64,000 bases of DNA. It comes from Archangium lipolyticum. GTDB lineage: Bacteria > Myxococcota > Myxococcia > Myxococcales > Myxococcaceae. Of the stretch, positions 1 through 64,000 are shown piece by piece (within the stretch, counting starts at the first letter, position 1; each line of letters opens with the position of its first letter). Where the stretch lies: positions 186,001-250,000 of the forward strand of contig NZ_JANKBZ010000014.1 of the NCBI RefSeq assembly GCF_024623785.1, read 5' to 3'. Both the position numbers and the translations under genes were made by a program. The notes below the pieces were generated by a model. It was not told the origin of the DNA, did no database searches, and was given only the letters and a program-made list of their open reading frames with translations.

Positions 1-514
1 CCTCGAGCGTCGCGACAGTCCCGACCATCGAGCTGGGGCACTCGCCGGTCTGGAGGTACGCGGTGTTGTCGCAGTTGAGGCCACCATCGGCCATCTGGTA
101 CCGCACGAACCAGGGTTTGACCCAGGGCAGCGTCCGCTCGACGTCGATGCCGCACGCGGCGAGCACCGGGTACATCGTGCCGAGGGCGCAATGACAGGCA
201 CTGTCGCGCTGCGTGTCTGCACCCGGGGCATCGCTCGGGTGGATCGGGAAGAGGTGCAAGAGGCGATCGATCCTCGCGGCCATCGCCGCGGAGGTGCGCG
301 AGGGGATCTGGCGTGCTTCGCCGAGCTCGTGGAGCAGCAGCATGTGCCACCACGGGGAGTTCCACTTGGGCCAGTACGGATCACGCTCGATGCTGTGCAA
401 CGCGGCATCCGAGCCGAGGTAGGCGATGGAATCGGCAACCCCACGCTCGACCTCTGCGCTCCGGAGTGAGGTGGGGCTGGGAACGGCGGCAAGCTTCTCG
501 AGATCGATCGTCAT
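1..514 (-). CDS. alpha-toroid (prenyltransferase/squalene-cyclase-like) protein, 3' end outside window
   Basis: An open frame runs from an ATG at 514 to the left window edge, giving the first ~171 residues. The sequence is rich in Trp and contains WPKWNSPWWHMLLLHELGEA near residue 50 and ADGGLNCDNTAYL near residue 145. Aromatic, Gly- and Asp-rich motifs of this kind (DGGLNCD) occur in the alpha/alpha-barrel repeats of prenyltransferase and terpene-cyclase-like proteins, many of which have no known activity. No signal peptide is seen, so a cytoplasmic location is likely. The catalytic part, if there is one, lies beyond the window. The family call is inference from repeat style; the reading frame itself is well supported. 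Confidence 0.6.
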   Translation of the reverse strand, partial: MTIDLEKLAAVPSPTSLRSAEVERGVADSIAYLGSDAALHSIERDPYWPKWNSPWWHMLLLHELGEARQIPSRTSAAMAARIDRLLHLFPIHPSDAPGADTQRDSACHCALGTMYPVLAACGIDVERTLPWVKPWFVRYQMADGGLNCDNTAYLQTGECPSSMVGTVATLE

Positions 515-754
515 TCGCGGCTCTGGTCTGAGAGGCCTCTTCTCTTAACGGGGGAGCCGCTCCCGGGCGAGTGCTATTTGTAAAGTGGTGAAGGTGCTGG
601 TGCCCAGTGGACCTCGCAACGCATAGGGCGAATAGAGGGCCTGTCGCGGGTGAGGGACGGTCCTGCCACGAGGGCAACACTGCCCTGCCCGCCCGAGGGC
701 TACAGCGACCGCGCGCACGCTGCCAGAGTCGTCGGCATGTCAAGACGATGCGAG
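515..754. other. intergenic, no gene seen
   Basis: This stretch separates the ATG of the leftward toroid gene from the LysR remnant. It contains no convincing open frame, RNA gene or strong hairpin. A promoter for the toroid gene must lie in its left part, but I could not pick out a clear -35/-10 pair. Confidence 0.4.
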
Positions 755-1207
755 TCAGAGGAGATCGGAGAAGTCCGGGGCGCGCGCGCTCAGGAAGGCC
801 ATCAGCGTGGCGAGGCGACCGGGCGTCAGCCGGCGATCCCGGCGCAGCATGACCACGCTCGCGGCGGCGCCGCGGAAATCGGCGAGGACCTCGACTGCCG
901 CGCCGCTCCGGAGCGAGGCGGCCGCGAGGTAGAGCGGGACGCATGCCATGCCGCCGCCCGCGAGCATCGTACCCCAGACGGCGTCGCCGTCGTCGAACGC
1001 GAACCGCGCCCGTGGCTCGTAGGTCCCCCCGATCGTGCCGACCACCGTCCGGTGGGGCCAGGGCTGGATCCGTCCGCTCTGGGGGTTCCGGAACCTGACG
1101 AGGTCGTGCTCGTCGAGCTCCGCGATCGTCCGCGGCGCGGGTCGCCGGGCGAGGTAGGTCGCCGATCCCGTGCGCATGTCGGCGCTCTCGGAGGCGGTCC
1201 TGCAGCC
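755..1207 (-). pseudogene. LysR-type regulator remnant, effector domain only
   Basis: The leftward frame matches the second half of a LysR-type regulator: YLARRPAPRTIAELDEHD is the usual YLA-R-G-P-tP-DL-HD segment, followed by the FRNPQSGRIQPW segment, a G-GMACVPLYLA loop, and the closing LRRDRRLTP and FLSARAPDF elements. The winged helix-turn-helix and the first effector subdomain, about 180 residues, are missing. The stretch just upstream (to 1306) stays open but no longer resembles LysR. Without a DNA-binding domain this is almost certainly a decayed gene. Its LysR origin is clear; the exact break point is approximate. Confidence 0.75.
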
Positions 1208-1248
1208 CACGCGTAGCATTTTGCCGGCCTGAGCGTACGAAAGCGAAA

Positions 1249-1274
1249 CGCCGCGGTCGTCTCGAACCGCGGCG
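1249..1274 (-). terminator. GC-rich hairpin, possible leftward terminator
   Basis: CGCCGCGGT (1249-1257) and ACCGCGGCG (1266-1274) form a perfect 9-bp stem with an 8-nt loop. On the minus strand the stem is followed by a T-rich tract (TTTCGCTTT), so it could end leftward transcription. No leftward gene remains immediately to its right, which fits the view that this edge has lost sequence. Confidence 0.4.
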
Positions 1275-1361
1275 CTTGGCACCGTCACGCTCCCGATACG
1301 TGACAAACATCATAATCCTCATTACCTTGACAAGACCTGAAAACAAGGAAGGGGCTCGAGG

Positions 1362-2435
1362 ATGTTCCAGCGTGCATGGATGCATGGAAGGCGGAAACAA
1401 CGGACCATGGGAATCGTCGCCTTGGGGGCGCTCCTGGTTGTCGGCGGGGCGACCATGGGGGATGCCTCGGCAACGACTTCAACGACGACCGCGCAGCCGA
1501 CCACGACGACCACAGCATCCAGTTCCGGGAACACGTTTCCTGATCGTTGGAGTGTCGGTGCGCCGGGTGTCGGAACGTACAGCCAAACCGACGCCCATCT
1601 TCCGGTGCCGGCCGGCTACACGGAGATCTCACCACCAAACGGCGAATACGACCTCTATACCTGCGGATCCGTTGTACTCGACCACGTCTACATCCGCGGA
1701 TTCATCTACCTCGGAACGAACTGCTCGGGCACGGTGACGATCAAGAACTCGATCATTGCGCCTCCCGCAGGTACCACCCAACGGAGCATCCTCAACAACT
1801 CGAACGGTGGACTCACGCTCAACATCATAGACACCACCATTCGTCCGGAACCCGTGCCGCTCGGCGGAACCAACGCCGCCCTCACGGATCACGCCACGAA
1901 CGGATGCGCTCCGAACTGCTACATCAACATGAACCGTGTGGACGTGGCGAACAGTGGTGGCATGTGTCTCTGCGGGGAGAACACCACCATTGAGAACAGC
2001 TGGTTGCACGACAACTACATCGCTCACCTGGCCGATCCATCGGAGGCTCACACGGGTGGTGTGTTCCCGTACGGCGGTAGCGGTCCGGTCACTATTCGGA
2101 ACAACCGTCTCGAGCCGGGCTTCAATGCCGGGACCGGGCAACCCGTGGACAACTACTGGCAGGCGATCACCGCAGTGCTGTTCACGCAGGGAACCGGTGG
2201 CACGGTGTTGCGCAACTACGTCGCCGAGGGCAACTTCATCTCTCTCGGGGCATTCGACGTGGGTATCGAGAACGGTGAAGGCCTCGTCTTTCGCAACAAC
2301 GTGTTCGGTCCGAACCACTGGGGAGAGACCACGACGTGTAGCACGAGTTGCGGCGTCACCTACGCCGACTGGTCGGGCAACGTCAAGGGAGATATCAACG
2401 GCGTGAAGACTTCCGTGGTGGTGCCGCACCCGTAA
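1362..2435 (+). CDS. secreted right-handed beta-helix protein
   Basis: The 357-residue product has a basic N-terminus and hydrophobic segment (IVALGALLVVGGATM), then a Thr/Ser-rich linker at about residues 37-58, and then a domain with short repeating strands (DHVYIRGF, GTVTIKNSI, ENSWLHDNYI, GPVTIRNNRLEPG). This pattern is typical of right-handed parallel beta-helix proteins that bind or cleave polysaccharides. About ten Cys residues suggest disulfides and export. No catalytic residues can be assigned, so a lyase activity is only possible. The gene stands alone and is followed by a strong terminator. The Thr-rich linker is unlike other secreted proteins in this window, which hints at transfer from another lineage, possibly actinobacterial. 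Confidence 0.75.
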   Translation: MFQRAWMHGRRKQRTMGIVALGALLVVGGATMGDASATTSTTTAQPTTTTTASSSGNTFPDRWSVGAPGVGTYSQTDAHLPVPAGYTEISPPNGEYDLYTCGSVVLDHVYIRGFIYLGTNCSGTVTIKNSIIAPPAGTTQRSILNNSNGGLTLNIIDTTIRPEPVPLGGTNAALTDHATNGCAPNCYINMNRVDVANSGGMCLCGENTTIENSWLHDNYIAHLADPSEAHTGGVFPYGGSGPVTIRNNRLEPGFNAGTGQPVDNYWQAITAVLFTQGTGGTVLRNYVAEGNFISLGAFDVGIENGEGLVFRNNVFGPNHWGETTTCSTSCGVTYADWSGNVKGDINGVKTSVVVPHP

Positions 2436-2440
2436 GGATT

Positions 2441-2475
2441 AACGCCACCTGCGGCAGCTCGTCGCAGGTGGCGTT
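2441..2475 (+). terminator. intrinsic terminator of the beta-helix gene
   Basis: A perfect 13-bp stem (2441-2453 with 2463-2475) and 9-nt loop begin 5 bases after the beta-helix stop codon. The right arm ends in TT and continues TTCGT. This is one of the strongest hairpins in the window. Confidence 0.85.
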
Positions 2476-2479
2476 TTCG

Positions 2480-2640
2480 TATGTCTGCGCCGCAGCCCCT
2501 CACCCGTGTGCAGCATCGTCGCGGCATGGCCCTGCAGCGGCGCCGACAGCGCGCCCGCGGACATCCACGCGTCCGTGGATGGATCATACAGGTAGGCCTG
2601 TCCGCCCGCGGTCGTCACCAGCACCTCGCCCGAGTAGAGA
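2480..2640 (-). pseudogene. kelch-repeat fragment
   Basis: The leftward frame reads GEVLVTTAGGQAYLYDPSTD and then AWMSAGALSAPLQGHAATML. This is one kelch blade: Y-DP-T--W, followed by a hydrophobic segment and a H-AT-L element. The frame then breaks, and neither a start nor other blades are present. It is a scrap of a kelch or galactose-oxidase-like gene, a common family in myxobacteria, squeezed between a terminator and the end of the SH3 lipoprotein gene. Confidence 0.6.
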
Positions 2641-2672
2641 TAGTGGGCTTGCCCCGGTTACGTGGGGCAGGC

Positions 2673-4898
2673 TCATGGCGTGGGGGCGGCTTCCTCCGGA
2701 GGGCTCGAGGCCTTCTCCTCGCTCGCTCCGGAGGAACGCGCCCCCCGTTGCAGGGCCAGCTTCAGCGTGTCCGACAGCGGCGAGCTGCTTCGGGACACGA
2801 TGGTGACCTCGAGCTCATCGCGCCCCTCGGTGGAGCGCTGTTTCCTGGCCGAGACGCGCCCCGTGCGCACGACGAGGGACTCCTCGCGATACATCGCGCT
2901 GACGAAGTCGCTCTTGCGCAGCCGGAGTTGATGCCAGTCGTACCCGTCCTTCTCCAGCTCCGCGAAGAGCCCCGCCTCGGCTGCCTGCGTCTTGCTCTCC
3001 TCGGGGGTTGTTTCGCGCGTGACGACCAGGGACTCGTGGGGGCCGCCCTTCGCCCTGTCCTTCTCGAGCTGCTCGAAGTTGGCGTCGAAGAAGAGGTCGG
3101 TGAGCAGAGTCAACGCCTGCTCGTTCTGGGGCTCGAGCGCCGCCGCGCGGAGGGCCGCGTCGAGCCGTGCCTTCGTGGTCTCCTCCGGAGCCTGGGCTTG
3201 GGCCAGGAGCGTGTCGAAGTCAGGCTTGTCCTCGCTCACGAGGGACCGCAGCGTGAACCCCTCCACGTCACCGCACGTCAGGCGCACCCAGCCATCGGGT
3301 GCGTCCTTCACGCGCTGACACTCCGTACCAATGGAGACCTTCCGCACCACCTCCCCCTCCGTGCCCGGGGTGTCGCGCAGGTTCACCTCCGAGCCCTGGA
3401 TGAAGACGGGCGCGGAGCCTCGCGCCGGAAGCGGCTGGTCCGGCAGGTCCACGACCTCCTCGATGGTGTCCCCGCGCTTGTCGAGGTACTCCAGGTGCAG
3501 TTTGCCTCCGGCGAACGAGGCCGTCACCACGCCGAACAGCTCCCCGGTCGGCTCGCTGGGCCGGCGGATGGTCATCCATTCCTTCCCGTCGAACATGTCG
3601 ACGATCCGGATGGGCATCTGGCCTCGCGTGGAGATGGCGACGCGCAGCCGCTCGGCATCCGCGGCCAGGGGCAGCCAGAAGCTGGGCGAGGTACGCCCTT
3701 GCTCGGGTTGCACGTACGTCACATAGGAACAGGGACTGCCGCAGCCACAGCGCACCTCGTAGAGGTCGGGCTTCAGTGGGGTCGCGGAGCGAACGGGCCC
3801 ACAGAACGCCAACTGCTGTTGTACCAGCTCGGGGACGTAGCCCTCTTCATCGACGTCGTACCCTTCCTCGGAAGGAGAGGGTTCCATGACCACGTAATCG
3901 GTCTCGTCCTCCGCCGGGATGTAGGGCGCTCCCCTTCCCTGCTCGTTCTCGTGGGCCAGATAGGCCATGTCCTCGGGATTCCAGCGGAGCCGGTACCGCC
4001 CGAGATGGTAGGTGCTTCCCTTTCGCGAAACGGAGGGGATGGGCACCAAACCGCCGTCCCGCTCCGAGAACGCCAGGTAGGCCATGCGAAGCTTTGCCTC
4101 CCTCACGATGAAGAAGCGCGTGCGATCTCCCGGTGCCTCGATGAACCTCAAGAGGACCCCGTTCTTGGAGAGGAGGAGTCCCACCCACTCCTCGGGGAGC
4201 GAGTCCACGAGGGCGAACTCCTTCGGGGTGAGAGGCTCGAAGCGGATGCCCCAGAGCGTGTCCTCGCCCTTCGGATCCGGAATGTTCGCGTGCCGGCCCA
4301 GGGCCTCGCCCATGGCGTCGGAGACCTTCGACCCGGTCCGGGAGACCACGTCGAGCCGGAGCGGCGAGCCCTTCTTCTCCCTGACCTTTCCCCGGAACAC
4401 CACCAGCTCGTTGCCCGTGGCCTTGTCCTGGTTGTTCCTGTGACGAGCGTGGAAGAAGAGCAGGAGGAACGAATCGCCGCGCAGCTCCACCCGATACCAG
4501 GAGCTGTCGAAATGGCGGCCGATGCGCGAGCCGATGCAATCCCGCGCCGCCGCCCCCGCGCAGCCCTCGAGCTCCAACGGGGGGGCGGCTCCCTTGCGCC
4601 CCTTCTTCAGCTCCTCGTCGAGGAGGTGGAACTCCGACGCCAGGGAAGCCCGCTCGAACATGTCCTGCGCGGCCGTGTCGGCTGGCCGCTGCTCCAGCTC
4701 CTTCCGGGCCGCCTCGAGCCAGGCACCGACGTCCCCCGGCGTCGCCAACAGAGCGGCTGGCTCCGCGGCTTCACTCCCACCGGTCTTCTGGGCGGCGTCC
4801 CCCTTCGCCCCGGAGCAGGACCCTCCCGAACAGGCGCAAGCCGCCAGGAGCCACACCACCAACAGGGCCGTGCGGCCCTCACGTTCCGAACTCACCAC
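2673..4898 (-). CDS. lipoprotein with SH3-like domain, function unknown
   Basis: The 741-residue product starts with a basic segment and a hydrophobic core ending in LLAAC, a good lipobox, so it should be lipid-anchored after signal peptidase II cleavage. Around residues 495-555 the sequence GSEVNLRDTPGTEGEVV through DGWVRLTCGDVEGFTLRSLV is a bacterial SH3 (SH3b) domain, which in other envelope proteins often contacts peptidoglycan or peptides. The rest is charged and has no family I recognise. The C-terminus is Glu/Pro-rich. It stands alone, and its 3' end abuts the kelch remnant. A long plus-strand open frame covers it but has no protein-like features. Confidence 0.75.
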   Translation of the reverse strand: MVSSEREGRTALLVVWLLAACACSGGSCSGAKGDAAQKTGGSEAAEPAALLATPGDVGAWLEAARKELEQRPADTAAQDMFERASLASEFHLLDEELKKGRKGAAPPLELEGCAGAAARDCIGSRIGRHFDSSWYRVELRGDSFLLLFFHARHRNNQDKATGNELVVFRGKVREKKGSPLRLDVVSRTGSKVSDAMGEALGRHANIPDPKGEDTLWGIRFEPLTPKEFALVDSLPEEWVGLLLSKNGVLLRFIEAPGDRTRFFIVREAKLRMAYLAFSERDGGLVPIPSVSRKGSTYHLGRYRLRWNPEDMAYLAHENEQGRGAPYIPAEDETDYVVMEPSPSEEGYDVDEEGYVPELVQQQLAFCGPVRSATPLKPDLYEVRCGCGSPCSYVTYVQPEQGRTSPSFWLPLAADAERLRVAISTRGQMPIRIVDMFDGKEWMTIRRPSEPTGELFGVVTASFAGGKLHLEYLDKRGDTIEEVVDLPDQPLPARGSAPVFIQGSEVNLRDTPGTEGEVVRKVSIGTECQRVKDAPDGWVRLTCGDVEGFTLRSLVSEDKPDFDTLLAQAQAPEETTKARLDAALRAAALEPQNEQALTLLTDLFFDANFEQLEKDRAKGGPHESLVVTRETTPEESKTQAAEAGLFAELEKDGYDWHQLRLRKSDFVSAMYREESLVVRTGRVSARKQRSTEGRDELEVTIVSRSSSPLSDTLKLALQRGARSSGASEEKASSPPEEAAPTP

Positions 4899-4984
4899 GG
4901 TACACCCACCCCCTCATGACAGCCGCCGAGCATAGCCTCATTCGTGGAGCAGCTCGCCAACGGCTCCGCGGTGCTTCAGGCGGG

Positions 4985-5794
4985 TCAGGTGGGCAACTCG
5001 AGTGTCCGGGAGGAGCCCACGTGTTGGAATCCGAGCCGCTCGTACACCCGCCGCGCCGGATTGCTGTCGCTCACGACGAGGCTCAGGACCGGCGGTTCCG
5101 CTCGATTCGAGAGCCACAGGGCACGGCGCAGCAGCGCGGTACCGACGCCGGCATACCTGGGCGCGGGATTCCGGTACACCTCGAGCACCCACGGGCCTCC
5201 ATGGGGAGGGCTCCCCTCACGAAGGGTGACGAGGCAGACCCCAACAACCATGTCCCCCTCGACAGCGAGGCCGCTGCACGGCAGGAGCGGGCCGAGCACC
5301 TCTCCGGCGAGCATCCGGGCCACCTCGTGTCGTGCCTCCTCCGGCGTCCACCCAGAGTGGTCCGGGTGGCCGGGTGGGTAGGCCGCGAGCAATGGAGGCA
5401 CCAGTTCCTCGGCGCTCCGGTCGACCGCGGTCAGACGGCAGCCCCCTGGCACGTCAGGGAAGGCCCACGAGGAAACGGCGGGAGAAAGTCCCAGGTCTCG
5501 AGAGTAGCTATGCGCATGCCTCACCACCCGTGCTCCCCGGCGGATGAGTGCCACGGCGAGTGCTTCGTCATCCGTGGAGAGGGCCCAGCCACGAAGCGGC
5601 CCGAGCAGCACATCGGCACAGTGGTCCGCGTCCACGTCCGGTGCGCGCCACGCGAGGTCCGCCCAAGGCTGCCCGTCGCGCGAGGAGAGCGCGTAGGCGA
5701 GGACAGCGGCTCCCGAGGCATCACGGACGGTGTGTCGCGGGAGGCCCATATGGACCCAGGGGTCTCCAGAGGATGTCGTGTCGTTGTGGTTCAT
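4985..5794 (-). CDS. GNAT-family N-acetyltransferase
   Basis: I start this gene at the ATG at 5794 (MNHNDTTSSG), giving about 269 residues; the frame stays open further upstream but looks non-coding. The C-terminal half has the GNAT fold signature: APRYAGVGTALLRRAL is the acetyl-CoA pyrophosphate loop (R-x-x-G-x-G/A type), and VVSDSNPARRVYERLGF is the classic motif B region before the last strand. The enzyme would move an acetyl group from acetyl-CoA to an amine. Its substrate cannot be told from sequence. No operon partner is seen. Confidence 0.8.
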   Translation of the reverse strand: MNHNDTTSSGDPWVHMGLPRHTVRDASGAAVLAYALSSRDGQPWADLAWRAPDVDADHCADVLLGPLRGWALSTDDEALAVALIRRGARVVRHAHSYSRDLGLSPAVSSWAFPDVPGGCRLTAVDRSAEELVPPLLAAYPPGHPDHSGWTPEEARHEVARMLAGEVLGPLLPCSGLAVEGDMVVGVCLVTLREGSPPHGGPWVLEVYRNPAPRYAGVGTALLRRALWLSNRAEPPVLSLVVSDSNPARRVYERLGFQHVGSSRTLELPT

Positions 5795-5863
5795 GCCTGA
5801 TCGTCGATTTCGAGGGAGGATTCCGGACCATGGTAGGTTTTTTGGGCTGGGAGAAGTGCGCCG

Positions 5864-6226
5864 ATGGATTGTCCTGAATGTGGTGGTGGCATCGTCTTCG
5901 TTGATCGGCCCAACGGAGTCGAACATTTTCGATGTTCGAAGTGTGGGAAGGACGTGTATGCGATCAGTACTCCGGCGTTCAGCTCCTGCGATTATGATGC
6001 GACACCGACTCGCCTGGTGGTGGAGTGGCGGTCGCGGAATCCATCGCCTGAAGAAGTCTTCGCCTTGAGACAGATCTCACGAGAGGCCGCGAAGATGCCT
6101 CCGTCCTCTGTCTTGAAAAAGGCCAGAGAGGGCGAGTGGGACCTCGGTGAGCTCTGGCCGAACGAAGTTCGTAGCATTGAGCGGCAAGCCAAGGCCCTGG
6201 GGCTTCGGGTTCGCCGGAAGACATGA
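5864..6226 (+). CDS. small zinc-ribbon protein, unknown function
   Basis: This 120-residue protein begins with CPECGGGIVF and FRCSKCGKDVY. The two CxxC knuckles about 18 residues apart should bind one zinc ion. The remainder is a charged, helical region ending in a basic tail (LRVRRKT). Similar short proteins with a ribbon and a helical tail are found as uncharacterised myxobacterial proteins. The ATG at 5864 is 69 bases from the divergent GNAT start, so the two probably share a promoter region. No function is proposed. Confidence 0.65.
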   Translation: MDCPECGGGIVFVDRPNGVEHFRCSKCGKDVYAISTPAFSSCDYDATPTRLVVEWRSRNPSPEEVFALRQISREAAKMPPSSVLKKAREGEWDLGELWPNEVRSIERQAKALGLRVRRKT

Positions 6227-6295
6227 GGGTACCGGAAGAATTCCGCTCCCCCTGATTCACTTCCCTGGCGGTGCGTCCCGGGATAGGTCGAGAAC

Positions 6296-7189
6296 ATGAG
6301 TCGCTTGAACGTCGGTATCGAGGAGTACGTCATCCCCGAGCCCGGGACAGGACCGTACAGCATCGCCAGTGGGCCGGACGGGGCGTTGTGGTTCACGGAG
6401 ATCGCCGCGGGGAGGATCGGTAGGATCTCGGTGGGTGGCGAGTTCGAGGTCTTCCCCCTGCCCGCTCGAGACGGCCGTCCGGCCGTCATCACGACGGGGC
6501 CTGACGGCGCGCTCTGGTTCACGCAGAGCCAGGGCAATCAGTTGGGGCGGATCACGAGGAGCGGCGAGGTCGTCCTCTACCCGCTTCCCACGCCCGGGGC
6601 GGGCCCGTTCGGGATTGCCTCGGGTCCGGATGGCGCACTCTGGTTTACCGAGCTGGGCGCCAACCAGATCGGCCGGATGACCACGGGTGGCGAGGTCCGC
6701 GAGTATCCGCTTCCCACACCGGGCGCCTTCCCCTCCATGATTGCTCCGGGAGCCGACGGGGCGCTCTGGTTCACCCAGAACCAGGGCAACAGCATCGGCC
6801 GGATCACGTTGGAGGGAACGCTCTCCCAGTACCCGCTGCCTACGACGGGCGCCGGCCCGGTGGGCATTGCCCCCGGCCCTGACGGCGCGCTGTGGTTCGC
6901 CGAGATCCAAGCCGGCCGGATCGGCCGGATCTCACTGGACGGAAGGGTGACGGAGTACGCGATCCGTGACGGCTCGCGGCCACACGCGATCGTCACGGGT
7001 CCCGACGGTGCACTGTGGTTCACGCAGTGGGGCAACAACCACATCGGAAGGCTCACCCCGGCGGGTGACTACTCCGAGTTCGAGCTTCCGACACCCGACT
7101 CGGAGCCGCACGGCATCGCCGCTGGACCCGATGGCGCGCTGTGGTTCGCGCAGGAGCGCGGCAGTATCGGACGCCTCTTCCTGAAGTAA
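6296..7189 (+). CDS. virginiamycin B (streptogramin) lyase-like seven-bladed propeller
   Basis: The 297-residue product is built from seven repeats of about 42 residues, each carrying GPDGALWFTE or a variant followed by IGRI/IGRL. This matches Vgb lyase, which opens the ring of type B streptogramins by elimination. As I recall, the staphylococcal enzyme uses His228, Glu268, His270 and Glu284 with Mg2+. Here His230, Glu270 and His272 keep that exact spacing, while the fourth position is Gln286 (with Glu287 next to it). No signal peptide is seen, so it is cytoplasmic. Many Vgb homologues in soil bacteria do not confer resistance, so drug inactivation is possible but unproven. Confidence 0.8.
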   Translation: MSRLNVGIEEYVIPEPGTGPYSIASGPDGALWFTEIAAGRIGRISVGGEFEVFPLPARDGRPAVITTGPDGALWFTQSQGNQLGRITRSGEVVLYPLPTPGAGPFGIASGPDGALWFTELGANQIGRMTTGGEVREYPLPTPGAFPSMIAPGADGALWFTQNQGNSIGRITLEGTLSQYPLPTTGAGPVGIAPGPDGALWFAEIQAGRIGRISLDGRVTEYAIRDGSRPHAIVTGPDGALWFTQWGNNHIGRLTPAGDYSEFELPTPDSEPHGIAAGPDGALWFAQERGSIGRLFLK

Positions 7190-7318
7190 CCAGCGCCCTG
7201 GCACTTCGCTACAACGCCGCCCCCTGCTGACCTTCCACGCCCTCTTCTCCTATGCTGGCGCGGGACCGCGAGGTCACCCTCAACCATCCGACGCAGCACC
7301 TACCCCAGGAGAATGAGC

Positions 7319-7933
7319 ATGTTCGGAAAGATCGCCGCCGACGCCCTCGGCCTCAGCGACATCGGCTCGGTCATCGCCCCGGCTGACTACAACAAGGTAG
7401 ACGCCGACGATTACGTGATGCACGAGGACCAGGAGAAGATCTTCTTCCTGATCAAGTCCAAGTCCGACGAGTACTGCTTCACCAACAAGGCGCTCGTCCA
7501 CCTCGACGGCACCAGCGCCGCCAGCAAGAAGCGCACGCTGCGCCGCTACAACTACAGCTCCCATCCTGTCTCGAATGTGCTGCTCGAGACCGCTGGCAAT
7601 ATCGACATGGACGTGGAGATCAAGTTCAGCCTCGGCACGAGGGACTTCTCGATCGACGTGCACAAGAAGCACCTCGAGCAGGTGAAGGACCTCTATAAGG
7701 CCTTGTTCCGCATCTCCGAGCTGATGCACGAGAACGAGGTGGCGCTCGGCCACGCCAAGGCCAGCATCGAGGTCGCCTCCACCACGCTCGGCCGCGGCCA
7801 GGCTGGCGCCGCGCCGATCGTGGAGTCCTTCAAGGAGCTCAACCAGGCCGCCTTCGCCTGGCTCGCCGGTGCTCAGCAGAAGTACTGGGTGAAGGACTTC
7901 GGCTTCGTGTTCGAGCGGTACATCAAGGCATGA
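7319..7933 (+). CDS. bacterial PH-domain protein (YvbH-like)
   Basis: A Shine-Dalgarno AGGAGA sits about 8 bases before the ATG at 7319, while the ATG at 7313 is too close to it, so the 204-residue form (MFGKIAAD...) is preferred. Residues 1-120 resemble the bacterial pleckstrin-homology domain: EDQEKIFFLIKSKSDEYCFTN is the typical strand pair followed by LVHLDG. The C-terminal helical part resembles the oligomerisation domain found with it in YvbH-type proteins. Such proteins form cytoplasmic ring assemblies of unclear purpose. The gene appears monocistronic. Confidence 0.75.
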   Translation: MFGKIAADALGLSDIGSVIAPADYNKVDADDYVMHEDQEKIFFLIKSKSDEYCFTNKALVHLDGTSAASKKRTLRRYNYSSHPVSNVLLETAGNIDMDVEIKFSLGTRDFSIDVHKKHLEQVKDLYKALFRISELMHENEVALGHAKASIEVASTTLGRGQAGAAPIVESFKELNQAAFAWLAGAQQKYWVKDFGFVFERYIKA

Positions 7934-8174
7934 CGCCGTGAACCAGCACCGGGCCGCATGGCGCCCCTGCCATGCGAGCCCGTGCCGGCCAAGCATCCGG
8001 TAGACCGTGACGTCCCGCGTCATGTCGCGAAACGCCGCAACCGCCTCATCCGGTGGCCACTTCCGTCGGCAAGCGGGCAGAGCAGGCAGGAAGGCCAGAC
8101 AGTGAACCCTTCCCGGCCCCATACGCAGAAGGCGTCCTTGCGGCCAGGGGGCAGGGTGCCCACTTTTGCCTCCA
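7934..8174. other. intergenic, no supported gene
   Basis: This 241-base gap precedes a signal-peptide protein. On the minus strand a short stretch around 7955-8080 reads RKWPPDEAVAAFRDMTRDVT, which looks protein-like, but it has no start, stop or recognisable family. I leave it unassigned. Confidence 0.3.
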
Positions 8175-9218
8175 ATGGGCCGGTTCGTGTCAGCATGTGC
8201 GGTGACGCTCATGGTGGCGCTCCGGGCGCTCCCGGCCGGTGCGGAGCCCCTCGAGGTGCACCGGCGCTACGTCTCGCCCTCGGCGGGCCTGCCCGAGCGT
8301 CCCGCCTTCGAGGAGCTCCTCCTCTCCTTCGCGGATCCCCAGCGTGCCCTGGAGGGTGGCTTCACCGTCCCCAACCTCTCCCTCGCCGTGCGCGCACGGG
8401 CGTGGGGGTTCGTACGGCCCGGGGCGCGCGAGCAGCGGGAAGCCTGGGACGTGCTCGCCCTGTCGTCGCAGGACCTCACGCTGTCCGACATTCCCGCGGG
8501 AGGCCGCCTCGCGAAGTTCCTGGAGCTCGGTCCGGAGGGTGAACATTTCCGGGTGCACGACCTGGGCCCGTGGCTGCGCGGGCCCAACAGCCCCATCCAG
8601 AAGACCCTGCGTCCGTTCCTCGATCGCCTGCCTGGACAGGAGACGACCGCGATCGTCGCGGCGGCCGTGGTGGGAGTCGGGCTGGCCTATCAATTCGGCA
8701 CCGCCCAGGCGGAAGCCCTCGGGTTGTCGCCCGAGGTGAGGGGCACCACGCTCGGAGGGCGCCTCCGCACGACCGTCCGGTTGCAGACCGAGCCCCACTT
8801 CCAGAATGCACGCGCGGACGTGACGGCCAGATTCCGCCTGCCGGAGACGCTGCGGCTGCCGCGGCTCGGCGCCCAGCTCGAGCTGCTCGAGGTGGGAGGA
8901 ACGGCCGCGCGTGTTCCCGAAGGGTTCCTGATCGATGGGCGCTGGGCCCACCTCCGCGGCCGGCTGTCCTGGCTCGAGATGAGCTTCGGCGTCCGCTCCA
9001 ACCACGCCGAGCCACTCCTCTGGATGGATCTCGAGACGATCATGCGGCGCGATCGCTTCGACCTGCGCGCCGTGTTCAGCCACCAGTGGGTGACCACGCG
9101 GACCCAGGCCATGGCCACGGCCACGCTGCGGACGGGTCCGGTGCTGTCCGGGCTCTTCGTCGGCATCCAGGGCCGGGTGAGGCACTCCTTCGGCCTGGTC
9201 AGCATGGGCGCCTTCTGA
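8175..9218 (+). CDS. exported protein of unknown function
   Basis: Starting at the ATG at 8175, the 347-residue product begins MGRFVSACAVTLMVALRALPAGA, a clear signal peptide with an AGA cleavage site. The mature part contains a PFLDRLPGQETTAIVAAAVVGVGL hydrophobic stretch near residue 160 and then alternating strands (RLRTTVRL, ARFRLPETLRLPRLGAQLEL) ending in a hydrophobic C-terminal segment. That looks like a periplasmic or outer-membrane-associated beta-rich protein. I recognise no family. Confidence 0.6.
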   Translation: MGRFVSACAVTLMVALRALPAGAEPLEVHRRYVSPSAGLPERPAFEELLLSFADPQRALEGGFTVPNLSLAVRARAWGFVRPGAREQREAWDVLALSSQDLTLSDIPAGGRLAKFLELGPEGEHFRVHDLGPWLRGPNSPIQKTLRPFLDRLPGQETTAIVAAAVVGVGLAYQFGTAQAEALGLSPEVRGTTLGGRLRTTVRLQTEPHFQNARADVTARFRLPETLRLPRLGAQLELLEVGGTAARVPEGFLIDGRWAHLRGRLSWLEMSFGVRSNHAEPLLWMDLETIMRRDRFDLRAVFSHQWVTTRTQAMATATLRTGPVLSGLFVGIQGRVRHSFGLVSMGAF

Positions 9219-9282
9219 GGGGACCGAGCAGGCACGGAGATCCTTGGCGCGCCCGCACACCAACTGTCCTATGCTGGACGCC

Positions 9283-10437
9283 ATGGGTCGAGCCAAGCCC
9301 GAGTTCCTGGAGCTGACCAGCCTGCGTGCCTTCGCGGCGCTGCACGTGGTGCTGTTCCACAACCTGTATCTGCTCGGGGATTCGGCACGTGCGCTCCCGG
9401 CGTGGGTCCACACGCTCGTCAGCATGGGGTTCGTCTCCGTCAGCTTCTTCTTCCTGCTGTCGGGGTTCGTGCTCGCGTACGCCTACGGTGACACCGGGCC
9501 GTCAAAGCCGCTGGACCGGGGAGCGTTCTGGAAGGCGCGGGTGGCGCGCATCTACCCGCTCTACCTGCTGAGCTTCCTGCTCGATGCCCCTCGTGCGATC
9601 GGCTATTTCCTCGACCATCACCCTCCCCTCATCGGGGCCCTCAAGTCGATGGTGGCGGGAGCCGCGTACCTGGGACTGGTGCAGGCCTGGGTGCCACAGC
9701 TCGCCTCGGCCTGGAACGCCCCGGGCTGGTCGCTCTCGAACGAGGCCTTCTTCTACCTGCTGTACCCCTTCCTCGCGGAGTGGGTGGGACGGCTCCATGC
9801 GCGCTGGCTGGTGCCCATGCTCGCCGCGTGCACCGGTGTCTCGCTGCTGCTCACCGCGCCCTTCGTCTGGGGCATCGATGCGGCGTCGAGCGGCTTCTGG
9901 ATGAGCCTGGCCGGCTTCAACCCGCTGATGCGGTTGCCCGAGTTCCTCGCCGGCATCGTGCTCGGGCGGATGTACCTCCTGAGGCGCTCCCAGGCCCTGC
10001 CAGTACCGCCGGCGCCGCGGCTGCTCGCGCCCGCCGGGGCGGCCGGCGTCCTGGCCGTGCTGCTGCTGAGCCCTCACATCCCCCAGCTGCTGCTGCACAA
10101 CGGACTGCTGCTGCCGCTGTTCGCGATGATCGTCTACGGGCTGGCGTGCTGCCAGACGCCCGGCCAGCGCTGGCTGCGGCACCCCGCGCTGGTCCTCCTG
10201 GGACGCTCCAGCTTCGGCCTCTACCTCCTCCACCAGCCCATCAAGAGCTACGTGGTCCAGGCGGGCAACGCGCTCGGGCTGTCCCCCAGTCCCCTGCTCT
10301 TCTCCTGCTACCTGGGAGTGGCCGTGCTCTTCTCCCTGGCTGCCTTCCATTGGGTGGAGGAGCCGGCACGCCAGTGGTTGCGCGCGGTGTTGCGCCGCCG
10401 CCGCCGCCCGGCGGACGGGCTGATGGCCGAGGCGTAG
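9283..10437 (+). CDS. acyltransferase family 3 membrane protein (OafA/YrhL-like)
   Basis: This protein of about 384 residues has the acyltransferase-3 layout: FLELTSLRAFAALHVVLFHN at the N-terminus carries the R-x(10)-H catalytic pair typical of the family, followed by about ten membrane spans and the GRSSFGLYLLHQPI motif near the C-terminus. Such proteins O-acylate sugars of cell-surface glycans or secondary metabolites. I prefer the ATG at 9283; a TATGCT -10-like element directly upstream suggests a very short or absent leader. An ATG at 9271 is an alternative. The Arg-rich tail (RRRRRP) would face the cytoplasm. Confidence 0.85.
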   Translation: MGRAKPEFLELTSLRAFAALHVVLFHNLYLLGDSARALPAWVHTLVSMGFVSVSFFFLLSGFVLAYAYGDTGPSKPLDRGAFWKARVARIYPLYLLSFLLDAPRAIGYFLDHHPPLIGALKSMVAGAAYLGLVQAWVPQLASAWNAPGWSLSNEAFFYLLYPFLAEWVGRLHARWLVPMLAACTGVSLLLTAPFVWGIDAASSGFWMSLAGFNPLMRLPEFLAGIVLGRMYLLRRSQALPVPPAPRLLAPAGAAGVLAVLLLSPHIPQLLLHNGLLLPLFAMIVYGLACCQTPGQRWLRHPALVLLGRSSFGLYLLHQPIKSYVVQAGNALGLSPSPLLFSCYLGVAVLFSLAAFHWVEEPARQWLRAVLRRRRRPADGLMAEA

Positions 10438-10549
10438 ACACCCCTCGGGGGTTTCCACGAAATCCGGGCCGGCCTGGAATCCCATCGGGTACACTGCGAG
10501 TTTCCGTTCGGTGCGGGTGCTCGCATCCCTCAAGGGAGTTCAGGTCGCC

Positions 10550-11692
10550 ATGTCGGACGTTCCGGATCTGCAGCAGCTGCGTGTCGCCATCGAGCGGGTG
10601 GACGAGGAGCTCCTCGACGCCCTGCGCCGCCGGATGGATCTGGCCGAGGACATCGCCCGGGCCAAGCTGGCCGCGGCGTCCCCCATCCGGGATCAACGGC
10701 GGGAGGATCTGCTGCTGCGCCGCATCCGCGCCGCGGCGATGGCCCGCCAGCTGGATCCCCATGAAGTGGAGCGGCTCTACCGCTTCATCATGGAGATGTC
10801 CGTGGCCCGGCAGCAGGCGCTGGTGACGACGCTGGACACCACGCCGCTCCGGGTGGCCTACCCGGGCGTGGAGGGCTCCTACAGCCACCTGACGGCGCAC
10901 AAGCGCTACGGAGGCAGGCCCGGGGGCGTGCTCCTCACCGGCTTCGATACCCCGCGCGACGCGGTGGACGCGCTCCGCCAGGGCGAGGTGGATCTGGCGC
11001 TGCTGCCCATCGAGAACACCACCGCGGGGGCCATGTACGAGACGTACGACGCGCTCGCCGAGGAGGGCATCACCGTCATCTCCGAGCTGGTGGGCCAGGT
11101 GCAGCACCGGCTGCTCGGGCTGCCCGGAGCGAAGCGGGAGGCCCTGCGCATCGTGCGCTCCCACCCGCAGGCCCTGCTCCAGTGCGAGGCCTGGCTGCGC
11201 GAGCAGCTGCCCTGGGTGCTCCAGCTCCCCGAGCTGGACACGGGCGGCGCGGCCCAGCGGGTGCGCGAGGGGAATGATCCCACCGTCGCGGCCATCGCCA
11301 GCGATTCGGCGGCGCAGCGTTTCGGGCTGGAGGTGCTGGCGCGCGATCTCCAGGGCGCCAGCGCGGACTTCACCCGCTTCCTGGAGGTGGCACGGGAGGC
11401 CACGCCCCTGCCCGCGGACGTGCCCTGCAAGACGTCGCTGCTGATGGTGCTGGAGAACAGGCCCGGCACGCTCAGCAAGGCACTGCTGGTGCTCGCCGAG
11501 CACGGGGTGAACCTGGCCCGGCTGGAGTCCCGCCCGCTGCCGGGCACGCCGTGGGCCTACCGCTTCTTCCTGGACCTGGAGGGGCATGCCGCCTCCGCGC
11601 CCATCGAGGCCGTGCTCCAGTCGTTGCGGCCCTACACCACCTCGATGCGGCTGCTCGGCACCTACCCCCGCGTGGAGCTGCCTCCGGGCTGA
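10550..11692 (+). CDS. pheA: bifunctional chorismate mutase / prephenate dehydratase
   Basis: The 380-residue protein joins an AroQ chorismate mutase (residues ~1-95, with LRVAIERVDEELLDALRRRM and RDQRREDLLL) to a prephenate dehydratase (~100-280, with FDTPRDAVDALRQGEVDLAL, LPIENTTAGA and the DFTRFLEV catalytic motif). A C-terminal ACT domain (LLMVLENRPGTLSKAL, ARLESRP) binds phenylalanine for feedback inhibition. It converts chorismate to phenylpyruvate in phenylalanine synthesis. The ATG at 10550 starts at the mutase domain and has AAGGGAG upstream; the earlier in-frame start looks non-coding. The gene is not in an aromatic operon here. Confidence 0.93.
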   Translation: MSDVPDLQQLRVAIERVDEELLDALRRRMDLAEDIARAKLAAASPIRDQRREDLLLRRIRAAAMARQLDPHEVERLYRFIMEMSVARQQALVTTLDTTPLRVAYPGVEGSYSHLTAHKRYGGRPGGVLLTGFDTPRDAVDALRQGEVDLALLPIENTTAGAMYETYDALAEEGITVISELVGQVQHRLLGLPGAKREALRIVRSHPQALLQCEAWLREQLPWVLQLPELDTGGAAQRVREGNDPTVAAIASDSAAQRFGLEVLARDLQGASADFTRFLEVAREATPLPADVPCKTSLLMVLENRPGTLSKALLVLAEHGVNLARLESRPLPGTPWAYRFFLDLEGHAASAPIEAVLQSLRPYTTSMRLLGTYPRVELPPG

Positions 11693-11958
11693 ACAACCTC
11701 AGCCTTCCTGTCAGATACCGCACGCGAAGGCACCTTCTGGACGTGGGTCTCGTCTGGACCACCGGGAAGGCTCCCGAAGAGGGGCGTCCTTCCCGGCGGG
11801 AGGGTGGGCATTCTCGACTCGTGAGACGTCTAGAACCCGACGGCGACAGCGTGCGGAGGGACACGCATCGCGCCGCGGATGCACATGCTCTCACTGCATG
11901 TGGAGTGCATCTGGTCCTACCCGGACTGGAAGCAAAGCCGCATCGGGAGAAGCACCGC
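11693..11958. other. intergenic between pheA and the DUF2378 gene
   Basis: The plus-strand frame of the downstream gene stays open through this stretch, but the encoded residues are Arg/His-rich and non-conserved. I treat it as a leader and promoter region. No hairpin with a U-tract was seen after pheA. Confidence 0.4.
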
Positions 11959-12660
11959 ATGTCAGGTTCAAACCCCTCGGGAACGACACCCGCCAGCTGC
12001 GAACCCGGCATGCATGAGGTAGAGGGCTCTCCCATTTTCCTTGGGAAAGACATGACTCTGGTGCAGAGCCTGGCGAGGTTGGATTCGCCACAGGAATTGG
12101 AACGGCGCCTGGCGGTGGTCAGACCCGGCGACACCGCATGCGGCTACTTCTTCAACTGTGCCCTGGATGAGATCCGGCGCCAGGGCGACGCGGCGTTGCT
12201 GAGACGCAGCATCGATGTGGCCGGGCAGGAGAAGTTCGCGGCCTTCTTCAACTACCCCATCACCTCGCTGCTCCAGCTCGTCTACACCGCGGCGTGGGGA
12301 CTGAGCGAGAAGCACGGCGGCTTCGAGGGAGCCATGTGGCACCTCGGAAGCCACGTGGCCCAGGAGTTCCTGAGGAACACCGTGGGCAGGACGATGCTGT
12401 TGCTCGCGGGGAAGAACCCCAAGCGGCTGGCCGAGGGCCTGCCGTCGGCCTACCGGACGGGCTGGCAGCATGGGGCCAGCACGGTGCAGTCGAGCGGCCC
12501 CGGGCGGTACACCGCATTCATCCACGGTAACGTCATTCCCCACCCCTACTTCGAGGGAGTGTTGAGTGAAGTACTGATCGCCACGGGAGTGGCCAACGTG
12601 AAGGTCACGGGCCGGCAGATCGGTCCCGCGGACAGCGAGTTCTCGCTCTCCTGGGGCTGA
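11959..12660 (+). CDS. DUF2378 family protein (myxobacterial)
   Basis: This 233-residue protein has the pattern of the TIGR02265/DUF2378 family, which is largely confined to Myxococcales and expanded in each genome. Features are the N-terminal EGSPIFLGKDMTLVQSLARL, a central YPITSLLQLVYTAAWGLSEKHG-type segment, and a C-terminal half with strands (YTAFIHGNVIPHPYFEGVL). The start at 11959 has GGGAGA a few bases upstream. The family's function is unknown; a structural resemblance to heme-NO or V4R-type sensor folds has been suggested for the C-terminal half. It appears monocistronic. Confidence 0.8.
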   Translation: MSGSNPSGTTPASCEPGMHEVEGSPIFLGKDMTLVQSLARLDSPQELERRLAVVRPGDTACGYFFNCALDEIRRQGDAALLRRSIDVAGQEKFAAFFNYPITSLLQLVYTAAWGLSEKHGGFEGAMWHLGSHVAQEFLRNTVGRTMLLLAGKNPKRLAEGLPSAYRTGWQHGASTVQSSGPGRYTAFIHGNVIPHPYFEGVLSEVLIATGVANVKVTGRQIGPADSEFSLSWG

Positions 12661-12722
12661 GAACCACCGGACCGGGCCTTCCCGAGGTACGATGGCGGGC
12701 CCCCCGGCCTGGACCTCCCCCC

Positions 12723-13973
12723 TTGGACTCGCCCCTGAAGCTCGTTCTCCTCATGACATTGCTCTGCGCCAGCACCGCGCGCGCGCAGGAGCCCGTGTCC
12801 GATGAGCAGGCGCGCACCGAACGGGTGCGGGCCGAGCTGGACCGGCAGCTCCAGGAGATGGTGACCAGCTCGCCGCCAGAGATACGGCTGCTGTTCGTCG
12901 GCCTGGATCCGGCGGAGCACAAGCTCGTCGAGGTCCACTTCACGCTCGATGGTCAGCCGCTCGAGGTGCCTCCCGTGGAGGAGCTGGGCGCTCCCGGCCC
13001 GCGGCTGCTGACCTCGCGGCAGGTGGCGGAGGGTCCGCACACGCTCGTGTCCAACGTCGTCTACATGGACGCCTCGTGGAACCTGTTCAGCGAGACCTCC
13101 GGCTTCCTGTGGAACATGACCTCCACGCTCAACTTCCAGGCGCAGCGCGGGCTGCGCGTGGACGTGAAGGCCATGACCGTGCTGGTGCCGGACGCGAAGG
13201 ATCCCCGGCTCAAGCTCAAGCTGTCGCACGACGTGGCGGTGGAGATGACCGCGAAGCTCGCCGACGGCGCGCTCCCCGAGCCGGCTCCGGCGCCACCCGT
13301 GGCCTCCACCGGGAAGAGCCCGGAGCCGCGGCCGGCCCCCCCGGCCGCCTCGCAGAAGGCACGGCTGCTGGTACGAGCCACGGCACGCCGCAAGCCCGTG
13401 GGGGCGACGCTCCTCGTGCGCGGGGCCACGCAGCGGCAGGTGGCACTGAAGCGCGGAGCCCGGGCGGCCACCGAGGTGGAGGTGACACCGGGCGCCTACA
13501 CGGTGGACATCCTCGCCCCTGGCTACCTGGCGCAGACGCGCCGGGTGGAGCTCACGGGAGACAAGGGGCTGTCGCTGGGCTTCGACCTGGTGCGCGCTCC
13601 GAAGAAGAAGCTCGTACAGGAGAAGAAGAACCGGCTCGAGCCGCGGCAGCCGCTCCGCTTCCGCATGGGCAACGCGGCGTTCGAACCGCGCGGTGCCGGC
13701 CTCCTCCAGCACGTCGTGGACGCCCTGGTGCGCCGCCCCCAGCGGCGCCTGCGCATCGAGGGCCACACCGACAGCATGGAGGCGGAGGAGTCCGCGCGGC
13801 AGCAGCTCTCCGAGGCACGGGCCCGCGCGGTGGCGGAGTGGCTCGTGAAGGCGGGAGTGGATCCGGCACGCATCGAGTCCGCGGGCTTCGGAGACACCCG
13901 GCCGAAGGCCCCCAATCTCACCCCCCGGGGGCGTGAGCTCAACCGGCGCGTGGAGTTCATCGTTCTCGAATAG
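12723..13973 (+). CDS. OmpA-family envelope protein
   Basis: The 416-residue product probably starts at TTG 12723, giving a signal peptide MDSPLKLVLLMTLLCASTARAQ; an ATG at residue 11 would cut the signal short. Residues ~30-190 form a beta-rich domain of unknown type, followed by a Pro/Ala linker and a PEGA-like domain (~215-300). The C-terminal ~110 residues are an OmpA domain: IEGHTDSMEAEESARQQLSE and RIESAGFGDTRPKAPN, ending in RELNRRVEFIVLE. That domain binds peptidoglycan diaminopimelate. The next lipoprotein gene starts 22 bases downstream, so the two are likely co-transcribed. Confidence 0.85.
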   Translation: MDSPLKLVLLMTLLCASTARAQEPVSDEQARTERVRAELDRQLQEMVTSSPPEIRLLFVGLDPAEHKLVEVHFTLDGQPLEVPPVEELGAPGPRLLTSRQVAEGPHTLVSNVVYMDASWNLFSETSGFLWNMTSTLNFQAQRGLRVDVKAMTVLVPDAKDPRLKLKLSHDVAVEMTAKLADGALPEPAPAPPVASTGKSPEPRPAPPAASQKARLLVRATARRKPVGATLLVRGATQRQVALKRGARAATEVEVTPGAYTVDILAPGYLAQTRRVELTGDKGLSLGFDLVRAPKKKLVQEKKNRLEPRQPLRFRMGNAAFEPRGAGLLQHVVDALVRRPQRRLRIEGHTDSMEAEESARQQLSEARARAVAEWLVKAGVDPARIESAGFGDTRPKAPNLTPRGRELNRRVEFIVLE

Positions 13974-13995
13974 TCCCGGTTAGAATGCCGGCCCC

Positions 13996-16563
13996 ATGAA
14001 ACGAGCCGCTCTCGCCCTCTGCCTCGTGCTCGTCGGTTGCAGCCGGGATCCAGGGGCCATCCAGGCCGTCATCCAGATCGATCCCAAGCTGCTCGCGAGC
14101 TGCATTGCCCTGGACGTGGTCTCGAGTGACGGGACTGTCCTGCACAGCCGGCTGCTCGCGCGTCCCGCCGACCGGAACGAGCTGCGCATCGCCATCTTCC
14201 GGGGTGACCTGCCCCAGGAGCTCCAGCTCCAGGCCCGGGCCCTGTGGGGCGCCACCTGCGAGGACGTGGGGGCGTTGAGAACCAACGGGCGGAGCAGGAG
14301 CCACGAGGCGAGCTTCGAACCGGAGAAGATCCACACCGTCCCCATCGAGCTGTCACCGCCTTCCCTCTCCGAGGACGCGGACCAGGACGGCTTCGTCTCC
14401 GACCAGCTCGGCGGCCCGGACTGCGACGATGGCCGGACTCCTCGCAACCCCAGCGCCCAGGAGGTGTGCGACGGCAGCGAGGACCTCAACTGCAACGGGA
14501 GCCGCGGCTGTGACGATGCCTCGTGCCCGTCCACGGCTTGCGCCCGGATGCCCACCTCGCTCGTCTTCACCAGCCTTCCGCAAGTGGTGCGCGCGGGTCA
14601 GTGCGCGGGGCCGATCGTCGTGCAGCGCAACGACTCCAGGAACGAGCCGGCGACACCCCAGCTCGCCACCCCTGTCGAGCTCGCGAACACCTTCCCGTCC
14701 GGCACCACCTTCCACGCGGACGCGGACTGCGCGCGCCCCCTCTCCTCGCCCGCCATCGCCCCGGGCAGCAGCACCCTCTCGTTCTACGTGCGAGGCATCC
14801 GCCTCGGGGCCGGAGAGCTGACCGCCACGTCCAGCGGGCTCCAGCCGGCCACCCTGGGCCACACCCTCATCCCAGGGCTGGTTTCGAAGCTCGTCTTCAC
14901 CTCTCCGCCCCGGTCCCCGAAGGCGGGCGAATGCGCCCCCATCACCGTCGAGAGGCGCGATGAGTTCGACAACCCCACCTCCGGGACGGTCCAGGCCCTC
15001 ACCCTCACCCCCGCTCCCTCCGCACAGGCCACCCTCTACCAGGACGCCGGTTGTGCCACGCCCCTCAACACCCCACTCTTCTCCGCTCAGGACTCGGCCT
15101 TCACCTTCTATTTCCGCGCCACCCGTAAGGGCTCGTTCGAGCTCTCGGCCTCGGCGCTCCAGGTCACCGGCGACAAGCAGACGCAGTTCGTGAAGCCCGG
15201 CGATCCCAAGAAGCTGGTCCTCGGCTCCTCCACCGGGCAGACCCTGCTCGCGGGAGAGTGCTCGAGCTCCGTTCCCGTGGGGGTCCTGGACGAGTTCGAC
15301 AACGAGACCTCCTTCCTGGGAGGAACCACGCTCGCCCTGAGCGCCCAACCGGCGGAGGGCTTCGGTTTCCACACGGACACCCAATGCACCGGCGCTCCCA
15401 CTCCGACGCTCACCATTCCCGAGGGGGTCACGAATGCGGGCTTCCGATTCAAGGGAAGGACGGGCGGCACGGTGACGATCACCGTGTCCTCGCCAACGCT
15501 CGGACAGGTGACGCAGTCGGAGACGGTGATTCCCGCGGTCCGCCGGGGCGATTGCCTCCTGAAGAACGGCGACACGAGCGTCGATTGTGCCCTGCCGGTT
15601 CCGTTGCGCAACCGCGACCAGGCCTTCCTCATCTTCCAGGCCAGCACCAGTAACAACACTCCTGACTCCGCGTTCGTCCGCTGCGCTCTGCCCGACAAGA
15701 ACAAGATCACCTGCGACCGCCACGACAAGCAGGGCAATGCCAACATTCAATGGCAGGTGGTCGAGCTCCCCCGCGGCCTGCGGGTCCAGCACCACCAGGT
15801 GAACTGCACGGGCGAGACGACTTCCGTGACCATCAACCCGGTACTGCTGGAGAAGACCTTCGTCCTCTTCAGCGCCACGCAAAACGGAACCGTGGTCGAT
15901 TCCAACGACATCGTGATGGCCCAGCTCGTCGGCAACACACGGGTGGACATCTCCAACACAGGAGGTTGCGCTCCCACCCGTTATGCCCTGCAGGTCGTGG
16001 AGCTCGATGGCCTCTCGGTGACACGGGGTGTGGCGGGACCCATGGACAAGGACAGGGCCACGCTCGATGTGACTGGCCTCGCAACGGCGGATTCCTCTCA
16101 CTCCGTGTTGCTATCCAGCTTCAAGACCACGGTCGACAGAACCGATATCTGCAACCGCATGGTGAGGGGCGACATCGTCAACGACACCCAGCTGCGCTTC
16201 ACCCGGGCGGCGGGCAACACGTCGTGCGACCTCCGCAACCCCATCTCCGCCATCTCCTGGGAGCGCATCACGTTCCCGTCCCACGTTCTCGTCCACACCA
16301 GCACGCTGACCGCGAACGGTGGCTCCAATAGAGCCACCGCGCCCCTGCCCGCGGGCATGGACACCACCCGGACGCTGCTCCTCTCCAGCAGCCAGAGCTA
16401 CAACGGCCAGGGCGGTGGAGAGAGCGCATATACCGGGGATGACATCATCGGCGTGGCCACCGGGCGGCACCTGTTTACCTCCGATGGCAATCTGGAGATC
16501 CTCCGCGACAACTCCTCGGGTGACGCGAAGTGGACCTCCTCCGCCATCCAGTTCGAGCCCTAG
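13996..16563 (+). CDS. large lipoprotein with MopE-like metal-binding motif
   Basis: This 855-residue protein starts MKRAALALCLVLVGC, a textbook lipobox. Residues ~125-175 carry DADQDGFVSDQLGGPDCDDG and then PSAQEVCDGSEDLNCNG, the Asp/Cys-rich pattern shared with MopE-type surface proteins, which likely bind Ca2+ or another cation. The next ~350 residues contain three related Ig-like repeats (LVFTSLPQVVRAGQC, LVFTSPPRSPKAGEC, LVLGSSTGQTLLAGEC), and the rest is strand-rich. The layout suggests a surface-exposed adhesive or structural lipoprotein. It follows the OmpA gene closely, which suggests a joint envelope role. Confidence 0.8.
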   Translation: MKRAALALCLVLVGCSRDPGAIQAVIQIDPKLLASCIALDVVSSDGTVLHSRLLARPADRNELRIAIFRGDLPQELQLQARALWGATCEDVGALRTNGRSRSHEASFEPEKIHTVPIELSPPSLSEDADQDGFVSDQLGGPDCDDGRTPRNPSAQEVCDGSEDLNCNGSRGCDDASCPSTACARMPTSLVFTSLPQVVRAGQCAGPIVVQRNDSRNEPATPQLATPVELANTFPSGTTFHADADCARPLSSPAIAPGSSTLSFYVRGIRLGAGELTATSSGLQPATLGHTLIPGLVSKLVFTSPPRSPKAGECAPITVERRDEFDNPTSGTVQALTLTPAPSAQATLYQDAGCATPLNTPLFSAQDSAFTFYFRATRKGSFELSASALQVTGDKQTQFVKPGDPKKLVLGSSTGQTLLAGECSSSVPVGVLDEFDNETSFLGGTTLALSAQPAEGFGFHTDTQCTGAPTPTLTIPEGVTNAGFRFKGRTGGTVTITVSSPTLGQVTQSETVIPAVRRGDCLLKNGDTSVDCALPVPLRNRDQAFLIFQASTSNNTPDSAFVRCALPDKNKITCDRHDKQGNANIQWQVVELPRGLRVQHHQVNCTGETTSVTINPVLLEKTFVLFSATQNGTVVDSNDIVMAQLVGNTRVDISNTGGCAPTRYALQVVELDGLSVTRGVAGPMDKDRATLDVTGLATADSSHSVLLSSFKTTVDRTDICNRMVRGDIVNDTQLRFTRAAGNTSCDLRNPISAISWERITFPSHVLVHTSTLTANGGSNRATAPLPAGMDTTRTLLLSSSQSYNGQGGGESAYTGDDIIGVATGRHLFTSDGNLEILRDNSSGDAKWTSSAIQFEP

Positions 16564-16593
16564 GAACCCACTCTTCCGTTTTGAACGGCCCCA

Positions 16594-16610
16594 CCGGTCG
16601 ATTCGACCGG
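16594..16610. promoter_or_regulatory. palindrome upstream of the P450 operon
   Basis: CCGGTCGA and TCGACCGG form a perfect 8+1+8 inverted repeat about 130 bases before the P450 start. The size and position fit a dimeric repressor operator (TetR or MarR style). No regulator gene lies next to it. Confidence 0.4.
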
Positions 16611-16737
16611 CCGGTACAGGGACCGTCGGGGTTCCGGGTACCGCCTTCCCTCGGAGAACGGCGGGCCCGGAGGACTGGCCCGCGAATTGCCACCCTCGCG
16701 CGTGGAATCGCTCCACTCCACCGCGAGGAACCCCGAG

Positions 16738-17958
16738 ATGAACCAGCCCCTGAACCTGATGGCACCCGAAGTGAGGGCCAATCCCTACCCGCTCTACGAG
16801 GAGCTCCGGCGCGGACCGGTGCGCCAGGTGGAGCCGGGAGGCATGTGGGCCATCAGCCGTTACGACGACGTGGTCGCCGTCCTCAAGGATCCCCGGCGCT
16901 TCTCCTCGGAGGGCCTGGGTCGGAGCTTCCGGCCCCCCTGGTTGGAGCGCAATCCCACGGCGGACTCCCTGGTCATGAAGGATCCGCCCGAACACACCCG
17001 GCTGCGCACCCTGGTCGGCAAGGCCTTCGGGGGTCCGGCGTTGAGCCGGTTGGAGCCACGCATCCGCGCCATCGCCGAGGAGCTCGCCGAGGCCGCCGTG
17101 CGCCGCCAGGACGTGGACTTCGTCGCCGACTTCGCCCTGCCCCTCCCCACCCGCGTCCTGAACCTCTTCTTCGGCCTGGAGCCCTCCATGGCGCCGCGCC
17201 TGAAGCGCTGGGCGGACGATCTGGTCAGCATCCCCGCCAGCGAGCCCTCGCCCGAGCGCATGGCCGAAGTCCGTCAAAGCCTCGCGGAGATGGAGCACTG
17301 CTTCCAGGCACTCATCGAGGCCCGGCGCGCCGAGCCTGGCGATGACCTGGTGAGCGAGCTGCTCCGCTCGGAGGCGCTGACGCACGAGGAGCTCCTGAGC
17401 TTCCTCTTCGGCATGGTGCCGGCGGGCATGGAGACGACCGTGTACCTGCTCGCCAACACGATGGCCGTCCTCGCCGACCATCCGCACGAGGTGGAGCGCG
17501 TGCTCGCGGACCCATCCCTCATCCCCCGGCTCGTCGAGGAGGTCCTCCGCTACGAGCCACCCGGGCAGAGCAGCCTCCGGCTGGCGACCGAGGACGTGGA
17601 GCTCTCCGGGGTGGTCATTCCCAAGGGGGCCCTCGTGGTCGTCCTGATGGGCGCGGCCATGCGCGACGAGCGCCGCTTCCCCCAGGCGGATCGCTTCCTC
17701 CTGGATCGCGAGAACCAGAGCCACCTGTCCTTCGGTCACGGCCCCCACTTCTGCGTGGGCGCGATGCTTGCCCGCCTGGAGGCCCGCCTGGGGCTCGAAG
17801 CGCTCTTCTCGCGAATCCGCGGCTTCTCCCTCACGCGAAGGGAGTTCGCCTGGTCTCGATCGATCATCGCCAGGGGTCCCCTGGCCCTACCGCTCCACCT
17901 GGAACCCGCTCGCCACCCGAGCACCGACGCGATGCGCCAACCCGGACCGCACCCCTAG
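16738..17958 (+). CDS. cytochrome P450
   Basis: The 406-residue protein has all P450 landmarks: an I-helix AGMETT oxygen-activation motif, EEVLRYE (ExxR), and the heme loop FGHGPHFCVGAML with Cys339 as iron ligand. MKDPPEHTRLR near residue 80 is the usual C-helix region of class I bacterial P450s. It is soluble and would need ferredoxin and ferredoxin reductase, neither of which is encoded nearby. The ATG at 16738 follows GAGGA. It is the first gene of a tight group with a glycosyltransferase and a small helical protein, so oxidation followed by glycosylation of one small molecule is a reasonable inference. The substrate is unknown. Confidence 0.93.
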   Translation: MNQPLNLMAPEVRANPYPLYEELRRGPVRQVEPGGMWAISRYDDVVAVLKDPRRFSSEGLGRSFRPPWLERNPTADSLVMKDPPEHTRLRTLVGKAFGGPALSRLEPRIRAIAEELAEAAVRRQDVDFVADFALPLPTRVLNLFFGLEPSMAPRLKRWADDLVSIPASEPSPERMAEVRQSLAEMEHCFQALIEARRAEPGDDLVSELLRSEALTHEELLSFLFGMVPAGMETTVYLLANTMAVLADHPHEVERVLADPSLIPRLVEEVLRYEPPGQSSLRLATEDVELSGVVIPKGALVVVLMGAAMRDERRFPQADRFLLDRENQSHLSFGHGPHFCVGAMLARLEARLGLEALFSRIRGFSLTRREFAWSRSIIARGPLALPLHLEPARHPSTDAMRQPGPHP

Positions 17959-18025
17959 CAAAACGGGCTCCGTCCGTGGGAGAGGCACTCGCATGCGACC
18001 GCGTGCTCGTCCATCATAGGGGTAC

Positions 18026-19438
18026 ATGAGTGACATCGCATTCCTGTGCCACCCCACGGTGGGACACCTCAACACGCTGCTGTCGACGGCACTGAAGATG
18101 AAAGTCGAGGGTGCCTACAACCCTCGCCTCCTCGTGCCGGGGGCGCCTTCCCTGGGATTCCGGCTGCGGCCCGACGTCCTCAACAACGTGGTGGACGTGC
18201 CCGCCATGGTGGAGCGCGCGGGACTGCCCTTGGAGCGACTCCGTCCAGCGCTCGGCGTGCTCTACCATGCCATCCGCCTCGCCCGGAGCATGGCCTACCA
18301 GGAGACCCGGATCGCCCTGGAGCTCTTCACCTCGGGGGCCGAGTCGGGCGCGCGCGAGGTGATCCGCAGGCTGGAGAAGAACCCCGTCGAGGTGGTGGTG
18401 ACCGACTTCGTCTTCTACCCGGCCATCCTCGCGGCCGAGAAGCTGGGCCTCCCCTGGGCTGCCGTCTACCACTCGGGCCTCACCTTCCGGGGCCGTGGCG
18501 TGCCTCCCTGGGGCAGTGGCCTGCCACTCGGCACCCAGCCGGGCCCCGAGCTGGCGGCCGCCGAGGCCGCCGAAGCGGAGGTGCTCGCCAAGCTGGCCCG
18601 CCGGATGAACAAGGTGCGGCGCTCGCTCGGGCTGGGCCCCGGCCCGGACGACGTGCTGCGCAACCCCGCCTCGCCCTGGCTCAACCTGGTGATGAGCCAT
18701 GAGGGACTCGAGGCCCCGCGCTCCAACGAAGGGCAGAGCTGCTTCTACGTCGGCCCCTGCTTCTCGACACGACGCGGCATCGACGCCGAGGGCTTCCCCT
18801 TCGAGAAGCTGAACAACAACCTCTACAAGGTCTACGTCTCGCTCGGCACCGTCTTCAACGACAAGCCGGAGGTGTTCCGCACCATCCTCCGGGGGCTCGA
18901 CGCACCGGGCATCCAGGTCGTCGTGAGCGCGGGGGCGGCCTACGGGAACCTGGCCTCCAAGCCCCTACCGTCCAACGTGCTCCTCTTCCGCCGCGTCCCC
19001 CAGGTGGACCTGCTGCCGAAGATGGATCTCGTCATCGGCCACGGAGGCAACAACACCACCAACGAGACGCTGGCGGCGGGCAAGCCCCTGCTGGTGATTC
19101 CGGTGGGCGGCGAGCAGCACGACAACGCGCGGCGGGTGGAGTACCTCGGCGTCGGGCTGTTCCTGCCCCTCCGGGAGCTGAGCGCGGAGCGCCTGCGCCA
19201 GGAAATGACGCGGCTGCGGGAGGAGCCCACCTACCGCGAGAACGCCGAGTCGCTCGGTCTGTGGCTGGAGGAGAGCGATGGTCCGAGCTCGGCCTCGGCC
19301 CTCATCTCCCTGCTGGCGCGCCGCCGCAAGCCCTTGTGCCTCCCCCTCGGCTCGCCGCGCACCGTCACGCGCGCGGGGCTGGACTCACTGATCGCCTCAC
19401 TCGACGACTCGACAACCCCTGCCTCCCGGAGCGCCTGA
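18026..19438 (+). CDS. UDP-glycosyltransferase (MGT/UGT-like)
   Basis: The 470-residue product is a GT-B fold glycosyltransferase of family 1. It opens with FLCHPTVGHLNTLLSTAL, the acceptor-domain signature with the catalytic-type His, and its donor domain contains KVYVSLGTVF, then VIGHGGNNTTNETLAAGKPL and IPVGGEQHDNARRVE, which match the HxGxNSxxE-type nucleotide-sugar motif. Such enzymes glycosylate lipophilic small molecules, for example macrolides, flavonoids and sterols. It starts 67 bases after the P450 stop and is followed 3 bases later by the next gene, so co-transcription is likely. Confidence 0.9.
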   Translation: MSDIAFLCHPTVGHLNTLLSTALKMKVEGAYNPRLLVPGAPSLGFRLRPDVLNNVVDVPAMVERAGLPLERLRPALGVLYHAIRLARSMAYQETRIALELFTSGAESGAREVIRRLEKNPVEVVVTDFVFYPAILAAEKLGLPWAAVYHSGLTFRGRGVPPWGSGLPLGTQPGPELAAAEAAEAEVLAKLARRMNKVRRSLGLGPGPDDVLRNPASPWLNLVMSHEGLEAPRSNEGQSCFYVGPCFSTRRGIDAEGFPFEKLNNNLYKVYVSLGTVFNDKPEVFRTILRGLDAPGIQVVVSAGAAYGNLASKPLPSNVLLFRRVPQVDLLPKMDLVIGHGGNNTTNETLAAGKPLLVIPVGGEQHDNARRVEYLGVGLFLPLRELSAERLRQEMTRLREEPTYRENAESLGLWLEESDGPSSASALISLLARRRKPLCLPLGSPRTVTRAGLDSLIASLDDSTTPASRSA

Positions 19439-19441
19439 CCC

Positions 19442-19837
19442 ATGACCGCCATGACCTCGGATCCCGTCACGCTCGTCGCCGCGTTCCGCAATGCCATCGA
19501 GGACACGGAGCGTGACTTCGCGTCGATGCCGTTCTTCGTCAGACCGATGGTGCGCCGCGGCTTCGCGGGCCGTACCGGGCAGGGCCTCGAGGGGTGGCGG
19601 CAGCTCGCCACGTCGCTCCTCACGGAGGTGAAGGCGGGCACCGAGCCCGCCCGCGTGCGCGATCGCTACCCGTGGCTGCGCGAGCAGTTGGAGCAGCTCG
19701 CCGAGAACTACCGGACGGCTCCCGAGCGGGCCTCCCGGGGGATGATGGGCGCGCTGACGGGCACGCTCCAGACCGTCCAGGAGTCCTCCCGGCGGCGCGA
19801 GGAGACGGTCCGCGCCCTCATCGAATGGATCAGCTAG
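19442..19837 (+). CDS. small helical protein, unknown function
   Basis: This 131-residue protein is mostly helical and charged (LREQLEQLAENYRTAPERAS, ETVRALIEWIS). It has neither Cys nor a signal peptide. The start is 3 bases after the glycosyltransferase stop, so it is probably translated from the same message; an ATG at 19451 is an alternative. Its stop codon is one base away from the stop codon of the convergent transporter gene. I do not recognise the family. It could be a binding or scaffold partner for the P450 and glycosyltransferase. Confidence 0.65.
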   Translation: MTAMTSDPVTLVAAFRNAIEDTERDFASMPFFVRPMVRRGFAGRTGQGLEGWRQLATSLLTEVKAGTEPARVRDRYPWLREQLEQLAENYRTAPERASRGMMGALTGTLQTVQESSRRREETVRALIEWIS

Positions 19838-19838
19838 G

Positions 19839-20816
19839 TCACGTCTGCACCGCGGTGGGCTCCAGCTCGGAGTCCACGCTGATGCGGCTGTAGAGCACCA
19901 TGCCCACCACGATGAGCGCGGCCCCCACCAGGCTGAACGGTGAGGGCCACGCCTCGCCCAGGAAGAGCACGCCCAGCACCAGCGCGAAGAGCAGCTCGGT
20001 GGACTGCGTGGCCTCGACGGCGGCCAGACCCACCGGGTTGTTCGCGGTCATGTGGGTGGCACGGAAGAACAGCGTGGTGGCGATCACCCCGGAGGACACC
20101 GCCACGCCCGCGGACTGCAGCACCTGCATCGGCGAGGGCCACCCCGCCCGGACGTAGCCGTAGGACGCCACGCACAACCACACGGGCAGACTGCCCACCG
20201 TCATGCCCAGCACGCGCTGGCTGGCATCCAGCGAGACGCCCTCACGCTCCAGGTGCAGCATCAGCTTGCGGTTGCCCAGCGGGTAGGCGAAGGCGGAGAG
20301 CACCACGAAGACCAGGGCCAGCCAGGCACTGGCCGGCATGGCCAGGTGGAAGTGCCCCAGTTGCAGGACCAGCACGCCCGCGAGGATCAACCCGCCCACC
20401 GCCACGGCCTTCTGCGGTATCCGCCGCCGGGAGTCCGTGTAGATGAACGGGGAGAGCAGCGGGCCGGCGAGCACCGTCAGCTGGAAGGAGCCGGCGATCA
20501 GCCACGAGGGCCCGTAGTCCGCCGACAGCGCCAGGAACGAATAGAAGACACCGAAGCCCACGCCGCCCCAGAGCAACCACTCCCGCGGGTGCCGCCGCAG
20601 CTCGGCCCACAACGACGGCCAGCCTCCGCGCAGGCCCACCAACACCGACAGGAGGGGCAGCATGATGAGGTAGCGCAGCGCCGCGCTCCACGCCCAGTGC
20701 CCCCCCGCCGCCGCCATGCTGCGGTTGAGCACATAGGTCATGGTGAAGAACAGCGCCGAGCCCAGGCCGATCAGGAGCGCGGGCAGCGCGGAAGAGGACT
20801 TTCTCATGGGGTGCAC
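19839..20816 (-). CDS. DMT-superfamily exporter (EmrE-like multidrug resistance efflux family)
   Basis: The 325-residue protein has ten predicted membrane spans arranged as two five-helix halves, typical of drug/metabolite transporters. Examples are LPALLIGLGSALFFTMTYVL at the start and LLFALVLGVLFLGEAWPSPF near the end, the latter being the conserved helix-9 segment with the LGE motif. The closest named group I can place it in is the multidrug-resistance efflux EmrE-like Pfam family. Substrate is unknown. It converges on the P450 operon with a one-base gap, and its start is 56 bases from the divergent small membrane protein gene. Confidence 0.8.
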   Translation of the reverse strand: MHPMRKSSSALPALLIGLGSALFFTMTYVLNRSMAAAGGHWAWSAALRYLIMLPLLSVLVGLRGGWPSLWAELRRHPREWLLWGGVGFGVFYSFLALSADYGPSWLIAGSFQLTVLAGPLLSPFIYTDSRRRIPQKAVAVGGLILAGVLVLQLGHFHLAMPASAWLALVFVVLSAFAYPLGNRKLMLHLEREGVSLDASQRVLGMTVGSLPVWLCVASYGYVRAGWPSPMQVLQSAGVAVSSGVIATTLFFRATHMTANNPVGLAAVEATQSTELLFALVLGVLFLGEAWPSPFSLVGAALIVVGMVLYSRISVDSELEPTAVQT

Positions 20817-20871
20817 GTGCGTGGTGTGAACCGCTGGTTATCATGGTTCGCACCGTTCCAAGGAAACGCTC

Positions 20872-21087
20872 GTGAGCTCCCTTCTCCTCCGCCTGGTCTG
20901 TGGTGTTCTCTTCGCCGCGATGGCACTCGGCGCCGTGGTCCATCCGCCCGAAAACCTCACCCAGGGACTGGGGATGCTCATGCCCGCGGCCATGCTGCTC
21001 AACTATGCCATCCGGGGCCCGCGCCGCTCCCTGGTGCCGAAGCGGCCAGCCCCGGCGCCCTCGGCCTCGGAGCCCACCCGGTCCTGA
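20872..21087 (+). CDS. small membrane protein
   Basis: A GTG start with AAGGA about 9 bases upstream gives a 71-residue product. It has two likely membrane segments (LLLRLVCGVLFAAMALGAV and LGMLMPAAMLLNYAI) and a basic, Pro-rich tail. The gene is divergent from the DMT exporter. No homologous family comes to mind. A real gene is likely because of the ribosome site and coherent hydrophobicity. Confidence 0.55.
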   Translation: MSSLLLRLVCGVLFAAMALGAVVHPPENLTQGLGMLMPAAMLLNYAIRGPRRSLVPKRPAPAPSASEPTRS

Positions 21088-21097
21088 CCCCCGGGCA

Positions 21098-21883
21098 TCA
21101 AGGCTCGCGCGGTGGCACGATCGGCCGAGGCAGGAAGTCCTCCGGGTGCTCCACCGTGAGCGCCTCCTCGACCGCGCGGAGCACCCGGCCGTCCCGCACC
21201 ATGAGGGGGTGGAGGATGACGGGAATGGTGCGCTCCCGCGCGCCATCCAGGCGGGAGGAGCTGGCCGGGATGATCATCAGGTCGAGCGGCGTCCACAGCG
21301 AGAAGACCTGGACGTCACCAAAGGGGGATGGCTCGGCGGAGAGCCCGCGCAGCAGCTCGCTCCCCGGCCGCATGTCCCGCGCCCCCGGGTTGTAGCGCAA
21401 CCAGCCCATGAGCGTTCCGGCATGAGGCCCGGAGATGGACACGAAGCGACGCACGTGCGCCCGGCCCTCCAGCCGCTGCAGGTAGTAGCGACTGACGAGC
21501 GCCCCCATGCTGAAGCCGACCACGTCGAGCCGCGCACTGCCCGTCCGCGCGCGCAGCTCCGCGGCGGCCTCGGCCACCTGCCCGGCCAGCACCGCGATGG
21601 GCGCATCTCCGTTGTTGGGCTTCAGCTCGATGACCCGCACTTCCTGGAAACCGGCCCGCGCCAACCACGCCGCGAGCGGTGCCAGGGTTCGTGCATCGTC
21701 ATCGATGCCATGCACCAGCAACACCGGCAGCCGCTCGGGAGCCGGCATCGAAGCGGAGGCAGAGGACTCGAGGGAGGCGGAGACACGCGCGGTGGCTGTC
21801 GTCATGGCGAGGGCTCCGCACGAGCATGTCGCCAGCGCCAGCAGGATCGCAACCAGCCTGGGTGCGACGGCAGGCGCGGGCAT
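21098..21883 (-). CDS. secreted lipase/esterase of the alpha/beta-hydrolase fold
   Basis: The 261-residue product has an N-terminal signal (VAILLALATCSC; a lipoprotein anchor at one of these Cys is possible). The fold is clear: LPVLLVHGIDDD is the oxyanion-hole strand, DVVGFSMGALVSRYY holds the nucleophile Ser in a G-x-S-x-G-like elbow, and FVSISGPHAGT is the following strand seen in triacylglycerol lipases. It would cleave ester bonds outside the cytoplasm. It lies 3 bases downstream of the SGNH hydrolase gene on the same strand, so the two secreted hydrolases are likely an operon. Confidence 0.8.
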   Translation of the reverse strand: MPAPAVAPRLVAILLALATCSCGALAMTTATARVSASLESSASASMPAPERLPVLLVHGIDDDARTLAPLAAWLARAGFQEVRVIELKPNNGDAPIAVLAGQVAEAAAELRARTGSARLDVVGFSMGALVSRYYLQRLEGRAHVRRFVSISGPHAGTLMGWLRYNPGARDMRPGSELLRGLSAEPSPFGDVQVFSLWTPLDLMIIPASSSRLDGARERTIPVILHPLMVRDGRVLRAVEEALTVEHPEDFLPRPIVPPREP

Positions 21884-21886
21884 GGC

Positions 21887-22750
21887 TCACGGGCCGCAGA
21901 AGGCCATGGGCGTCATCGGGACCTCCGACGCGGCATCGGACTCGCGGCAGACCGCTGGCTTCTGACCGCCGGCCGCCGCGGGCGGAGGCGTGACGGTGCC
22001 GGGTTCCACTCCGGCGGACCCGAGCAGCTCGAGCACCGCGGGACGAACCTTGCTCGCGAAGTACCGGCCGCCCGCCACCGTGAAGTGGACGCCATCGTCC
22101 ATCTTCAGCCGCATCGGCTTGCGAAAGCCCTCGACCTGGGCCTCGCGCAAAAGACCCCCCTTGGCGTCGGTGAAGAAGAGCTTCGTGTCGAGGTGGACGG
22201 CGTCCTCGCGCGAGGACACTGCCTCGTGCAGGACGCGGCGGATCACCTCCAGCTTGCGCTCGAAGTTCTTCAGCCCGGTGACGGGCAGCGCCACCCAGAG
22301 GATCTTCCGGCCGGGCGCGGCGAGGATGTCCAGGAACGCCCCGACACGCTGGCGGTACGCGGACTCCCACGCGGGCTTGCCCCAGTGGACCCGCCCCTTG
22401 CCCTTGTCGTCCGTGAGATCCTGCCCGTCGTTCCCGCCCATGATGACGACGACCACGTCGGGCTCGTGTCGCTCGATCTCCTCGCGCCCGACCTTCATCC
22501 AGTCGAAGAAGTCGGGACGGGCGAGCCCCGTGGAGGACTTCGCCCGGCGCACGGCGCGGATCCCCGGCTGCGCGTTGAGCGAGCTCTCCAGGTATTCACC
22601 AAAGCTGGTGACGATCAGGCTGTCGCCGAGCAGCAGCACGGTCCGCGTGGACGCGGGCTTCTCGGTGGGGGGAGGCGACTCGACGGCGTGCACCACTCCC
22701 GAGAACAGGACGGTGAGGCACACGAGCGCACGGGCGAGGTGATTCTCCAT
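21887..22750 (-). CDS. SGNH hydrolase, DUF459 type, secreted
   Basis: This 287-residue protein has a signal peptide (LVCLTVLFSGVVHA) and the SGNH blocks in order: LLLGDSLIVTSFG (block I, nucleophile Ser), GGNDGQDL (block III), and DGVHFTVAGG (block V, Asp-x-x-His). The arrangement matches the DUF459/GDSL group of periplasmic esterases, some of which deacetylate exopolysaccharides. Four Cys near the C-terminus may form disulfides. It is the first gene of a pair with the lipase, only 3 bases apart. Confidence 0.82.
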   Translation of the reverse strand: MENHLARALVCLTVLFSGVVHAVESPPPTEKPASTRTVLLLGDSLIVTSFGEYLESSLNAQPGIRAVRRAKSSTGLARPDFFDWMKVGREEIERHEPDVVVVIMGGNDGQDLTDDKGKGRVHWGKPAWESAYRQRVGAFLDILAAPGRKILWVALPVTGLKNFERKLEVIRRVLHEAVSSREDAVHLDTKLFFTDAKGGLLREAQVEGFRKPMRLKMDDGVHFTVAGGRYFASKVRPAVLELLGSAGVEPGTVTPPPAAAGGQKPAVCRESDAASEVPMTPMAFCGP

Positions 22751-22857
22751 CTCGCGCCCAAGCTACCGCGCCCGCGCGCGACTGAGAACAAATCCGCCTC
22801 GCCGCCCACCAGGCGGAGGGAGGAGCGAGCGCCCCGCTCCTGGCCAGGGGTGGACGG

Positions 22858-23646
22858 TCAGGCTCCCTCGGGAGGGGCGGCATCGACGAAGAAGAGCATC
22901 CGTGTCACGAACCGGAAACCCACCCGCTCGTAGATGCGGCCAGCCTCCTCGGTGATGGTGCTCAGGAAGAGCACCTCCACTCCTCGATCGAAGGCCTCGC
23001 GAGCCACCCGGGACGTCAGCGCGGTGCCGAGTCCCCGCTTGCGGAAGCTCTCCAGCGTCGCCACTCCGCCGAGCTCGGCGATGCCCTCGGACGGTGGGGT
23101 GAACATGCCCACCACGGCCGGCTGCCCCTCCACGCGCCCCAGCACCGCACCGCCGGACTTCATCTCCTCCAACATCCTGGAGATCTCCTCCTCGGGGGCC
23201 TCGTAGGGCTCGTCCGGGACGAAACCCCGCCGCGCGGTGGTGCAGTACGCGCGCACCTCCTCGCGAGAAGACCCGGGCGTGAGGACCGACAACGAGAACC
23301 CCTCCGGCACGGGAACCGGGGTGAAGCTCTCGCGCGTGCAGACCATCACCCGGGCCTCGGCCTCCAGCCGGAAGCCCGAGGCGAGCAGCGTGTCCGCCAG
23401 GGCCGGAGCCAGCTCGGAGACATACTCGAAGCGGGGCACCCGCTTGCGCTCCTGGAACACCGCCCGGAGCCGCCGCAAGGGCTCCCGCACATCACCCGTG
23501 ATGGGCCCATCCGGGATGGCGTAGTTGAAATAGATGAGCCCGTCGGAGGGATGGATGAACGCCGTGAAGGGCGGGACCGAGATGGCCTCGTACCGCTGCG
23601 CGGCCGCGTGACGCATATAGGACTGCAGACGTTCGATCAGGCTCAT
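22858..23646 (-). CDS. GNAT-family N-acetyltransferase
   Basis: The 262-residue product has a degenerate N-terminal half and a clear GNAT half: AELGGVATLESFRKRGLGTALTSRVAREA is motif A with the R-x-x-G-x-G/A acetyl-CoA loop, and LSTITEEAGRIYERVGFRFV is motif B. The double-length layout is common in two-domain GNATs where only the second domain is active. Substrate is unknown. It is cytoplasmic and monocistronic. Confidence 0.82.
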   Translation of the reverse strand: MSLIERLQSYMRHAAAQRYEAISVPPFTAFIHPSDGLIYFNYAIPDGPITGDVREPLRRLRAVFQERKRVPRFEYVSELAPALADTLLASGFRLEAEARVMVCTRESFTPVPVPEGFSLSVLTPGSSREEVRAYCTTARRGFVPDEPYEAPEEEISRMLEEMKSGGAVLGRVEGQPAVVGMFTPPSEGIAELGGVATLESFRKRGLGTALTSRVAREAFDRGVEVLFLSTITEEAGRIYERVGFRFVTRMLFFVDAAPPEGA

Positions 23647-23742
23647 CCCCTGACTCTGGCGAACAGGCGGCTCACGGATCCAGCTCTTTCCGCGAGCACA
23701 ACCTGACGGTGCCCTTGTTCAGGGTTTCGCCAACCTACCCTC

Positions 23743-24762
23743 TCAGTAGATCAGGCCGGTCTTGACGGAGCACTCCTTGCACTCATTGCACGCTTCCGGC
23801 TGCCATACACCCAATCCCCCCGTCACCGGCAATCGGCAGACGAGCAATCCCTCCGCCACATCGGATTTGTCCGGGTTGCACTGGCGACGGTCCTTCTGCG
23901 AGGGAAGGCAGGGGTCGCCCTTCCGGGCCGCCATGCAATTGATGGCCGAGCCAGCGACGGAGCAGGCATTGCATACCATCGTCGCCCAGAGCCGCTCCCT
24001 GCACACGAGCATCTGGTTGAGGTGGATGGGGTCACACTGGGCTTTTCCCTCGGAGGCGCATGCGTCACCAGCCCGGGCCGGGCCGCACTCGACCGAGCCA
24101 TTTCTCACCGCACAGGAGTTGCACACCTGGGCCATCCACTTCCCGCTGTTGCACACCAGCTTGCGGTCACTGTCGGCGGTGTCACACTGCGCCCGGGCCC
24201 CGGAACTACACGGGTCACCCGCGCGAGGTGCGCCACACGCCACGGTCTCGGCTCCCGTGGGGGTGCAGGCGCTGCACGGTTTCGTCGTCCAGAAGCCGCT
24301 GCGACACACCATCATCCTGTCGCCCGCGGGCACCATGCACTGCTCCCGGCCCTCGGCGGTGCACGGATCGCCCACCCGGGCGCTCTCGCATGTCAGCGCG
24401 CCATTGGCCTCCGCCGAACAGGTGTTGCAGACCTGTTCGGTCCAGACACTGTTCCTGCACACGAGCGCCTTGTCGGGTTGTGATGCATCACACTGCCCCT
24501 GTCCTTCCAGGAGGCGCGGGCAGGCATCTCCGGCCCGCGCCCGCGTGAGATCACAACTGGCCGTGTCTTCCTGCTCGGTGCATCCACTCGGGCCCGAACA
24601 GGAATAGGTCCGATAGGTCCCCCCCTCACAGAAGACAGCCTCTGTCGCGCTGATGCAGCGCGCCCTGTTCTCCTTGCCACAAGGGTCACCCGGGATCGGT
24701 GTGAAACAGGATGCCGATGCCAGGATGAGACCCAAGGCGGCGATCGCCCTTGGCTTCCACAT
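23743..24762 (-). CDS. Cys-rich repeat lipoprotein
   Basis: From the ATG at 24762 the product has about 339 residues: MWKPRAIAALGLILASASC is a lipoprotein signal. The mature chain consists of about six repeats of some 50 residues with the pattern A-R-x-GDxC, QCD, LVCR/N, W, CNxC and a closing C, for example ARAGDACASEGKAQC and MLVCRERLWATMVCNACS. Six to seven Cys per repeat imply a disulfide-stapled rod on the outside of the cell. Myxobacteria encode many such Cys-rich lipoproteins with no assigned function. The start at 24786 would add eight residues ahead of the signal and is less likely. Confidence 0.75.
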   Translation of the reverse strand: MWKPRAIAALGLILASASCFTPIPGDPCGKENRARCISATEAVFCEGGTYRTYSCSGPSGCTEQEDTASCDLTRARAGDACPRLLEGQGQCDASQPDKALVCRNSVWTEQVCNTCSAEANGALTCESARVGDPCTAEGREQCMVPAGDRMMVCRSGFWTTKPCSACTPTGAETVACGAPRAGDPCSSGARAQCDTADSDRKLVCNSGKWMAQVCNSCAVRNGSVECGPARAGDACASEGKAQCDPIHLNQMLVCRERLWATMVCNACSVAGSAINCMAARKGDPCLPSQKDRRQCNPDKSDVAEGLLVCRLPVTGGLGVWQPEACNECKECSVKTGLIY

Positions 24763-24833
24763 GATGTGCTCCCCCTCCCCAACCACCTACCCACCATCCC
24801 AGCGTGAAGATATGGAGCGCGAGAGCGTTGAAA

Positions 24834-24850
24834 GCCCCGTCTTTCGGGGC
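24834..24850 (-). terminator. terminator of the methyltransferase gene
   Basis: On the minus strand GCCCCG, AAAGA and CGGGGC form a 6-bp GC stem followed by TTTC. It lies 45 bases beyond the methyltransferase stop and before the Cys-rich lipoprotein gene, in the right place to separate the two leftward genes. Confidence 0.55.
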
Positions 24851-24894
24851 GATGCAGCCCTTCACTGGAGCACGCCTTCCAGGCGCGCCAGGTC

Positions 24895-25686
24895 TCAGCC
24901 CATGCCGGGTTTCACCGCCCGGGTGGCGCAGGTTCCCGCCAGATACTCGGACAGCCTGTCACCCTCACCCATCGTGTCCTCGTAGAAGCCGGCGAGCAGG
25001 AAGCCGGCCTCGAGCTGCCCGCCGATCTGATCCTCCAGCGAGTGCGCGACACTCAGGGGCTCGCCCACGTCGGTATAACGACGGCGCTCCGCGTCGGTGA
25101 GGCTGGTCAGGTCCGAGTACGGCATCCAGTACTTGAGCTGCATCACCCCCTGCTTCTCCAGGTCCGGGTCGAACAGGTAGATGACCGGGTTGCAGAAGCC
25201 CGAGAGCAGTACCCCGCCGGGCCGCAGCACCCGGAAGGCCTCGCGCCACACGGGCCGCACGTCATCCACGAAGCCGTTGGAGCAGGGGTGGAAGATCAGA
25301 TCGAAGCTCGCGTCCGGGAAGACCGACAGGTCACGCATGTCTCCCTGCACCGTGCGGATCGACAGGCCCTCGCGCTCGGCCACCTTGCGGTCCTGCCCCA
25401 ACTGCGAGGGAGAGTTGTCGATGACCGTGACACGCGCCCCAGCCGCGGCGAGCACCGGCACCTGCTGCCCTCCAGCGCTCGCCAGACCCAGCACGTCCTT
25501 GCCGGCCAGCTCCCCGAACCAGGCGCGCGGCACCGGCTTCGTCGGGGTGAGCACCACGCTCCACTCGCCCCGCCTCGCCGCGGCGATGACTTCCGGCCCC
25601 ACCGGCACCGTCCACCGGTCACCCTTGGCCACCTGACGGTTCCAGGCCTCGCGGTTGTACTCCCTCAGGTCGAAATCGCGATTCAT
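24895..25686 (-). CDS. class I SAM-dependent methyltransferase
   Basis: Starting at the ATG at 25686, the 263-residue product is a Rossmann-fold methyltransferase. [20 protein letters not shown] is motif I (with A-S-A-G-G instead of the usual E-x-G-x-G), [13 protein letters not shown] is motif II with the acidic Asp for SAM ribose, GDMRDLSVF is motif III, and [12 protein letters not shown] is post-motif strand. It methylates an unknown acceptor in the cytoplasm. The frame remains open far upstream, but those residues are not protein-like. A hairpin follows the gene. Confidence 0.85.
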
Positions 25687-25806
25687 GCCACCCCTCCCTC
25701 GAATGTCGACTCCTCGTGACAGGAGCCACGCGATATCACGGTTCTCCGAGCGCGAGGCCCACCAGGCGGATAAGGAAGGCCTCGCATTCCGCTTCCCGGA
25801 GGATCC

Positions 25807-26808
25807 ATGCCCGTTCAACGTCTCCTGCTCGCCCTCTTCCTGGTGCTCTGTTCCACGTCCGCCTCCGCCCAGCCGACGAAGCCCCCCGAAGCGCTCGGCA
25901 TCGCGCTCGAGGGCTACCCCTACCCCTACCCCGTCCGCTTCCTCCCGCTCACGCTCCAGGGGCAGGACGTGCGCATGGCCTACATGGACGTGCAGCCCAC
26001 CGGGAAGGCCAATGGCCGCACCGTCCTGCTGCTTCATGGGAAGAACTTCTTCGGCGCCTACTGGAAGGACACCATCCGCGCCCTCAGCCAGGCCGGCTAC
26101 CGCGTCGTCGTCCCCGATCAGGTGGGCTTCGGCAAGTCCTCCAAGCCGGCCCTCGACTACAGCTTCCACACGCTCGCCAACAACACGAAGCAGGTGCTCG
26201 ACACCCTCGGTGTCTCGAAGGTGATCGTGATCGGTCACTCCATGGGCGGCATGCTCGCCACCCGCTTCGCGCGCCTGTTCCCCGAGACCACCACCCACCT
26301 CGTCCTGGAGAATCCCATCGGCCTCGAGGACTACCGCTTCTTCGTCCCCTGGCGCTCCACCGAGGAGCTCTACCGCGACCAGCTCGGCGCCACCGAGGAG
26401 GGCATGCGCAAATACCAGAAGACGTACTACGTCACGTGGCGCCCCGAGTATGACGAGTACGTCCAGGTGCCCTTCCGCCAGACGCTGAGTGGCGACTACC
26501 CGCGGCTCGCCTGGGTGTCCGCCGCCACCGAACAGATGATCTACCAGCAGCCCGTGGTCCACGAGTTCCCCCTCGTGAAGGTCCCCGTGCTGCTCGTCAT
26601 AGGCCAGGCCGACCGCACCGTGGTCGGCCGCGGGCGCGTCCCCCCCGAGTTGCTCCCTCAGTTCGGGCAGTACCCCGAGCTCGGCAAGCGCGCCGCGAAG
26701 GCCTTCCCCAACGCCACCCTCGTGGAGCTTCCCAACGTCGGGCACATCCCCCACTTCGAAGCCCCCGAGAAGTGGCACCAGGCCCTGCTCGGCTTCCTCG
26801 CGAAGTGA
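25807..26808 (+). CDS. secreted alpha/beta hydrolase
   Basis: The 333-residue product has a signal peptide ([17 protein letters not shown]) and a full alpha/beta-hydrolase fold: [15 protein letters not shown] (oxyanion loop), [17 protein letters not shown] (nucleophile Ser), [14 protein letters not shown] (Asp region), and [14 protein letters not shown] (catalytic His). This resembles epoxide-hydrolase or haloperoxidase-type enzymes. The ATG follows GGAGGATCC, a strong ribosome site. It is divergent from the methyltransferase gene and is followed by a hairpin and a REP-like repeat. Confidence 0.88.
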
Positions 26809-26820
26809 GCACCGGGGCCG

Positions 26821-26848
26821 CGCCCGTGCACGGTGGGGAGCACGGGCG
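26821..26848. terminator. hairpin after the hydrolase gene
   Basis: CGCCCGTGC (26821-26829) and GCACGGGCG (26840-26848) form a perfect 9-bp stem 12 bases after the hydrolase stop. No U-tract follows, so this may work together with the adjacent REP-like palindrome rather than as a classic terminator. Confidence 0.5.
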
Positions 26849-26852
26849 TGGG

Positions 26853-26887
26853 TACCCTCACCCCGACCCTCTCCCGGCGGGAGAGGG
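26853..26887. repeat. REP-like palindromic repeat, copy 1
   Basis: The unit TACCCTCACCCC plus a CCCTCTCCC / GGGAGAGGG palindrome (26867-26875 with 26879-26887, 3-nt loop) recurs four times in this window. Here it forms the last codons of the SUKH immunity gene on the minus strand, which explains the tail [10 protein letters not shown]. Confidence 0.85.
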
Positions 26888-27361
26888 AGGGGTGCCCCGA
26901 CTGATATCTCCATCCATCTCGGTCTCTCGCGCGACCCGAGCGGCCAGCCACTCGATGAAGTTGGACGCCACTTGTACGGGTTCCTGCTGCGCTCCTGCTG
27001 CATGATCCCAGAACACGACAGGGGGCTCCCCCTCGACCCTCGAGTCAAGGCAGTAGAGGTTGCCTCCCCCGTCGTTCATGAGCGGGATGAGATGTGCGGA
27101 GAGCGAGGGACTCATGTCCGCCCGCTCACTCCGGGTCATCTCGGTAAGATTCAGGTACGGCGGCACATCCCCACCGAGCCCGAAGAGTTCGATAGATCCA
27201 ACTCCTCCCCAACCAAAGCGCCGCAAGAAGAGTCGATAGCCACCTGCCAGGGTTACGCCGAGTTGAACGTTGGCGGCGTGGATCTCCGTCTCGCACGCCC
27301 CCTGGCCTAGACTCTTCGATGGATTCCTCTCCAGCATCTCCGCGAGTTCGTCAAAGGTCAT
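26858..27361 (-). CDS. SMI1/KNR4 (SUKH) family immunity protein
   Basis: The 167-residue protein has the SUKH core: [20 protein letters not shown] is the signature helix and turn, followed by [29 protein letters not shown] and [11 protein letters not shown], which match the Asn/Asp-Gly-G-x-x-x-x-D and V-x-x-W/H pattern of the family. SUKH proteins neutralise nuclease toxins in contact-dependent and polymorphic toxin systems. Its ATG overlaps the toxin stop codon (ATGA), so it is translationally coupled to the HNH lipoprotein upstream. The last ~10 residues are encoded by a REP-like repeat, so the native C-terminus may have been replaced. Confidence 0.88.
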
Positions 27362-28749
27362 GGAAGATTCGGATGGTTCAGCTTGTAGCTGAGCCCCAGA
27401 CGGTGCTCAGTTCGCGTCAAAGGTACGAGGTTCTCGAAGGCATTGGATCCCCCCTCCGCGAGTGGCACCTTGTGATGCAGTTCCATCGGAAAACCGTCAC
27501 TCCCAATGGGAGGCTTGCCTTGTTTCATCCTAGCGACGTTCTCGGGTGAGTACACACCAGGACGAGCCTCGGCCTCGTGCTTCCAGAACTTCGATTTTAC
27601 AGCCTCGAACTCTTTACGAAGTTTCTCAAGCTCATCCCCTGATACGCGTTTTCCGCCACCGCCGCCCCCCGTGCCAGTCTGGTAGAGGATGATGGCCGCA
27701 CCCGGTCCGCTGCCCAGCACCTCGGCTACGTTGCCCACTGGTACCACGACGCGCTCCACAGCCAGTGCACCCTCCGCCGACAGGGACAACACCGGCACGG
27801 TAGCCTCCGCCCCCATCAGCGCCCTTGTCAGCGTGCGCGTGGTGCTCCCGGCGGCGCCCCAGGTAACAATCAGACTGGTAGTCAGTCTGGAGAGGGCCTT
27901 CACCTGCTCGCCGCGCGTCATGTATCTGAATTGCTCAAGAAACTCAGGTGAGGAGGCAATGAGGGCCGCCATCCCCGCTGGCAGGTGTCGCAGCTCGACG
28001 AGGCTCTCCACCGGCCGCGTCAGCAACTGGCCCATGGCGTGGTACAGCTCGACATAGGCGTCTTCCGCCCCATCCAGCGTGCGGCTGATGGTGTCCGCAT
28101 CGTCATACACCTCGGCCAGCACGGGCCCATCCATCATGGGCCGCAGTCGTGCGTCCGTATGCCGGAAAACCCACCCGTTGCCGGTATAGAAGCGGCCCAG
28201 CGCGAAAGGACCGGCCCGGAAGGCGTCATCCCTCCATTCCACTGGCCCCACCTTCTGCTGCGTACGTCCGTTGCGTGTCCAGGCGAGATAGCCGTCCGGC
28301 CGCAGCACGGCCACCGTGTTGAAGCGCTCCACACGGCGCAGCAACTCCTCGCGGGAGACTGCCTCTCCTTCCAGCACCTCGCGCAGAAGATGGCTCGCGG
28401 CCATGCGCGGCGGAAACGAGGCCAGTGTCACGGGCTTCCGCAGCAGTACGGCGAGCATCCGGGCCGCCGCTCGCGGCGTAAGGGGAGCGACTCTCGGGGG
28501 CAGCTCGTTGAAATCGTCCAGACCCGCCAGCGTCAGCAACTCCTCGAAAGAGTCCACCGTCACGGCGCCGCTGGTCACCGAGCGCACGGCTATTTCAGCC
28601 TGGCGCACCAGCGCCAGTTGCGTGCCAGGGTCGCGCTCGCTCCGGCTGTAACCCAGAAGCACACCATGACCGGGCAGTGAAGCCGTAGTGGCACAGCCGG
28701 TGGCCAACACAGCGACACACAGCAGCAGGAACAGGGGCATGGGCGTCAT
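27358..28749 (-). CDS. lipoprotein polymorphic toxin with C-terminal HNH nuclease
   Basis: This 463-residue protein begins MTPMPLFLLLCVAVLATGC, a signal peptidase II lipobox. A ~350-residue body of unknown fold leads to a Gly-rich linker (GTGGGGGGK, near residue 365) and then a compact nuclease domain with MELHHKVPLAEGG (His425, His426), FENLVPL (Asn440) and RTEHRLG (His449), the LHH/WHH-type HNH fold. The Gly hinge before a C-terminal nuclease and the coupled SUKH gene are the hallmarks of a polymorphic toxin. In Myxococcus xanthus the SitA lipoprotein toxins pass between cells by TraAB outer-membrane exchange; the lipoprotein signal makes the same route plausible here. Confidence 0.85.
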   Translation of the reverse strand: MTPMPLFLLLCVAVLATGCATTASLPGHGVLLGYSRSERDPGTQLALVRQAEIAVRSVTSGAVTVDSFEELLTLAGLDDFNELPPRVAPLTPRAAARMLAVLLRKPVTLASFPPRMAASHLLREVLEGEAVSREELLRRVERFNTVAVLRPDGYLAWTRNGRTQQKVGPVEWRDDAFRAGPFALGRFYTGNGWVFRHTDARLRPMMDGPVLAEVYDDADTISRTLDGAEDAYVELYHAMGQLLTRPVESLVELRHLPAGMAALIASSPEFLEQFRYMTRGEQVKALSRLTTSLIVTWGAAGSTTRTLTRALMGAEATVPVLSLSAEGALAVERVVVPVGNVAEVLGSGPGAAIILYQTGTGGGGGGKRVSGDELEKLRKEFEAVKSKFWKHEAEARPGVYSPENVARMKQGKPPIGSDGFPMELHHKVPLAEGGSNAFENLVPLTRTEHRLGLSYKLNHPNLP

Positions 28750-28797
28750 GAGAACATCAACCCGGATACACCGACATCCGCCCGCCGGGCCGTCCGC

Positions 28798-29910
28798 TCA
28801 GCCCTTCCACGTTCCCGGTACCAGCCGCTCCAGCAGTGCGTAGAGCGCGGGGAGCCAACCGGACGCCACTTCCGCTCCTACCTGCTCCGCGTGCCTGGCC
28901 ATCCTCTCCTCGAGCAGGTGGCGCGCCTGGACCGAGAAGCGTGCCCACTCCTGGCCGAGCCGCGCATCCAACTCCGGCTTGGAGAGCTTCCCTTCGGAGA
29001 CGACCTCGAGCACGCTCCGGCGCTGCTCGGCGGCGCTGGCGAACACGCCCGTGTTCATGAGCTCGGCCGGATCGAAGCTCACGTCCGGCGCCAGCCGGAG
29101 GAGGTGGGAGATGGGGGTGAGCAGGCTCGCCTCCCCCGTGCAGAGCCGGAGCAGCGCCTCCACCTCCGAGGTGGGCAACGTGGAGAACGGCAGGCCTCCG
29201 AGCACGCCCACCGTGGAGGCGGCGGTCTCGCCATAGCGCTCCAGGAACTCCTCCACCCCCTCGGAAAAGGAGGTGCTCCGCGGCACCAGCTCCTCGGGCG
29301 TCAGACCCAGGCGCGCCATGCAGGCCGGCCTCTCCTCCGGAGGCAGCCGGGCCAACAGACCGAACCCGCAGGTCTGCTCCTGCTGCACGTTCTGCCGCCA
29401 CATGGCGTCCGCCCACGCCTCCAGCCACCGGGAGGCCAGCTCCGCCGACCTCCTCGCGTGGAGCGTCGCGTACCCGTGCACGGTCAGCGTGGCGATGATC
29501 ACGCGCGTGGCCTCCTCCACCTCCGCCTCGGGCCCGAGGGGCACCGTCTCGCACCGCCGCAGCAGCTCCAGGGCCTTCTCGAAGTCCACCATCTCCTGGA
29601 GCCGCTCGGTGAGCCCCACCAGCTCCTCGGCCGCGGACGCGCTGGAGCTCAGCAGCTCGTCATAGAGCCAGTCGATGACCGCCCCGAGATCGGTTGAGGC
29701 GGCGAGCTGGAACTCCGAGGAGGAACGCAGCGGCCCGGTGAGCCACATCTCCGTGAGTCGATCCCCCGCCGCCCAGTAGCGGGGGGCTCGCGTCCGGCTC
29801 CGGATGAGCCGCCGGGCCGCACCCAGGAGATCGGGAGCGGAGACCCCGGGCAGCTGGGAGGGCTCGAAGTGCGAGGGAGGCCTACTTGGATTCCTGGAAC
29901 GGGTGGGCAC
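28798..29910 (-). CDS. hypothetical protein upstream of the toxin pair
   Basis: The 370-residue protein is helical and acidic in its centre (LLSSSASAAEELVGLTERLQ, ATRVIIATLTVHGYATLHA), with no signal peptide or known motif. It precedes the HNH lipoprotein by 48 bases on the same strand and may be co-transcribed. In M. xanthus a helper lipoprotein (SitB) often precedes sitA, but this protein lacks a lipobox, so it is not an obvious equivalent. Function unknown. Confidence 0.6.
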   Translation of the reverse strand: MPTRSRNPSRPPSHFEPSQLPGVSAPDLLGAARRLIRSRTRAPRYWAAGDRLTEMWLTGPLRSSSEFQLAASTDLGAVIDWLYDELLSSSASAAEELVGLTERLQEMVDFEKALELLRRCETVPLGPEAEVEEATRVIIATLTVHGYATLHARRSAELASRWLEAWADAMWRQNVQQEQTCGFGLLARLPPEERPACMARLGLTPEELVPRSTSFSEGVEEFLERYGETAASTVGVLGGLPFSTLPTSEVEALLRLCTGEASLLTPISHLLRLAPDVSFDPAELMNTGVFASAAEQRRSVLEVVSEGKLSKPELDARLGQEWARFSVQARHLLEERMARHAEQVGAEVASGWLPALYALLERLVPGTWKG

Positions 29911-30021
29911 CCACTTTTCCTAGCACGAATCCGGGTGACCTCCGAGGTCAGACGCCGGACTTGCGCGAAGGGCTCCTTTTTGCGAGGAACCCCTGCCCGC
30001 CTGACCGGCCCCCCCCCTCCC

Positions 30022-31284
30022 ATGACCGAACCGAGCTCCAGTCCCTCCCCAGGCCCGCGCCGAGCCGCGCTGGTCTTCATCTTCGTCACCATCCTGCTCG
30101 ACATCCTGGCCATGGGGATGATCATCCCCGTGCTGCCGAAGATGGTGGAGGGCTTCCTCGGGGGAGACACCGCGCGAGCGGCCGAGCTCCTGGGCCTGTT
30201 CTCCACGATGTGGGCGCTCATGCAGTTCATCTTCTCGCCGGTGCTCGGCGCCATGTCCGACCGCTTCGGCCGCCGGCCGGTGGTGCTGCTGTCGAACTTC
30301 GGGCTGGGGTTCGACTACATCCTCATGGCGATGGCGCCGTCGCTGGGCTGGCTGTTCGCGGGCCGGATCATCTCCGGCATCACCGCGGCGAGCATCAGCA
30401 CCGCCAGCGCCTACATCGCGGACGTCACACCTCCGGAGAAGCGCGCCGCCAGCTTCGGCCTGCTCGGGGCCGCGTTCGGCATCGGCTTCGTGCTGGGGCC
30501 CGCAGTCGGTGGAATGCTGGGGGTCATCAGCCCTCGTCTGCCGTTCTGGGTAGCGGCCGGACTGAGCCTCGCCAACGCCCTGTATGGGCTGTTCGTCCTG
30601 CCCGAGTCCCTGCCCCCCGAGCGCCGCAAGCCCTTCCAGTGGCGCCGGGCCAACCCGGTGGGCGCGCTGGCCATGCTGCGCTCCAAGCCCGAGGTGCTCG
30701 GCCTGGCCTCCGTCCACTTCCTCTACAACCTCGCCCACGTCGCGCTGCCCAGCGTGTTCGTGCTGTATGCGAGCTACCGCTTCGGCTGGGACGAGCGCGC
30801 CGTGGGGCTCACCATGGCGGGCACTGGCATCACCTCCCTGATCGTCCAGGGTGGCCTGGTGCGGCCGATCGTGAAGAGGTTCGGCGAGCGGCGCACGTTG
30901 CTCATGGGGCTCGCGTTCGGCGCGCTGGGCTTCACCCTCTACGGCCTGGCCGACACCGGAGCCGTATTCTGGCTCGGAATCCTGGTCATGTCGCTGTGGG
31001 GGCTGTTCGGTCCGGCCTCCCAGGGCCTCATGTCGAGCCGCATCAGCCAGTCGGAGCAGGGCCAGCTCCAGGGCGCGCTCTCCAGCCTCATGGGCATCGC
31101 GGGGATGATCGGCCCCAGCCTCTTCACCCAGACGTTCGCGCACTTCATCTCGCCCCAGAGCGGCGCGCACCTCCCCGGCGCTCCCTTCCTGCTCGCCGCT
31201 TGCTTGCTGCTCGCCGCCATCGCGCTAGCCTGGCGGGTCACCAGCTCGCGTTCCGAGGCCACCCCCGCCTCGTCCACCACCTGA
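30022..31284 (+). CDS. MFS exporter, TetA/TCR-like
   Basis: From the ATG at 30022 the product has 420 residues and about twelve membrane spans. The loop GAMSDRFGRRPVVLLSN between spans 2 and 3 is the major-facilitator motif A, and RIISGITAASISTASAYIAD with the following GPAVGGMLG segment is the antiporter motif C region. The pattern is closest to the TCR/Tet proton-coupled drug exporters. It is monocistronic, divergent from the unknown 370-residue protein. Substrate is unknown. Confidence 0.88.
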   Translation: MTEPSSSPSPGPRRAALVFIFVTILLDILAMGMIIPVLPKMVEGFLGGDTARAAELLGLFSTMWALMQFIFSPVLGAMSDRFGRRPVVLLSNFGLGFDYILMAMAPSLGWLFAGRIISGITAASISTASAYIADVTPPEKRAASFGLLGAAFGIGFVLGPAVGGMLGVISPRLPFWVAAGLSLANALYGLFVLPESLPPERRKPFQWRRANPVGALAMLRSKPEVLGLASVHFLYNLAHVALPSVFVLYASYRFGWDERAVGLTMAGTGITSLIVQGGLVRPIVKRFGERRTLLMGLAFGALGFTLYGLADTGAVFWLGILVMSLWGLFGPASQGLMSSRISQSEQGQLQGALSSLMGIAGMIGPSLFTQTFAHFISPQSGAHLPGAPFLLAACLLLAAIALAWRVTSSRSEATPASSTT

Positions 31285-31446
31285 ACCCTCTCAAAAAAAG
31301 CCCCACGGGGCGGCAATGCCTCACAACGTGTGAACAGGCAAAGACTCACAGTCTGACAATCTTTGCCTTCCCCTCTTGCGGACAAGTGCTCGCTCTCCTG
31401 CTCGGAAATGACATCGTGGAACGTTTGAGGTTCAAAGCGTCCCACA

Positions 31447-33627
31447 ATGACAAAAACCAAACAGCATTGGAGTCGTGGCCTCTCTTCGTCCCTCATGCTG
31501 AGCCTCGCGCTGGCGCTGACGGGTTGTTTGTCAGCACCTGACGAGCAGGACGCGGTGGAGTCCGCTGATTCCTTCCAGCAGCAAACGAACGAAGCCACCG
31601 CGCCGATCGTCCTGCCCATCGAGGTCTTCGGCCGCGAGGGCACCACGCGCACCGTGACGGTCACCGTGAGCGACCAGGATGTACGGCAGCCGCTGAAGCT
31701 CTGGCTGCAGGTGCATGGCCTGACCTACGCGAACAAGGCCAGTGTCAGCTTCAACTCCGGGACCTGGCGGACCCTGAACAACGACACGGTGAGCGTCGAG
31801 GGGCTCGCGAAGACGTATGGCGGCATCGGCGGCGCCTTCGCGACGCTGAAGCTGCGCCTGGACGTTCCCGCGGGGACCCTCGTGGCGGGCTCGAACCAGA
31901 TCTCCTTCAAGTTCAACACCGCGGACGAGCGCTCGCTCGGCTTCCGCGTGCTGAAGCTGAACTTCCTCCGCGCGGATGGCAGCCGCGTCCTCCCGGATAG
32001 CACCTTCGCGGAAGACAACCCGAGCACCTGGCAGCCGCCGTTCTCCGACGCGGCCTCCATCGCCGAGGGTGAGCGGCTCTGGCGCACTCGGACGCTGGTG
32101 ACCTCCTACAAGAACTCCGCGAACCTCCGCGCCCGTTGCATGGATTGCCATGCCCAGGACGGACGGGATCTGAAGTATTTCAACTACTCCAACGCCTCCA
32201 TCATCGAGCGGGCGAAGTTCCACGGTCTGAACGATACCGAGGCGAAGAAGATCGCCTCCTATATCCGGACCCTGCCGAACGTGCCGAACCCGGGCCGTCC
32301 CTGGAATCCGCCGTATCAGCCGGGACCCGGGCTCGACGCCAGGCCCGTCTCGCAGTGGGCGGCCGGCGCCGGTGTCGACGCGGTCCTGGACCAGGATCGC
32401 GACATGATCCGCTACATGTTCCCGAATGGGATCACCAAGCAGGCCATCGCCACGACGTCGAACCTCAGCGCCCGCGAGATGCCCATCGCCTTCCAGCTCC
32501 CGGACTGGAACCACTGGCTGCCGAGCATCCATCCCAAGGACGCCTGGGGTGATGCCTTCGTCAACCACCGGATCAACAAGCTCTACGCCTTCGAGGGGAC
32601 CGCGACCGGCGTCAACGCCAGCTTGAGGGACCTGGCCGCGAAGGTCCGCGCCGCGGGCTACACCAATTACAGGAACGAGCTCTTCTTCCCCCACCGGCTC
32701 TGGAACCAGGCCAACTACGAGTTCCTCCAGCCGAGGTACCAGAACGAAACCACCGGCAAGGACATCAACTACTCACGGAAGATCTACTCCACCGCGCTCT
32801 GGCAGCTGGTGAAGATGTGGGAGATCATGCAGGAGTTCGGGCTCGAGGATCGGCAACGCCAGTTGTTCCCCACCTCGCGGGAGGCCCGGGGCTGGATGAC
32901 CAACAACACCTTCGACAGCTCCCCCAACCTGCTCAAGCTGCCGAGGAACAACACGGGCATCAATGACAACGGCCCGGCGATGTTCACCTACTTCTCCATG
33001 GCGTGGTACCAGCTCTCGCTGATCCTCTACAGTGGCAACCACTCGGATGGGGCGGATCGCGATGGCCAGCGGCCGATCGACTGGGGCTACGTCCATGGCT
33101 TCATCTCCGAGATGCAGCGTGTCGGCACCAGCACCACGCCCACCAATGCACTGCTCTCGATGTGGCTGGTGAAGGGAATGCAGATCTCCGACACCACGCT
33201 CAAGCCCAGCATGCCCGGCTCCGCGGGGTGGAGTCCGAGGACCGCGGCGGACCTGAGCCGGCTGGTGATGCCTGGCAACATGCCGGGCTGGGCGGGGATC
33301 AGCGCCGACGAGCGCCGGGCCATCCTGGAGGCCCTCCTGTCCACCTGGTGGGACAAGACGCGCCAATACCCTGCCTCGGAGTGGTGGACGGCGGGTGGTG
33401 GCGCGACCACCACCGAGGTCATCAACGGCTTCTACGACAGCTCCCTGGGCAACCGCATCTGGTACCTGCTCCCGCAGTTCAAGTACCAGGGCGTGAACCC
33501 CACGCTCATCAACACGATCGCCGACTGGGCCAAGACCGTCTGGCCCCAGGCCGATTGGAATCAGGTGAAGAACGCCACCTGCGCGCCCTACCAGCACTAC
33601 GTCCGCTGCACCTCCGAGAAGTACTGA
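31447..33627 (+). CDS. c-type cytochrome lipoprotein
   Basis: The 726-residue product has a lipoprotein signal (LMLSLALALTGC). Residues ~45-185 form a beta-sandwich-like domain, then RARCMDCHAQDGRDLKYFNY gives a single CxxCH heme c site (Cys231, Cys234, His235). The remaining ~490 residues are unlike known oxidases but rich in Trp and Tyr. A similar layout (sandwich, one heme c, long C-terminal domain) occurs in uncharacterised secreted oxidoreductases of Proteobacteria. It would act in the periplasm or at the cell surface. A hairpin terminator follows. Confidence 0.78.
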   Translation: MTKTKQHWSRGLSSSLMLSLALALTGCLSAPDEQDAVESADSFQQQTNEATAPIVLPIEVFGREGTTRTVTVTVSDQDVRQPLKLWLQVHGLTYANKASVSFNSGTWRTLNNDTVSVEGLAKTYGGIGGAFATLKLRLDVPAGTLVAGSNQISFKFNTADERSLGFRVLKLNFLRADGSRVLPDSTFAEDNPSTWQPPFSDAASIAEGERLWRTRTLVTSYKNSANLRARCMDCHAQDGRDLKYFNYSNASIIERAKFHGLNDTEAKKIASYIRTLPNVPNPGRPWNPPYQPGPGLDARPVSQWAAGAGVDAVLDQDRDMIRYMFPNGITKQAIATTSNLSAREMPIAFQLPDWNHWLPSIHPKDAWGDAFVNHRINKLYAFEGTATGVNASLRDLAAKVRAAGYTNYRNELFFPHRLWNQANYEFLQPRYQNETTGKDINYSRKIYSTALWQLVKMWEIMQEFGLEDRQRQLFPTSREARGWMTNNTFDSSPNLLKLPRNNTGINDNGPAMFTYFSMAWYQLSLILYSGNHSDGADRDGQRPIDWGYVHGFISEMQRVGTSTTPTNALLSMWLVKGMQISDTTLKPSMPGSAGWSPRTAADLSRLVMPGNMPGWAGISADERRAILEALLSTWWDKTRQYPASEWWTAGGGATTTEVINGFYDSSLGNRIWYLLPQFKYQGVNPTLINTIADWAKTVWPQADWNQVKNATCAPYQHYVRCTSEKY

Positions 33628-33639
33628 CCTCGAGATGTC

Positions 33640-33667
33640 ACCCGCCAGGAAGTACATCCTGGCGGGT
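33640..33667 (+). terminator. terminator of the cytochrome lipoprotein gene
   Basis: ACCCGCCAGGA (33640-33650) and TCCTGGCGGGT (33657-33667) form a perfect 11-bp stem with a 6-nt loop, 13 bases after the stop codon, followed by GTTCGT. Confidence 0.8.
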
Positions 33668-33686
33668 GTTCGTATAGGGTTGCGTA

Positions 33687-33710
33687 CGCCCGGGAGCTAC
33701 CTCCCGGGCG
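33687..33710. other. second palindrome upstream of the 5'-nucleotidase gene
   Basis: CGCCCGGGAG and CTCCCGGGCG form a perfect 10-bp inverted repeat with a 4-nt loop, 22 bases before the nucleotidase ATG. It could be an operator, a leader hairpin or a second terminator. Confidence 0.45.
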
Positions 33711-33732
33711 CACACATCCGAGGTTCTCTTCC

Positions 33733-35586
33733 ATGCTTCCGAGCTTCCTGGCGGGCGCCCGTCGCGCGGCCCTCATCTCCACCCTGGGCACCTGTGCGCT
33801 GCTCCAGCTCACCGCCTGTGGTGACACCGAGCAGCCCCCGGTGAACACCGAGCCGCCCCCGGTGAACACCGAGCCGCGCACGTTGCGGCTGCTGCAGACG
33901 AGCGATCTGCACACCAACCTCTTCCCCTGGGACTACTTCACGGGGAAGGTGGACACCAAACGCGGCCTCACCAAGGTGGCCACGCTCATCAAGCAGGCGC
34001 GCGCGGAGAATCCGGACTGCAACCTGCTCCTCGACACGGGTGACACCATCCAGGGCACCCCCCTGGGCACCTATTACGCCCTGGTGGACAACACCCCCAA
34101 GCACCCCATGGCCGTGGCGATGAACGAGCTGCGCTACGACGCCATGGCCGTCGGCAACCACGAGTTCAACTACGGCCTCGTCCTCCTCAACAAGTTCAAG
34201 AGCGAGGTGGGCTTCCCCCTGCTCGGCGCCAACGTGCGCCGGAGCGACGGGAGCGAGGCCCTGGAGCCCTACCTCCTCAAGGAGGTGTGCGGGGTGAAGG
34301 TGGGCGTGCTCGGACTGGTGACGCCGGGCGTGACGACGTGGGAGCGCCCGGAGAACATCCCCGGCCTGCGCTTCGAGGATCCGCTGGAGACGGCGCGGGT
34401 GTACGTGCCGAAGCTGCGGCAGGCGGGCGCGGACGTGGTGGTGGTGGCCATCCACTCCGGCCCGGACAAGCAGCCCACCGGCAGCGCGAGCAATCCGGAC
34501 TCCTGGCTCGCCGACTACTCCGACCCCGCCAAATGGGCGGACCGCGGCAACCTGCCCGGGGAGAACGAGGCGGTGCAGATCGCCCAGCAGGTCGAGGGCA
34601 TCGACGTGCTCCTCACCGGCCACACCCACCAGCCCATCCCGAAGATGCTGCTGAAGAACACCCAGGGCCAGGAGGTGCTGCTCATCCAGCCCAACCGCTG
34701 GGGCAGCCACCTGGGCCAGGTGGATCTCTCCCTCGTCCACGAGGGCGGCCGCTGGAAGGTGGACGGCAAGGACTCCAAGCTGCTCGCGGTGGACAACTCC
34801 GTGGCCATGGAGCCGGGGGTGGCGCAGCTCGTCCAGAGCTACCACGACCAGACGCTGCGGTACGTGAGCGCCCCGCTCGGCACCACCCTCGCGGCCTTCC
34901 CCGGCGGCAACCCCGCCCGCTTCAGCGATAGCGCGCTGGCCGACCTCATCAACGCCGTGCAGGAGCAGGCCGCCGAGGAGAACGGCTTCCCGGTGGACTT
35001 CTCGCTCGCCGCCCTCTTCAGCGATGACGGCATGCTGCCCGCGGGCAACATCACCCTGCGCGATGCCTACAGCATCTACATCTACGACAACACGCTGTAC
35101 GTGATGGAGATCAACGGCTCCATCCTGCGCCGCGCGCTGGAGGTCAACGCCCAGTACTTCGCCCCGTGGAATCCCAACGCGCCCCCCTCCGCCTCCACTC
35201 CCACGGCGGCCAAGGTGCCCAACGTGGCGGACTTCAACTGGGACCTCTACTCGCGCATCGAGTACGGGTACGACCTCACGAAGCCCGCGGGCTCGCGCCT
35301 CACCCACCTGCGGTTCAAGGGCGCGGACGTGAGCGATGACCAGGTCTTCCACATCGCCATCAACAACTACCGGGCCAGCGGCGGTGGCGGCTACTCCATG
35401 TTCAAGGAGGGCAAGGTGCTGTGGACCTCGGCGGACGGCGTGCGCGACTACGTCGCCCGCTACATCCAGAGCCACCCCGACCTGGATCCGAACGACGTGA
35501 ACACGTGCAACTTCTCGCTCTCGCCGGACCTGTACGCGTACTTCTTCAAGGCCACGCTCGGCCCGACGAAGTGCTCGGCGCCGTGA
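33733..35586 (+). CDS. 5'-nucleotidase / 2',3'-cyclic phosphodiesterase family lipoprotein
   Basis: The 617-residue protein has a lipobox (LLQLTAC) and a short Pro-rich repeat linker. Residues ~45-330 form a calcineurin-like metallophosphatase with QTSDLHTNLFP (metal-binding D-x-H), DTGDTIQGTP, AVGNHEFNYG and LLTGHTHQPI. The C-terminal 5'-nucleotidase domain (~370-610) has the FSLAALFSDDG and NTLYVMEINGSIL segments. Such proteins hydrolyse nucleotides or cyclic nucleotides in the periplasm for phosphate and nucleoside recovery. It is monocistronic. Confidence 0.9.
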   Translation: MLPSFLAGARRAALISTLGTCALLQLTACGDTEQPPVNTEPPPVNTEPRTLRLLQTSDLHTNLFPWDYFTGKVDTKRGLTKVATLIKQARAENPDCNLLLDTGDTIQGTPLGTYYALVDNTPKHPMAVAMNELRYDAMAVGNHEFNYGLVLLNKFKSEVGFPLLGANVRRSDGSEALEPYLLKEVCGVKVGVLGLVTPGVTTWERPENIPGLRFEDPLETARVYVPKLRQAGADVVVVAIHSGPDKQPTGSASNPDSWLADYSDPAKWADRGNLPGENEAVQIAQQVEGIDVLLTGHTHQPIPKMLLKNTQGQEVLLIQPNRWGSHLGQVDLSLVHEGGRWKVDGKDSKLLAVDNSVAMEPGVAQLVQSYHDQTLRYVSAPLGTTLAAFPGGNPARFSDSALADLINAVQEQAAEENGFPVDFSLAALFSDDGMLPAGNITLRDAYSIYIYDNTLYVMEINGSILRRALEVNAQYFAPWNPNAPPSASTPTAAKVPNVADFNWDLYSRIEYGYDLTKPAGSRLTHLRFKGADVSDDQVFHIAINNYRASGGGGYSMFKEGKVLWTSADGVRDYVARYIQSHPDLDPNDVNTCNFSLSPDLYAYFFKATLGPTKCSAP

Positions 35587-35593
35587 TGTGAGC

Positions 35594-35872
35594 TCACCTG
35601 CCGGGGCGGTCCGTCGCGACGCCCCGGACGGTGTGCACCGCCGCGTCCACCTCGGCGAGGATGCGGCGCGCGTGGTGCAGGAACGCCTCGCCCGCGGGCA
35701 GCAGGCGCATGCCCCGGGACGTGCGCTCGAACAGCGGGGTGCCGAGCTCGTCCTCGAGCGCGAGGATGTGACGGCTGAGCGGCGGCTGGGTGAGGTGGAG
35801 CCGGCGCGCGGCACGCCCCACGTGGCCCTCCTCGGCCACCGCGACGAAGGTCTGGATGTGCGTGAGACTCAC
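35594..35872 (-). CDS. truncated LysR-type regulator, DNA-binding domain only
   Basis: A GTG at 35872 begins VSLTHIQTFVAVAEEGHVGRAARRLHLTQPPLSRHILALE, an intact LysR winged helix-turn-helix. The linker helix follows and the frame stops after 92 residues, without any effector domain. Loss of the sensing domain by a premature end is one reading; a functional mini-regulator is another. The gene is tail-to-tail with the 5'-nucleotidase, with a 7-base gap, so the effector part was probably deleted. It is divergent from map. Confidence 0.7.
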   Translation of the reverse strand: MSLTHIQTFVAVAEEGHVGRAARRLHLTQPPLSRHILALEDELGTPLFERTSRGMRLLPAGEAFLHHARRILAEVDAAVHTVRGVATDRPGR

Positions 35873-35974
35873 GGCCGGGAGGATAGCGCGGGTCCGCGGG
35901 CCGATGCACGGGGCCGTTCCCTCATACCGAAACAGCATTGGACGCTCCGGATGCCCGGGTGCCACCTTGGCGCC

Positions 35975-36772
35975 ATGGGAATTCCGTTGCTGAAGGGGAG
36001 AGAGATCGATCGCCTGCGCGCGGCGGGCCGGGCGGCGGCGGGGACGCTGGCGTACGTCGCGGCGCGGCTGGCGCCCGGAGTCTCCACGGCGGACATCGAC
36101 GCGTGGGTCCGGGAGGACACGGCACGGCGTGGGGGCAAGCCGAGCCAGCTGGGCTACCACGGCTTCCCCGCGACGGTGTGCACCAGCCGCAACCACGTGG
36201 TCTGCCACGGCATCCCTCGCGCGGACGAGCGGCTCCAGCCGGGGGACATCATCAACGTGGACGTGACCACGTGCCTGGATGGATTCCACGGAGACACCTC
36301 TGCCACGTTCCTCATCGGCGAGGTGTCCGCGGAGGCGCGGCACGTGGTGGACGTGGCGCGCCGGTGCCGGGACGCGGGCGTGGCGGTCGTGCGCCACGGG
36401 GCGAAGCTGGGGGACATCGGCGCGGCCATCGAGGAGCTGGCGCGGGCGGAGGGTTGCAGCGTGGTGCGGGAGTTCGGCGGGCACGGCATCGGCCACCAGA
36501 TGCACCTCCCGCCCCACGTGTCCCACGTGGGGAAACGGGGGACGGGCATCACCCTGCGCTCGGGGATGGTCATCACCATCGAGCCCATGGTGAACCTCGG
36601 GCGCCCGGACGTGAGGGTGCTGCCGGACAAGTGGACGGTGGTGACGGAGGACGGGAGCCTCTCCGCCCAGTTCGAGCACACCGTCCTGGTGACACGCGAG
36701 GGCTGCGAGGTGCTCACCCCCTATCCCGAGATGCCGAGCACCGTCCTGGCGGTCGCGACGCCCTCGTCGTAG
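35975..36772 (+). CDS. map: methionine aminopeptidase type I
   Basis: The 265-residue protein follows the MetAP pita-bread fold. It has a YHGFPATVCTSRNHVVCHGIP substrate loop, the metal ligands in DIINVDVTTCLDGFHGDTSATF (two Asp) and GGHGIGHQMHLPPHV (His), and the closing Glu residues in MVITIEPMVN and SAQFEHTVLV. It removes the initiator Met from nascent proteins. It has no N-terminal zinc-finger extension. Its 3' end overlaps the oppositely oriented flavin oxidase gene by 52 bases. Myxobacteria often carry more than one map paralogue, so this may not be the only copy. Confidence 0.92.
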   Translation: MGIPLLKGREIDRLRAAGRAAAGTLAYVAARLAPGVSTADIDAWVREDTARRGGKPSQLGYHGFPATVCTSRNHVVCHGIPRADERLQPGDIINVDVTTCLDGFHGDTSATFLIGEVSAEARHVVDVARRCRDAGVAVVRHGAKLGDIGAAIEELARAEGCSVVREFGGHGIGHQMHLPPHVSHVGKRGTGITLRSGMVITIEPMVNLGRPDVRVLPDKWTVVTEDGSLSAQFEHTVLVTREGCEVLTPYPEMPSTVLAVATPSS

Positions 36773-38031
36773 GCGCCCGCGAGCGTCCCGTAGAACCCCA
36801 GGCTCGCGGCCTCGCCGGTGAAATGGACCTTCCCGGACACCGGCTTCTTGAGCTGGATGCGGGCGTTCAACGCCGTGGGATCCGACGGGCCGCCGCCCAC
36901 CATCGCCGTGTAGGAATAGGCACCGAGCGCATCGGGATCCCTGCTCCAGTTCGTGATCGCCTTGCCGGGCGCGTAGGTGATGGGGCTGTCGTAGGCCTCC
37001 TGGAGTGTCTTCTTGAACAGGGCGAAGACATCCTTGTCGGCCATCTCGTCCAGAGCCCGGGCGAAGTCGCCAGCGGTATGGACCACCAGCACGTCCGGCG
37101 TCTTCGACAGGCGGTAGTACTTCCAGACCCCCTCCGGTTCCGTCTCGATCAGGTAGTAGTTGGTGTCGGCCTGGAGCTCATCCGGGATGCGATTGCACTT
37201 CAGCGCCAGCTTCTTGTAGCTGCCGAGGCGCAGGATGTTGAAGACGACCCGGTAGTCCTTCGACAAGGGCGGATCGAAGGCGATCGCGCCGCTCGCCAGC
37301 ACGGACGTGGGAACCGTGATGATCACCGCGTCGGCGGCCACGCTCTTCCCGCCGCTCCGCGAGACGACCGTCACGCCATTCCCGGTGTAACGCACGATGC
37401 CGACGGGCGTCTGGAAGTACTCGGTGATCCGGTCCCCGAAGCGCTTCTTCAGCTCGAGACCGTACGCCCTGACGAGCGTCCCGAGCCCCCGGGTGACGAA
37501 CGCGTTGCCGTCTCCTTCATAGGAGACCACCCGGGCGCGATCGGCCGCGATGTATTGATAGACCTCGGCGGACTCGGTGAACGGACCGAACTCCGAGACG
37601 GCATGGCCGAACATCTCCGCCTGTGTATCGAAGCGGGGCTTGGGCGCCACGATGACATTCGGTTGCGTCCTGGCCTTCTCATAGGAAGCCTCGATGGCCT
37701 CGGAGACCGCCTGGACCGGCGCCACCGTCGTCGACTCGTCCACGAACTTCCCGCCGTCCTCGCGCCGCAGGACGTCGCCCACCTTCTCCGGGAAGGTCTC
37801 GAACCCGAGCTCCTTCGCGATGGCCATCCACGGATTGTGTTTCTCGTCCTGGATGTACTGGCAGCCCTTGTCGAACGCGAAGCCGCTGATCGAGGTGTCG
37901 TCCGTGAGGGCCCGCCCGCCATAGGTGCCCCGAGACTCGAACAGCGTCACCGTGTGGTTCTTCGATGCTCCCAGGATGGTGTGAGCCGCCGCGATTCCCG
38001 CCGCCCCGCCACCGATGATCACGACATGCAT
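36721..38031 (-). CDS. FAD-dependent amine-oxidase-like protein
   Basis: The 436-residue protein opens with HVVIIGGGAAGIAAAHTIL, a dinucleotide-binding GxGxxG fold for FAD, and then FESRGTYGGRALTDD, the R-x-G-G-R segment of flavin monoamine-oxidase-type enzymes. The C-terminal VHFTGEAASLGFYGTLAGAYDEGVATA is the second FAD-binding segment, whose G-x-x-x-x-G-AY-G pattern is typical. Substrate is unknown (amines or polyenes are possible). No signal peptide. Its last 17 codons overlap the end of map in antisense. Confidence 0.85.
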   Translation of the reverse strand: MHVVIIGGGAAGIAAAHTILGASKNHTVTLFESRGTYGGRALTDDTSISGFAFDKGCQYIQDEKHNPWMAIAKELGFETFPEKVGDVLRREDGGKFVDESTTVAPVQAVSEAIEASYEKARTQPNVIVAPKPRFDTQAEMFGHAVSEFGPFTESAEVYQYIAADRARVVSYEGDGNAFVTRGLGTLVRAYGLELKKRFGDRITEYFQTPVGIVRYTGNGVTVVSRSGGKSVAADAVIITVPTSVLASGAIAFDPPLSKDYRVVFNILRLGSYKKLALKCNRIPDELQADTNYYLIETEPEGVWKYYRLSKTPDVLVVHTAGDFARALDEMADKDVFALFKKTLQEAYDSPITYAPGKAITNWSRDPDALGAYSYTAMVGGGPSDPTALNARIQLKKPVSGKVHFTGEAASLGFYGTLAGAYDEGVATARTVLGISG

Positions 38032-38136
38032 GGATGTGCTCCTCCCGCGGCCCCCGCGCCGGCCTCACGGACCTGGACGCGGAGACACCCATGAGACGCA
38101 TGATCCGCTGGCTTGTGACGCCGCTCGTCGGCGGCG

Positions 38137-39822
38137 CTACGAGGTGGGCTTGCGCAGGTCCGCCGTCGGGGCGAAGCCGGGCGGGCGGCGGTGCTTGGAG
38201 GCCTGCTCATAGGAGAAGGCGAGCCGCAGCAGCGTCGGCTCGCTCCACGCACGCCCGATGAAGGACAGGCCCACGGGCAGTCCGGCCACGTACCCCGCGG
38301 GGACGGTGATGCTCGGGTACCCCGCGACGGCCGCCGGCGAGGAGCTGCTCCCCAGCCAGTGGTCTCCATCCACCAGGTCGATGAGCCCCGGGGGCGCCTG
38401 CGTCGGCGCCACCAGTGCGTCGAGCTTGTGCTTCTCCATCACCGCGTCGATGCCCTGCCCCCTCGACAGCTTCCGGCAGGCCTCGAGCGCCTTGCGGTAC
38501 TTCTTGTCCGTGAGCGCCCCCTTCTCCTGGGCCTGGAGGAAGAGCTCCTGGCCGAACCAGGGGAGCTCGCTGTCGCGGTGCTCCTCGTTGAACCGGATGA
38601 GGTCCGCGAGCGTCTTCAGCCGCGTCTTGTCCCCGAGCCCGGCGAGGTACGCCTCGACGCCCGCCTTGAACTCGTAGAGCAGCACCTCCATCTCCGGCTC
38701 GTCCAGCTTCGCGGCCGAGGGGATGGGAGCCGGGTCGACGATGATGGCGCCCCGGGCCTTCATGAGCTCCAGCGCCCGCTCCACCAGCGCGTCCGTGGCC
38801 GGGTGGTAGCCGAAGAACCGCTCGCGGGGCACGCCGATGCGCGCCCCCTTCAACCCGTTCGGATCCAGGAACCGAGTGTAATCCGCCTGGGCGTGGCCCT
38901 TGCTCGTGGCCGTCACCGCGTCATTCGGGTCGATGCCCACCAGCACGCCGAGCAGCGCGGCGGCGTCCGCCACCGTGCGCGTCATGGGGCCCGCGGTGTC
39001 CTGGCTGTGGGAGATGGGGATGATGCCCGAGCGGCTCACGAGCCCGACGGTCGGCTTGAGCCCCACCAGGGAGCACGCCGCCGAGGGCGAGACGATGGAG
39101 CCATCGGTCTCGGTACCAACGGACACCGCGCAGAAGTTCGCCGCGGTGGCCGCTCCCGAGCCCGAGCTCGAGCCCGAGGGCGTCCGGTCGAGGGCGTAGG
39201 GATTGCGGCACTGGCCCCCTCGCCCGCTCCACCCGCTGGAGGAGTGCGTGGAGCGGAAGTTGGCCCACTCGCTGAGGTTCGTCTTGCCGAGGATGACCGC
39301 GCCCGCCGCCCTCAGCCGCTCCACCACGAACGCGTCGCGCGAGGGCACTGCGCCCACGAGGGCGAGCGAGCCGGCGGTGGTCTGCATCTTGTCCGCGGTC
39401 GCGATGTTGTCCTTGATGAGCACGGGGATGCCGTGCAGCGGCCCGCGAGGCCCCTTCGCCTTGCGCTCCTCGTCGAGCGCGGTGGCGATGGCCAGGGCGT
39501 CCGGGTTGATTTCGATGACCGACAGGAGCGGCAGGTCCCCCGTGCGATCCAACTCCTGGATGCGCGTCAGGTAGCGCTCGGCGAGACCCCGCGCGGTGTG
39601 CTTCCCCGACGTCATGGCGGCCTGGAGCTTGGAGACGGTGGCCTCCTCGAGCTCGAAGGGCTTGCCGCTTGGCGAACGGGCGGGTGCACTCGCGGAGTTG
39701 CTCGGCGCGGGTTGGGCTTGGACATCGAGGGCGACGAGCGTGCCGGCGGCGGCCGCGCCACCGAGCAGCACGCGGCGGCTCAGGCCCTGAGGGTTCCCAG
39801 ACGGGGAAAGGGTCTTCTTCAT
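38137..39822 (-). CDS. amidase (amidase-signature family), Tat-exported
   Basis: I take the ATG at 39822 as start, giving 561 residues. The N-terminus has SRRVLLGGAAAAGTLVALDV, a twin-arginine signal. The catalytic triad is visible: Lys in GIPVLIKDNIATADK, the cis-Ser in RTPSGSSSGSGAATAA and the nucleophile in GTETDGSIVSPSAA. FNEEHRDSELPWFGQE lies in the variable region. It would hydrolyse amide bonds outside the cytoplasm; related secreted amidases act on peptides or acylamides. It is monocistronic. Confidence 0.92.
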   Translation of the reverse strand: MKKTLSPSGNPQGLSRRVLLGGAAAAGTLVALDVQAQPAPSNSASAPARSPSGKPFELEEATVSKLQAAMTSGKHTARGLAERYLTRIQELDRTGDLPLLSVIEINPDALAIATALDEERKAKGPRGPLHGIPVLIKDNIATADKMQTTAGSLALVGAVPSRDAFVVERLRAAGAVILGKTNLSEWANFRSTHSSSGWSGRGGQCRNPYALDRTPSGSSSGSGAATAANFCAVSVGTETDGSIVSPSAACSLVGLKPTVGLVSRSGIIPISHSQDTAGPMTRTVADAAALLGVLVGIDPNDAVTATSKGHAQADYTRFLDPNGLKGARIGVPRERFFGYHPATDALVERALELMKARGAIIVDPAPIPSAAKLDEPEMEVLLYEFKAGVEAYLAGLGDKTRLKTLADLIRFNEEHRDSELPWFGQELFLQAQEKGALTDKKYRKALEACRKLSRGQGIDAVMEKHKLDALVAPTQAPPGLIDLVDGDHWLGSSSSPAAVAGYPSITVPAGYVAGLPVGLSFIGRAWSEPTLLRLAFSYEQASKHRRPPGFAPTADLRKPTS

Positions 39823-39985
39823 GGGGGCGTGACTACAGCAGCGAGGGCAGGCAGCCGCAACCCACTCAGGGTGCGCACATCCCACCGATCCAGATGGACG
39901 TGGTGCGCGAGCCGGCCTACGAAAGGAGCATGGCCCCTGCCCCTCGAGGAAGCCCCGCCTCTTCCCCCGTGCTCAGGAGATACCG

Positions 39986-40609
39986 ATGAACACGCTTTCC
40001 TCCACCTGCCTCGCCGTGCTGCTCGCCCTCGCTCCCGCCGCCTTCGCCGCCACGCCGAAGATGGGCTCGAAGCCCGGGCCCCCCGAGCCGGTCCGCGTGG
40101 TGATGCTGACAGACAAGGGCGAAATCGAGCTGGAGCTCGACGCGGCCCGCGCCCCCAAGACGGTGAAGAACTTCCTCGCCTACGTGGATGCCGGGCTCTA
40201 CGACGGCGGCGTGTTCCACCGCACCGTCAAGCTGAAGCCCGACAACCAGCCGAACAACACGGTGAAGATCGAGGTCATCCAGGGCGGCATCAACCCCACC
40301 CGTCAGTCCGAGCAGCGCCCGCCCATCGCCCTCGAGCGCACGAACGAGACCGGCCTCAAGCACAAGGACGGCACGGTCTCCATGGCTCGCGACACGCCCG
40401 ACTCCGCCGTCTCGGACTTCTTCATCTGCATCGGCGACCAGCCCGAGCTCGATCACGGCGGCAAGCGCAACCCGGACGGCCAGGGCTTCGGCGCCTTCGG
40501 CAAGGTGGTGCGCGGCATGAACGTCGTCCGCTCCATCCAGCAGGCGCCCGCGAACGGGCAGGCGCTCACCCCGCCCGTGAAGATCCTCCGCGCCGGGCGC
40601 AAGCTGTAA
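39986..40609 (+). CDS. periplasmic cyclophilin-type peptidyl-prolyl isomerase
   Basis: The 207-residue product has a signal peptide (LAVLLALAPAAFA). The cyclophilin fold is shown by GEIELELDAARAPKTVKNFLAYVDAGLYDGGVFHR, with the Phe-His-Arg of the active site, and by VSMARDTPDSAVSDFFICIGD, the typical D-x-x-xSQFFI-like strand (here SAVSDFFI). It speeds proline isomerisation in folding of exported proteins. The ATG follows CAGGAG. It converges with the SDR gene, with a 7-base gap. Confidence 0.9.
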   Translation: MNTLSSTCLAVLLALAPAAFAATPKMGSKPGPPEPVRVVMLTDKGEIELELDAARAPKTVKNFLAYVDAGLYDGGVFHRTVKLKPDNQPNNTVKIEVIQGGINPTRQSEQRPPIALERTNETGLKHKDGTVSMARDTPDSAVSDFFICIGDQPELDHGGKRNPDGQGFGAFGKVVRGMNVVRSIQQAPANGQALTPPVKILRAGRKL

Positions 40610-40616
40610 GCCGCTC

Positions 40617-41393
40617 TCAGGTCTCGTGTAGCACGCGGCCTTCCATGCCTCCGGCCACGGTGATCACCTCGCCCGTCACGTGACCGGAGATGCGATCCGA
40701 CGCCAGCGTCACCACCACCCGCGCCACGTCCTCCGGACGGCCCACCTTGCGCATCGGCATCGTCCGCGTCACCCGGTTGATGAACGCCGGGTTCTCCAGC
40801 TTGTCCTTGTGCCGATCCACCGCCGTCCACCCCGGGCACACCGTGTTCACCCGGCCCAGCGGCGCGATGCGCGTGATCTCGTTCTTCAGGCTCTTGAGAA
40901 ACCCGCTCGCCAACGCCCCCTTCGCCGCCGCGTAGTCCGAGTGCCCCGCCTCCCCGAACAGCCCCGCCGTCGACGCGATGATGATGATGTTCCCCGTCCC
41001 CGTCTTCTCCACGTGGCGCAGGAACGCCCGGCAGCTCAGGAACACGCTGTCCAGGTTCTCCGCCAGCGTCCGCCGCCAGCGCTCCAGCGACATCTGCCAC
41101 ACGCCCTCGTCCGGCGGCGGCCAGACTCCCGCGTTCGCCACCAGCACGTCCAGCCGGCCCAGCGCCTTCACCGCCCCGGGGACCAGTGCGTCCACGTCCG
41201 ACTCGGACGTCAGATCCGCTCGCAGGGCCGCTCCTCCCACCTCCTTCGCCAGCGACTCGGCCTTGTCCGCGCTCCGGTGGTAGTGCACCGCTACCTTCGC
41301 CCCCTCCTCCGCGAAGGCTCGAACGACCGCACTCCCGATTCCGCCCGCTCCTCCAGTGACGAGGACGCCTTTGCCTCGCAGATCCGTTTCCAT
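40617..41393 (-). CDS. short-chain dehydrogenase/reductase
   Basis: The 258-residue protein has GVLVTGGAGGIGSAVVRAF (TGxxxGIG NAD(P) motif), DVLVANAGVW (NAG), a catalytic Ser in IIASTAGLF, and YAAAKGAL (YxxxK). The acidic-to-basic switch after strand 2 (HYHRSADK) suggests NADP preference. It is a classical SDR close to 3-oxoacyl-ACP reductases (FabG), but its isolated location gives no substrate. The downstream side has the paired REP-like repeats. Confidence 0.9.
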   Translation of the reverse strand: METDLRGKGVLVTGGAGGIGSAVVRAFAEEGAKVAVHYHRSADKAESLAKEVGGAALRADLTSESDVDALVPGAVKALGRLDVLVANAGVWPPPDEGVWQMSLERWRRTLAENLDSVFLSCRAFLRHVEKTGTGNIIIIASTAGLFGEAGHSDYAAAKGALASGFLKSLKNEITRIAPLGRVNTVCPGWTAVDRHKDKLENPAFINRVTRTMPMRKVGRPEDVARVVVTLASDRISGHVTGEVITVAGGMEGRVLHET

Positions 41394-41445
41394 GGTGTCT
41401 TGGATTCCTCTCGGGTGAATGGATCCACGGGCTCAGCCCGGATTC

Positions 41446-41481
41446 TGACCCTCACCCCAGCCCTCTCCCAGAGGGAGAGGG
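41446..41481. repeat. REP-like palindromic repeat, copy 2
   Basis: TGACCCTCACCCC is followed by CCCTCTCCC, a 3-nt loop and GGGAGAGGG, the same unit as at 26853. It lies between the divergent SDR start and the lysine operon's kce stop. Confidence 0.85.
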
Positions 41482-41514
41482 GGCGCTTGGACAGGTTCAA
41501 CCCGGGGGGCGAGA

Positions 41515-41549
41515 TACCCTCACCCCGTCCCTCTCCCGAAGGGAGAGGG
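41515..41549. repeat. REP-like palindromic repeat, copy 3
   Basis: This is a second unit in the same orientation, 33 bases after copy 2, with loop GAA and identical arms. The pair sits downstream of kce, so it may also act as a transcript end or stabiliser for the lysine operon. Confidence 0.85.
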
Positions 41550-41583
41550 GTGGGTGGGTGGTTGTGTTTGTGTTGCGTTCTGG

Positions 41584-42411
41584 TTACGTCAGACGCAGCA
41601 GCTTTCGCGCTTCCTGCGGCGTCGCCAGCGTCCGGCCTTTTTCCTTCGCCCTCTTCGCCGCCTCCGCCACCAACTCCCAGTTGCCCTTCGCCAGCACGCC
41701 CTTGGACACGTAGATGTTGTCCTCGAGCCCCACTCGCGCGTTACCCCCTCGCACCGCCGCCAACTCCACGAACGGCAACTGGTGCCTCCCCACCCCCGCC
41801 ACCGTCCACGTGCTCCCCTCAGGCAGCGACTTGATCATGAAGTCCAGTGCGTCCTCGCGCGCCGTCAGCGCCCCAGGCACTCCCAGCACGAAGTCGAAGT
41901 GTCCCGGCAGCTCCGCGACCCCCTCCTTCGCCAGTGCGCGCGCTTCGTCCACCATCCCCACGTCGAAGCACTCGAACTCCGGCCGCAGTCCCAGCGCCTT
42001 GATGCGTCTCGCGATGTCTCGCACCAGCGGGCGCGGGTTCCAGAACACCTCGTCACCGAAGTTCACCGTGCCCGTCGTCAGCGTCGCCATGTCCGGGCGG
42101 TCCTCGCCCGTCAGCCTCAATCCGCCGCAACGCTCGTCCACGTCCATCCCCACCGCCCCACCCGTCGACACCTGGATGAGCACGTCCGTCCTCTTGCGGA
42201 TCGCCCGGATCGCCGCTCGGAACAGCTCCGTGTCCTGTGACGGCTTGCCGTCCGGCGTGCGCACGTGCAGGTGCACCATCGCCGCTCCCGCCTCCCGGCA
42301 CTTCGCCGCGTCCTCCGCGATCTCCTCCGCGGTGATCGGCAGGTAGGGCGTCTGCTCCCGCGTCGTCTCCGCGCCGACCATCGCCGCGGTAATCACCATG
42401 GGCGTGCTCAT
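41584..42411 (-). CDS. kce: 3-keto-5-aminohexanoate cleavage enzyme
   Basis: The 275-residue protein is a BKACE (DUF849) family aldolase-like enzyme. It has the N-terminal [10 protein letters not shown] strand, a metal-binding [12 protein letters not shown] with paired His, and a C-terminal [14 protein letters not shown] segment typical of the family. Kce condenses 3-keto-5-aminohexanoate with acetyl-CoA to give acetoacetate and 3-aminobutyryl-CoA. Its ATG overlaps the kal stop by four bases. It is the last gene of the lysine operon, and the context fixes the specificity within a family of varied substrates. Confidence 0.92.
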
Positions 42412-42803
42412 CGCTGACCTCGCTGCTTGTCCTTCGGCACCACGCACGTCCCGCTCGCCCGGCACACCACCACCGGCTCCGGCAACACGTCCGCCGCCGA
42501 GTCGTTCACGTCCGGCCTCGGGCGGATCACCTTGCGCGCCTCGAAGCGCATCTTCCTCGACGTGTTGCCCGTCTGGATGATCTCCCCTTCCGCCTCGATG
42601 AAGTCCCCCGCGTACACCGGCGCCAGGAACTCCACCGAGTCGTACGCGCGGAACAGCCCCTCGTCCCCATCCAGGCGGATGCACAGCTCCGTGGCCACGT
42701 CGCCGAACAACCCCAGCATCCGTGCCCCGTCCACCAGGTTCCCACCGTAGTGTGCGTCATGGCTGCTCATGCGCAGCCGGATGACCGCCTTCACGTTGCT
42801 CAT
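42408..42803 (-). CDS. kal: 3-aminobutyryl-CoA ammonia-lyase
   Basis: The 131-residue product has a hot-dog fold sequence: [23 protein letters not shown] is the long central-helix region, and [20 protein letters not shown] and [15 protein letters not shown] are the strands. Kal removes ammonia from 3-aminobutyryl-CoA to form crotonyl-CoA. Its size matches the known enzyme (~130 residues). The gene overlaps its neighbours by ATGA on both sides, so it is translationally coupled to kamE and kce. Confidence 0.9.
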
Positions 42804-43588
42804 TGCGGCTCCCCCTCCCAGTGCACGTTCTTCGCCTCCTTGCCTTCCTTCTGGAGGACCTGGTGCACGATGTAGTTCGCCACGTCCGAGGGCTTCGTCC
42901 CCGGGCCGAAGCCCGCATCGAAGCCCAGATCCAACGCCAGCTTGTGGTCCACGCGCGGCCCGCCCAGCAGCAGGATCGTCTTGCCGTGGATGCCCGCCGC
43001 CCTGGCCGCATCGATGAACTGGCGCGAGTTGTCCTTGTGCACGTCCCGCTGGGTGACGACCTGTGACACGAGGATCGCGTCCGCGTTGCGCGCCATCGCC
43101 CGCTTGATGAGGTCCTCGTTGGGCACCTGGCTGCCCAGGTTGTGGGCCTCGAACCAGGGATAGCGCTCCAGGCCGTAGTCGCCCGCGTACCCCTTCATGT
43201 TGAGGATGGCATCGATGCCCACCGTGTGCGTGTCCGTGCCCGTGCACGCGCCGAACACCACGATGCGCCGGCCCACCTTGTCCTTGATGAGCGCGTTGAG
43301 ATCGTCGAACCCGAGCTTCTTCACCACGACCTCGGGCACGTCGATCTCGGCGTAGTCCAGTGACTGCGGCGTGCGCGCGTACACGATGAAGAAGGTGTAC
43401 GTGTCGGCGGCGCGCTCGGCGGCGGCCACCTTCACGTCGGAGAACCCCATCTTCCGGGCCAGCACCGCAGCGGCTTCCTTGGCCTTCTCCGACAACGGCA
43501 CCGGCAGCGTGAACGACAGCTGCACCACGCCGTCATCGCGCCGGTCGCCGTAGGGGCGGATGATCTGCTTCGTCGGCTTCGTCGCCAT
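42800..43588 (-). CDS. kamE: lysine 5,6-aminomutase beta subunit
   Basis: The 262-residue protein carries the B12- and PLP-binding features of the beta subunit: [21 protein letters not shown] holds the D-x-H-x-x-G cobalt-ligand motif (His121) and, 11 residues later, Lys132, the position of the PLP-binding lysine in the known enzyme (His133/Lys144 as I recall). The second half, with [24 protein letters not shown], completes the cobalamin-binding Rossmann domain. With KamD it moves an amino group from C6 to C5 of beta-lysine or D-lysine. Confidence 0.95.
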
Positions 43589-43593
43589 GGCGC

Positions 43594-44085
43594 CTACTTC
43601 CCCTTCTTGCCCGCCGCGGGCTTCACGTACGCGACGCTGTTGGCCACCTTCACCGAGAGCGCCTCGAAGCGATCCTTCTGCTTCGTGTCCATGTGGAAGA
43701 CGAGCGACCACGTGGTCTTCCCGTCACACCCCACGTACGTCACCGTTTCCACCGACTCCGCGCCATCCGGCGTGGTGTCCGTGTCCACCCGCCGCGCCGC
43801 CGGGGCCTTGCCGAGCTTCAGCTTCTCCCAGCCCTTCTCGTTCCCCATGGCGCCCAGGACCTTGTCCAGGCACACCCGGGGCTTCATCCCCGCCGTCTGC
43901 ACCGCGCCCACGTCCACCAGCAGGTACGCGTTCCCGGATGGGTCGTCGAAGCGCTGGGTGCCGTCCGCCTCGGACTGCTTCCACTCGGCGGGCACCTGCA
44001 GCGCCAGCGTCTTCACCTCGTACTTCTTCAGCTCCTCCGCCGGCTCCCCGGCGGTGAGCACCATCACCAGCAGCGAGCCGAGCAT
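43594..44085 (-). CDS. exported protein inside the lysine operon
   Basis: The 163-residue product begins MLGSLLVMVLTAGEPAEELKKYEV, a short signal peptide. The mature part is strand-rich (ALQVPAEWKQSEADGTQRFDD, YLLVDVGAV) with two Cys and a Lys-rich tail (AAGKKGK). Its ATG overlaps the kamD stop by four bases (ATGA), and kamE begins 5 bases after its stop, so it is a genuine member of the message. No published kamDE operon I know of has an exported protein here. Function unknown. Confidence 0.75.
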   Translation of the reverse strand: MLGSLLVMVLTAGEPAEELKKYEVKTLALQVPAEWKQSEADGTQRFDDPSGNAYLLVDVGAVQTAGMKPRVCLDKVLGAMGNEKGWEKLKLGKAPAARRVDTDTTPDGAESVETVTYVGCDGKTTWSLVFHMDTKQKDRFEALSVKVANSVAYVKPAAGKKGK

Positions 44086-45635
44086 CACTGTGCCTCCAGC
44101 ATGTCCTGGAACGGGTTGAAGTAGTCCGGCGCCTTCTCCAGCACGCCCTCGAGCCCCTTGCCACCCGTCTCCGTGCGCTTCACGTCGCCGAAGTGGCCCC
44201 GGCCGATGGCCGCCACCATGCCGTCCTTCTGGCACTCCTCCAGCAACTCCATCGCCTTGGCGAACACCTCGCGCGCGCGGTTGGCGATCTTCCCGTCCTC
44301 GCGCACGGTGAACTCCTCGTCGATGCCCTTGGCCGCCTTGTAGATGTAGCTGGCCGCCTTGAGCGCCACGTACCGGTCCGCCAGGAGCGGCGTGTGCATG
44401 GCCTCGGTCATCATCCCCAGCAGCTGGATGCCCTGCCGCGTCCAGATGGCCACCAGGTCCGCCATCACGTCGTACGCGTGGCTGAAGAAGATGTCCGTCT
44501 CCTTGTGCTTGGTGGGCGGCATGTACTTCAGCGGCGCGTTGGGGAAGCACCGGCGCACCAGCATCGCCTGCGACAGCTCCAGCAGCAGCGTGTCCGCCCG
44601 GTACGGGTCGATCTCGTACGAGTGCCCCAGGCCCAGCTGCCAGTCCTTCAGGCCCGCGCGCTTGGCGAAGGTCTCGTTGATGAACTGACTGGCGATGACC
44701 GTGTGCGCCGCGTCGTACGCGTCCGCCGTGGTGATGTAGTTGTCCTCGCCCGTGTTGATGATGATGCCGGCCAGGGCACAGATGCGGCGGCTGAAGTACT
44801 GGTCGATGAACGTGCGCCGCATGTTGATGTCGCGGAACAGGATTCCGTACATCGCGTCGTTGAGCAGCATGTCCAGCCGCTCGTAGGCCGCCGCGAAGGC
44901 GATCTCCGCCATGCACAGGCCCGACGAGTAGTTCGTCAGCTGGATGTAGCGCTTGAGCTTGCGGCTCTCGTCATCCAGGGCCTCGCGCATGATGCGGAAG
45001 TTCTCCTGGGTGGCATACGTGCCGCCGTAGCCCTCGGTGGTGGCTCCGTGGGGCACGTAGTCCAGCAGCGACTGCGCCGTGGAGCGGATGACCGCGATGA
45101 TGTCCGCGCCCGCCTGCGCCGCCGCCCGGGCCTGATCCACGTCGTCGTAGATGTTGCCCGTGGCCACGATGACGTACTTGTGCGGCGCCGGGGCACTTCC
45201 CAGCTCCTTGCGCAGCGCGTCACGCTGGGCGATGCGGGACTTGAGATCGTCCATGGCCGACTGAGCCTCGGCCCGCACCTCCTCGCGCAGGTTGTGCTCC
45301 ATCTCCGGCGAGAGGGGCCCCAGCTTCTCCGCTGGCAACGCGGTCAGGCGCTCCACGGCCTCCAGCGGACTGCGGGCACCCAGATGAAGGGCGCGGCCAT
45401 ACCAATACGCCGCTCCCCTGTTCAGCACCCCGGCGGCCTTGAGCCGGTCCACCATCAGGTTGGCGAGTGGTACGCCTCCGGGGCCGGCATCGGCGATGCC
45501 GAAGAAGCGCAGCACGGTGCGCTCGATGGAGACGGTGGTGTGGCGGCGGATGAGCTCGAAGATGGGCTCGGTGATGTCCTCCGCCAGCTTGCGCGCGCGC
45601 GCGATCTGCGCGTCTTCGATGAACGGTCCTGGCAT
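44085..45635 (-). CDS. kamD: lysine 5,6-aminomutase alpha subunit
   Basis: This 516-residue protein matches the large aminomutase subunit, the usual length for the family. Recognisable segments are ATGNIYDDVDQARAAAQAGA, DIIAVIRSTAQSLLDYVPHG, YGGTYATQENFRIMREALDD and NTGEDNYITTADAYDAAHTV, which line the PLP and adenosylcobalamin site of the TIM barrel. It follows kdd by 12 bases with AAGGTG upstream. No reactivating chaperone gene (KamB/C type) is present in the operon. Confidence 0.95.
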   Translation of the reverse strand: MPGPFIEDAQIARARKLAEDITEPIFELIRRHTTVSIERTVLRFFGIADAGPGGVPLANLMVDRLKAAGVLNRGAAYWYGRALHLGARSPLEAVERLTALPAEKLGPLSPEMEHNLREEVRAEAQSAMDDLKSRIAQRDALRKELGSAPAPHKYVIVATGNIYDDVDQARAAAQAGADIIAVIRSTAQSLLDYVPHGATTEGYGGTYATQENFRIMREALDDESRKLKRYIQLTNYSSGLCMAEIAFAAAYERLDMLLNDAMYGILFRDINMRRTFIDQYFSRRICALAGIIINTGEDNYITTADAYDAAHTVIASQFINETFAKRAGLKDWQLGLGHSYEIDPYRADTLLLELSQAMLVRRCFPNAPLKYMPPTKHKETDIFFSHAYDVMADLVAIWTRQGIQLLGMMTEAMHTPLLADRYVALKAASYIYKAAKGIDEEFTVREDGKIANRAREVFAKAMELLEECQKDGMVAAIGRGHFGDVKRTETGGKGLEGVLEKAPDYFNPFQDMLEAQ

Positions 45636-45647
45636 GTCGGCACCTTA

Positions 45648-46679
45648 CTATACGTAACGCGTTTCGAAGAGGCGGCGCAGGGCCGGCTCCGCGCGCAGCA
45701 GCTCCAGGGTGAAGTCCGCGTGCCCCGGCACGTAGCCGCTGCCCACCACCATGGTGACGTCCTTGCCCACGCCCTCGGCGCCCAGCGCCGCCGCGGTGAA
45801 GCTCGTCGCCATGGAGAAGAAGATGACCGTTCCTCCATCCTTCGCGCTGAGGATGGACGCCATCTCCGTGTTGCCCACCGAGGCGCAATTGATCACCAGA
45901 TCACACAACGCGCCATCCGTCGCCCGCGACACGGCCTCCATCACGTCCACGGCCTGGGTCGCGTCCACCTTCAGGGTCGCATCACATAGCCCGATGCCCT
46001 TCAAGGTGGCGAGCGCCTGCTCGGAGATGTCGAGTGCGAGCAGCCGGCCCTGACCCTTCAGGCTGCGCCGGGCCTGCGCGAGGCACAGCGCCCCGCTCTT
46101 GCCCGCGCCCAGCACGCCCACCGTCATCCCCGGGCGCAGCCACCGGGCCACCAGCGCCGGTGCCCCCGCCACGTCGAGCGCCGCCAGCGCCAGCGTGTCC
46201 GGCATGTCCGAGGGCAGCTTCGCGTAGAGGCCCGTGGCGAAGAGGATGGCCGAGCCGCGGATGTCCACCCGGTCGATGGTCGGGTGCACGGCCTTCACCT
46301 CGTCGATGACGAGCGGCGTCAGGCTGAGGCTCACCAGCGTGGCGATGCGGTCGCCCGGCTGGAGCTCGCCCTTCGCCGGGTGCTTCGGACCGATCTCCTT
46401 CACCCGGCCGATGAGCATGCCGCCCGAGCCCGTCACCGGGTTCTGCATCTTGCCCCGCTCGCGGACGATCTCCTGCACGCGCGCGGCGATGCGGGCCGGC
46501 TCCGCGCCCACCTCGTCCTTGATCTGCTTGAACGAGGCGGCGTCGATGTTGAGGCTCTCCACGTCGATGAGGAGCTCGGCCTCCCGGCAGGGCAGCGACG
46601 GGTCCAGCTTGCGCGCCCGCTGGGGCAGTACACCCTTCTCCCCGACGACGCGGGACAGTCCGTAGCGGTCGATACTCAT
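45648..46679 (-). CDS. kdd: L-erythro-3,5-diaminohexanoate dehydrogenase
   Basis: The 343-residue protein has an alcohol-dehydrogenase-like C-terminal Rossmann fold (GMTVGVLGAGKSGALCLAQARR, then LLALDISEQAL) and a distinct N-terminal domain (PCREAELLIDVESLNID). This is the Kdd family, which oxidises 3,5-diaminohexanoate to 3-keto-5-aminohexanoate with NAD+. A GGAGA site precedes the ATG. It is the first gene of the operon, with an inverted repeat 52 bases upstream. Confidence 0.93.
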   Translation of the reverse strand: MSIDRYGLSRVVGEKGVLPQRARKLDPSLPCREAELLIDVESLNIDAASFKQIKDEVGAEPARIAARVQEIVRERGKMQNPVTGSGGMLIGRVKEIGPKHPAKGELQPGDRIATLVSLSLTPLVIDEVKAVHPTIDRVDIRGSAILFATGLYAKLPSDMPDTLALAALDVAGAPALVARWLRPGMTVGVLGAGKSGALCLAQARRSLKGQGRLLALDISEQALATLKGIGLCDATLKVDATQAVDVMEAVSRATDGALCDLVINCASVGNTEMASILSAKDGGTVIFFSMATSFTAAALGAEGVGKDVTMVVGSGYVPGHADFTLELLRAEPALRRLFETRYV

Positions 46680-46730
46680 GGCTCTGTCTCCAGGCCGCGG
46701 GTGCGCATGGTCCCCACCCGCGCGAATGCA

Positions 46731-46747
46731 CGGGTAGCCTCTACCCG
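46731..46747. promoter_or_regulatory. inverted repeat upstream of the lysine operon
   Basis: CGGGTAG, CCT and CTACCCG form a 7+3+7 perfect inverted repeat in the 162-base gap between the upstream esterase gene and kdd. It lies 52-68 bases before the kdd ATG and may be an operator for the lysine operon, or a weak hairpin after the esterase gene. Confidence 0.35.
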
Positions 46748-46841
46748 GGCGAACGTTGGAGCGCCAGAGGCATCGTCACCAGGACGTCACGGCGAGGGCA
46801 CGAGTGCGGGGACAACGCCCCGCGTCATCACGGTCCGTCCG

Positions 46842-47849
46842 TTACTCGAGCGCGAGCCTCGGGCCGAGCACCGCCAGCGAGCGCTCGAAGCGGTAGTTGA
46901 CGCCCGTGTGCCCGTCCTCGAACTCCTCGTGAACGAGCTCGACGCCACTGGGCTTGAGATCCTCGGCGATCATCCGGGCGCCCCAGCGCAGGTTGAACTC
47001 GTCGCGGGAGCCGCAGTCGATGAAGACGGTCTTCAGCTTGCGGAACGCGTCCACGAACTTGGGCACGAAGCGCACCGGGTCGTGCACCAGCCAGCGGTTC
47101 CACACCTCCAGCTTCAGACGGCCCGTCTGCTGATCGAAGGGCAGCTCCAGGTTGAGCGGCTCGCCCTTCTTCGGCGAGTACGCCGCGGCCATGGCCAGCC
47201 CGTTGATGACGGTGAAGTCATCGCCGCGGGCCTTGGTGTCGCGAGCGCGCCGGACGAAGTCCTGGTACCACGCCTCCACCCCCCCCGCCTTGAGCAGCGC
47301 CGTGGCCACCTTGGGGAGATCCGGCAGGTAGCAGTACTCGAAGTAGGCGTCCGGCGACTGGGCGCTCAGGTGCGAGAAGATCTCCGGGTGGTAGCGGCCC
47401 ATCACCAGCGCGCCGTACCCGCCCGAGCTGTGCCCCACCACCGCGCGTGCCGCCGGCTTGGGCAGCGTGCGGTACGTGCGGTCCACGAAGCCCACCACGT
47501 CCTTGGCCAGGAAGTCCCGGTAGCGGCCGATCGCGTCGCTGTTCACCCATTGGCTGCCGCCCAGCGACGTCCAGCCGTCCGGGAACACGCCGATGACCGG
47601 CGGAATCGTGCCCGCCGCGACGAGCGCGTCCAGGCGCTCGGGGACACTCACCGAGAACGCCGAGAAGTTCGTCCACGACTTGCCGCTGTTGGAGAACGCG
47701 TTGAGGAAATACACCACCGGATAGCGGCGCGCGCCCTCTCCGTAGCCGGGGGGCAGGTACACCGTCAGTTGCCGCCGCGCCGGGTCCCCCAACGGGTTGG
47801 ACTCCAGCGCCGGTGAGTGCATCTCCTGCGTCTCGAGGACTCCCTTCAT
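46842..47849 (-). CDS. esterase (D-like / Fes-type alpha-beta hydrolase)
   Basis: The 335-residue protein has the esterase-D/putative-esterase pattern: RQLTVYLPPGYGEGARRYPV, IGVFPDGWTS, the nucleophile elbow AVVGHSSGGYGALVMG, and EEFEDGHTGVNYRFE, which carries the catalytic His. No signal peptide is seen. The ATG follows a strong GGAGGGGG ribosome site. It lies upstream of the lysine operon on the same strand with a 162-base gap, so co-transcription is uncertain. Confidence 0.87.
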   Translation of the reverse strand: MKGVLETQEMHSPALESNPLGDPARRQLTVYLPPGYGEGARRYPVVYFLNAFSNSGKSWTNFSAFSVSVPERLDALVAAGTIPPVIGVFPDGWTSLGGSQWVNSDAIGRYRDFLAKDVVGFVDRTYRTLPKPAARAVVGHSSGGYGALVMGRYHPEIFSHLSAQSPDAYFEYCYLPDLPKVATALLKAGGVEAWYQDFVRRARDTKARGDDFTVINGLAMAAAYSPKKGEPLNLELPFDQQTGRLKLEVWNRWLVHDPVRFVPKFVDAFRKLKTVFIDCGSRDEFNLRWGARMIAEDLKPSGVELVHEEFEDGHTGVNYRFERSLAVLGPRLALE

Positions 47850-47877
47850 CCGTAGCCCCCTCCCAGGGACTCCCCGG

Positions 47878-48831
47878 TCAGCCTCGCTGCCCGGGTTGCT
47901 TGCCGAAGAACTTCATCACCTGTTGCAGATCCTCCCACGCCTTCTTCTTCTCCGCCGGTTGGCGCAGCAGGTAGGCCGGGTGGAAGGTAGGCATCAGCTT
48001 GATGCCCTCGTACTCGCGCCACTGGCCCCGCAGCCGGGTGATGGGCGTGGTGTCCCGCAGCAGCGTCTGCGCCGCGAACTTGCCCAGCGCGACGATCGCC
48101 TTGGGCTGCACCGCCCTGAGCTGCGCGCGCAGGAACGGCTCGCACGCCGTCACCTCGTCCGGCTCGGGATTGCGGTTGCCCGGCGGCCGGCACTTCACCA
48201 CGTTGCAGATGTAGACCAGGTCGCGGTTGTAGCCCATCGCCTCGATCATCTTCGTCAGCAGCTGGCCCGCCGCTCCCACGAAGGGCACTCCCTGCACGTC
48301 CTCATCCGCCCCAGGGCCCTCGCCCACGAAGACCAGCTCCGCCCGCGGGTTGCCCGAGCCGAAGACGATGTTCTTGCGCCCGGTGCACAGCTTGCAGCGG
48401 CGGCAGTCCCCCAGCTCGCGGCGGATCTGATCCAGCGTCGGCCGCTCGCCTTCCACCACCCCCGGCAGCGCGCCCGCGATCGGCCGCGACTGAGGAGGAA
48501 CCTCGAGGAGCATCTCCGGCGAGGGCGCCGCCCGGGGCATCGCCGGGCGCGCGGCCATGGGGCGCTCGGGCTCCGGAGCTGGGGCTCTCGGGGCCTGGGC
48601 TGGCTGTGGCGCGGGCACTGGCTGCGCAGGCGGTGCGGCCTTCGCGGCCGGCGGGCGCGCCAGGGCCTGGGGACGCGGAAGACCCGCGCCTCTCAACTCG
48701 GCGGCCAGACGTGCGTCCACCTGAAGTACCCGCCCACCGTCCTCCTCCTGCCAGAGAAGGTGGCGGCGCAGGTCCTCCAGCACTTCGCTCAACTCCTGCG
48801 AGGTCTCGGGGGCTTCGCTCACGGTGGCCAT
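47878..48831 (-). CDS. uracil-DNA glycosylase, family 4 (Fe-S)
   Basis: Starting at the ATG at 48831, the product has 317 residues. The first ~110 are a Pro/Ala-rich, disordered extension. The catalytic part has GDCRRCKLCTGRKNIVFGSGN (two cluster Cys), VFVGEGPGADEDVQGVPFVG (the active-site GEGPGxxED motif), CNVVKCRPPGNRNPEPDE (further Cys), and LMPTFHPAYLLR (the HP-AYLL motif). It excises uracil from DNA. The extension is unusual in length but common in delta-proteobacterial homologues. Confidence 0.92.
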   Translation of the reverse strand: MATVSEAPETSQELSEVLEDLRRHLLWQEEDGGRVLQVDARLAAELRGAGLPRPQALARPPAAKAAPPAQPVPAPQPAQAPRAPAPEPERPMAARPAMPRAAPSPEMLLEVPPQSRPIAGALPGVVEGERPTLDQIRRELGDCRRCKLCTGRKNIVFGSGNPRAELVFVGEGPGADEDVQGVPFVGAAGQLLTKMIEAMGYNRDLVYICNVVKCRPPGNRNPEPDEVTACEPFLRAQLRAVQPKAIVALGKFAAQTLLRDTTPITRLRGQWREYEGIKLMPTFHPAYLLRQPAEKKKAWEDLQQVMKFFGKQPGQRG

Positions 48832-49097
48832 GGGTTTATGGGTACAGGGGACTCGGTTCAACCGCCTACCGGGTAGGGCGTTCGTACGCTTACCCCAGGG
48901 GCGAGTACAGCGCCACGGCGGAAATTCACAGAGGGCAGCCCGAGTGCGAACCGCGAGACGGGTAGACGGGCGCGAAGAGTTGAGTTACGGTCTTTTCGCG
49001 TTAATCACGGTTATCCCCAGATCCTGAGAAAATGGGCGTCTTGGGGCTGACCGTTGCTCGATTGCACCTCCAACATCGACCCCCAACAAGAACGACC
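48832..49097. other. divergent intergenic region, no gene seen
   Basis: This 266-base stretch separates the glycosylase and a small lipoprotein gene on opposite strands, so promoters for both must lie here. An AT-rich patch at about 48984-49015 near the lipoprotein side is a promoter candidate. No RNA gene or strong hairpin was found. Confidence 0.4.
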
Positions 49098-49643
49098 ATG
49101 AGCAAGCTCAAGACGTGTGGCCTCGCAGTGTTTGCAATCGCTTTCAGCGCGTGCGGTCCCGGCCAGGATGGCGCGGAGCAGACCGGGAGCGGAGCCGAGA
49201 TCGCGCAGCTCGAGGCGAAGGTGACGAAGCCCATTTCGGGGACGACGTGCGTCGTCGAGGCGACCAATCCCTACAAGTACGACAGCGGTCCGTACGCGAA
49301 CATGATCAGCGCGCAGGCGTCCGTCTGGGACTGCGACCAGGATTATCCGATCATCTATGTGTGCTCGATCGTGGAGAAGAGGTCGGTGAGCAGCACGGGC
49401 ACCGTCACCTGGACGGCCGTGCCGGGCAGCCGCAGCTGCTGGCCCGAGACGAACACCGACTTCGGCGGGCAGACGGCGGCCCCGACGGCCTACGCCGCGG
49501 GTGTCTACCGTCAGCGCGCGCAGGCGGCGATCAAGCTCAACGCGACGACGTGGACTCCGGCGCAGCCGTCGACCTGCACCACGCTGGCCAACAACGTTCC
49601 GTGCGCGCTCACCGAGGTGGTGTCCGCTGGCAATACGCTGTGA
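49098..49643 (+). CDS. small lipoprotein, unknown function
   Basis: From the ATG at 49098 the product has 181 residues. LKTCGLAVFAIAFSAC is a lipoprotein signal. The mature chain is Ser/Thr-rich with six Cys (GTTCVVEATNPYKYDSGPYA, WDCDQDYPIIYVCSIVE, RSCWPETNTDFGGQ), suggesting a disulfide-bonded, surface-exposed domain. I recognise no family. The earlier in-frame start adds non-conserved residues. Confidence 0.65.
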   Translation: MSKLKTCGLAVFAIAFSACGPGQDGAEQTGSGAEIAQLEAKVTKPISGTTCVVEATNPYKYDSGPYANMISAQASVWDCDQDYPIIYVCSIVEKRSVSSTGTVTWTAVPGSRSCWPETNTDFGGQTAAPTAYAAGVYRQRAQAAIKLNATTWTPAQPSTCTTLANNVPCALTEVVSAGNTL

Positions 49644-49723
49644 TTCGAGCGGTCCGGCATTGATGCCTGGACGGTCCGGCCCGCGCCTCGAGCGCGGGCC
49701 AGACCTGCCCGTGAGGTGCCGGG

Positions 49724-50575
49724 CTACTTCTTCTTCGCGGCGGCGGGCTTGACGGCGGGAGCCGGCGCCGGGGCCGCCTTCTTCACCGAGGCGGCCACCA
49801 CCGCGGACGGAGCCTGCTCGGCGGGCGCGAGGACGATCTCGATGCGCCGGTTCAGGCTGCGTCCATCCGCCGTCTGGTTGGAGGCGATGGGCTGGTACTC
49901 GCCATAGCCGAGCGCGGAGAGCATCGTGGGCGGAACGCCCTGCTCCTGGAGGAGCTGCACGACCACGAGCGCGCGGGTGGTGGACAGCTCCCAGTTCGAG
50001 GCGAACTCACCCTTCGAGTCCACCGGCACGTTGTCCGTGTGGCCCTCGACGCGGATGAGCTTCCCCTCCACGTCCTTGAGCGCCTGTGCCACCTTCTCCA
50101 GCGCCGCCTGGCCCTCCTTGTTGAGCTTCGTGCTGCCGGAGGAGAAGAGGATCTTGTCCTTCATCTTCACCACCATGCGGCCCTTGAGCTCGGACAGCTC
50201 GATCTTCCCGGCCTTGATCTCATCCTTGAGGCTCTTGGCGAGGTTCTCGTACTCGTTGGACTTCTTCTCGAGCGCCTCCTTGGCCGCGGCGAGCTTCTCG
50301 GTGCTCCGGGACAGCTCCTGGTTGAGCGCCGCCAGCTCGTCCACGCGCTTGCGCAGCGCACGGCGCTCCGCGTCACTTTGAGCGAGCGAGGACTCCAGCT
50401 CCTCCCTCTCCTTCTCCGCCTCGGAGAGCTTCTGCTCCAGCGCCTTCGCCCGCTCCGCTTCCTCGTTGTACCGCTGTTGGAGGGAGCTCGCCTCCGCCGA
50501 CTTCGAATCAAACGCCTTCTGAGAGACGCAGCCGACCAACGGAACCAGCAGGAGGACACACCAACGCATACGCAT
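49724..50575 (-). CDS. OmpA-family lipoprotein with coiled coil
   Basis: AAGGAG a few bases upstream fixes the ATG at 50575, giving 283 residues. MRMRWCVLLLVPLVGC is a lipobox. Residues ~20-115 are a continuous coiled coil (LEQKLSEAEKEREELESSLA). The C-terminal OmpA domain (~135-250) has KILFSSGSTKLNKEG, IRVEGHTDNVPVDSKG and SLNRRIEIVLAP. An Ala/Pro/Lys tail follows. It should tie the outer membrane to peptidoglycan across the periplasm. It is related in design to flagellar/gliding-associated MotB-like anchors but has no membrane stator segment. Confidence 0.9.
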   Translation of the reverse strand: MRMRWCVLLLVPLVGCVSQKAFDSKSAEASSLQQRYNEEAERAKALEQKLSEAEKEREELESSLAQSDAERRALRKRVDELAALNQELSRSTEKLAAAKEALEKKSNEYENLAKSLKDEIKAGKIELSELKGRMVVKMKDKILFSSGSTKLNKEGQAALEKVAQALKDVEGKLIRVEGHTDNVPVDSKGEFASNWELSTTRALVVVQLLQEQGVPPTMLSALGYGEYQPIASNQTADGRSLNRRIEIVLAPAEQAPSAVVAASVKKAAPAPAPAVKPAAAKKK

Positions 50576-50712
50576 TCGAGGCTCCTTGGGATTGAAAAGC
50601 ACCCCTATAGCATCCGAGCCCACGCGTTGGAGAGGGAGCATGTTCCCCACCTGAGGAGTCGAGGTGAGGAAACACGATGGTGACATTCAAAAACTACATC
50701 CCGGGACAGGTT

Positions 50713-51930
50713 TCACTTCGGGAGAAGTGTCTTCACGAGCTCCAGGATGGCGCGCGCCACCTCCCGCTTCGTCCCGGACAGCTCGCGTTGCTGGCCATCC
50801 CGCGTCAGCACGGACACCCGGTTCGTGTCCACGCCGAAGCCCGCTCCCGGCGCCGTCACGTCGTTGGCCACGATCGCGTCCAGCCCCTTGCGCTCCAGCT
50901 TCTCGCGCGCGTACTCCACCACCCGCTGCGTCTCCGCCGCGAACCCCACCAGCACCGGCCGTCGCGCCTTCCCCGACACCCGGCGAGAAGCCTCGGCCAG
51001 TACGTCCGGCGTGCGCACCAGCGTCAGCGTCTCCGGCCCCTCCGACTTCTTCACCTTCTGCGCCTCGCGTGTCTGCGGCTTCCAGTCACTCACCGCCGCC
51101 GACGCGATGAAGCAGTCCACCTCCGCCACCCTCGCCAGCACCTCGCGCGCCATGTCCTCCGCGCTCACCACGTCCACCACCTCGTAGCCGCTCCGCGCCA
51201 CCTCCCCCACCGGGCCCAGCACCACCGTCACCCGGGCCCCCAGCGCCCTCGCCTCCTCCGCCAGCGCCAGCCCCATCTTCCCCGTCGACGGGTTGGAGAT
51301 GAACCGCACTGGATCCAGGTACTCGCGCGTGGGGCCCGCGGTGATCAGCACCCGCCGTCCCGCCAGCGGTCCCGCCGCGAAGAGCCTCGCCGCCGCCTCC
51401 ACGATGTCCCGCACCTCCGCCAGCCTCCCCGACCCCACGTCCCCGCATGCGAGCAGCCCCGCTCCCGGCCCCACCATGTGGAATCGCGGTGAGGCGATCA
51501 GCGCCTCCACGTTCTCCCGCGTCCGCTCGTTCTCCCACATGGCCACGTTCATCGCGGGCGCCACCAGCACCGGCCCCTTGAACGCCAGCAGCGACGTCGT
51601 CACCGTGTCGTTCCCCATCCCCGCTCGGATGCGCGCCAGCAGATCCGCCGTCGCTGGCGCCACCACGTAGAGCTCCGCCCAGCGCGCCAGATCCAGGTGC
51701 CCGAAGTTCCCCTCCTGCGAGGGGTCGAAGTAGTCCGTCAGCACCGGGTGCCCGCTGAGCGCCTGGAAGGTGAGCGGCGTGACGAACTCCTTCGCCGCCG
51801 ACGTCATCGCCACGCGCACCTGCGCACCGGCGCGCACCAGCTCGCGCACCAGCTCGCACGCCTTGTACGCCGCGATGCCGCCTCCGACGCCGACGATCAC
51901 CCGACGCCCCTGCAGAGCCGAAGCTTCCAT
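50713..51930 (-). CDS. coaBC: phosphopantothenoylcysteine decarboxylase / phosphopantothenate-cysteine ligase
   Basis: From the ATG at 51930 the protein has 405 residues. The CoaC half has IVGVGGGIAAYKACELVREL (flavin fold), the substrate clamp VLVAPAMNVAMWEN and the catalytic-Cys segment GAGLLACGDVGSGRL. The CoaB half has VLITAGPTREYLDPVRFISN and NPSTGKMGLALAEEA (nucleotide fold), DCFIASAAVSDWKP and a dimerisation AxKx(K)KSEG-like loop. It makes 4'-phosphopantetheine from phosphopantothenate and cysteine in CoA synthesis. A REP-like repeat lies 61 bases upstream. Confidence 0.95.
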   Translation of the reverse strand: MEASALQGRRVIVGVGGGIAAYKACELVRELVRAGAQVRVAMTSAAKEFVTPLTFQALSGHPVLTDYFDPSQEGNFGHLDLARWAELYVVAPATADLLARIRAGMGNDTVTTSLLAFKGPVLVAPAMNVAMWENERTRENVEALIASPRFHMVGPGAGLLACGDVGSGRLAEVRDIVEAAARLFAAGPLAGRRVLITAGPTREYLDPVRFISNPSTGKMGLALAEEARALGARVTVVLGPVGEVARSGYEVVDVVSAEDMAREVLARVAEVDCFIASAAVSDWKPQTREAQKVKKSEGPETLTLVRTPDVLAEASRRVSGKARRPVLVGFAAETQRVVEYAREKLERKGLDAIVANDVTAPGAGFGVDTNRVSVLTRDGQQRELSGTKREVARAILELVKTLLPK

Positions 51931-51990
51931 GCAGGCTTCCTTACGCGCGCGGGGACGGGCTCGCAACCACAGTGGGGGCTCGGGTCGAGT

Positions 51991-52025
51991 TACCCTCACC
52001 CCAGCCCTCTCCCAGAGGGAGAGGG
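51991..52025. repeat. REP-like palindromic repeat, copy 4
   Basis: TACCCTCACCCC followed by CCCTCTCCC, AGA and GGGAGAGGG, as in the other three copies. It lies just beyond the stop codon of the large repeat protein (52031) and upstream of coaBC. Confidence 0.85.
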
Positions 52026-52030
52026 GGCAT

Positions 52031-55000
52031 TCACGGATCCAACACCAGGTCTCCCGAGGCCGGGAGTTGGACCGGGCGTACGACTGGCGGCTCCGCTGAC
52101 TCCATGTGGAAGTGTCCCCACACCACTGTGTAGCGCCCCGGCGGCAGCCCCTGCAGGGTTACTCGATCTCCTGTCGGCTGGTAGAGGAGTTGGCCGTAGC
52201 TGGCCCGCATCAGCTCCCTCGGCGGGTTGCCCACCGCTCCCAGGTCCCCGGCCACCACCCACAGCGCCTTGCCCCGCTCGGGCTTGAGTTGCACCGTCAG
52301 CGACGCCGACCCCGGCGCCGGTCCGAAGTCCAGCCGCTGCTCCCCTCCTGACACCCGCACCACCAGCGCTGGCTCTCCGGAGAACTCGCGCGCCGCGCCC
52401 AGCGCGAAGCGGTAGTTGCCCGGCGGCACGTCCACGCTGTAGCGCCCGTCCGGCCCCGTGACGATGCTGATGGGCTCGCCCCGGTCCGCGTTCACTCCCT
52501 CCAGTTGGAAGCCCGCCGCCGGCGTCCCGTTCGGCAGGTACACCGCTCCGTGGATCCGCGTGGCCGGCTTCAGCACCAGCTCCACCGGCGCCATTCCCTC
52601 GCTCGACGCCTGCGCCGATGCACTCAACCGCCCCTTGCGCGCCGATACGGTGAACTTCGCCACGAAGGACGGACCCGGCAGCGTGAAGCGCCCGTCCGGC
52701 CCCGTCATCACCGACTCCTCACACGCATCACACCCCACCACCGCGTCCGCCACCGGCCCGCCACCCTCCTCCCGCACCAGTCCCGTCACGGACGGCGCCC
52801 GCTCCAACACCAGGTCGCCCAGGTCCGGCTGCACCGGCTTGTCCACCATCAACGGCTCGAAGCCCGGCGCCTCCACCGCCACGATGACCCGGTCTCCCGC
52901 CGTGGGCAGTGCCAGCTCGAAACGTCCGTCCGCGCTCGTCACGTCGTGCTCATCCAGCCGGTAGCGCTTCACCGGCGAGCCGTCCTCGGCCACCACCCGG
53001 CCACGGAACGTCGTCCGCGCCTCCAGCACCACCCGCACCGGATCGCCCCCGGCCGTGGTCTGTTGGTGCTCCCGCTGGTCGTATCCCGGGTGCCGAGCCT
53101 CCACCAGGTAGGGACGTCCGGGCTTCAGCGCGCGCACCTCGAAGCGCCCCTGGGCATCCGCCGTCACCGGCTCGGCCGTGCGCGGCAGCACCGCCACCGA
53201 GGCTCCCGCCACCGGAGCGCCCCGCGTGTCCACCACCTCGCCGCGGATTGACGCCCCGGGCGCGAGCGACACCGTCTCCTTCTGTGTCTGCCCATCCACC
53301 ACCGTCACCTTCCGCGGCTCCGAGGCCAGGTAGTCCCGGTGCGTGGCCACCATCAAGTACGTCCCCTCCGGCAGCCCGCGCATGGGCACCATGCCATCCG
53401 GCCCGGAGGAGCTGTCGCTGCGGAAGACGCCCTCGGTGTCCAACCACAACAGCACGTCCGCCCCCTCCACCCGGCGCCCCTCCGACATCACCGTCACCTC
53501 GAGCGCCGCCCGGGGCTCCAGCCCCAGCCTCACGCCCTCGGCCGGAGCCGTCACCTTCACCTGCCCGCCACCCCACTCGGAGTGGTGCGCGTGCAGCTCG
53601 TACAGGCCTGGCGTGGGCACCGCCGCCGTGAAGTGGCCGTCCGCGTCCGCCAGCACCGTGTCGCCCGTGGGCTGCACCAGCACCGACACGTTGGGCGCGG
53701 GCCGGTCGTACTGGTCCAGCACCTGCCCGGAGATCATCGTGGCCCGAGCCAGCTCCAGCTCCAGCTCCGTCTCGCCCGGCTTCACCTTCGCCGGCAGCTG
53801 CGCGTCCTTGAAGCCCTTCGCGCGGCCCTCCAGCACGTAGTCCCCCACGGCCACCGGGCCGAACTGCACCAGCTCGCCCGTGGAGGGCTTCTGCGACTGC
53901 AGGGCCTGGCCCCGCGTGGAGCGCAGCACCAGCTCCGGCGAGGGCACCGGTTGCCCCGCCTCGTCCACCACGGTGACGAGCAGCGTGCCCGCCTCCTCCA
54001 ACTCGAGCGTCACCTGCGTGAGGCGCTCGCTCAGCGTGAGGGTGCGCGGCGTGGCGCCCAGCTTCCCGGCCTCGGCCGTCACCACCAGCTCGTCCGGGTA
54101 CAGGCCCTCGAAGCGCGCCACTCCGCTCTCGGCGCGAGCCTCCCGCGCCAGGTGGTCCGCCTTCAGCCGCACCGTGGCCGCCATGGGCGCCCCATTCCGG
54201 GTGACGCGCACCTCCAGCGTCCGCGAGGGCTCCAGCCGCAGCCGCACCGGCTGGGGTCCCGCCTCCACCTGCGACTCCACCGCCGGGAGGAAGCCGGGCG
54301 CGGTGGCCAGCACGTAGAAGGGCCCCTCGCCCAGCCCGGACAGGGTGAAGGAGCCACCCGGCCCCGCCACCGCCTCGGACTGTAGGGGCACCTTGCGCGA
54401 CACCGCGTGCACGCGAGCCCCCGGCAGCGGCCGGCCCGCGTCGTCCACCACCTGCCCGACGATGCTCCGCAGCGGAGGCAGGTACAGGTCCACCGGCTCG
54501 CCCGGGGCCGCGCGCTCACGCATGGCCGCGCCGAAGCCCTCCGCCCGGGCCCACACGGAGAAGGACACTCCGGCCAGGTGCTCGAAGCGGAAGCGCCCCT
54601 GCGCGTCCGTGCGCGCGGTGGCCTTCGGTTGGAGGAAACCCCGCGCCTGCTCGAAGAAGGCCAGCGCGTGCAGGCCGCTCTCCCGGGCCTCACAGGCCAG
54701 CAGCGCCTGCCCGCACTCGTCACAGCGCACCGAGGTGAGCGTCTTCTGCGCGCTCGCGGCGAGGAAGACCTCCGCCCCCGCCACGGGCCTGCCGGCGGAG
54801 TCCAGCACCCGCCCGGTGAGGGTGAGACCCTCGGCGGTACCGGAGGACACCTCCACCGACTCGAACTCGGGGAGAGCACGCACCGCGGACGCATCCACGG
54901 CGGAGACCGACAGCGGAGGTGGCGTGCCCCGAGGCCACAGCACCGCCACCGCCACGACGACCAGGGCGGATGCCGCCCCTATGACGAGCCATTTGCGCAT
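52031..55000 (-). CDS. membrane-anchored protein with carboxypeptidase-regulatory-like repeats
   Basis: This 989-residue protein starts with a basic residue pair and a membrane segment (WLVIGAASALVVVAVAVLW) and has a ~65-residue linker. The rest is at least nine Ig-like/CarboxypepD_reg repeats of ~85-95 residues with the pattern L-G-R-V-L-D-S-A-G-R-P-V-A-G-A, DAQGRFRFEHLAG and GPDGRYSVDVPPG. Two CDxC motifs (CDECGQALLACEA and CDACEESV) may bind metal. It probably spans the periplasm or is surface-exposed and works as an adhesive or structural rod. No catalytic domain is seen. Confidence 0.82.
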   Translation of the reverse strand: MRKWLVIGAASALVVVAVAVLWPRGTPPPLSVSAVDASAVRALPEFESVEVSSGTAEGLTLTGRVLDSAGRPVAGAEVFLAASAQKTLTSVRCDECGQALLACEARESGLHALAFFEQARGFLQPKATARTDAQGRFRFEHLAGVSFSVWARAEGFGAAMRERAAPGEPVDLYLPPLRSIVGQVVDDAGRPLPGARVHAVSRKVPLQSEAVAGPGGSFTLSGLGEGPFYVLATAPGFLPAVESQVEAGPQPVRLRLEPSRTLEVRVTRNGAPMAATVRLKADHLAREARAESGVARFEGLYPDELVVTAEAGKLGATPRTLTLSERLTQVTLELEEAGTLLVTVVDEAGQPVPSPELVLRSTRGQALQSQKPSTGELVQFGPVAVGDYVLEGRAKGFKDAQLPAKVKPGETELELELARATMISGQVLDQYDRPAPNVSVLVQPTGDTVLADADGHFTAAVPTPGLYELHAHHSEWGGGQVKVTAPAEGVRLGLEPRAALEVTVMSEGRRVEGADVLLWLDTEGVFRSDSSSGPDGMVPMRGLPEGTYLMVATHRDYLASEPRKVTVVDGQTQKETVSLAPGASIRGEVVDTRGAPVAGASVAVLPRTAEPVTADAQGRFEVRALKPGRPYLVEARHPGYDQREHQQTTAGGDPVRVVLEARTTFRGRVVAEDGSPVKRYRLDEHDVTSADGRFELALPTAGDRVIVAVEAPGFEPLMVDKPVQPDLGDLVLERAPSVTGLVREEGGGPVADAVVGCDACEESVMTGPDGRFTLPGPSFVAKFTVSARKGRLSASAQASSEGMAPVELVLKPATRIHGAVYLPNGTPAAGFQLEGVNADRGEPISIVTGPDGRYSVDVPPGNYRFALGAAREFSGEPALVVRVSGGEQRLDFGPAPGSASLTVQLKPERGKALWVVAGDLGAVGNPPRELMRASYGQLLYQPTGDRVTLQGLPPGRYTVVWGHFHMESAEPPVVRPVQLPASGDLVLDP

Positions 55001-55105
55001 CGGACGGAGCGGGACGTTACCCCCGCGACCGGCCTGCCAACCGACATTCTTGGCCGTTCATTCCACCAAGTCGTCCGCCCGACGTCTTCCGGGCGGACGG
55101 AAGGC

Positions 55106-56377
55106 TCACTCCTCGGCGAAAGGCTGGATGGCCTGCGCCACCGCCAGCTCCTGCCGGGCCTCGCTCAGCTCCGAGTTGGTGGCCCGCAGCCGGTCCGACA
55201 GCACCTGGACGAAGCTCCAGAGCATCTTCACCGCCAGGATGGACTCCCGTTTCATGAGTCCCATCAGATCCGAGCGTGAGATGACCATGGTGCGCGTGGG
55301 CTCGACCGCCCGCACGGTGGCCGAGCGGGGGGCGTTGTCGATGAGGCCCATCTCGCCGAAGTGCCCGCCGGGCCGCAGCTCGGCGATCTCCACCCCGCTC
55401 TTCTCGATGACCACCCGGCCGCGGATGACCACGAAGAGCTCCTCGCCTGGCTGGCCCTCCACGACGATCTCCCTGCCCGCCGGGAAGGTGCGCGTGGTGG
55501 CGATGGACAGCACCGCCGTCTGCTCCTTGTAGGTGAGGTGGCGGAAGAGCGGAATCTTGCGCAGCGCCTCCATGCGGCTCTGCGCCTCGGAGGTCTCCGC
55601 CTCCACCGTCCCCTCGCCGGAGACCTTCACCACCACCGCGGTGATGTTGTCCTTGCCTCCGCGCTCGTTGGCGAGGTCCACGAACTTCTTGGGCAGCTCC
55701 GGCGGCGCCATGCCCTGGACGAGCGGGAGCACCTCGTCGTCGTCCAGATAGCCGTGCAGGCCGTCCGAGCACAGCAGGAAGAGGTCGCCCGGGAAGAGGT
55801 CGACGATGAGGGTGTCGACCTGGACGGACTCCTGGATGCCCACCGCGCGGGTGATCACGTTGCGGTACTGCGAGGTGGCGGCCTGATCCTTGGTGATGGT
55901 GCCGGCCTTGAGCTGGGCGGCCACCAGGGTGTGATCCTCGGTGAGCCGGTGGCACTGGCCGTGGCGGACCAGGTAGACGCGGCTGTCACCCACGTGGCCG
56001 ATGACGCCCTTGTTGCCGCTGACGGCCAGGCACACGAAGGTGGTGCCCATGCCGCGCTTGCTCGGATCCGACAGGGCCATGCGGAAGATGTCCGCGCAGG
56101 CGCGCTGGATGGCCACCTCCATCAGGGCCTGGGCCGCGTTGCGGCTGTCCTGGCTGGGGTTGGTGCTCAGGTCCTTGAGCAGGTGCCGGTTGGAGGCCAT
56201 GTGCTGGCGCACGACCTCGGTGGCTCGGGCGCTGGCCACCTCTCCGGCCGCATGGCCTCCCATACCGTCGGCCACGATGAACAGGCCGAGCGAGGCGTCC
56301 ACGAGCATCGAGTCTTCATTGTGCTGCCGCTTCCGGCCTACGTCGGTCAGGCCGAACGCCTCTGTCGTCAATGGCAC
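55106..56377 (-). CDS. PP2C-type Ser/Thr phosphatase fused to a cyclic-nucleotide-binding domain
   Basis: Residues ~5-245 hold a PP2C phosphatase: KRQHNEDSML, VADGMGGHAAGEVAS (metal-binding Asp-Gly), RGMGTTFVCL, GHVGDSRVYL, LLCSDGLHGYL and GGKDNITAVV. A linker leads to a cNMP-binding domain (~275-400) with FPAGREIVVEGQPGEELFVVI, LRPGGHFGEMGLIDNAPRSATVRA, where G-E-M and R-S-A-T match the phosphate-binding cassette. The fusion would let a cyclic nucleotide control dephosphorylation of targets of Ser/Thr kinases, which are abundant in myxobacteria. The FHA gene lies 69 bases upstream on the same strand. Confidence 0.92.
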   Translation of the reverse strand: MPLTTEAFGLTDVGRKRQHNEDSMLVDASLGLFIVADGMGGHAAGEVASARATEVVRQHMASNRHLLKDLSTNPSQDSRNAAQALMEVAIQRACADIFRMALSDPSKRGMGTTFVCLAVSGNKGVIGHVGDSRVYLVRHGQCHRLTEDHTLVAAQLKAGTITKDQAATSQYRNVITRAVGIQESVQVDTLIVDLFPGDLFLLCSDGLHGYLDDDEVLPLVQGMAPPELPKKFVDLANERGGKDNITAVVVKVSGEGTVEAETSEAQSRMEALRKIPLFRHLTYKEQTAVLSIATTRTFPAGREIVVEGQPGEELFVVIRGRVVIEKSGVEIAELRPGGHFGEMGLIDNAPRSATVRAVEPTRTMVISRSDLMGLMKRESILAVKMLWSFVQVLSDRLRATNSELSEARQELAVAQAIQPFAEE

Positions 56378-56446
56378 CGCGAACGCTCCCTGTTCCCTGA
56401 GAGGGGTGAATCACACGTTACGAAGCCCGTGGAAGGGCTGACAAGA

Positions 56447-56965
56447 TCACGGCCCCAGCCGCCGCGCGAGCACCTTGGTGAAGCCGCTCGCCAGGTAGAA
56501 GGTGACCTCTACCTGGCCGAAGCGCAGGCGGGTTCCGTCCGCCAACGGGGACGGTCGCCGGGGGGTCAACCGCACCCCGCCCACGAAGGAGCCGTTCTTC
56601 GAGCCCGCGTCCGTGAGGACGAAACGGCCATCGGGCTCGCGCTGGAACCACGCGTGGAAGCGCGACACGGTGCCATCGTCGAGCACCACGTCGTTGTTCC
56701 CCGTCCGCCCCACGGTGATGCCGCGGCCGAACGCGTTCTCTTGATTCTTGATGACGGGGAAGACGATGGACTCGCCCACCCCCAACATCGGCGTGGACAC
56801 GTTGGTGAGCGTGCGGAAGTGGTGATGCTCCTCGTCCTCGTCAGCGGGCCCCTGCGCCAGGACCGGCATGGGCGAGAACACGAGCAACGCCGGCGGCAGC
56901 GCACGCTCGTACTCCGCCCGCTCGCGCTGGAAGCGGCTGATGTGGAGGCTGAGAAGCTCGACCAT
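56447..56965 (-). CDS. FHA-domain protein
   Basis: The 172-residue protein has an N-terminal helical region with a short hydrophobic patch and then an FHA domain: GRTGNNDVVLDDGTVSRFHAWF (the GR-x-x-x-xD and S-R-x-H elements) and TDAGSKNGSFVGGVRL (N-G motif) that binds phosphothreonine peptides. It is probably co-transcribed with the PP2C-cNMP phosphatase, so the pair may read and erase the same phosphosites. Confidence 0.9.
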   Translation of the reverse strand: MVELLSLHISRFQRERAEYERALPPALLVFSPMPVLAQGPADEDEEHHHFRTLTNVSTPMLGVGESIVFPVIKNQENAFGRGITVGRTGNNDVVLDDGTVSRFHAWFQREPDGRFVLTDAGSKNGSFVGGVRLTPRRPSPLADGTRLRFGQVEVTFYLASGFTKVLARRLGP

Positions 56966-57011
56966 TCGGTACGCACTTCACCCCACCCGGGGGGTCGGGG
57001 TCCAGAGGCGC

Positions 57012-57629
57012 CTAGCGCCAGTCCGCGTACAGCCCGACTTGGGGACCGCCCGTATAAGGACGGGCCAGGCTCGTCCGCCTGTAGTTGTAGATGTCACCAT
57101 AACCTACCGCCACGCCCAGGGAGACAGGACCGAAGCGGTAGCCTATCTGCGCACGACCATCCAGCAGCCCCACGAAGTAGGACTCCCGCGCCTTGGAGCC
57201 CCCGCTGAAGCGAGCACCGTACCAGGCGGGGCCGGTGCCCAGTTGGAAGCCCCACTCCAGGCCGGACGAGCTCCGGCTGCGGTACCCCACGCCCAGCACC
57301 AGCGAGTAGAGCTGGAGCGACGTCATGGGAACGGAGGAGCCCTCGACGACGGTGTCCGGCTTGACCGCGGCGAAGGCGGCCATGGGCTCGATGAGCAGGG
57401 CGAGCACATCCCTGTAGCCCTGGTAGAACACCAGCTCCCACTGCACGCGCACCTCGGGGAGGACGGCCAGCTGCTCCTCGTGCTCGCGGAGATAGGTGCC
57501 CAGGAAGGCACTCCGGGGCAGCCAGGGCGGAGTGGACGACGCCGACGGGGATGGACTCCGCGTCTGGGCCGAGGCGGACACGGACAGACACAGAGTGAAC
57601 AGGAGCCACGGGAGGAAGCGACGATTCAT
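57012..57629 (-). CDS. outer-membrane-type exported protein, unknown function
   Basis: The 205-residue product has a signal peptide (FLPWLLFTLCLSVSASAQ). The mature chain has repeated aromatic, alternating strands (LYSLVLGVGYRSRSSSGLEW, RAQIGYRFGPVSLGVAVGYG) ending in QVGLYADWR. Such strands and a C-terminal aromatic residue pair suggest a small beta-barrel or barrel-associated protein. No known family. It lies upstream of the FHA gene on the same strand, with a 46-base gap. Confidence 0.65.
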   Translation of the reverse strand: MNRRFLPWLLFTLCLSVSASAQTRSPSPSASSTPPWLPRSAFLGTYLREHEEQLAVLPEVRVQWELVFYQGYRDVLALLIEPMAAFAAVKPDTVVEGSSVPMTSLQLYSLVLGVGYRSRSSSGLEWGFQLGTGPAWYGARFSGGSKARESYFVGLLDGRAQIGYRFGPVSLGVAVGYGDIYNYRRTSLARPYTGGPQVGLYADWR

Positions 57630-57751
57630 GACGATTCCTTACCTCGCCACCGGTGGGGGTCTGTCAAGCGCTTGTCAACGAAGTCTCCCGTTGGCTATAG
57701 CACCCCTCCCCCCCACGCTGTACGTGAGGGCTCAAGGAGTCAGCTCCCACC

Positions 57752-57964
57752 ATGCCCAGTGCGTCAGTGCGTACAGGCAACACCCGGAAGCGTCCCGCGA
57801 AGATCGACGCGTTGGTCCGAGAGGCGGCCGCAGCCGCCACGGGCCTGTTGGATCAGAGCGAGCGCGTTCTGGTCGTCTACGACGAGGGAGGGGCAACCCT
57901 CTATTACGAGTCGGACGACGCGGAGGATGGAATAGGCCGCCGCAAGTTGCCTCGCGCATCCTGA
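57752..57964 (+). CDS. small protein, unknown function
   Basis: A 70-residue protein with a helical first half (IDALVREAAAAATGLL) and a strand-rich acidic second half (VLVVYDEGGATLYYESDDAED). The compact, balanced composition supports a real gene. A stem-loop follows 7 bases after its stop. No homologue recognised. Confidence 0.5.
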   Translation: MPSASVRTGNTRKRPAKIDALVREAAAAATGLLDQSERVLVVYDEGGATLYYESDDAEDGIGRRKLPRAS

Positions 57965-57970
57965 AGTGAA

Positions 57971-57991
57971 GCGGCGCACCGGCTGCGCCGC
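57971..57991 (+). terminator. hairpin after the 70-residue protein gene
   Basis: GCGGCGCA (57971-57978) and TGCGCCGC (57984-57991) form a perfect 8-bp stem with a 5-nt loop, 7 bases after the stop codon. No T-tract follows, so termination efficiency is uncertain. Confidence 0.5.
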
Positions 57992-58355
57992 CCGGAGCCC
58001 TGGACCGTACGTCTCCGGCATGTTCCGTCTCAGCCGGTGCCCACCCCGAGCCCCCGCTCGGTCTTGCCGAGAAGCGCCGCCACGGGGAGCGGCGCGTCGG
58101 CCCTCCGCCAGCCCTCCTCCAACCCGGGCAGCGGAATCTCCTCGAAGCTCCGGACCCGGCCCTCGAGGCCCCGTTCGCCGAGGACACCTTTTCCGCCACA
58201 CCGGATCCGCCATGCCGCGTGCTTCCCTGGGACTAGGGAGGTGCGGAGCGGTGTTTCCCTCCCCGAAGCGTCCGAGTACGAGCCCGGGACACCTGCTCCT
58301 GTACGAGGCGAACCGCCCGTGGAGCATCCAGGCTCGCATCGGCTCACCTATCCTC
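57992..58355. other. intergenic upstream of the tRNA, no supported gene
   Basis: A minus-strand stretch at about 58030-58240 reads RVRSFEEIPLPGLEEGWRRA and then PLPVAALLGKTERGLGVGTG, which looks protein-like but has no clear start or family. It may be the 3' remnant of an old gene. Confidence 0.3.
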
Positions 58356-58384
58356 TTGCAGTGGGACGCCGGTACCGCTATGAG
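58356..58384 (+). promoter_or_regulatory. sigma-70-type promoter of the tRNA gene
   Basis: TTGCAG (58356-58361) and TATGAG (58379-58384) are spaced by exactly 17 bases, and the -10 element ends 14 bases before the tRNA 5' end. Spacing and position are those expected of a housekeeping tRNA promoter. Confidence 0.65.
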
Positions 58385-58398
58385 AGGGCGCACTTTTT

Positions 58399-58472
58399 GG
58401 CCAGGTAGCTCACCTGGTTAGAGCGGCGGTCTCATAATCCGCAGGTAGTCGGTTCAAGTCCGACCCTGGCCA
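58399..58472 (+). tRNA. tRNA with CAU anticodon, probably elongator tRNA-Met
   Basis: The acceptor stem GGCCAGG pairs with CCTGGCC. The D arm GCTC-GAGC encloses a GG-containing loop, the anticodon loop is CTCATAA (CAU), and the T arm GTCGG-TTCAAGT-CCGAC is perfect. CCA is not encoded. The loop resembles elongator Met tRNAs; a lysidine-type Ile tRNA cannot be excluded. D-loop position 15 is C and variable-loop position 48 is A, so the usual Levitt pair is not formed. Its 3' end is the attachment site of the island that follows. Confidence 0.9.
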
Positions 58473-58478
58473 AGGCCC
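58439..58478 (+). repeat. attachment-type 40-bp direct repeat, left copy (tRNA 3' end)
   Basis: These 40 bases, from the 3' side of the anticodon stem to six bases past the tRNA end, recur without mismatch at 63283-63322 in the same orientation. This is the usual footprint of a tyrosine-recombinase att site in a tRNA gene. Confidence 0.88.
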
Positions 58479-58507
58479 CGGAGTCACTTTCCCAAGTGAT
58501 TCCGGGG
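58476..58507 (+). terminator. tRNA terminator (left)
   Basis: A 14-bp stem (58476-58489 with 58494-58507, one G-T pair) and 4-nt loop is followed by TTTTCTTTT. Its first three bases lie inside the 40-bp repeat, while the rest belongs to the island side. Confidence 0.88.
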
Positions 58508-58714
58508 TTTTCTTTTGCCCCCAGTGTCCGGACGAGTTCGGAGCCGTTCGCCCGATTTGGTACCTATTTGGTACCAAGGGTTGAGCCTGCGCGCCCCTAC
58601 GGTGCCACAGGACGGACGATGCACGCAGCCTGACGCTCGCCCCCGTTCTCCTGCGGCTCCACGCCGGTGGAGGCCTTTGCGCCCCCCGGCCTTTTTTGGC
58701 CTTGAGGAGCGCAC
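58484..58714 (-). pseudogene. possible tail of a tyrosine recombinase
   Basis: The minus-strand frame ends at 58484, next to the att repeat, with WYQIGTKSGERLRTRPDTGG near its C-terminus. Integrase genes that end at a tRNA att site often finish in such short, non-conserved basic tails. No catalytic R-H-R-Y residues are present in or near this frame, so only the tail could remain. The call is weak. Confidence 0.25.
58555..58575. repeat. tandem ATTTGGTACC repeat near the left att site
   Basis: ATTTGGTACC occurs twice with an 11-base period (58555-58564 and 58566-58575). One-turn spacing and a position ~80-100 bases inside the island fit integrase or excisionase arm-type sites, but this is a guess. 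Confidence 0.35.
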
Positions 58715-58747
58715 AGCAGCCCAGCCCGGAGCTACCGCCGCTCCGTA

Positions 58748-59995
58748 CTACGCCACGGGCATCCTTCTGAGACGCGACAGGTGCTCCTCGCCGCTCGCCA
58801 CGAAGCGCCGTGCCAGTTCGGCCTGGCCCTCCGCGCCATGCTCCAGCAGGTACGCCAACTCCGAAGGCAGCAGCGCCTTGGCGGTGACGAGCTTCACCTC
58901 CCCATACGGGGTGGAGAAGTGACTCGGCAGCGTGCGTGACGCCACGCCCAGCAGCACGGCCGCCCTACCCTCCTCGGTGACGAGAGACTTGGGCAGGCCC
59001 TTCCCCGACACCTCCATGGAAAAAAGGCCCGCCGTCACCCCCTCGCGTACATGCTCGTGCTCGGCGACTTCATCCGCCACACGGTCCAGCAGCATCAGGG
59101 GCCACCCCTTCGAGATGTCCTTCACGGCCGCGTCCACTTCCAGGGCGAGCTCCAGGCCAAAGCCCACGGAGGGCTCCAGGCGCTCGATGAACGGGTCCGA
59201 GAGCCCGTGCGTGACAAGCAGCGTACGTCCTGCCTCGCGACGGATGACGCGCCAGAGCTGCCGGTGGCCCGGCCATGAGCCGCTCATGGCGATGGGCATG
59301 AAGACCTCCTTGTCCAGCGACCCCAGGGTGCGCCAGGCCGTTTCACGAGCGGTGGCCGCCGTTTCCAGCAGCTCGCGGCTCTTCCGGTCCCGCGCTCGCT
59401 CCTCCGCATTGATGGTGCTCTGGCCGGTCACCTCTTGGAACTTCGTCCCCGTGGCCCCCATGCGCTCCAGTGCGTCCTTGATGGTCTCGGACACAACGAT
59501 GGCCAACTCCCAGCCCCAGGTGCGGAACACCCTGGCATTGCCCACTTTCGAGGGGTCGATGCGCATTCCGATGACGGACCGATACTGTCCGAGCTTTTCT
59601 GGTTGCCCATCCTCCAGTTTCCAGTAGCGCACCTCGTCGGAAGCCTCGTCGTCGATGCACTTCACGACGCGTGTGATGTTCAGGAGGACATAGGGTTCGG
59701 TCTGCCCGTCCACGTCCACCGGAATGAGCTGCACATCGTCGGGAGCCAGCTCGGAGAACACGGCTGCCACGCTGGCACGGACCACGGGGATGGGAGCACC
59801 AGCCAACAGGGAGAAGTCCAGCGACCTACCGGGGACGTAGAGGGGGATCCGAATTCTTCCTTCGACGTGAGCAGACTCGCCTCGTGCGAGCAGCCAGGTC
59901 CGGAGCGCCTGTCCCCGCTGATCCACGGGATCATCCAACTCCCAGCGGCCCGGGATATGGAGATCGTCCAACAGCCTGAAATACCGCTTCGCCAT
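58748..59995 (-). CDS. Imm11-SUFU fusion immunity protein
   Basis: Residues 1-~200 match the Imm11/DUF1629 family of myxobacterial immunity proteins: KRYFRLLDDLHIPGRWELDD, GRIRIPLYVPGRSLDFSLLA, ELAPDDVQLIPVDVDGQTEP and RVFRTWGWELAIVVSE. After a helical linker, residues ~225-415 resemble a suppressor-of-fused (SUFU) domain: LVTHGLSDPF, ELALEVDAAVKDI and LVTAKALLPSELAYLLEHGA. SUFU-type domains are themselves immunity modules for nuclease toxins. The gene follows the AHH toxin by 135 bases on the same strand, the normal toxin-then-immunity order. A two-domain immunity protein could guard against more than one toxin. Confidence 0.82.
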   Translation of the reverse strand: MAKRYFRLLDDLHIPGRWELDDPVDQRGQALRTWLLARGESAHVEGRIRIPLYVPGRSLDFSLLAGAPIPVVRASVAAVFSELAPDDVQLIPVDVDGQTEPYVLLNITRVVKCIDDEASDEVRYWKLEDGQPEKLGQYRSVIGMRIDPSKVGNARVFRTWGWELAIVVSETIKDALERMGATGTKFQEVTGQSTINAEERARDRKSRELLETAATARETAWRTLGSLDKEVFMPIAMSGSWPGHRQLWRVIRREAGRTLLVTHGLSDPFIERLEPSVGFGLELALEVDAAVKDISKGWPLMLLDRVADEVAEHEHVREGVTAGLFSMEVSGKGLPKSLVTEEGRAAVLLGVASRTLPSHFSTPYGEVKLVTAKALLPSELAYLLEHGAEGQAELARRFVASGEEHLSRLRRMPVA

Positions 59996-60130
59996 GAAGG
60001 GCTCCTAGAGCACCGACCGGTTTGATAGAAACCTCAATAATTCCAGCCGTTTGCAATGACATACACAGTGTCGGTATCGCGCCAAGTGACTGTTTTCCTT
60101 GAGGAAAGGTCCATCAAACCATTCGGCGTT
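59996..60130. other. gap between toxin and immunity genes
   Basis: This is a 135-base AT-richer spacer, longer than in the SUKH pair. It may hold a separate promoter, so immunity can be kept on when the toxin gene is silent. No clear hairpin was found. Confidence 0.35.
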
Positions 60131-61573
60131 CTAGGGTGCTGCCCCTTTGGTTAGCAGCCTGTTGAGCCTGCTGCCCTCAGTGAGAATCTCCTCCGCCAAC
60201 TTCTGGAGCGCCTGTCTCAACGCTCGCGCACACGCCTGTTTGTCGGGGCAGCTTTCCGTCGCCCTATACAACTCTTCATGGACGATTTGATGGTATTCCT
60301 CCGGATGTGGCCCCTTGTGGCCAACAACGGGGACCTTGTTGGCCGGGTCCTCCATCGACATGCCGGCCTTGTCGAAAATCTTCTTGAACCGCTGCGTCCA
60401 GGGACCGCCACGCAAGGTGGACTTCTCGTTTTCGATGGTGGCGATGTGGTGGACGTCCGGCTTCCTCTTCGAGGGAGCTGTACGTGCCGGAGCTCCCGCC
60501 GGAGCGCCCCTCGCGGCCATGCTCACGACATTGGCGGGCAGGACGACACTGAAGGTGCCCTCGGCCACGGCGACCTTCACCTTGTCCGCTTCCTGCACGG
60601 CCGTGAGCACGTCTCGGATGCCGGCATGGGACTCGAGCGCACCGGCCGCTTTCGCGAAGCCCGGCAGCTTCGGGGCCTTGGACACCAGCGCCGCCGTCTC
60701 ACCCACCGCCGCAGTGCCCAGCAGGAGGAGAATCCGCACGCTGTTGGGCCCGATGACCTTGCCGAAGCGGTCTCCCGCCTCGCGCAGCTCCGCGAACGTG
60801 CTGGCCTCCGCCGCCTCCTCCCACAACTGGAAGTAGGCCCGCACCAGGTCGAAGAGCTCCCAGCCCAGGTAGCCCCACATGAGCAAGGCCAGTGCAGCAG
60901 CGACGCCTTTAGAAACGGGCTCGGGTGCCGAAACCAAGGCGAGATATCCGATGATGGTGAGGCTCAGCGTCGTCCAGAGCTGAGTCGTGGAGAACATGCC
61001 GCGCAGCTCCGCGTCCCGGGACTCCAGCGCCGCGTTCACGGAGAGCGCCAGGGCGAGGTCGCGCTTGTCCTCGCCATCCAGGCCCGGCCCGTCCTTGAAC
61101 AACCCGAGGCAGTCGCCCGGCGTACCTTGCCGCTCGCAGAAGCTCCCGTAGGACCGCGCCAGGGGCGTGCGCCACTCCTCGCCCGTGAGCGGGACGGAGG
61201 CCAGCGCCAGCTTCCGGTGGAGGTAGAGCGGAAAGTGGGAGCCAGCCACCCGCAGCGGCATGTTCAGCACCAGGGTGGCGAGGGCTTCGTTGAGCTCGAA
61301 GTCGCTCACCTGCACCGCCCTGAATCGGGTGGGCAGGGAGAGTCGGACCAGCTCGTCCGCGGCCTCACCCGCCCCCGCCTCCTCCGTGGGAGGCCGGGCG
61401 TCCTCATGGAAACGGGGTATCGATGGCCGGTAGGACGACCCCACCAGCAGACCGCCCCGAGGAACACCCGTGGCGCACGCCGTCTGGAGGAAGAGGACGA
61501 TGAGAGCCCAAGCACCCAACCAGGGGCGCTGCCGCGTGCCTGCCGGGCGCCAACCAACAAGACGTGTGGACAC
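60131..61573 (-). CDS. lipoprotein toxin with C-terminal AHH nuclease (SitA-like)
   Basis: The 480-residue protein has a signal and lipobox (ALIVLFLQTAC). Residues ~45-345 form a body with two hydrophobic helices (LWTTLSLTIIGYLALVSAPE and GVAAALALLMWGYLGWELF) that could help membrane entry. The last ~107 residues are an AHH nuclease of the HNH/endonuclease VII group: DVHHIATIENE (His375, His376), DPANKVPVVGHKG (Asn412, His419), HPEEYHQIV (His423, His428). It closely resembles the myxobacterial SitA5-type toxins as I remember them. SitA lipoproteins move between siblings through TraAB outer-membrane exchange and kill those without the immunity gene. Confidence 0.85.
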   Translation of the reverse strand: MSTRLVGWRPAGTRQRPWLGAWALIVLFLQTACATGVPRGGLLVGSSYRPSIPRFHEDARPPTEEAGAGEAADELVRLSLPTRFRAVQVSDFELNEALATLVLNMPLRVAGSHFPLYLHRKLALASVPLTGEEWRTPLARSYGSFCERQGTPGDCLGLFKDGPGLDGEDKRDLALALSVNAALESRDAELRGMFSTTQLWTTLSLTIIGYLALVSAPEPVSKGVAAALALLMWGYLGWELFDLVRAYFQLWEEAAEASTFAELREAGDRFGKVIGPNSVRILLLLGTAAVGETAALVSKAPKLPGFAKAAGALESHAGIRDVLTAVQEADKVKVAVAEGTFSVVLPANVVSMAARGAPAGAPARTAPSKRKPDVHHIATIENEKSTLRGGPWTQRFKKIFDKAGMSMEDPANKVPVVGHKGPHPEEYHQIVHEELYRATESCPDKQACARALRQALQKLAEEILTEGSRLNRLLTKGAAP

Positions 61574-61808
61574 GCCGCACCTCCGGTAAGGGGACTGGCC
61601 CGAGGATTACAGAGGGCTCCGACAGGAACGTCAACCCATCAGGTATGCGTAGGCACTGACAATCTGGTGGATAGGATTCCGCACCATGACATGAGCCGAG
61701 AGGGATAGACGTTGACGGCACCACCACCGCCCACGACTGCATGCCCGGACTCATCACTGCTGGGAGTTGCTCGTCGCGGTCCTCTGTCCTTTGCGGTAGA
61801 CGGGCACA
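61574..61808. other. divergent promoter region of the toxin and XRE genes
   Basis: This 235-base gap lies between the leftward toxin gene and the rightward XRE regulator gene. It is somewhat AT-richer than its surroundings and must contain both promoters. The regulator may bind here. No clear palindrome was picked out. Confidence 0.4.
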
Positions 61809-62192
61809 ATGGACGAGAAGCTGCGACAAGCTCTGGGGGACTCGGCCCGAGCTGCTCGCCTGCGGCTGGGTCTCACGCAGGCGGAGGTGGCCAAGAAGGT
61901 GCGCCTGAAGCCCGGCGTCTACGGCCGGGTCGAGCGAGGCGCGATGGTGCCCAGCGTGCCCACGCTGCGGCGCATTTGCGAGACCCTGGGCATCTCCTCG
62001 GATGCGCTCCTGTCTCTGGGTGCTCAAGCCCACCAGGCGACGGCACCCGCCCCTCCACCCGCGGCTGGTGAGCACCCGGAGCTCAGCCGCATCATCCACA
62101 TCTTGCAGGAGTGGCCGCCGGAGAGGTTGGCGCTCTTGCGCAAGCTGCTGGAGACGGCCGACCCCCACCTCTCGGACGTGAGCTTGCGGTGA
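61809..62192 (+). CDS. XRE-family transcriptional regulator
   Basis: The 127-residue protein has an N-terminal helix-turn-helix of the Cro/C1 type: LGDSARAARLRLGLTQAEVA, KKVRLKPGVYGRVERGAMVPS. A Pro-rich linker and a helical C-terminus (ERLALLRKLLETAD) follow. It is divergent from the toxin gene across 235 bases, so it may control the toxin. Closely similar short XRE proteins are frequent in myxobacterial mobile elements. Confidence 0.85.
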   Translation: MDEKLRQALGDSARAARLRLGLTQAEVAKKVRLKPGVYGRVERGAMVPSVPTLRRICETLGISSDALLSLGAQAHQATAPAPPPAAGEHPELSRIIHILQEWPPERLALLRKLLETADPHLSDVSLR

Positions 62193-62194
62193 TT

Positions 62195-62444
62195 CCTCCG
62201 GGGTGGGTGCGGACTCCTGTGGCCAGGTCACCGCCTCGCGCGCTTCGAGCCCCAGGGCGGTACTGGCGTCCACCCGCAGCACCATGCAGAGCTTGCGCAG
62301 GGTGAGGACGCTGGGCGTCAGGTTGCCCCGCTCCATGCGCCCATACACCTCGGTGGCCACGCCCACGCGGTCGGCCACGTCCGCCTGGGTCAGCTGGGTC
62401 TTGAGCCTGGCCTCTCGCAGAGCCGTACCCAGGTGGACGGTCAA
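62195..62444 (-). pseudogene. second XRE regulator remnant
   Basis: From a TTG at 62444 the minus strand encodes LGTALREARLKTQLTQADVA and then VGVATEVYGRMERGNLTPS, an intact XRE helix-turn-helix related to the one at 61809. Its natural C-terminus is gone: past 62195 the frame runs antisense into the convergent regulator gene. The head is fused to an IS21 piece. A truncated DNA-binding domain could still act, but it is best read as debris. Confidence 0.65.
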
Positions 62445-62461
62445 TTTCTTCTTCGTCAGCA

Positions 62462-62540
62462 GGCACGCCGTCTGGCGCAGTCGCGCGTTGCGCAGGCGCG
62501 AAGACAGCTTCTTGTTCTCCCGGTGCACCCACTCCGCATC
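62462..62540 (-). pseudogene. IS21 helper ATPase (istB) fragment
   Basis: The minus-strand frame reads DAEWVHRENKKLSSRLRNAR followed by LRQTACL, the N-terminal W-x-x-REN-x-x-L-x-R-L-x-x-A-x-LR segment of IstB. Only about 26 residues remain, joined to the istA piece upstream and the XRE scrap downstream. Confidence 0.65.
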
Positions 62541-63275
62541 CGCTGGGCGTCCACTCAGCGTGCGCGCGGTGGCTGGCCGGCATGTGCTCGGCCAGCGTGG
62601 TGAAGCGTCCGCGCTCCTCGCTGCGCACGTGGCTGGCCACGCGCCGGCCGCCCAGCAGCACTTCCACGCACGTCTGCGTGTAGCGCACCTCCATCTGCTG
62701 CCCCACCAGCCCGTACGGCACGCTGTAGCAGTGCCCCTCCAACTCCACGTGGTAGTCCACGTTGACGCGCGCCTTCTTCCAGTGCGCCAGCTCGTAGGGC
62801 TTGTCCGGCAGCGGTTTAAGGGCCGCCCTCTCCACCTCCTCGAAGAGTTGCCGGCGGCTCTTGCCCAGCTTGCGCATGGGTCGCGTGTTGAGTTTCTCCA
62901 GCAGCACCGCCACCGCCTCGCGCACCTCGCCAAGCGACGTGAAGCGCCGGTTGCGCAGCGCCGCCAGAATCCACCTCTCGGCCAGCAGCACTCCGTTCTC
63001 CACCTTCGCCTTATCCCGCGGTTTGCGCGGCCGCGCCGGCACCACCGCGAAGCCGTAGTGCCTGGCCATGTCCGCGTAGCTGGGGTTGATGTCCGGCTCG
63101 TACCGGTTGGCTCGCGTCACTGCCGCCTTCAGGTTGTCGGGCACCACCACCTGCGGCACTCCCGCGAAGTACGACAACGCCCTCTGGTTGCACCCCACCC
63201 ACGTGGCGGTGTCCTCGCCGAAGACGGGCTCCGCGTACGTGTAGTTGCTGGCCCCCAGCACCGCCAGGTACAGCT
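62541..63275 (-). pseudogene. IS21 transposase (istA) fragment
   Basis: This frame encodes the middle and C-terminal part of an IS21 IstA transposase: LGASNYTYAEPVFGEDTATW, VPQVVVPDNLKAAV and RKPRDKAKVENGVLLAERWI come from the DDE domain, including its final Asp and Glu regions, and SVPYGLVGQQMEVRYTQTCV from the C-terminal beta domain. The N-terminal HTH and first catalytic Asp are missing. The fragment stops 8 bases from the right att repeat, and its 3' end is fused to istB. The element cannot transpose on its own. Confidence 0.85.
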
Positions 63276-63282
63276 TCCTAAA

Positions 63283-63322
63283 CCGCAGGTAGTCGGTTCA
63301 AGTCCGACCCTGGCCAAGGCCC
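63283..63322 (+). repeat. attachment-type 40-bp direct repeat, right copy
   Basis: A perfect copy of 58439-58478: the 3' side of the anticodon arm, variable loop, T arm and acceptor end of the tRNA. The 5' half of the tRNA is absent, so it is not a gene but the second end of the island. Confidence 0.88.
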
Positions 63323-63356
63323 TGCTTCCCAAGTCTCGGGAAGCAGGGCTTTTTTT
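63319..63356 (+). terminator. terminator beyond the right att copy
   Basis: GCCCTGCTTCCC (63319-63330) and GGGAAGCAGGGC (63338-63349) form a perfect 12-bp stem with a 7-nt loop, followed by seven T. It is a textbook intrinsic terminator and may be the original tRNA terminator, displaced by the insertion. Confidence 0.9.
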
Positions 63357-63375
63357 CTATCCGCATCCGTCTGAC

Positions 63376-64000
63376 TCAGCGATGGCCCCCGGCCGGGGCC
63401 AGCCGGACGTACACCATGCCGCCCACCGGGGTGCGGCTGCCGTAGAAGGGCTCGAGCCCCTCGGGCACCACGTTCAGCGCACCGCGCACGCCCACCCCTG
63501 GCCGCACCGGTCCCAAAGGGCCGAAGTTGTAGACGTAGCCCAGCACCAGGGCACCCACGTCGAAGATGCCCTCCTCCAGTTCCTCGGGGAGGACCAGGTC
63601 GTGCCCCAACTTCTCCACGTACTCGGCACGCCCGAAGACGACGTGGTGCCCATCCAGGTCCAGGCTGCTCTCCAGGAGGAAGGAGTTGGTGCCCGCGTGC
63701 TCGCCCTCCACGTTGCGGCCGAAGACGGCCGTGGTCGCCCAGAAGCCTCGCTCCCCGAAGGGCGCATGGTACGTGGCCGACGCGGTGAGCCGATGAACCG
63801 AAACATCCGGCTCGAGCACCTCGGGACTCTTCAGGTAGCCGTAGGACACCTGCGTGCTGACACGCGCCGTGGGGTTGGCCGATAGCCGCACGGAGTACGA
63901 GTCCGGGGTCCGCAGGTCCAGGTTGTACCGGTGCTCGTCGGGTTCGCGGCCGTTGAACCAGGAGGCCTCCAGCTTCGCCGCCGGGGTGACGACGCCCGCC
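63376..64000 (-). CDS. outer-membrane barrel-like protein, 5' end outside window
   Basis: The last ~208 residues of a leftward gene. They contain regular amphipathic strands (LTASATYHAPFGERGFWATT, VVFGRAEYVEKLGHDLVLPE, VGALVLGYVYNFGPLGPVRP) ending in YGSRTPVGGMVYVRLAPAGG. This is the style of a transmembrane beta-barrel in an outer-membrane protein. FNGREPDEHRYNLDLRTPDS precedes it, a segment I have seen in uncharacterised porin-like proteins. The start and signal peptide lie beyond the window. Confidence 0.7.
   Translation of the reverse strand, partial: AGVVTPAAKLEASWFNGREPDEHRYNLDLRTPDSYSVRLSANPTARVSTQVSYGYLKSPEVLEPDVSVHRLTASATYHAPFGERGFWATTAVFGRNVEGEHAGTNSFLLESSLDLDGHHVVFGRAEYVEKLGHDLVLPEELEEGIFDVGALVLGYVYNFGPLGPVRPGVGVRGALNVVPEGLEPFYGSRTPVGGMVYVRLAPAGGHR

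Follow-up and report, generated by a model that had tools for sequence, protein, structure and literature searches.

The window analysed here is a 64,000-nucleotide stretch of DNA in which a lipoprotein nuclease gene is coupled to a putative immunity gene, while a second pair of the same general build lies elsewhere in the stretch. The locus raises the question of whether such a pair represents a toxin design of its own or belongs to a described system, and of how its body and its nuclease tip are each related to those of other toxins.

Anatomy of the gene pair and its nuclease tip

The toxin gene (27358–28749, reverse strand, as are all genes and protein segments of the window given below) encodes a probable SitA3-type lipoprotein of 463 amino acids, as judged from its open reading frame, its lipobox, its escort-domain paralogues and its LHH tip. 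The protein opens with a type II signal peptide (28693–28749) whose lipobox, LATGC, ends in the lipidated Cys19. A body of about 350 residues follows, delimited as an escort domain by alignments and own-genome matches (residues 20–366; 27652–28692), and leads through a glycine-rich stretch, GTGTGGGGGGK (27649–27678), into a C-terminal tip of 97 residues (27361–27651). The glycine-rich hinge (about residues 358–367) is a simple linker and marks the junction of body and tip, homologous tips beginning with VSGDEL just beyond it. Behind Cys19 stand Ala at +2 and Leu at +7. Given the published rule that lipoproteins with neither Lys at +2 nor Ala at +7 are sorted to the outer membrane (PMC5562445), outer-membrane sorting is predicted for this toxin.

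The toxin gene overlaps the gene directly downstream by ATGA at 27358–27361, an arrangement shared by a homologous pair in genome G086 and by a paralogue of the present genome (L009). This second gene (26858–27361; 167 amino acids) matches SUKH_5 (PF14567) at 66.4 bits against a cut-off of 27, and it has a homologue beside the related tip of G086. We therefore regard it as the putative cognate immunity gene (sitI), a member of the SUKH superfamily. Reading frames, lipobox and Pfam matches agree with one another and bear out the earlier note, which had described a lipoprotein with a Gly-rich hinge and a C-terminal LHH/HNH nuclease, overlapping a SUKH gene by ATGA.

Domain analysis placed the tip in the Pfam LHH family (PF14411; 27.9 bits, cut-off 23.3). 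When the tip alone was searched with phmmer against PDB sequences, the best match was the colicin E7 DNase (E = 0.0087, tip residues 8–82), in an alignment that takes in the 'FW', 'RM..GK.P' and 'ELHH' elements together with the Asn and the His. The E-value is marginal, yet the match extends over the entire domain and was obtained independently of the Pfam hit. By sequence, then, the tip resembles the colicin E7 DNase domain in its HNH core and in the pattern xFW...RM..GK.P...ELHH...N...H. The HH...N...H active-site residues of colicin-type HNH DNases are present as H425/H426, N440 and H449. H425, H426 and N440 are invariant in the aligned homologous tips, and H449 is conserved with one alignment shift; the earlier note had named unconserved C-terminal His and Asn positions as evidence against its reading, and H426 and N440 stand in every aligned homologous tip. 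For the third metal ligand of colicin E7 the aligned tip offers no clear counterpart, H459 being a candidate, and model confidence in the tip was low (pLDDT below 50 over residues 425–459). The setting differs as well: colicin E7 is a soluble colicin neutralised by Im7, whereas here the domain is carried by a lipoprotein with SUKH immunity.

The tip is rare. Only 4 of 195 genomes of the phylum contain it at E <= 1e-5, and its remoter relatives include RHS and other HNH proteins encoded on plasmids. A SUKH-like gene adjoins two of these distant relatives, one annotated as YrhA and the other judged by eye. Phage records gave no match, and plasmid records matched the tip only or, with the L136 protein as query, a CdiA_C tip. 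A match of the toxin to IscB involved the HNH core only.

The body as a shared escort domain

To follow the body on its own, as the earlier note had proposed, we compared it with its own genome (12.6 Mb; the locus lies on contig C14), which yielded 19–20 matches ranging from 72% down to 33% identity and carrying different tips. One paralogue, L020, bears a Colicin-DNase/WHH tip with SUKH immunity. Tox-REase-5 with Imm52 stands behind the body in L011 and L015, where it was tested, and the others appear alike by eye and by clustering. L009 (C59:16000–21500) is a sitB-sitA-sitI operon whose novel tip and immunity protein match no Pfam or NCBIfam family; a tip homologous to it occurs in genome G003 (L028).

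We then assembled bodies from this genome, its relatives and named genomes of Archangium, Myxococcus, Pyxidicoccus, Corallococcus, Hyalangium and Citreicoccus. The 114 non-identical full-length bodies, spread over the Myxococcaceae, carried tips that grouped into 15 clusters; about ten of these represent real, separate domains, and a few consist of truncated forms. Tox-REase-5 is the commonest tip behind the body, the LHH tip is the sole one of its kind, and even the nearest body (L027, 75% identical) bears an unrelated tip. At least ten unrelated tips are thus found on the same body. Because the body carries many tips across paralogues and species, the case of a housekeeping lipoprotein with a constant HNH domain, which the earlier note had raised against itself, is excluded.

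That note had recognised no family for the body. This holds as far as curated families are concerned, since NCBIfam and Pfam contain none for it, but must be amended in that the body fits the SitA3-type escort domain. A weak match to Rng_hyd_C, below the cut-off and located at the conserved RPDGYL motif, was taken as chance. Residues 50–200 of the escort domain were modelled with confidence, and long helices and a strand pair follow; Foldseek of the toxin model against the PDB returned nothing (best E 0.57), so that no clue to function came from the escort fold.

With no curated model for the body, we turned to the published features of SitA3. The Sit system comprises six non-homologous escort families, SitB overlaps SitA by 11 bp in the published systems, and the tips of SitA3-Mx and SitA3-Mf1 are a CdiA tRNase (PF18451) and Tox-REase-5, respectively (PMC5562445, PMC8546572). 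Both of these modular tips, CdiA_C tRNase and Tox-REase-5, were found behind the present body. The CdiA_C tRNase tip occurs on it in M. xanthus AM003 (L057), where the assembly shows just part of the tip in frame, and in two M. xanthus-like genomes (L136 and L137). SitB-like genes overlap the toxin gene by 11 bp in L057, in L083 and in the own-genome paralogue L009. SitA3-Mf1 is also without sitB (PMC5562445), and an upstream SitB is not a defining feature of SitA3 because it is frequent rather than obligatory. No SitB stands beside the toxin gene at 27358–28749; the upstream 370-aa gene, considered as a candidate, proved unrelated to SitB by comparison.

The genome of the locus (G000) encodes TraA (NF033759, 1100 bits, over the cut-off), and an OmpA-type TraB-like gene adjoins traA. 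SitA toxins are described only from myxobacteria that have traAB. The toxin combines a lipobox, a shared escort domain, a C-terminal nuclease, a downstream immunity gene and a TraAB-bearing genome, the last examined in G000. It matches no NCBIfam SitA3 model, nor does it match the SitA5 escort model NF050093. Membership in the SitA3 family, whose reference is MXAN_1899, is the best assignment of the body and is made by published features.

Compared with SitA3/SitI3 of M. xanthus and M. fulvus (PMC5562445, PMC8546572), the locus shares the lipoprotein with an escort domain of about 350–375 aa and a polymorphic nuclease tip, the immunity gene directly downstream, the modularity of tips and the presence of TraAB. 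It differs in bearing an LHH/colicin-E7-like tip instead of a CdiA tRNase or Tox-REase-5, in its SUKH immunity and in having no adjacent SitB. SitA1/SitI1 is similar in joining an HNH-type DNase tip and SUKH immunity on a lipoprotein, but its tip is WHH rather than LHH. In a profile search the escort domain was likewise unrelated to that of the SitA1-like WHH lipoprotein L177, a SitA1 candidate and not a reference.

The collection also contains a second escort branch, formed by L011–L020 and loci of Archangium and Hyalangium. Its members are 33–40% identical to the present body, have longer N-terminal linkers, carry mostly Tox-REase-5 tips and are without SitB; they may constitute a separate sub-family. 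Four further own-genome loci (L021, L023, L024 and L025, including C14:265620) encode proteins of about 120–330 aa, most of them bearing a lipobox, which align with only part of the escort domain and carry no tip. On contig C73, L010 is a frameshifted escort-domain copy with a different tail that adjoins an integrase-like gene.

Tip and immunity gene as an exchangeable cassette

The nearest relative of the tip (74% identical) is found in genome G086 (L162). The gene after it, again overlapping by ATGA, encodes a SUKH protein that shares 68% identity with the immunity protein studied here. In G086 the tip is carried by a SitA5 escort domain (247 bits), and this arrangement recurs in genome G084, there with its frame disrupted. 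DNA similarity between the window locus and the G086 locus covers the tip and immunity gene only (72%). These two have a GC content of 58.6%, within the lowest 0.2% of the window, versus 67% for the body. CdiA_C tips, too, are carried by SitA3-type as well as SitA5 bodies, with identities reaching 58%. As tip and immunity gene are shared with a locus whose SitA5 body is non-homologous, and as their GC content lies below that of the body, they look like one mobile cassette. On the evidence of LHH with SUKH and of the CdiA_C tips, tip and immunity gene probably move jointly between non-homologous escort domains of the SitA3 type and SitA5.

SitA5 is also represented in the window itself. The AHH toxin (58748–61573) is a SitA5-family lipoprotein (NCBIfam NF050093, 179 bits, cut-off 160), its immunity gene is Imm11/SUFU-like, and its tip likewise differs in GC content from its body (59.6% vs 69.4%); matches to SitA5 over the curated cut-off number 24 in the 12.6-Mb genome. 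Both this protein and L162 of G086 resemble the present toxin in architecture and presumed delivery, but SitA3-type and SitA5 escort domains show no homology (hhalign probability 0.5%). The earlier note's view of the window as holding two toxins on one lipoprotein chassis, with unrelated bodies and with different immunity folds (SUKH vs Imm11), is thereby upheld. Given a known SitA3-type body and a named SitA5 family for the AHH protein, however, the design is an established one and not new: the gene pair is part of the already described SitA/SitI kin-killing system. Beside the SitA5 pair, an ORF at 62092–63261 looks by eye like an IS21-type transposase.

Comparison with genome G003 by blastn revealed flanks 90–94% identical to those of the locus, with an alignment that stops at 26892 and restarts at 28764. 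The segment 26893–28763, and the gene pair with it, is missing at the syntenic site, which holds about 4 kb of other DNA. This break marks the pair as an accessory cassette with sharp edges. The comparison, with one related genome that has both flanks, is between species and not a strain survey, and to that extent it favours the strain-specificity that the earlier note had asked about. The downstream edge of the cassette (26857–26892) is a dispersed repeat with an inverted match in G003. Four copies of this CTCACCCCGACCCTCTCCC-like repeat, with at most 2 mismatches, occur in the window, at 26857 (26857–26875), 41451, 41519 and 51995. The copy at 26857 forms one edge of the SitAI cassette and lengthens the immunity ORF: the final ~20 residues of the protein as annotated run into the repeat and are missing in homologues of 147 aa. 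At 23743–24786 lies a gene for a cysteine-rich lipoprotein with repeated 'GDPC...C...C' units.

Proposed mode of action and competing explanations

We interpret the pair, with a probability of about 0.87, as a SitA3-family sitAI locus: a lipoprotein delivered by outer membrane exchange, with a tip that cuts DNA in the cytoplasm, kin protected by the SUKH protein and a cassette that recombines onto escort domains. This interpretation starts from the anatomy, body family, conserved active-site residues, linked immunity, TraAB genes and patchy distribution described above. For outer-membrane-exchange delivery, the entry route, DNase activity and neutralisation, we infer by analogy with published work on other SitA proteins. 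After export and lipidation, the lipoprotein would be sorted to the outer membrane. When compatible TraA receptors meet, TraAB-driven outer membrane exchange would carry the toxin into the outer membrane of the partner, whose envelope proteins the escort domain would exploit, bringing the C-terminus to the cytoplasm. There the colicin-E7-like HNH tip would cut the partner's DNA. The SUKH protein would stay untransferred and bind the tip, and kin would survive because they make this protein. The cassette of tip and immunity gene would recombine onto different escort domains.

The family assignment itself could be questioned, because the bodies form two clear sub-branches: the present one is 51–75% identical to its own clade and 33–40% identical to the Archangium/Hyalangium branch, SitB is associated with the former and not with the latter, and no curated model matches either. 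That the escort family is distinct from SitA3, with one or both branches meriting a new family number, nevertheless seems unlikely to us, as its own clade (A) holds both published SitA3 tips and, in M. xanthus, the 11-bp SitB overlap, and as published SitA3 escort domains are only 51.8% identical to each other (PMC8546572). Delivery might also differ from that of SitA3, since LHH/HNH tips and SUKH-like immunity occur on RHS and other chassis as well. The protein would then be a polymorphic toxin of similar chassis logic that uses another contact route, such as type VI secretion, its lipoprotein signal merely parking it in the envelope. The toxin, however, has no PAAR, VgrG or RHS element, its lipobox carries outer-membrane sorting residues, the lipoprotein architecture is family-wide, relatives are associated with SitB and the genome has TraAB, all of which make such a route improbable.

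Truncated and frameshifted relatives in the genome (L010, L021–L025) might further hint at decay, that is, at a functionless orphan locus in which chance had joined a housekeeping lipoprotein to an HNH remnant. An intact reading frame, conserved catalytic residues, a conserved translational overlap with the cognate immunity gene and the co-inheritance of tip and immunity gene behind another chassis argue against this, and we consider it very improbable.

Reading the pair as a SitA3-family sitAI locus places a previously unannotated gene pair, along with its genome-wide paralogues, in a known kin-discrimination system. Functional SitA3/SitA5 chimeras were made by Vassallo et al. (PMC8546572), and the occurrence of LHH with SUKH behind two unrelated bodies represents a natural counterpart of these laboratory constructs. 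As one nuclease and its antidote stand behind two delivery bodies, a single immunity protein can be tested directly against two entry routes. If the cassette does move between escort domains, a strain could gain immunity to the toxin of one SitA family through a locus of another, and a given nuclease could change its route of entry in nature.
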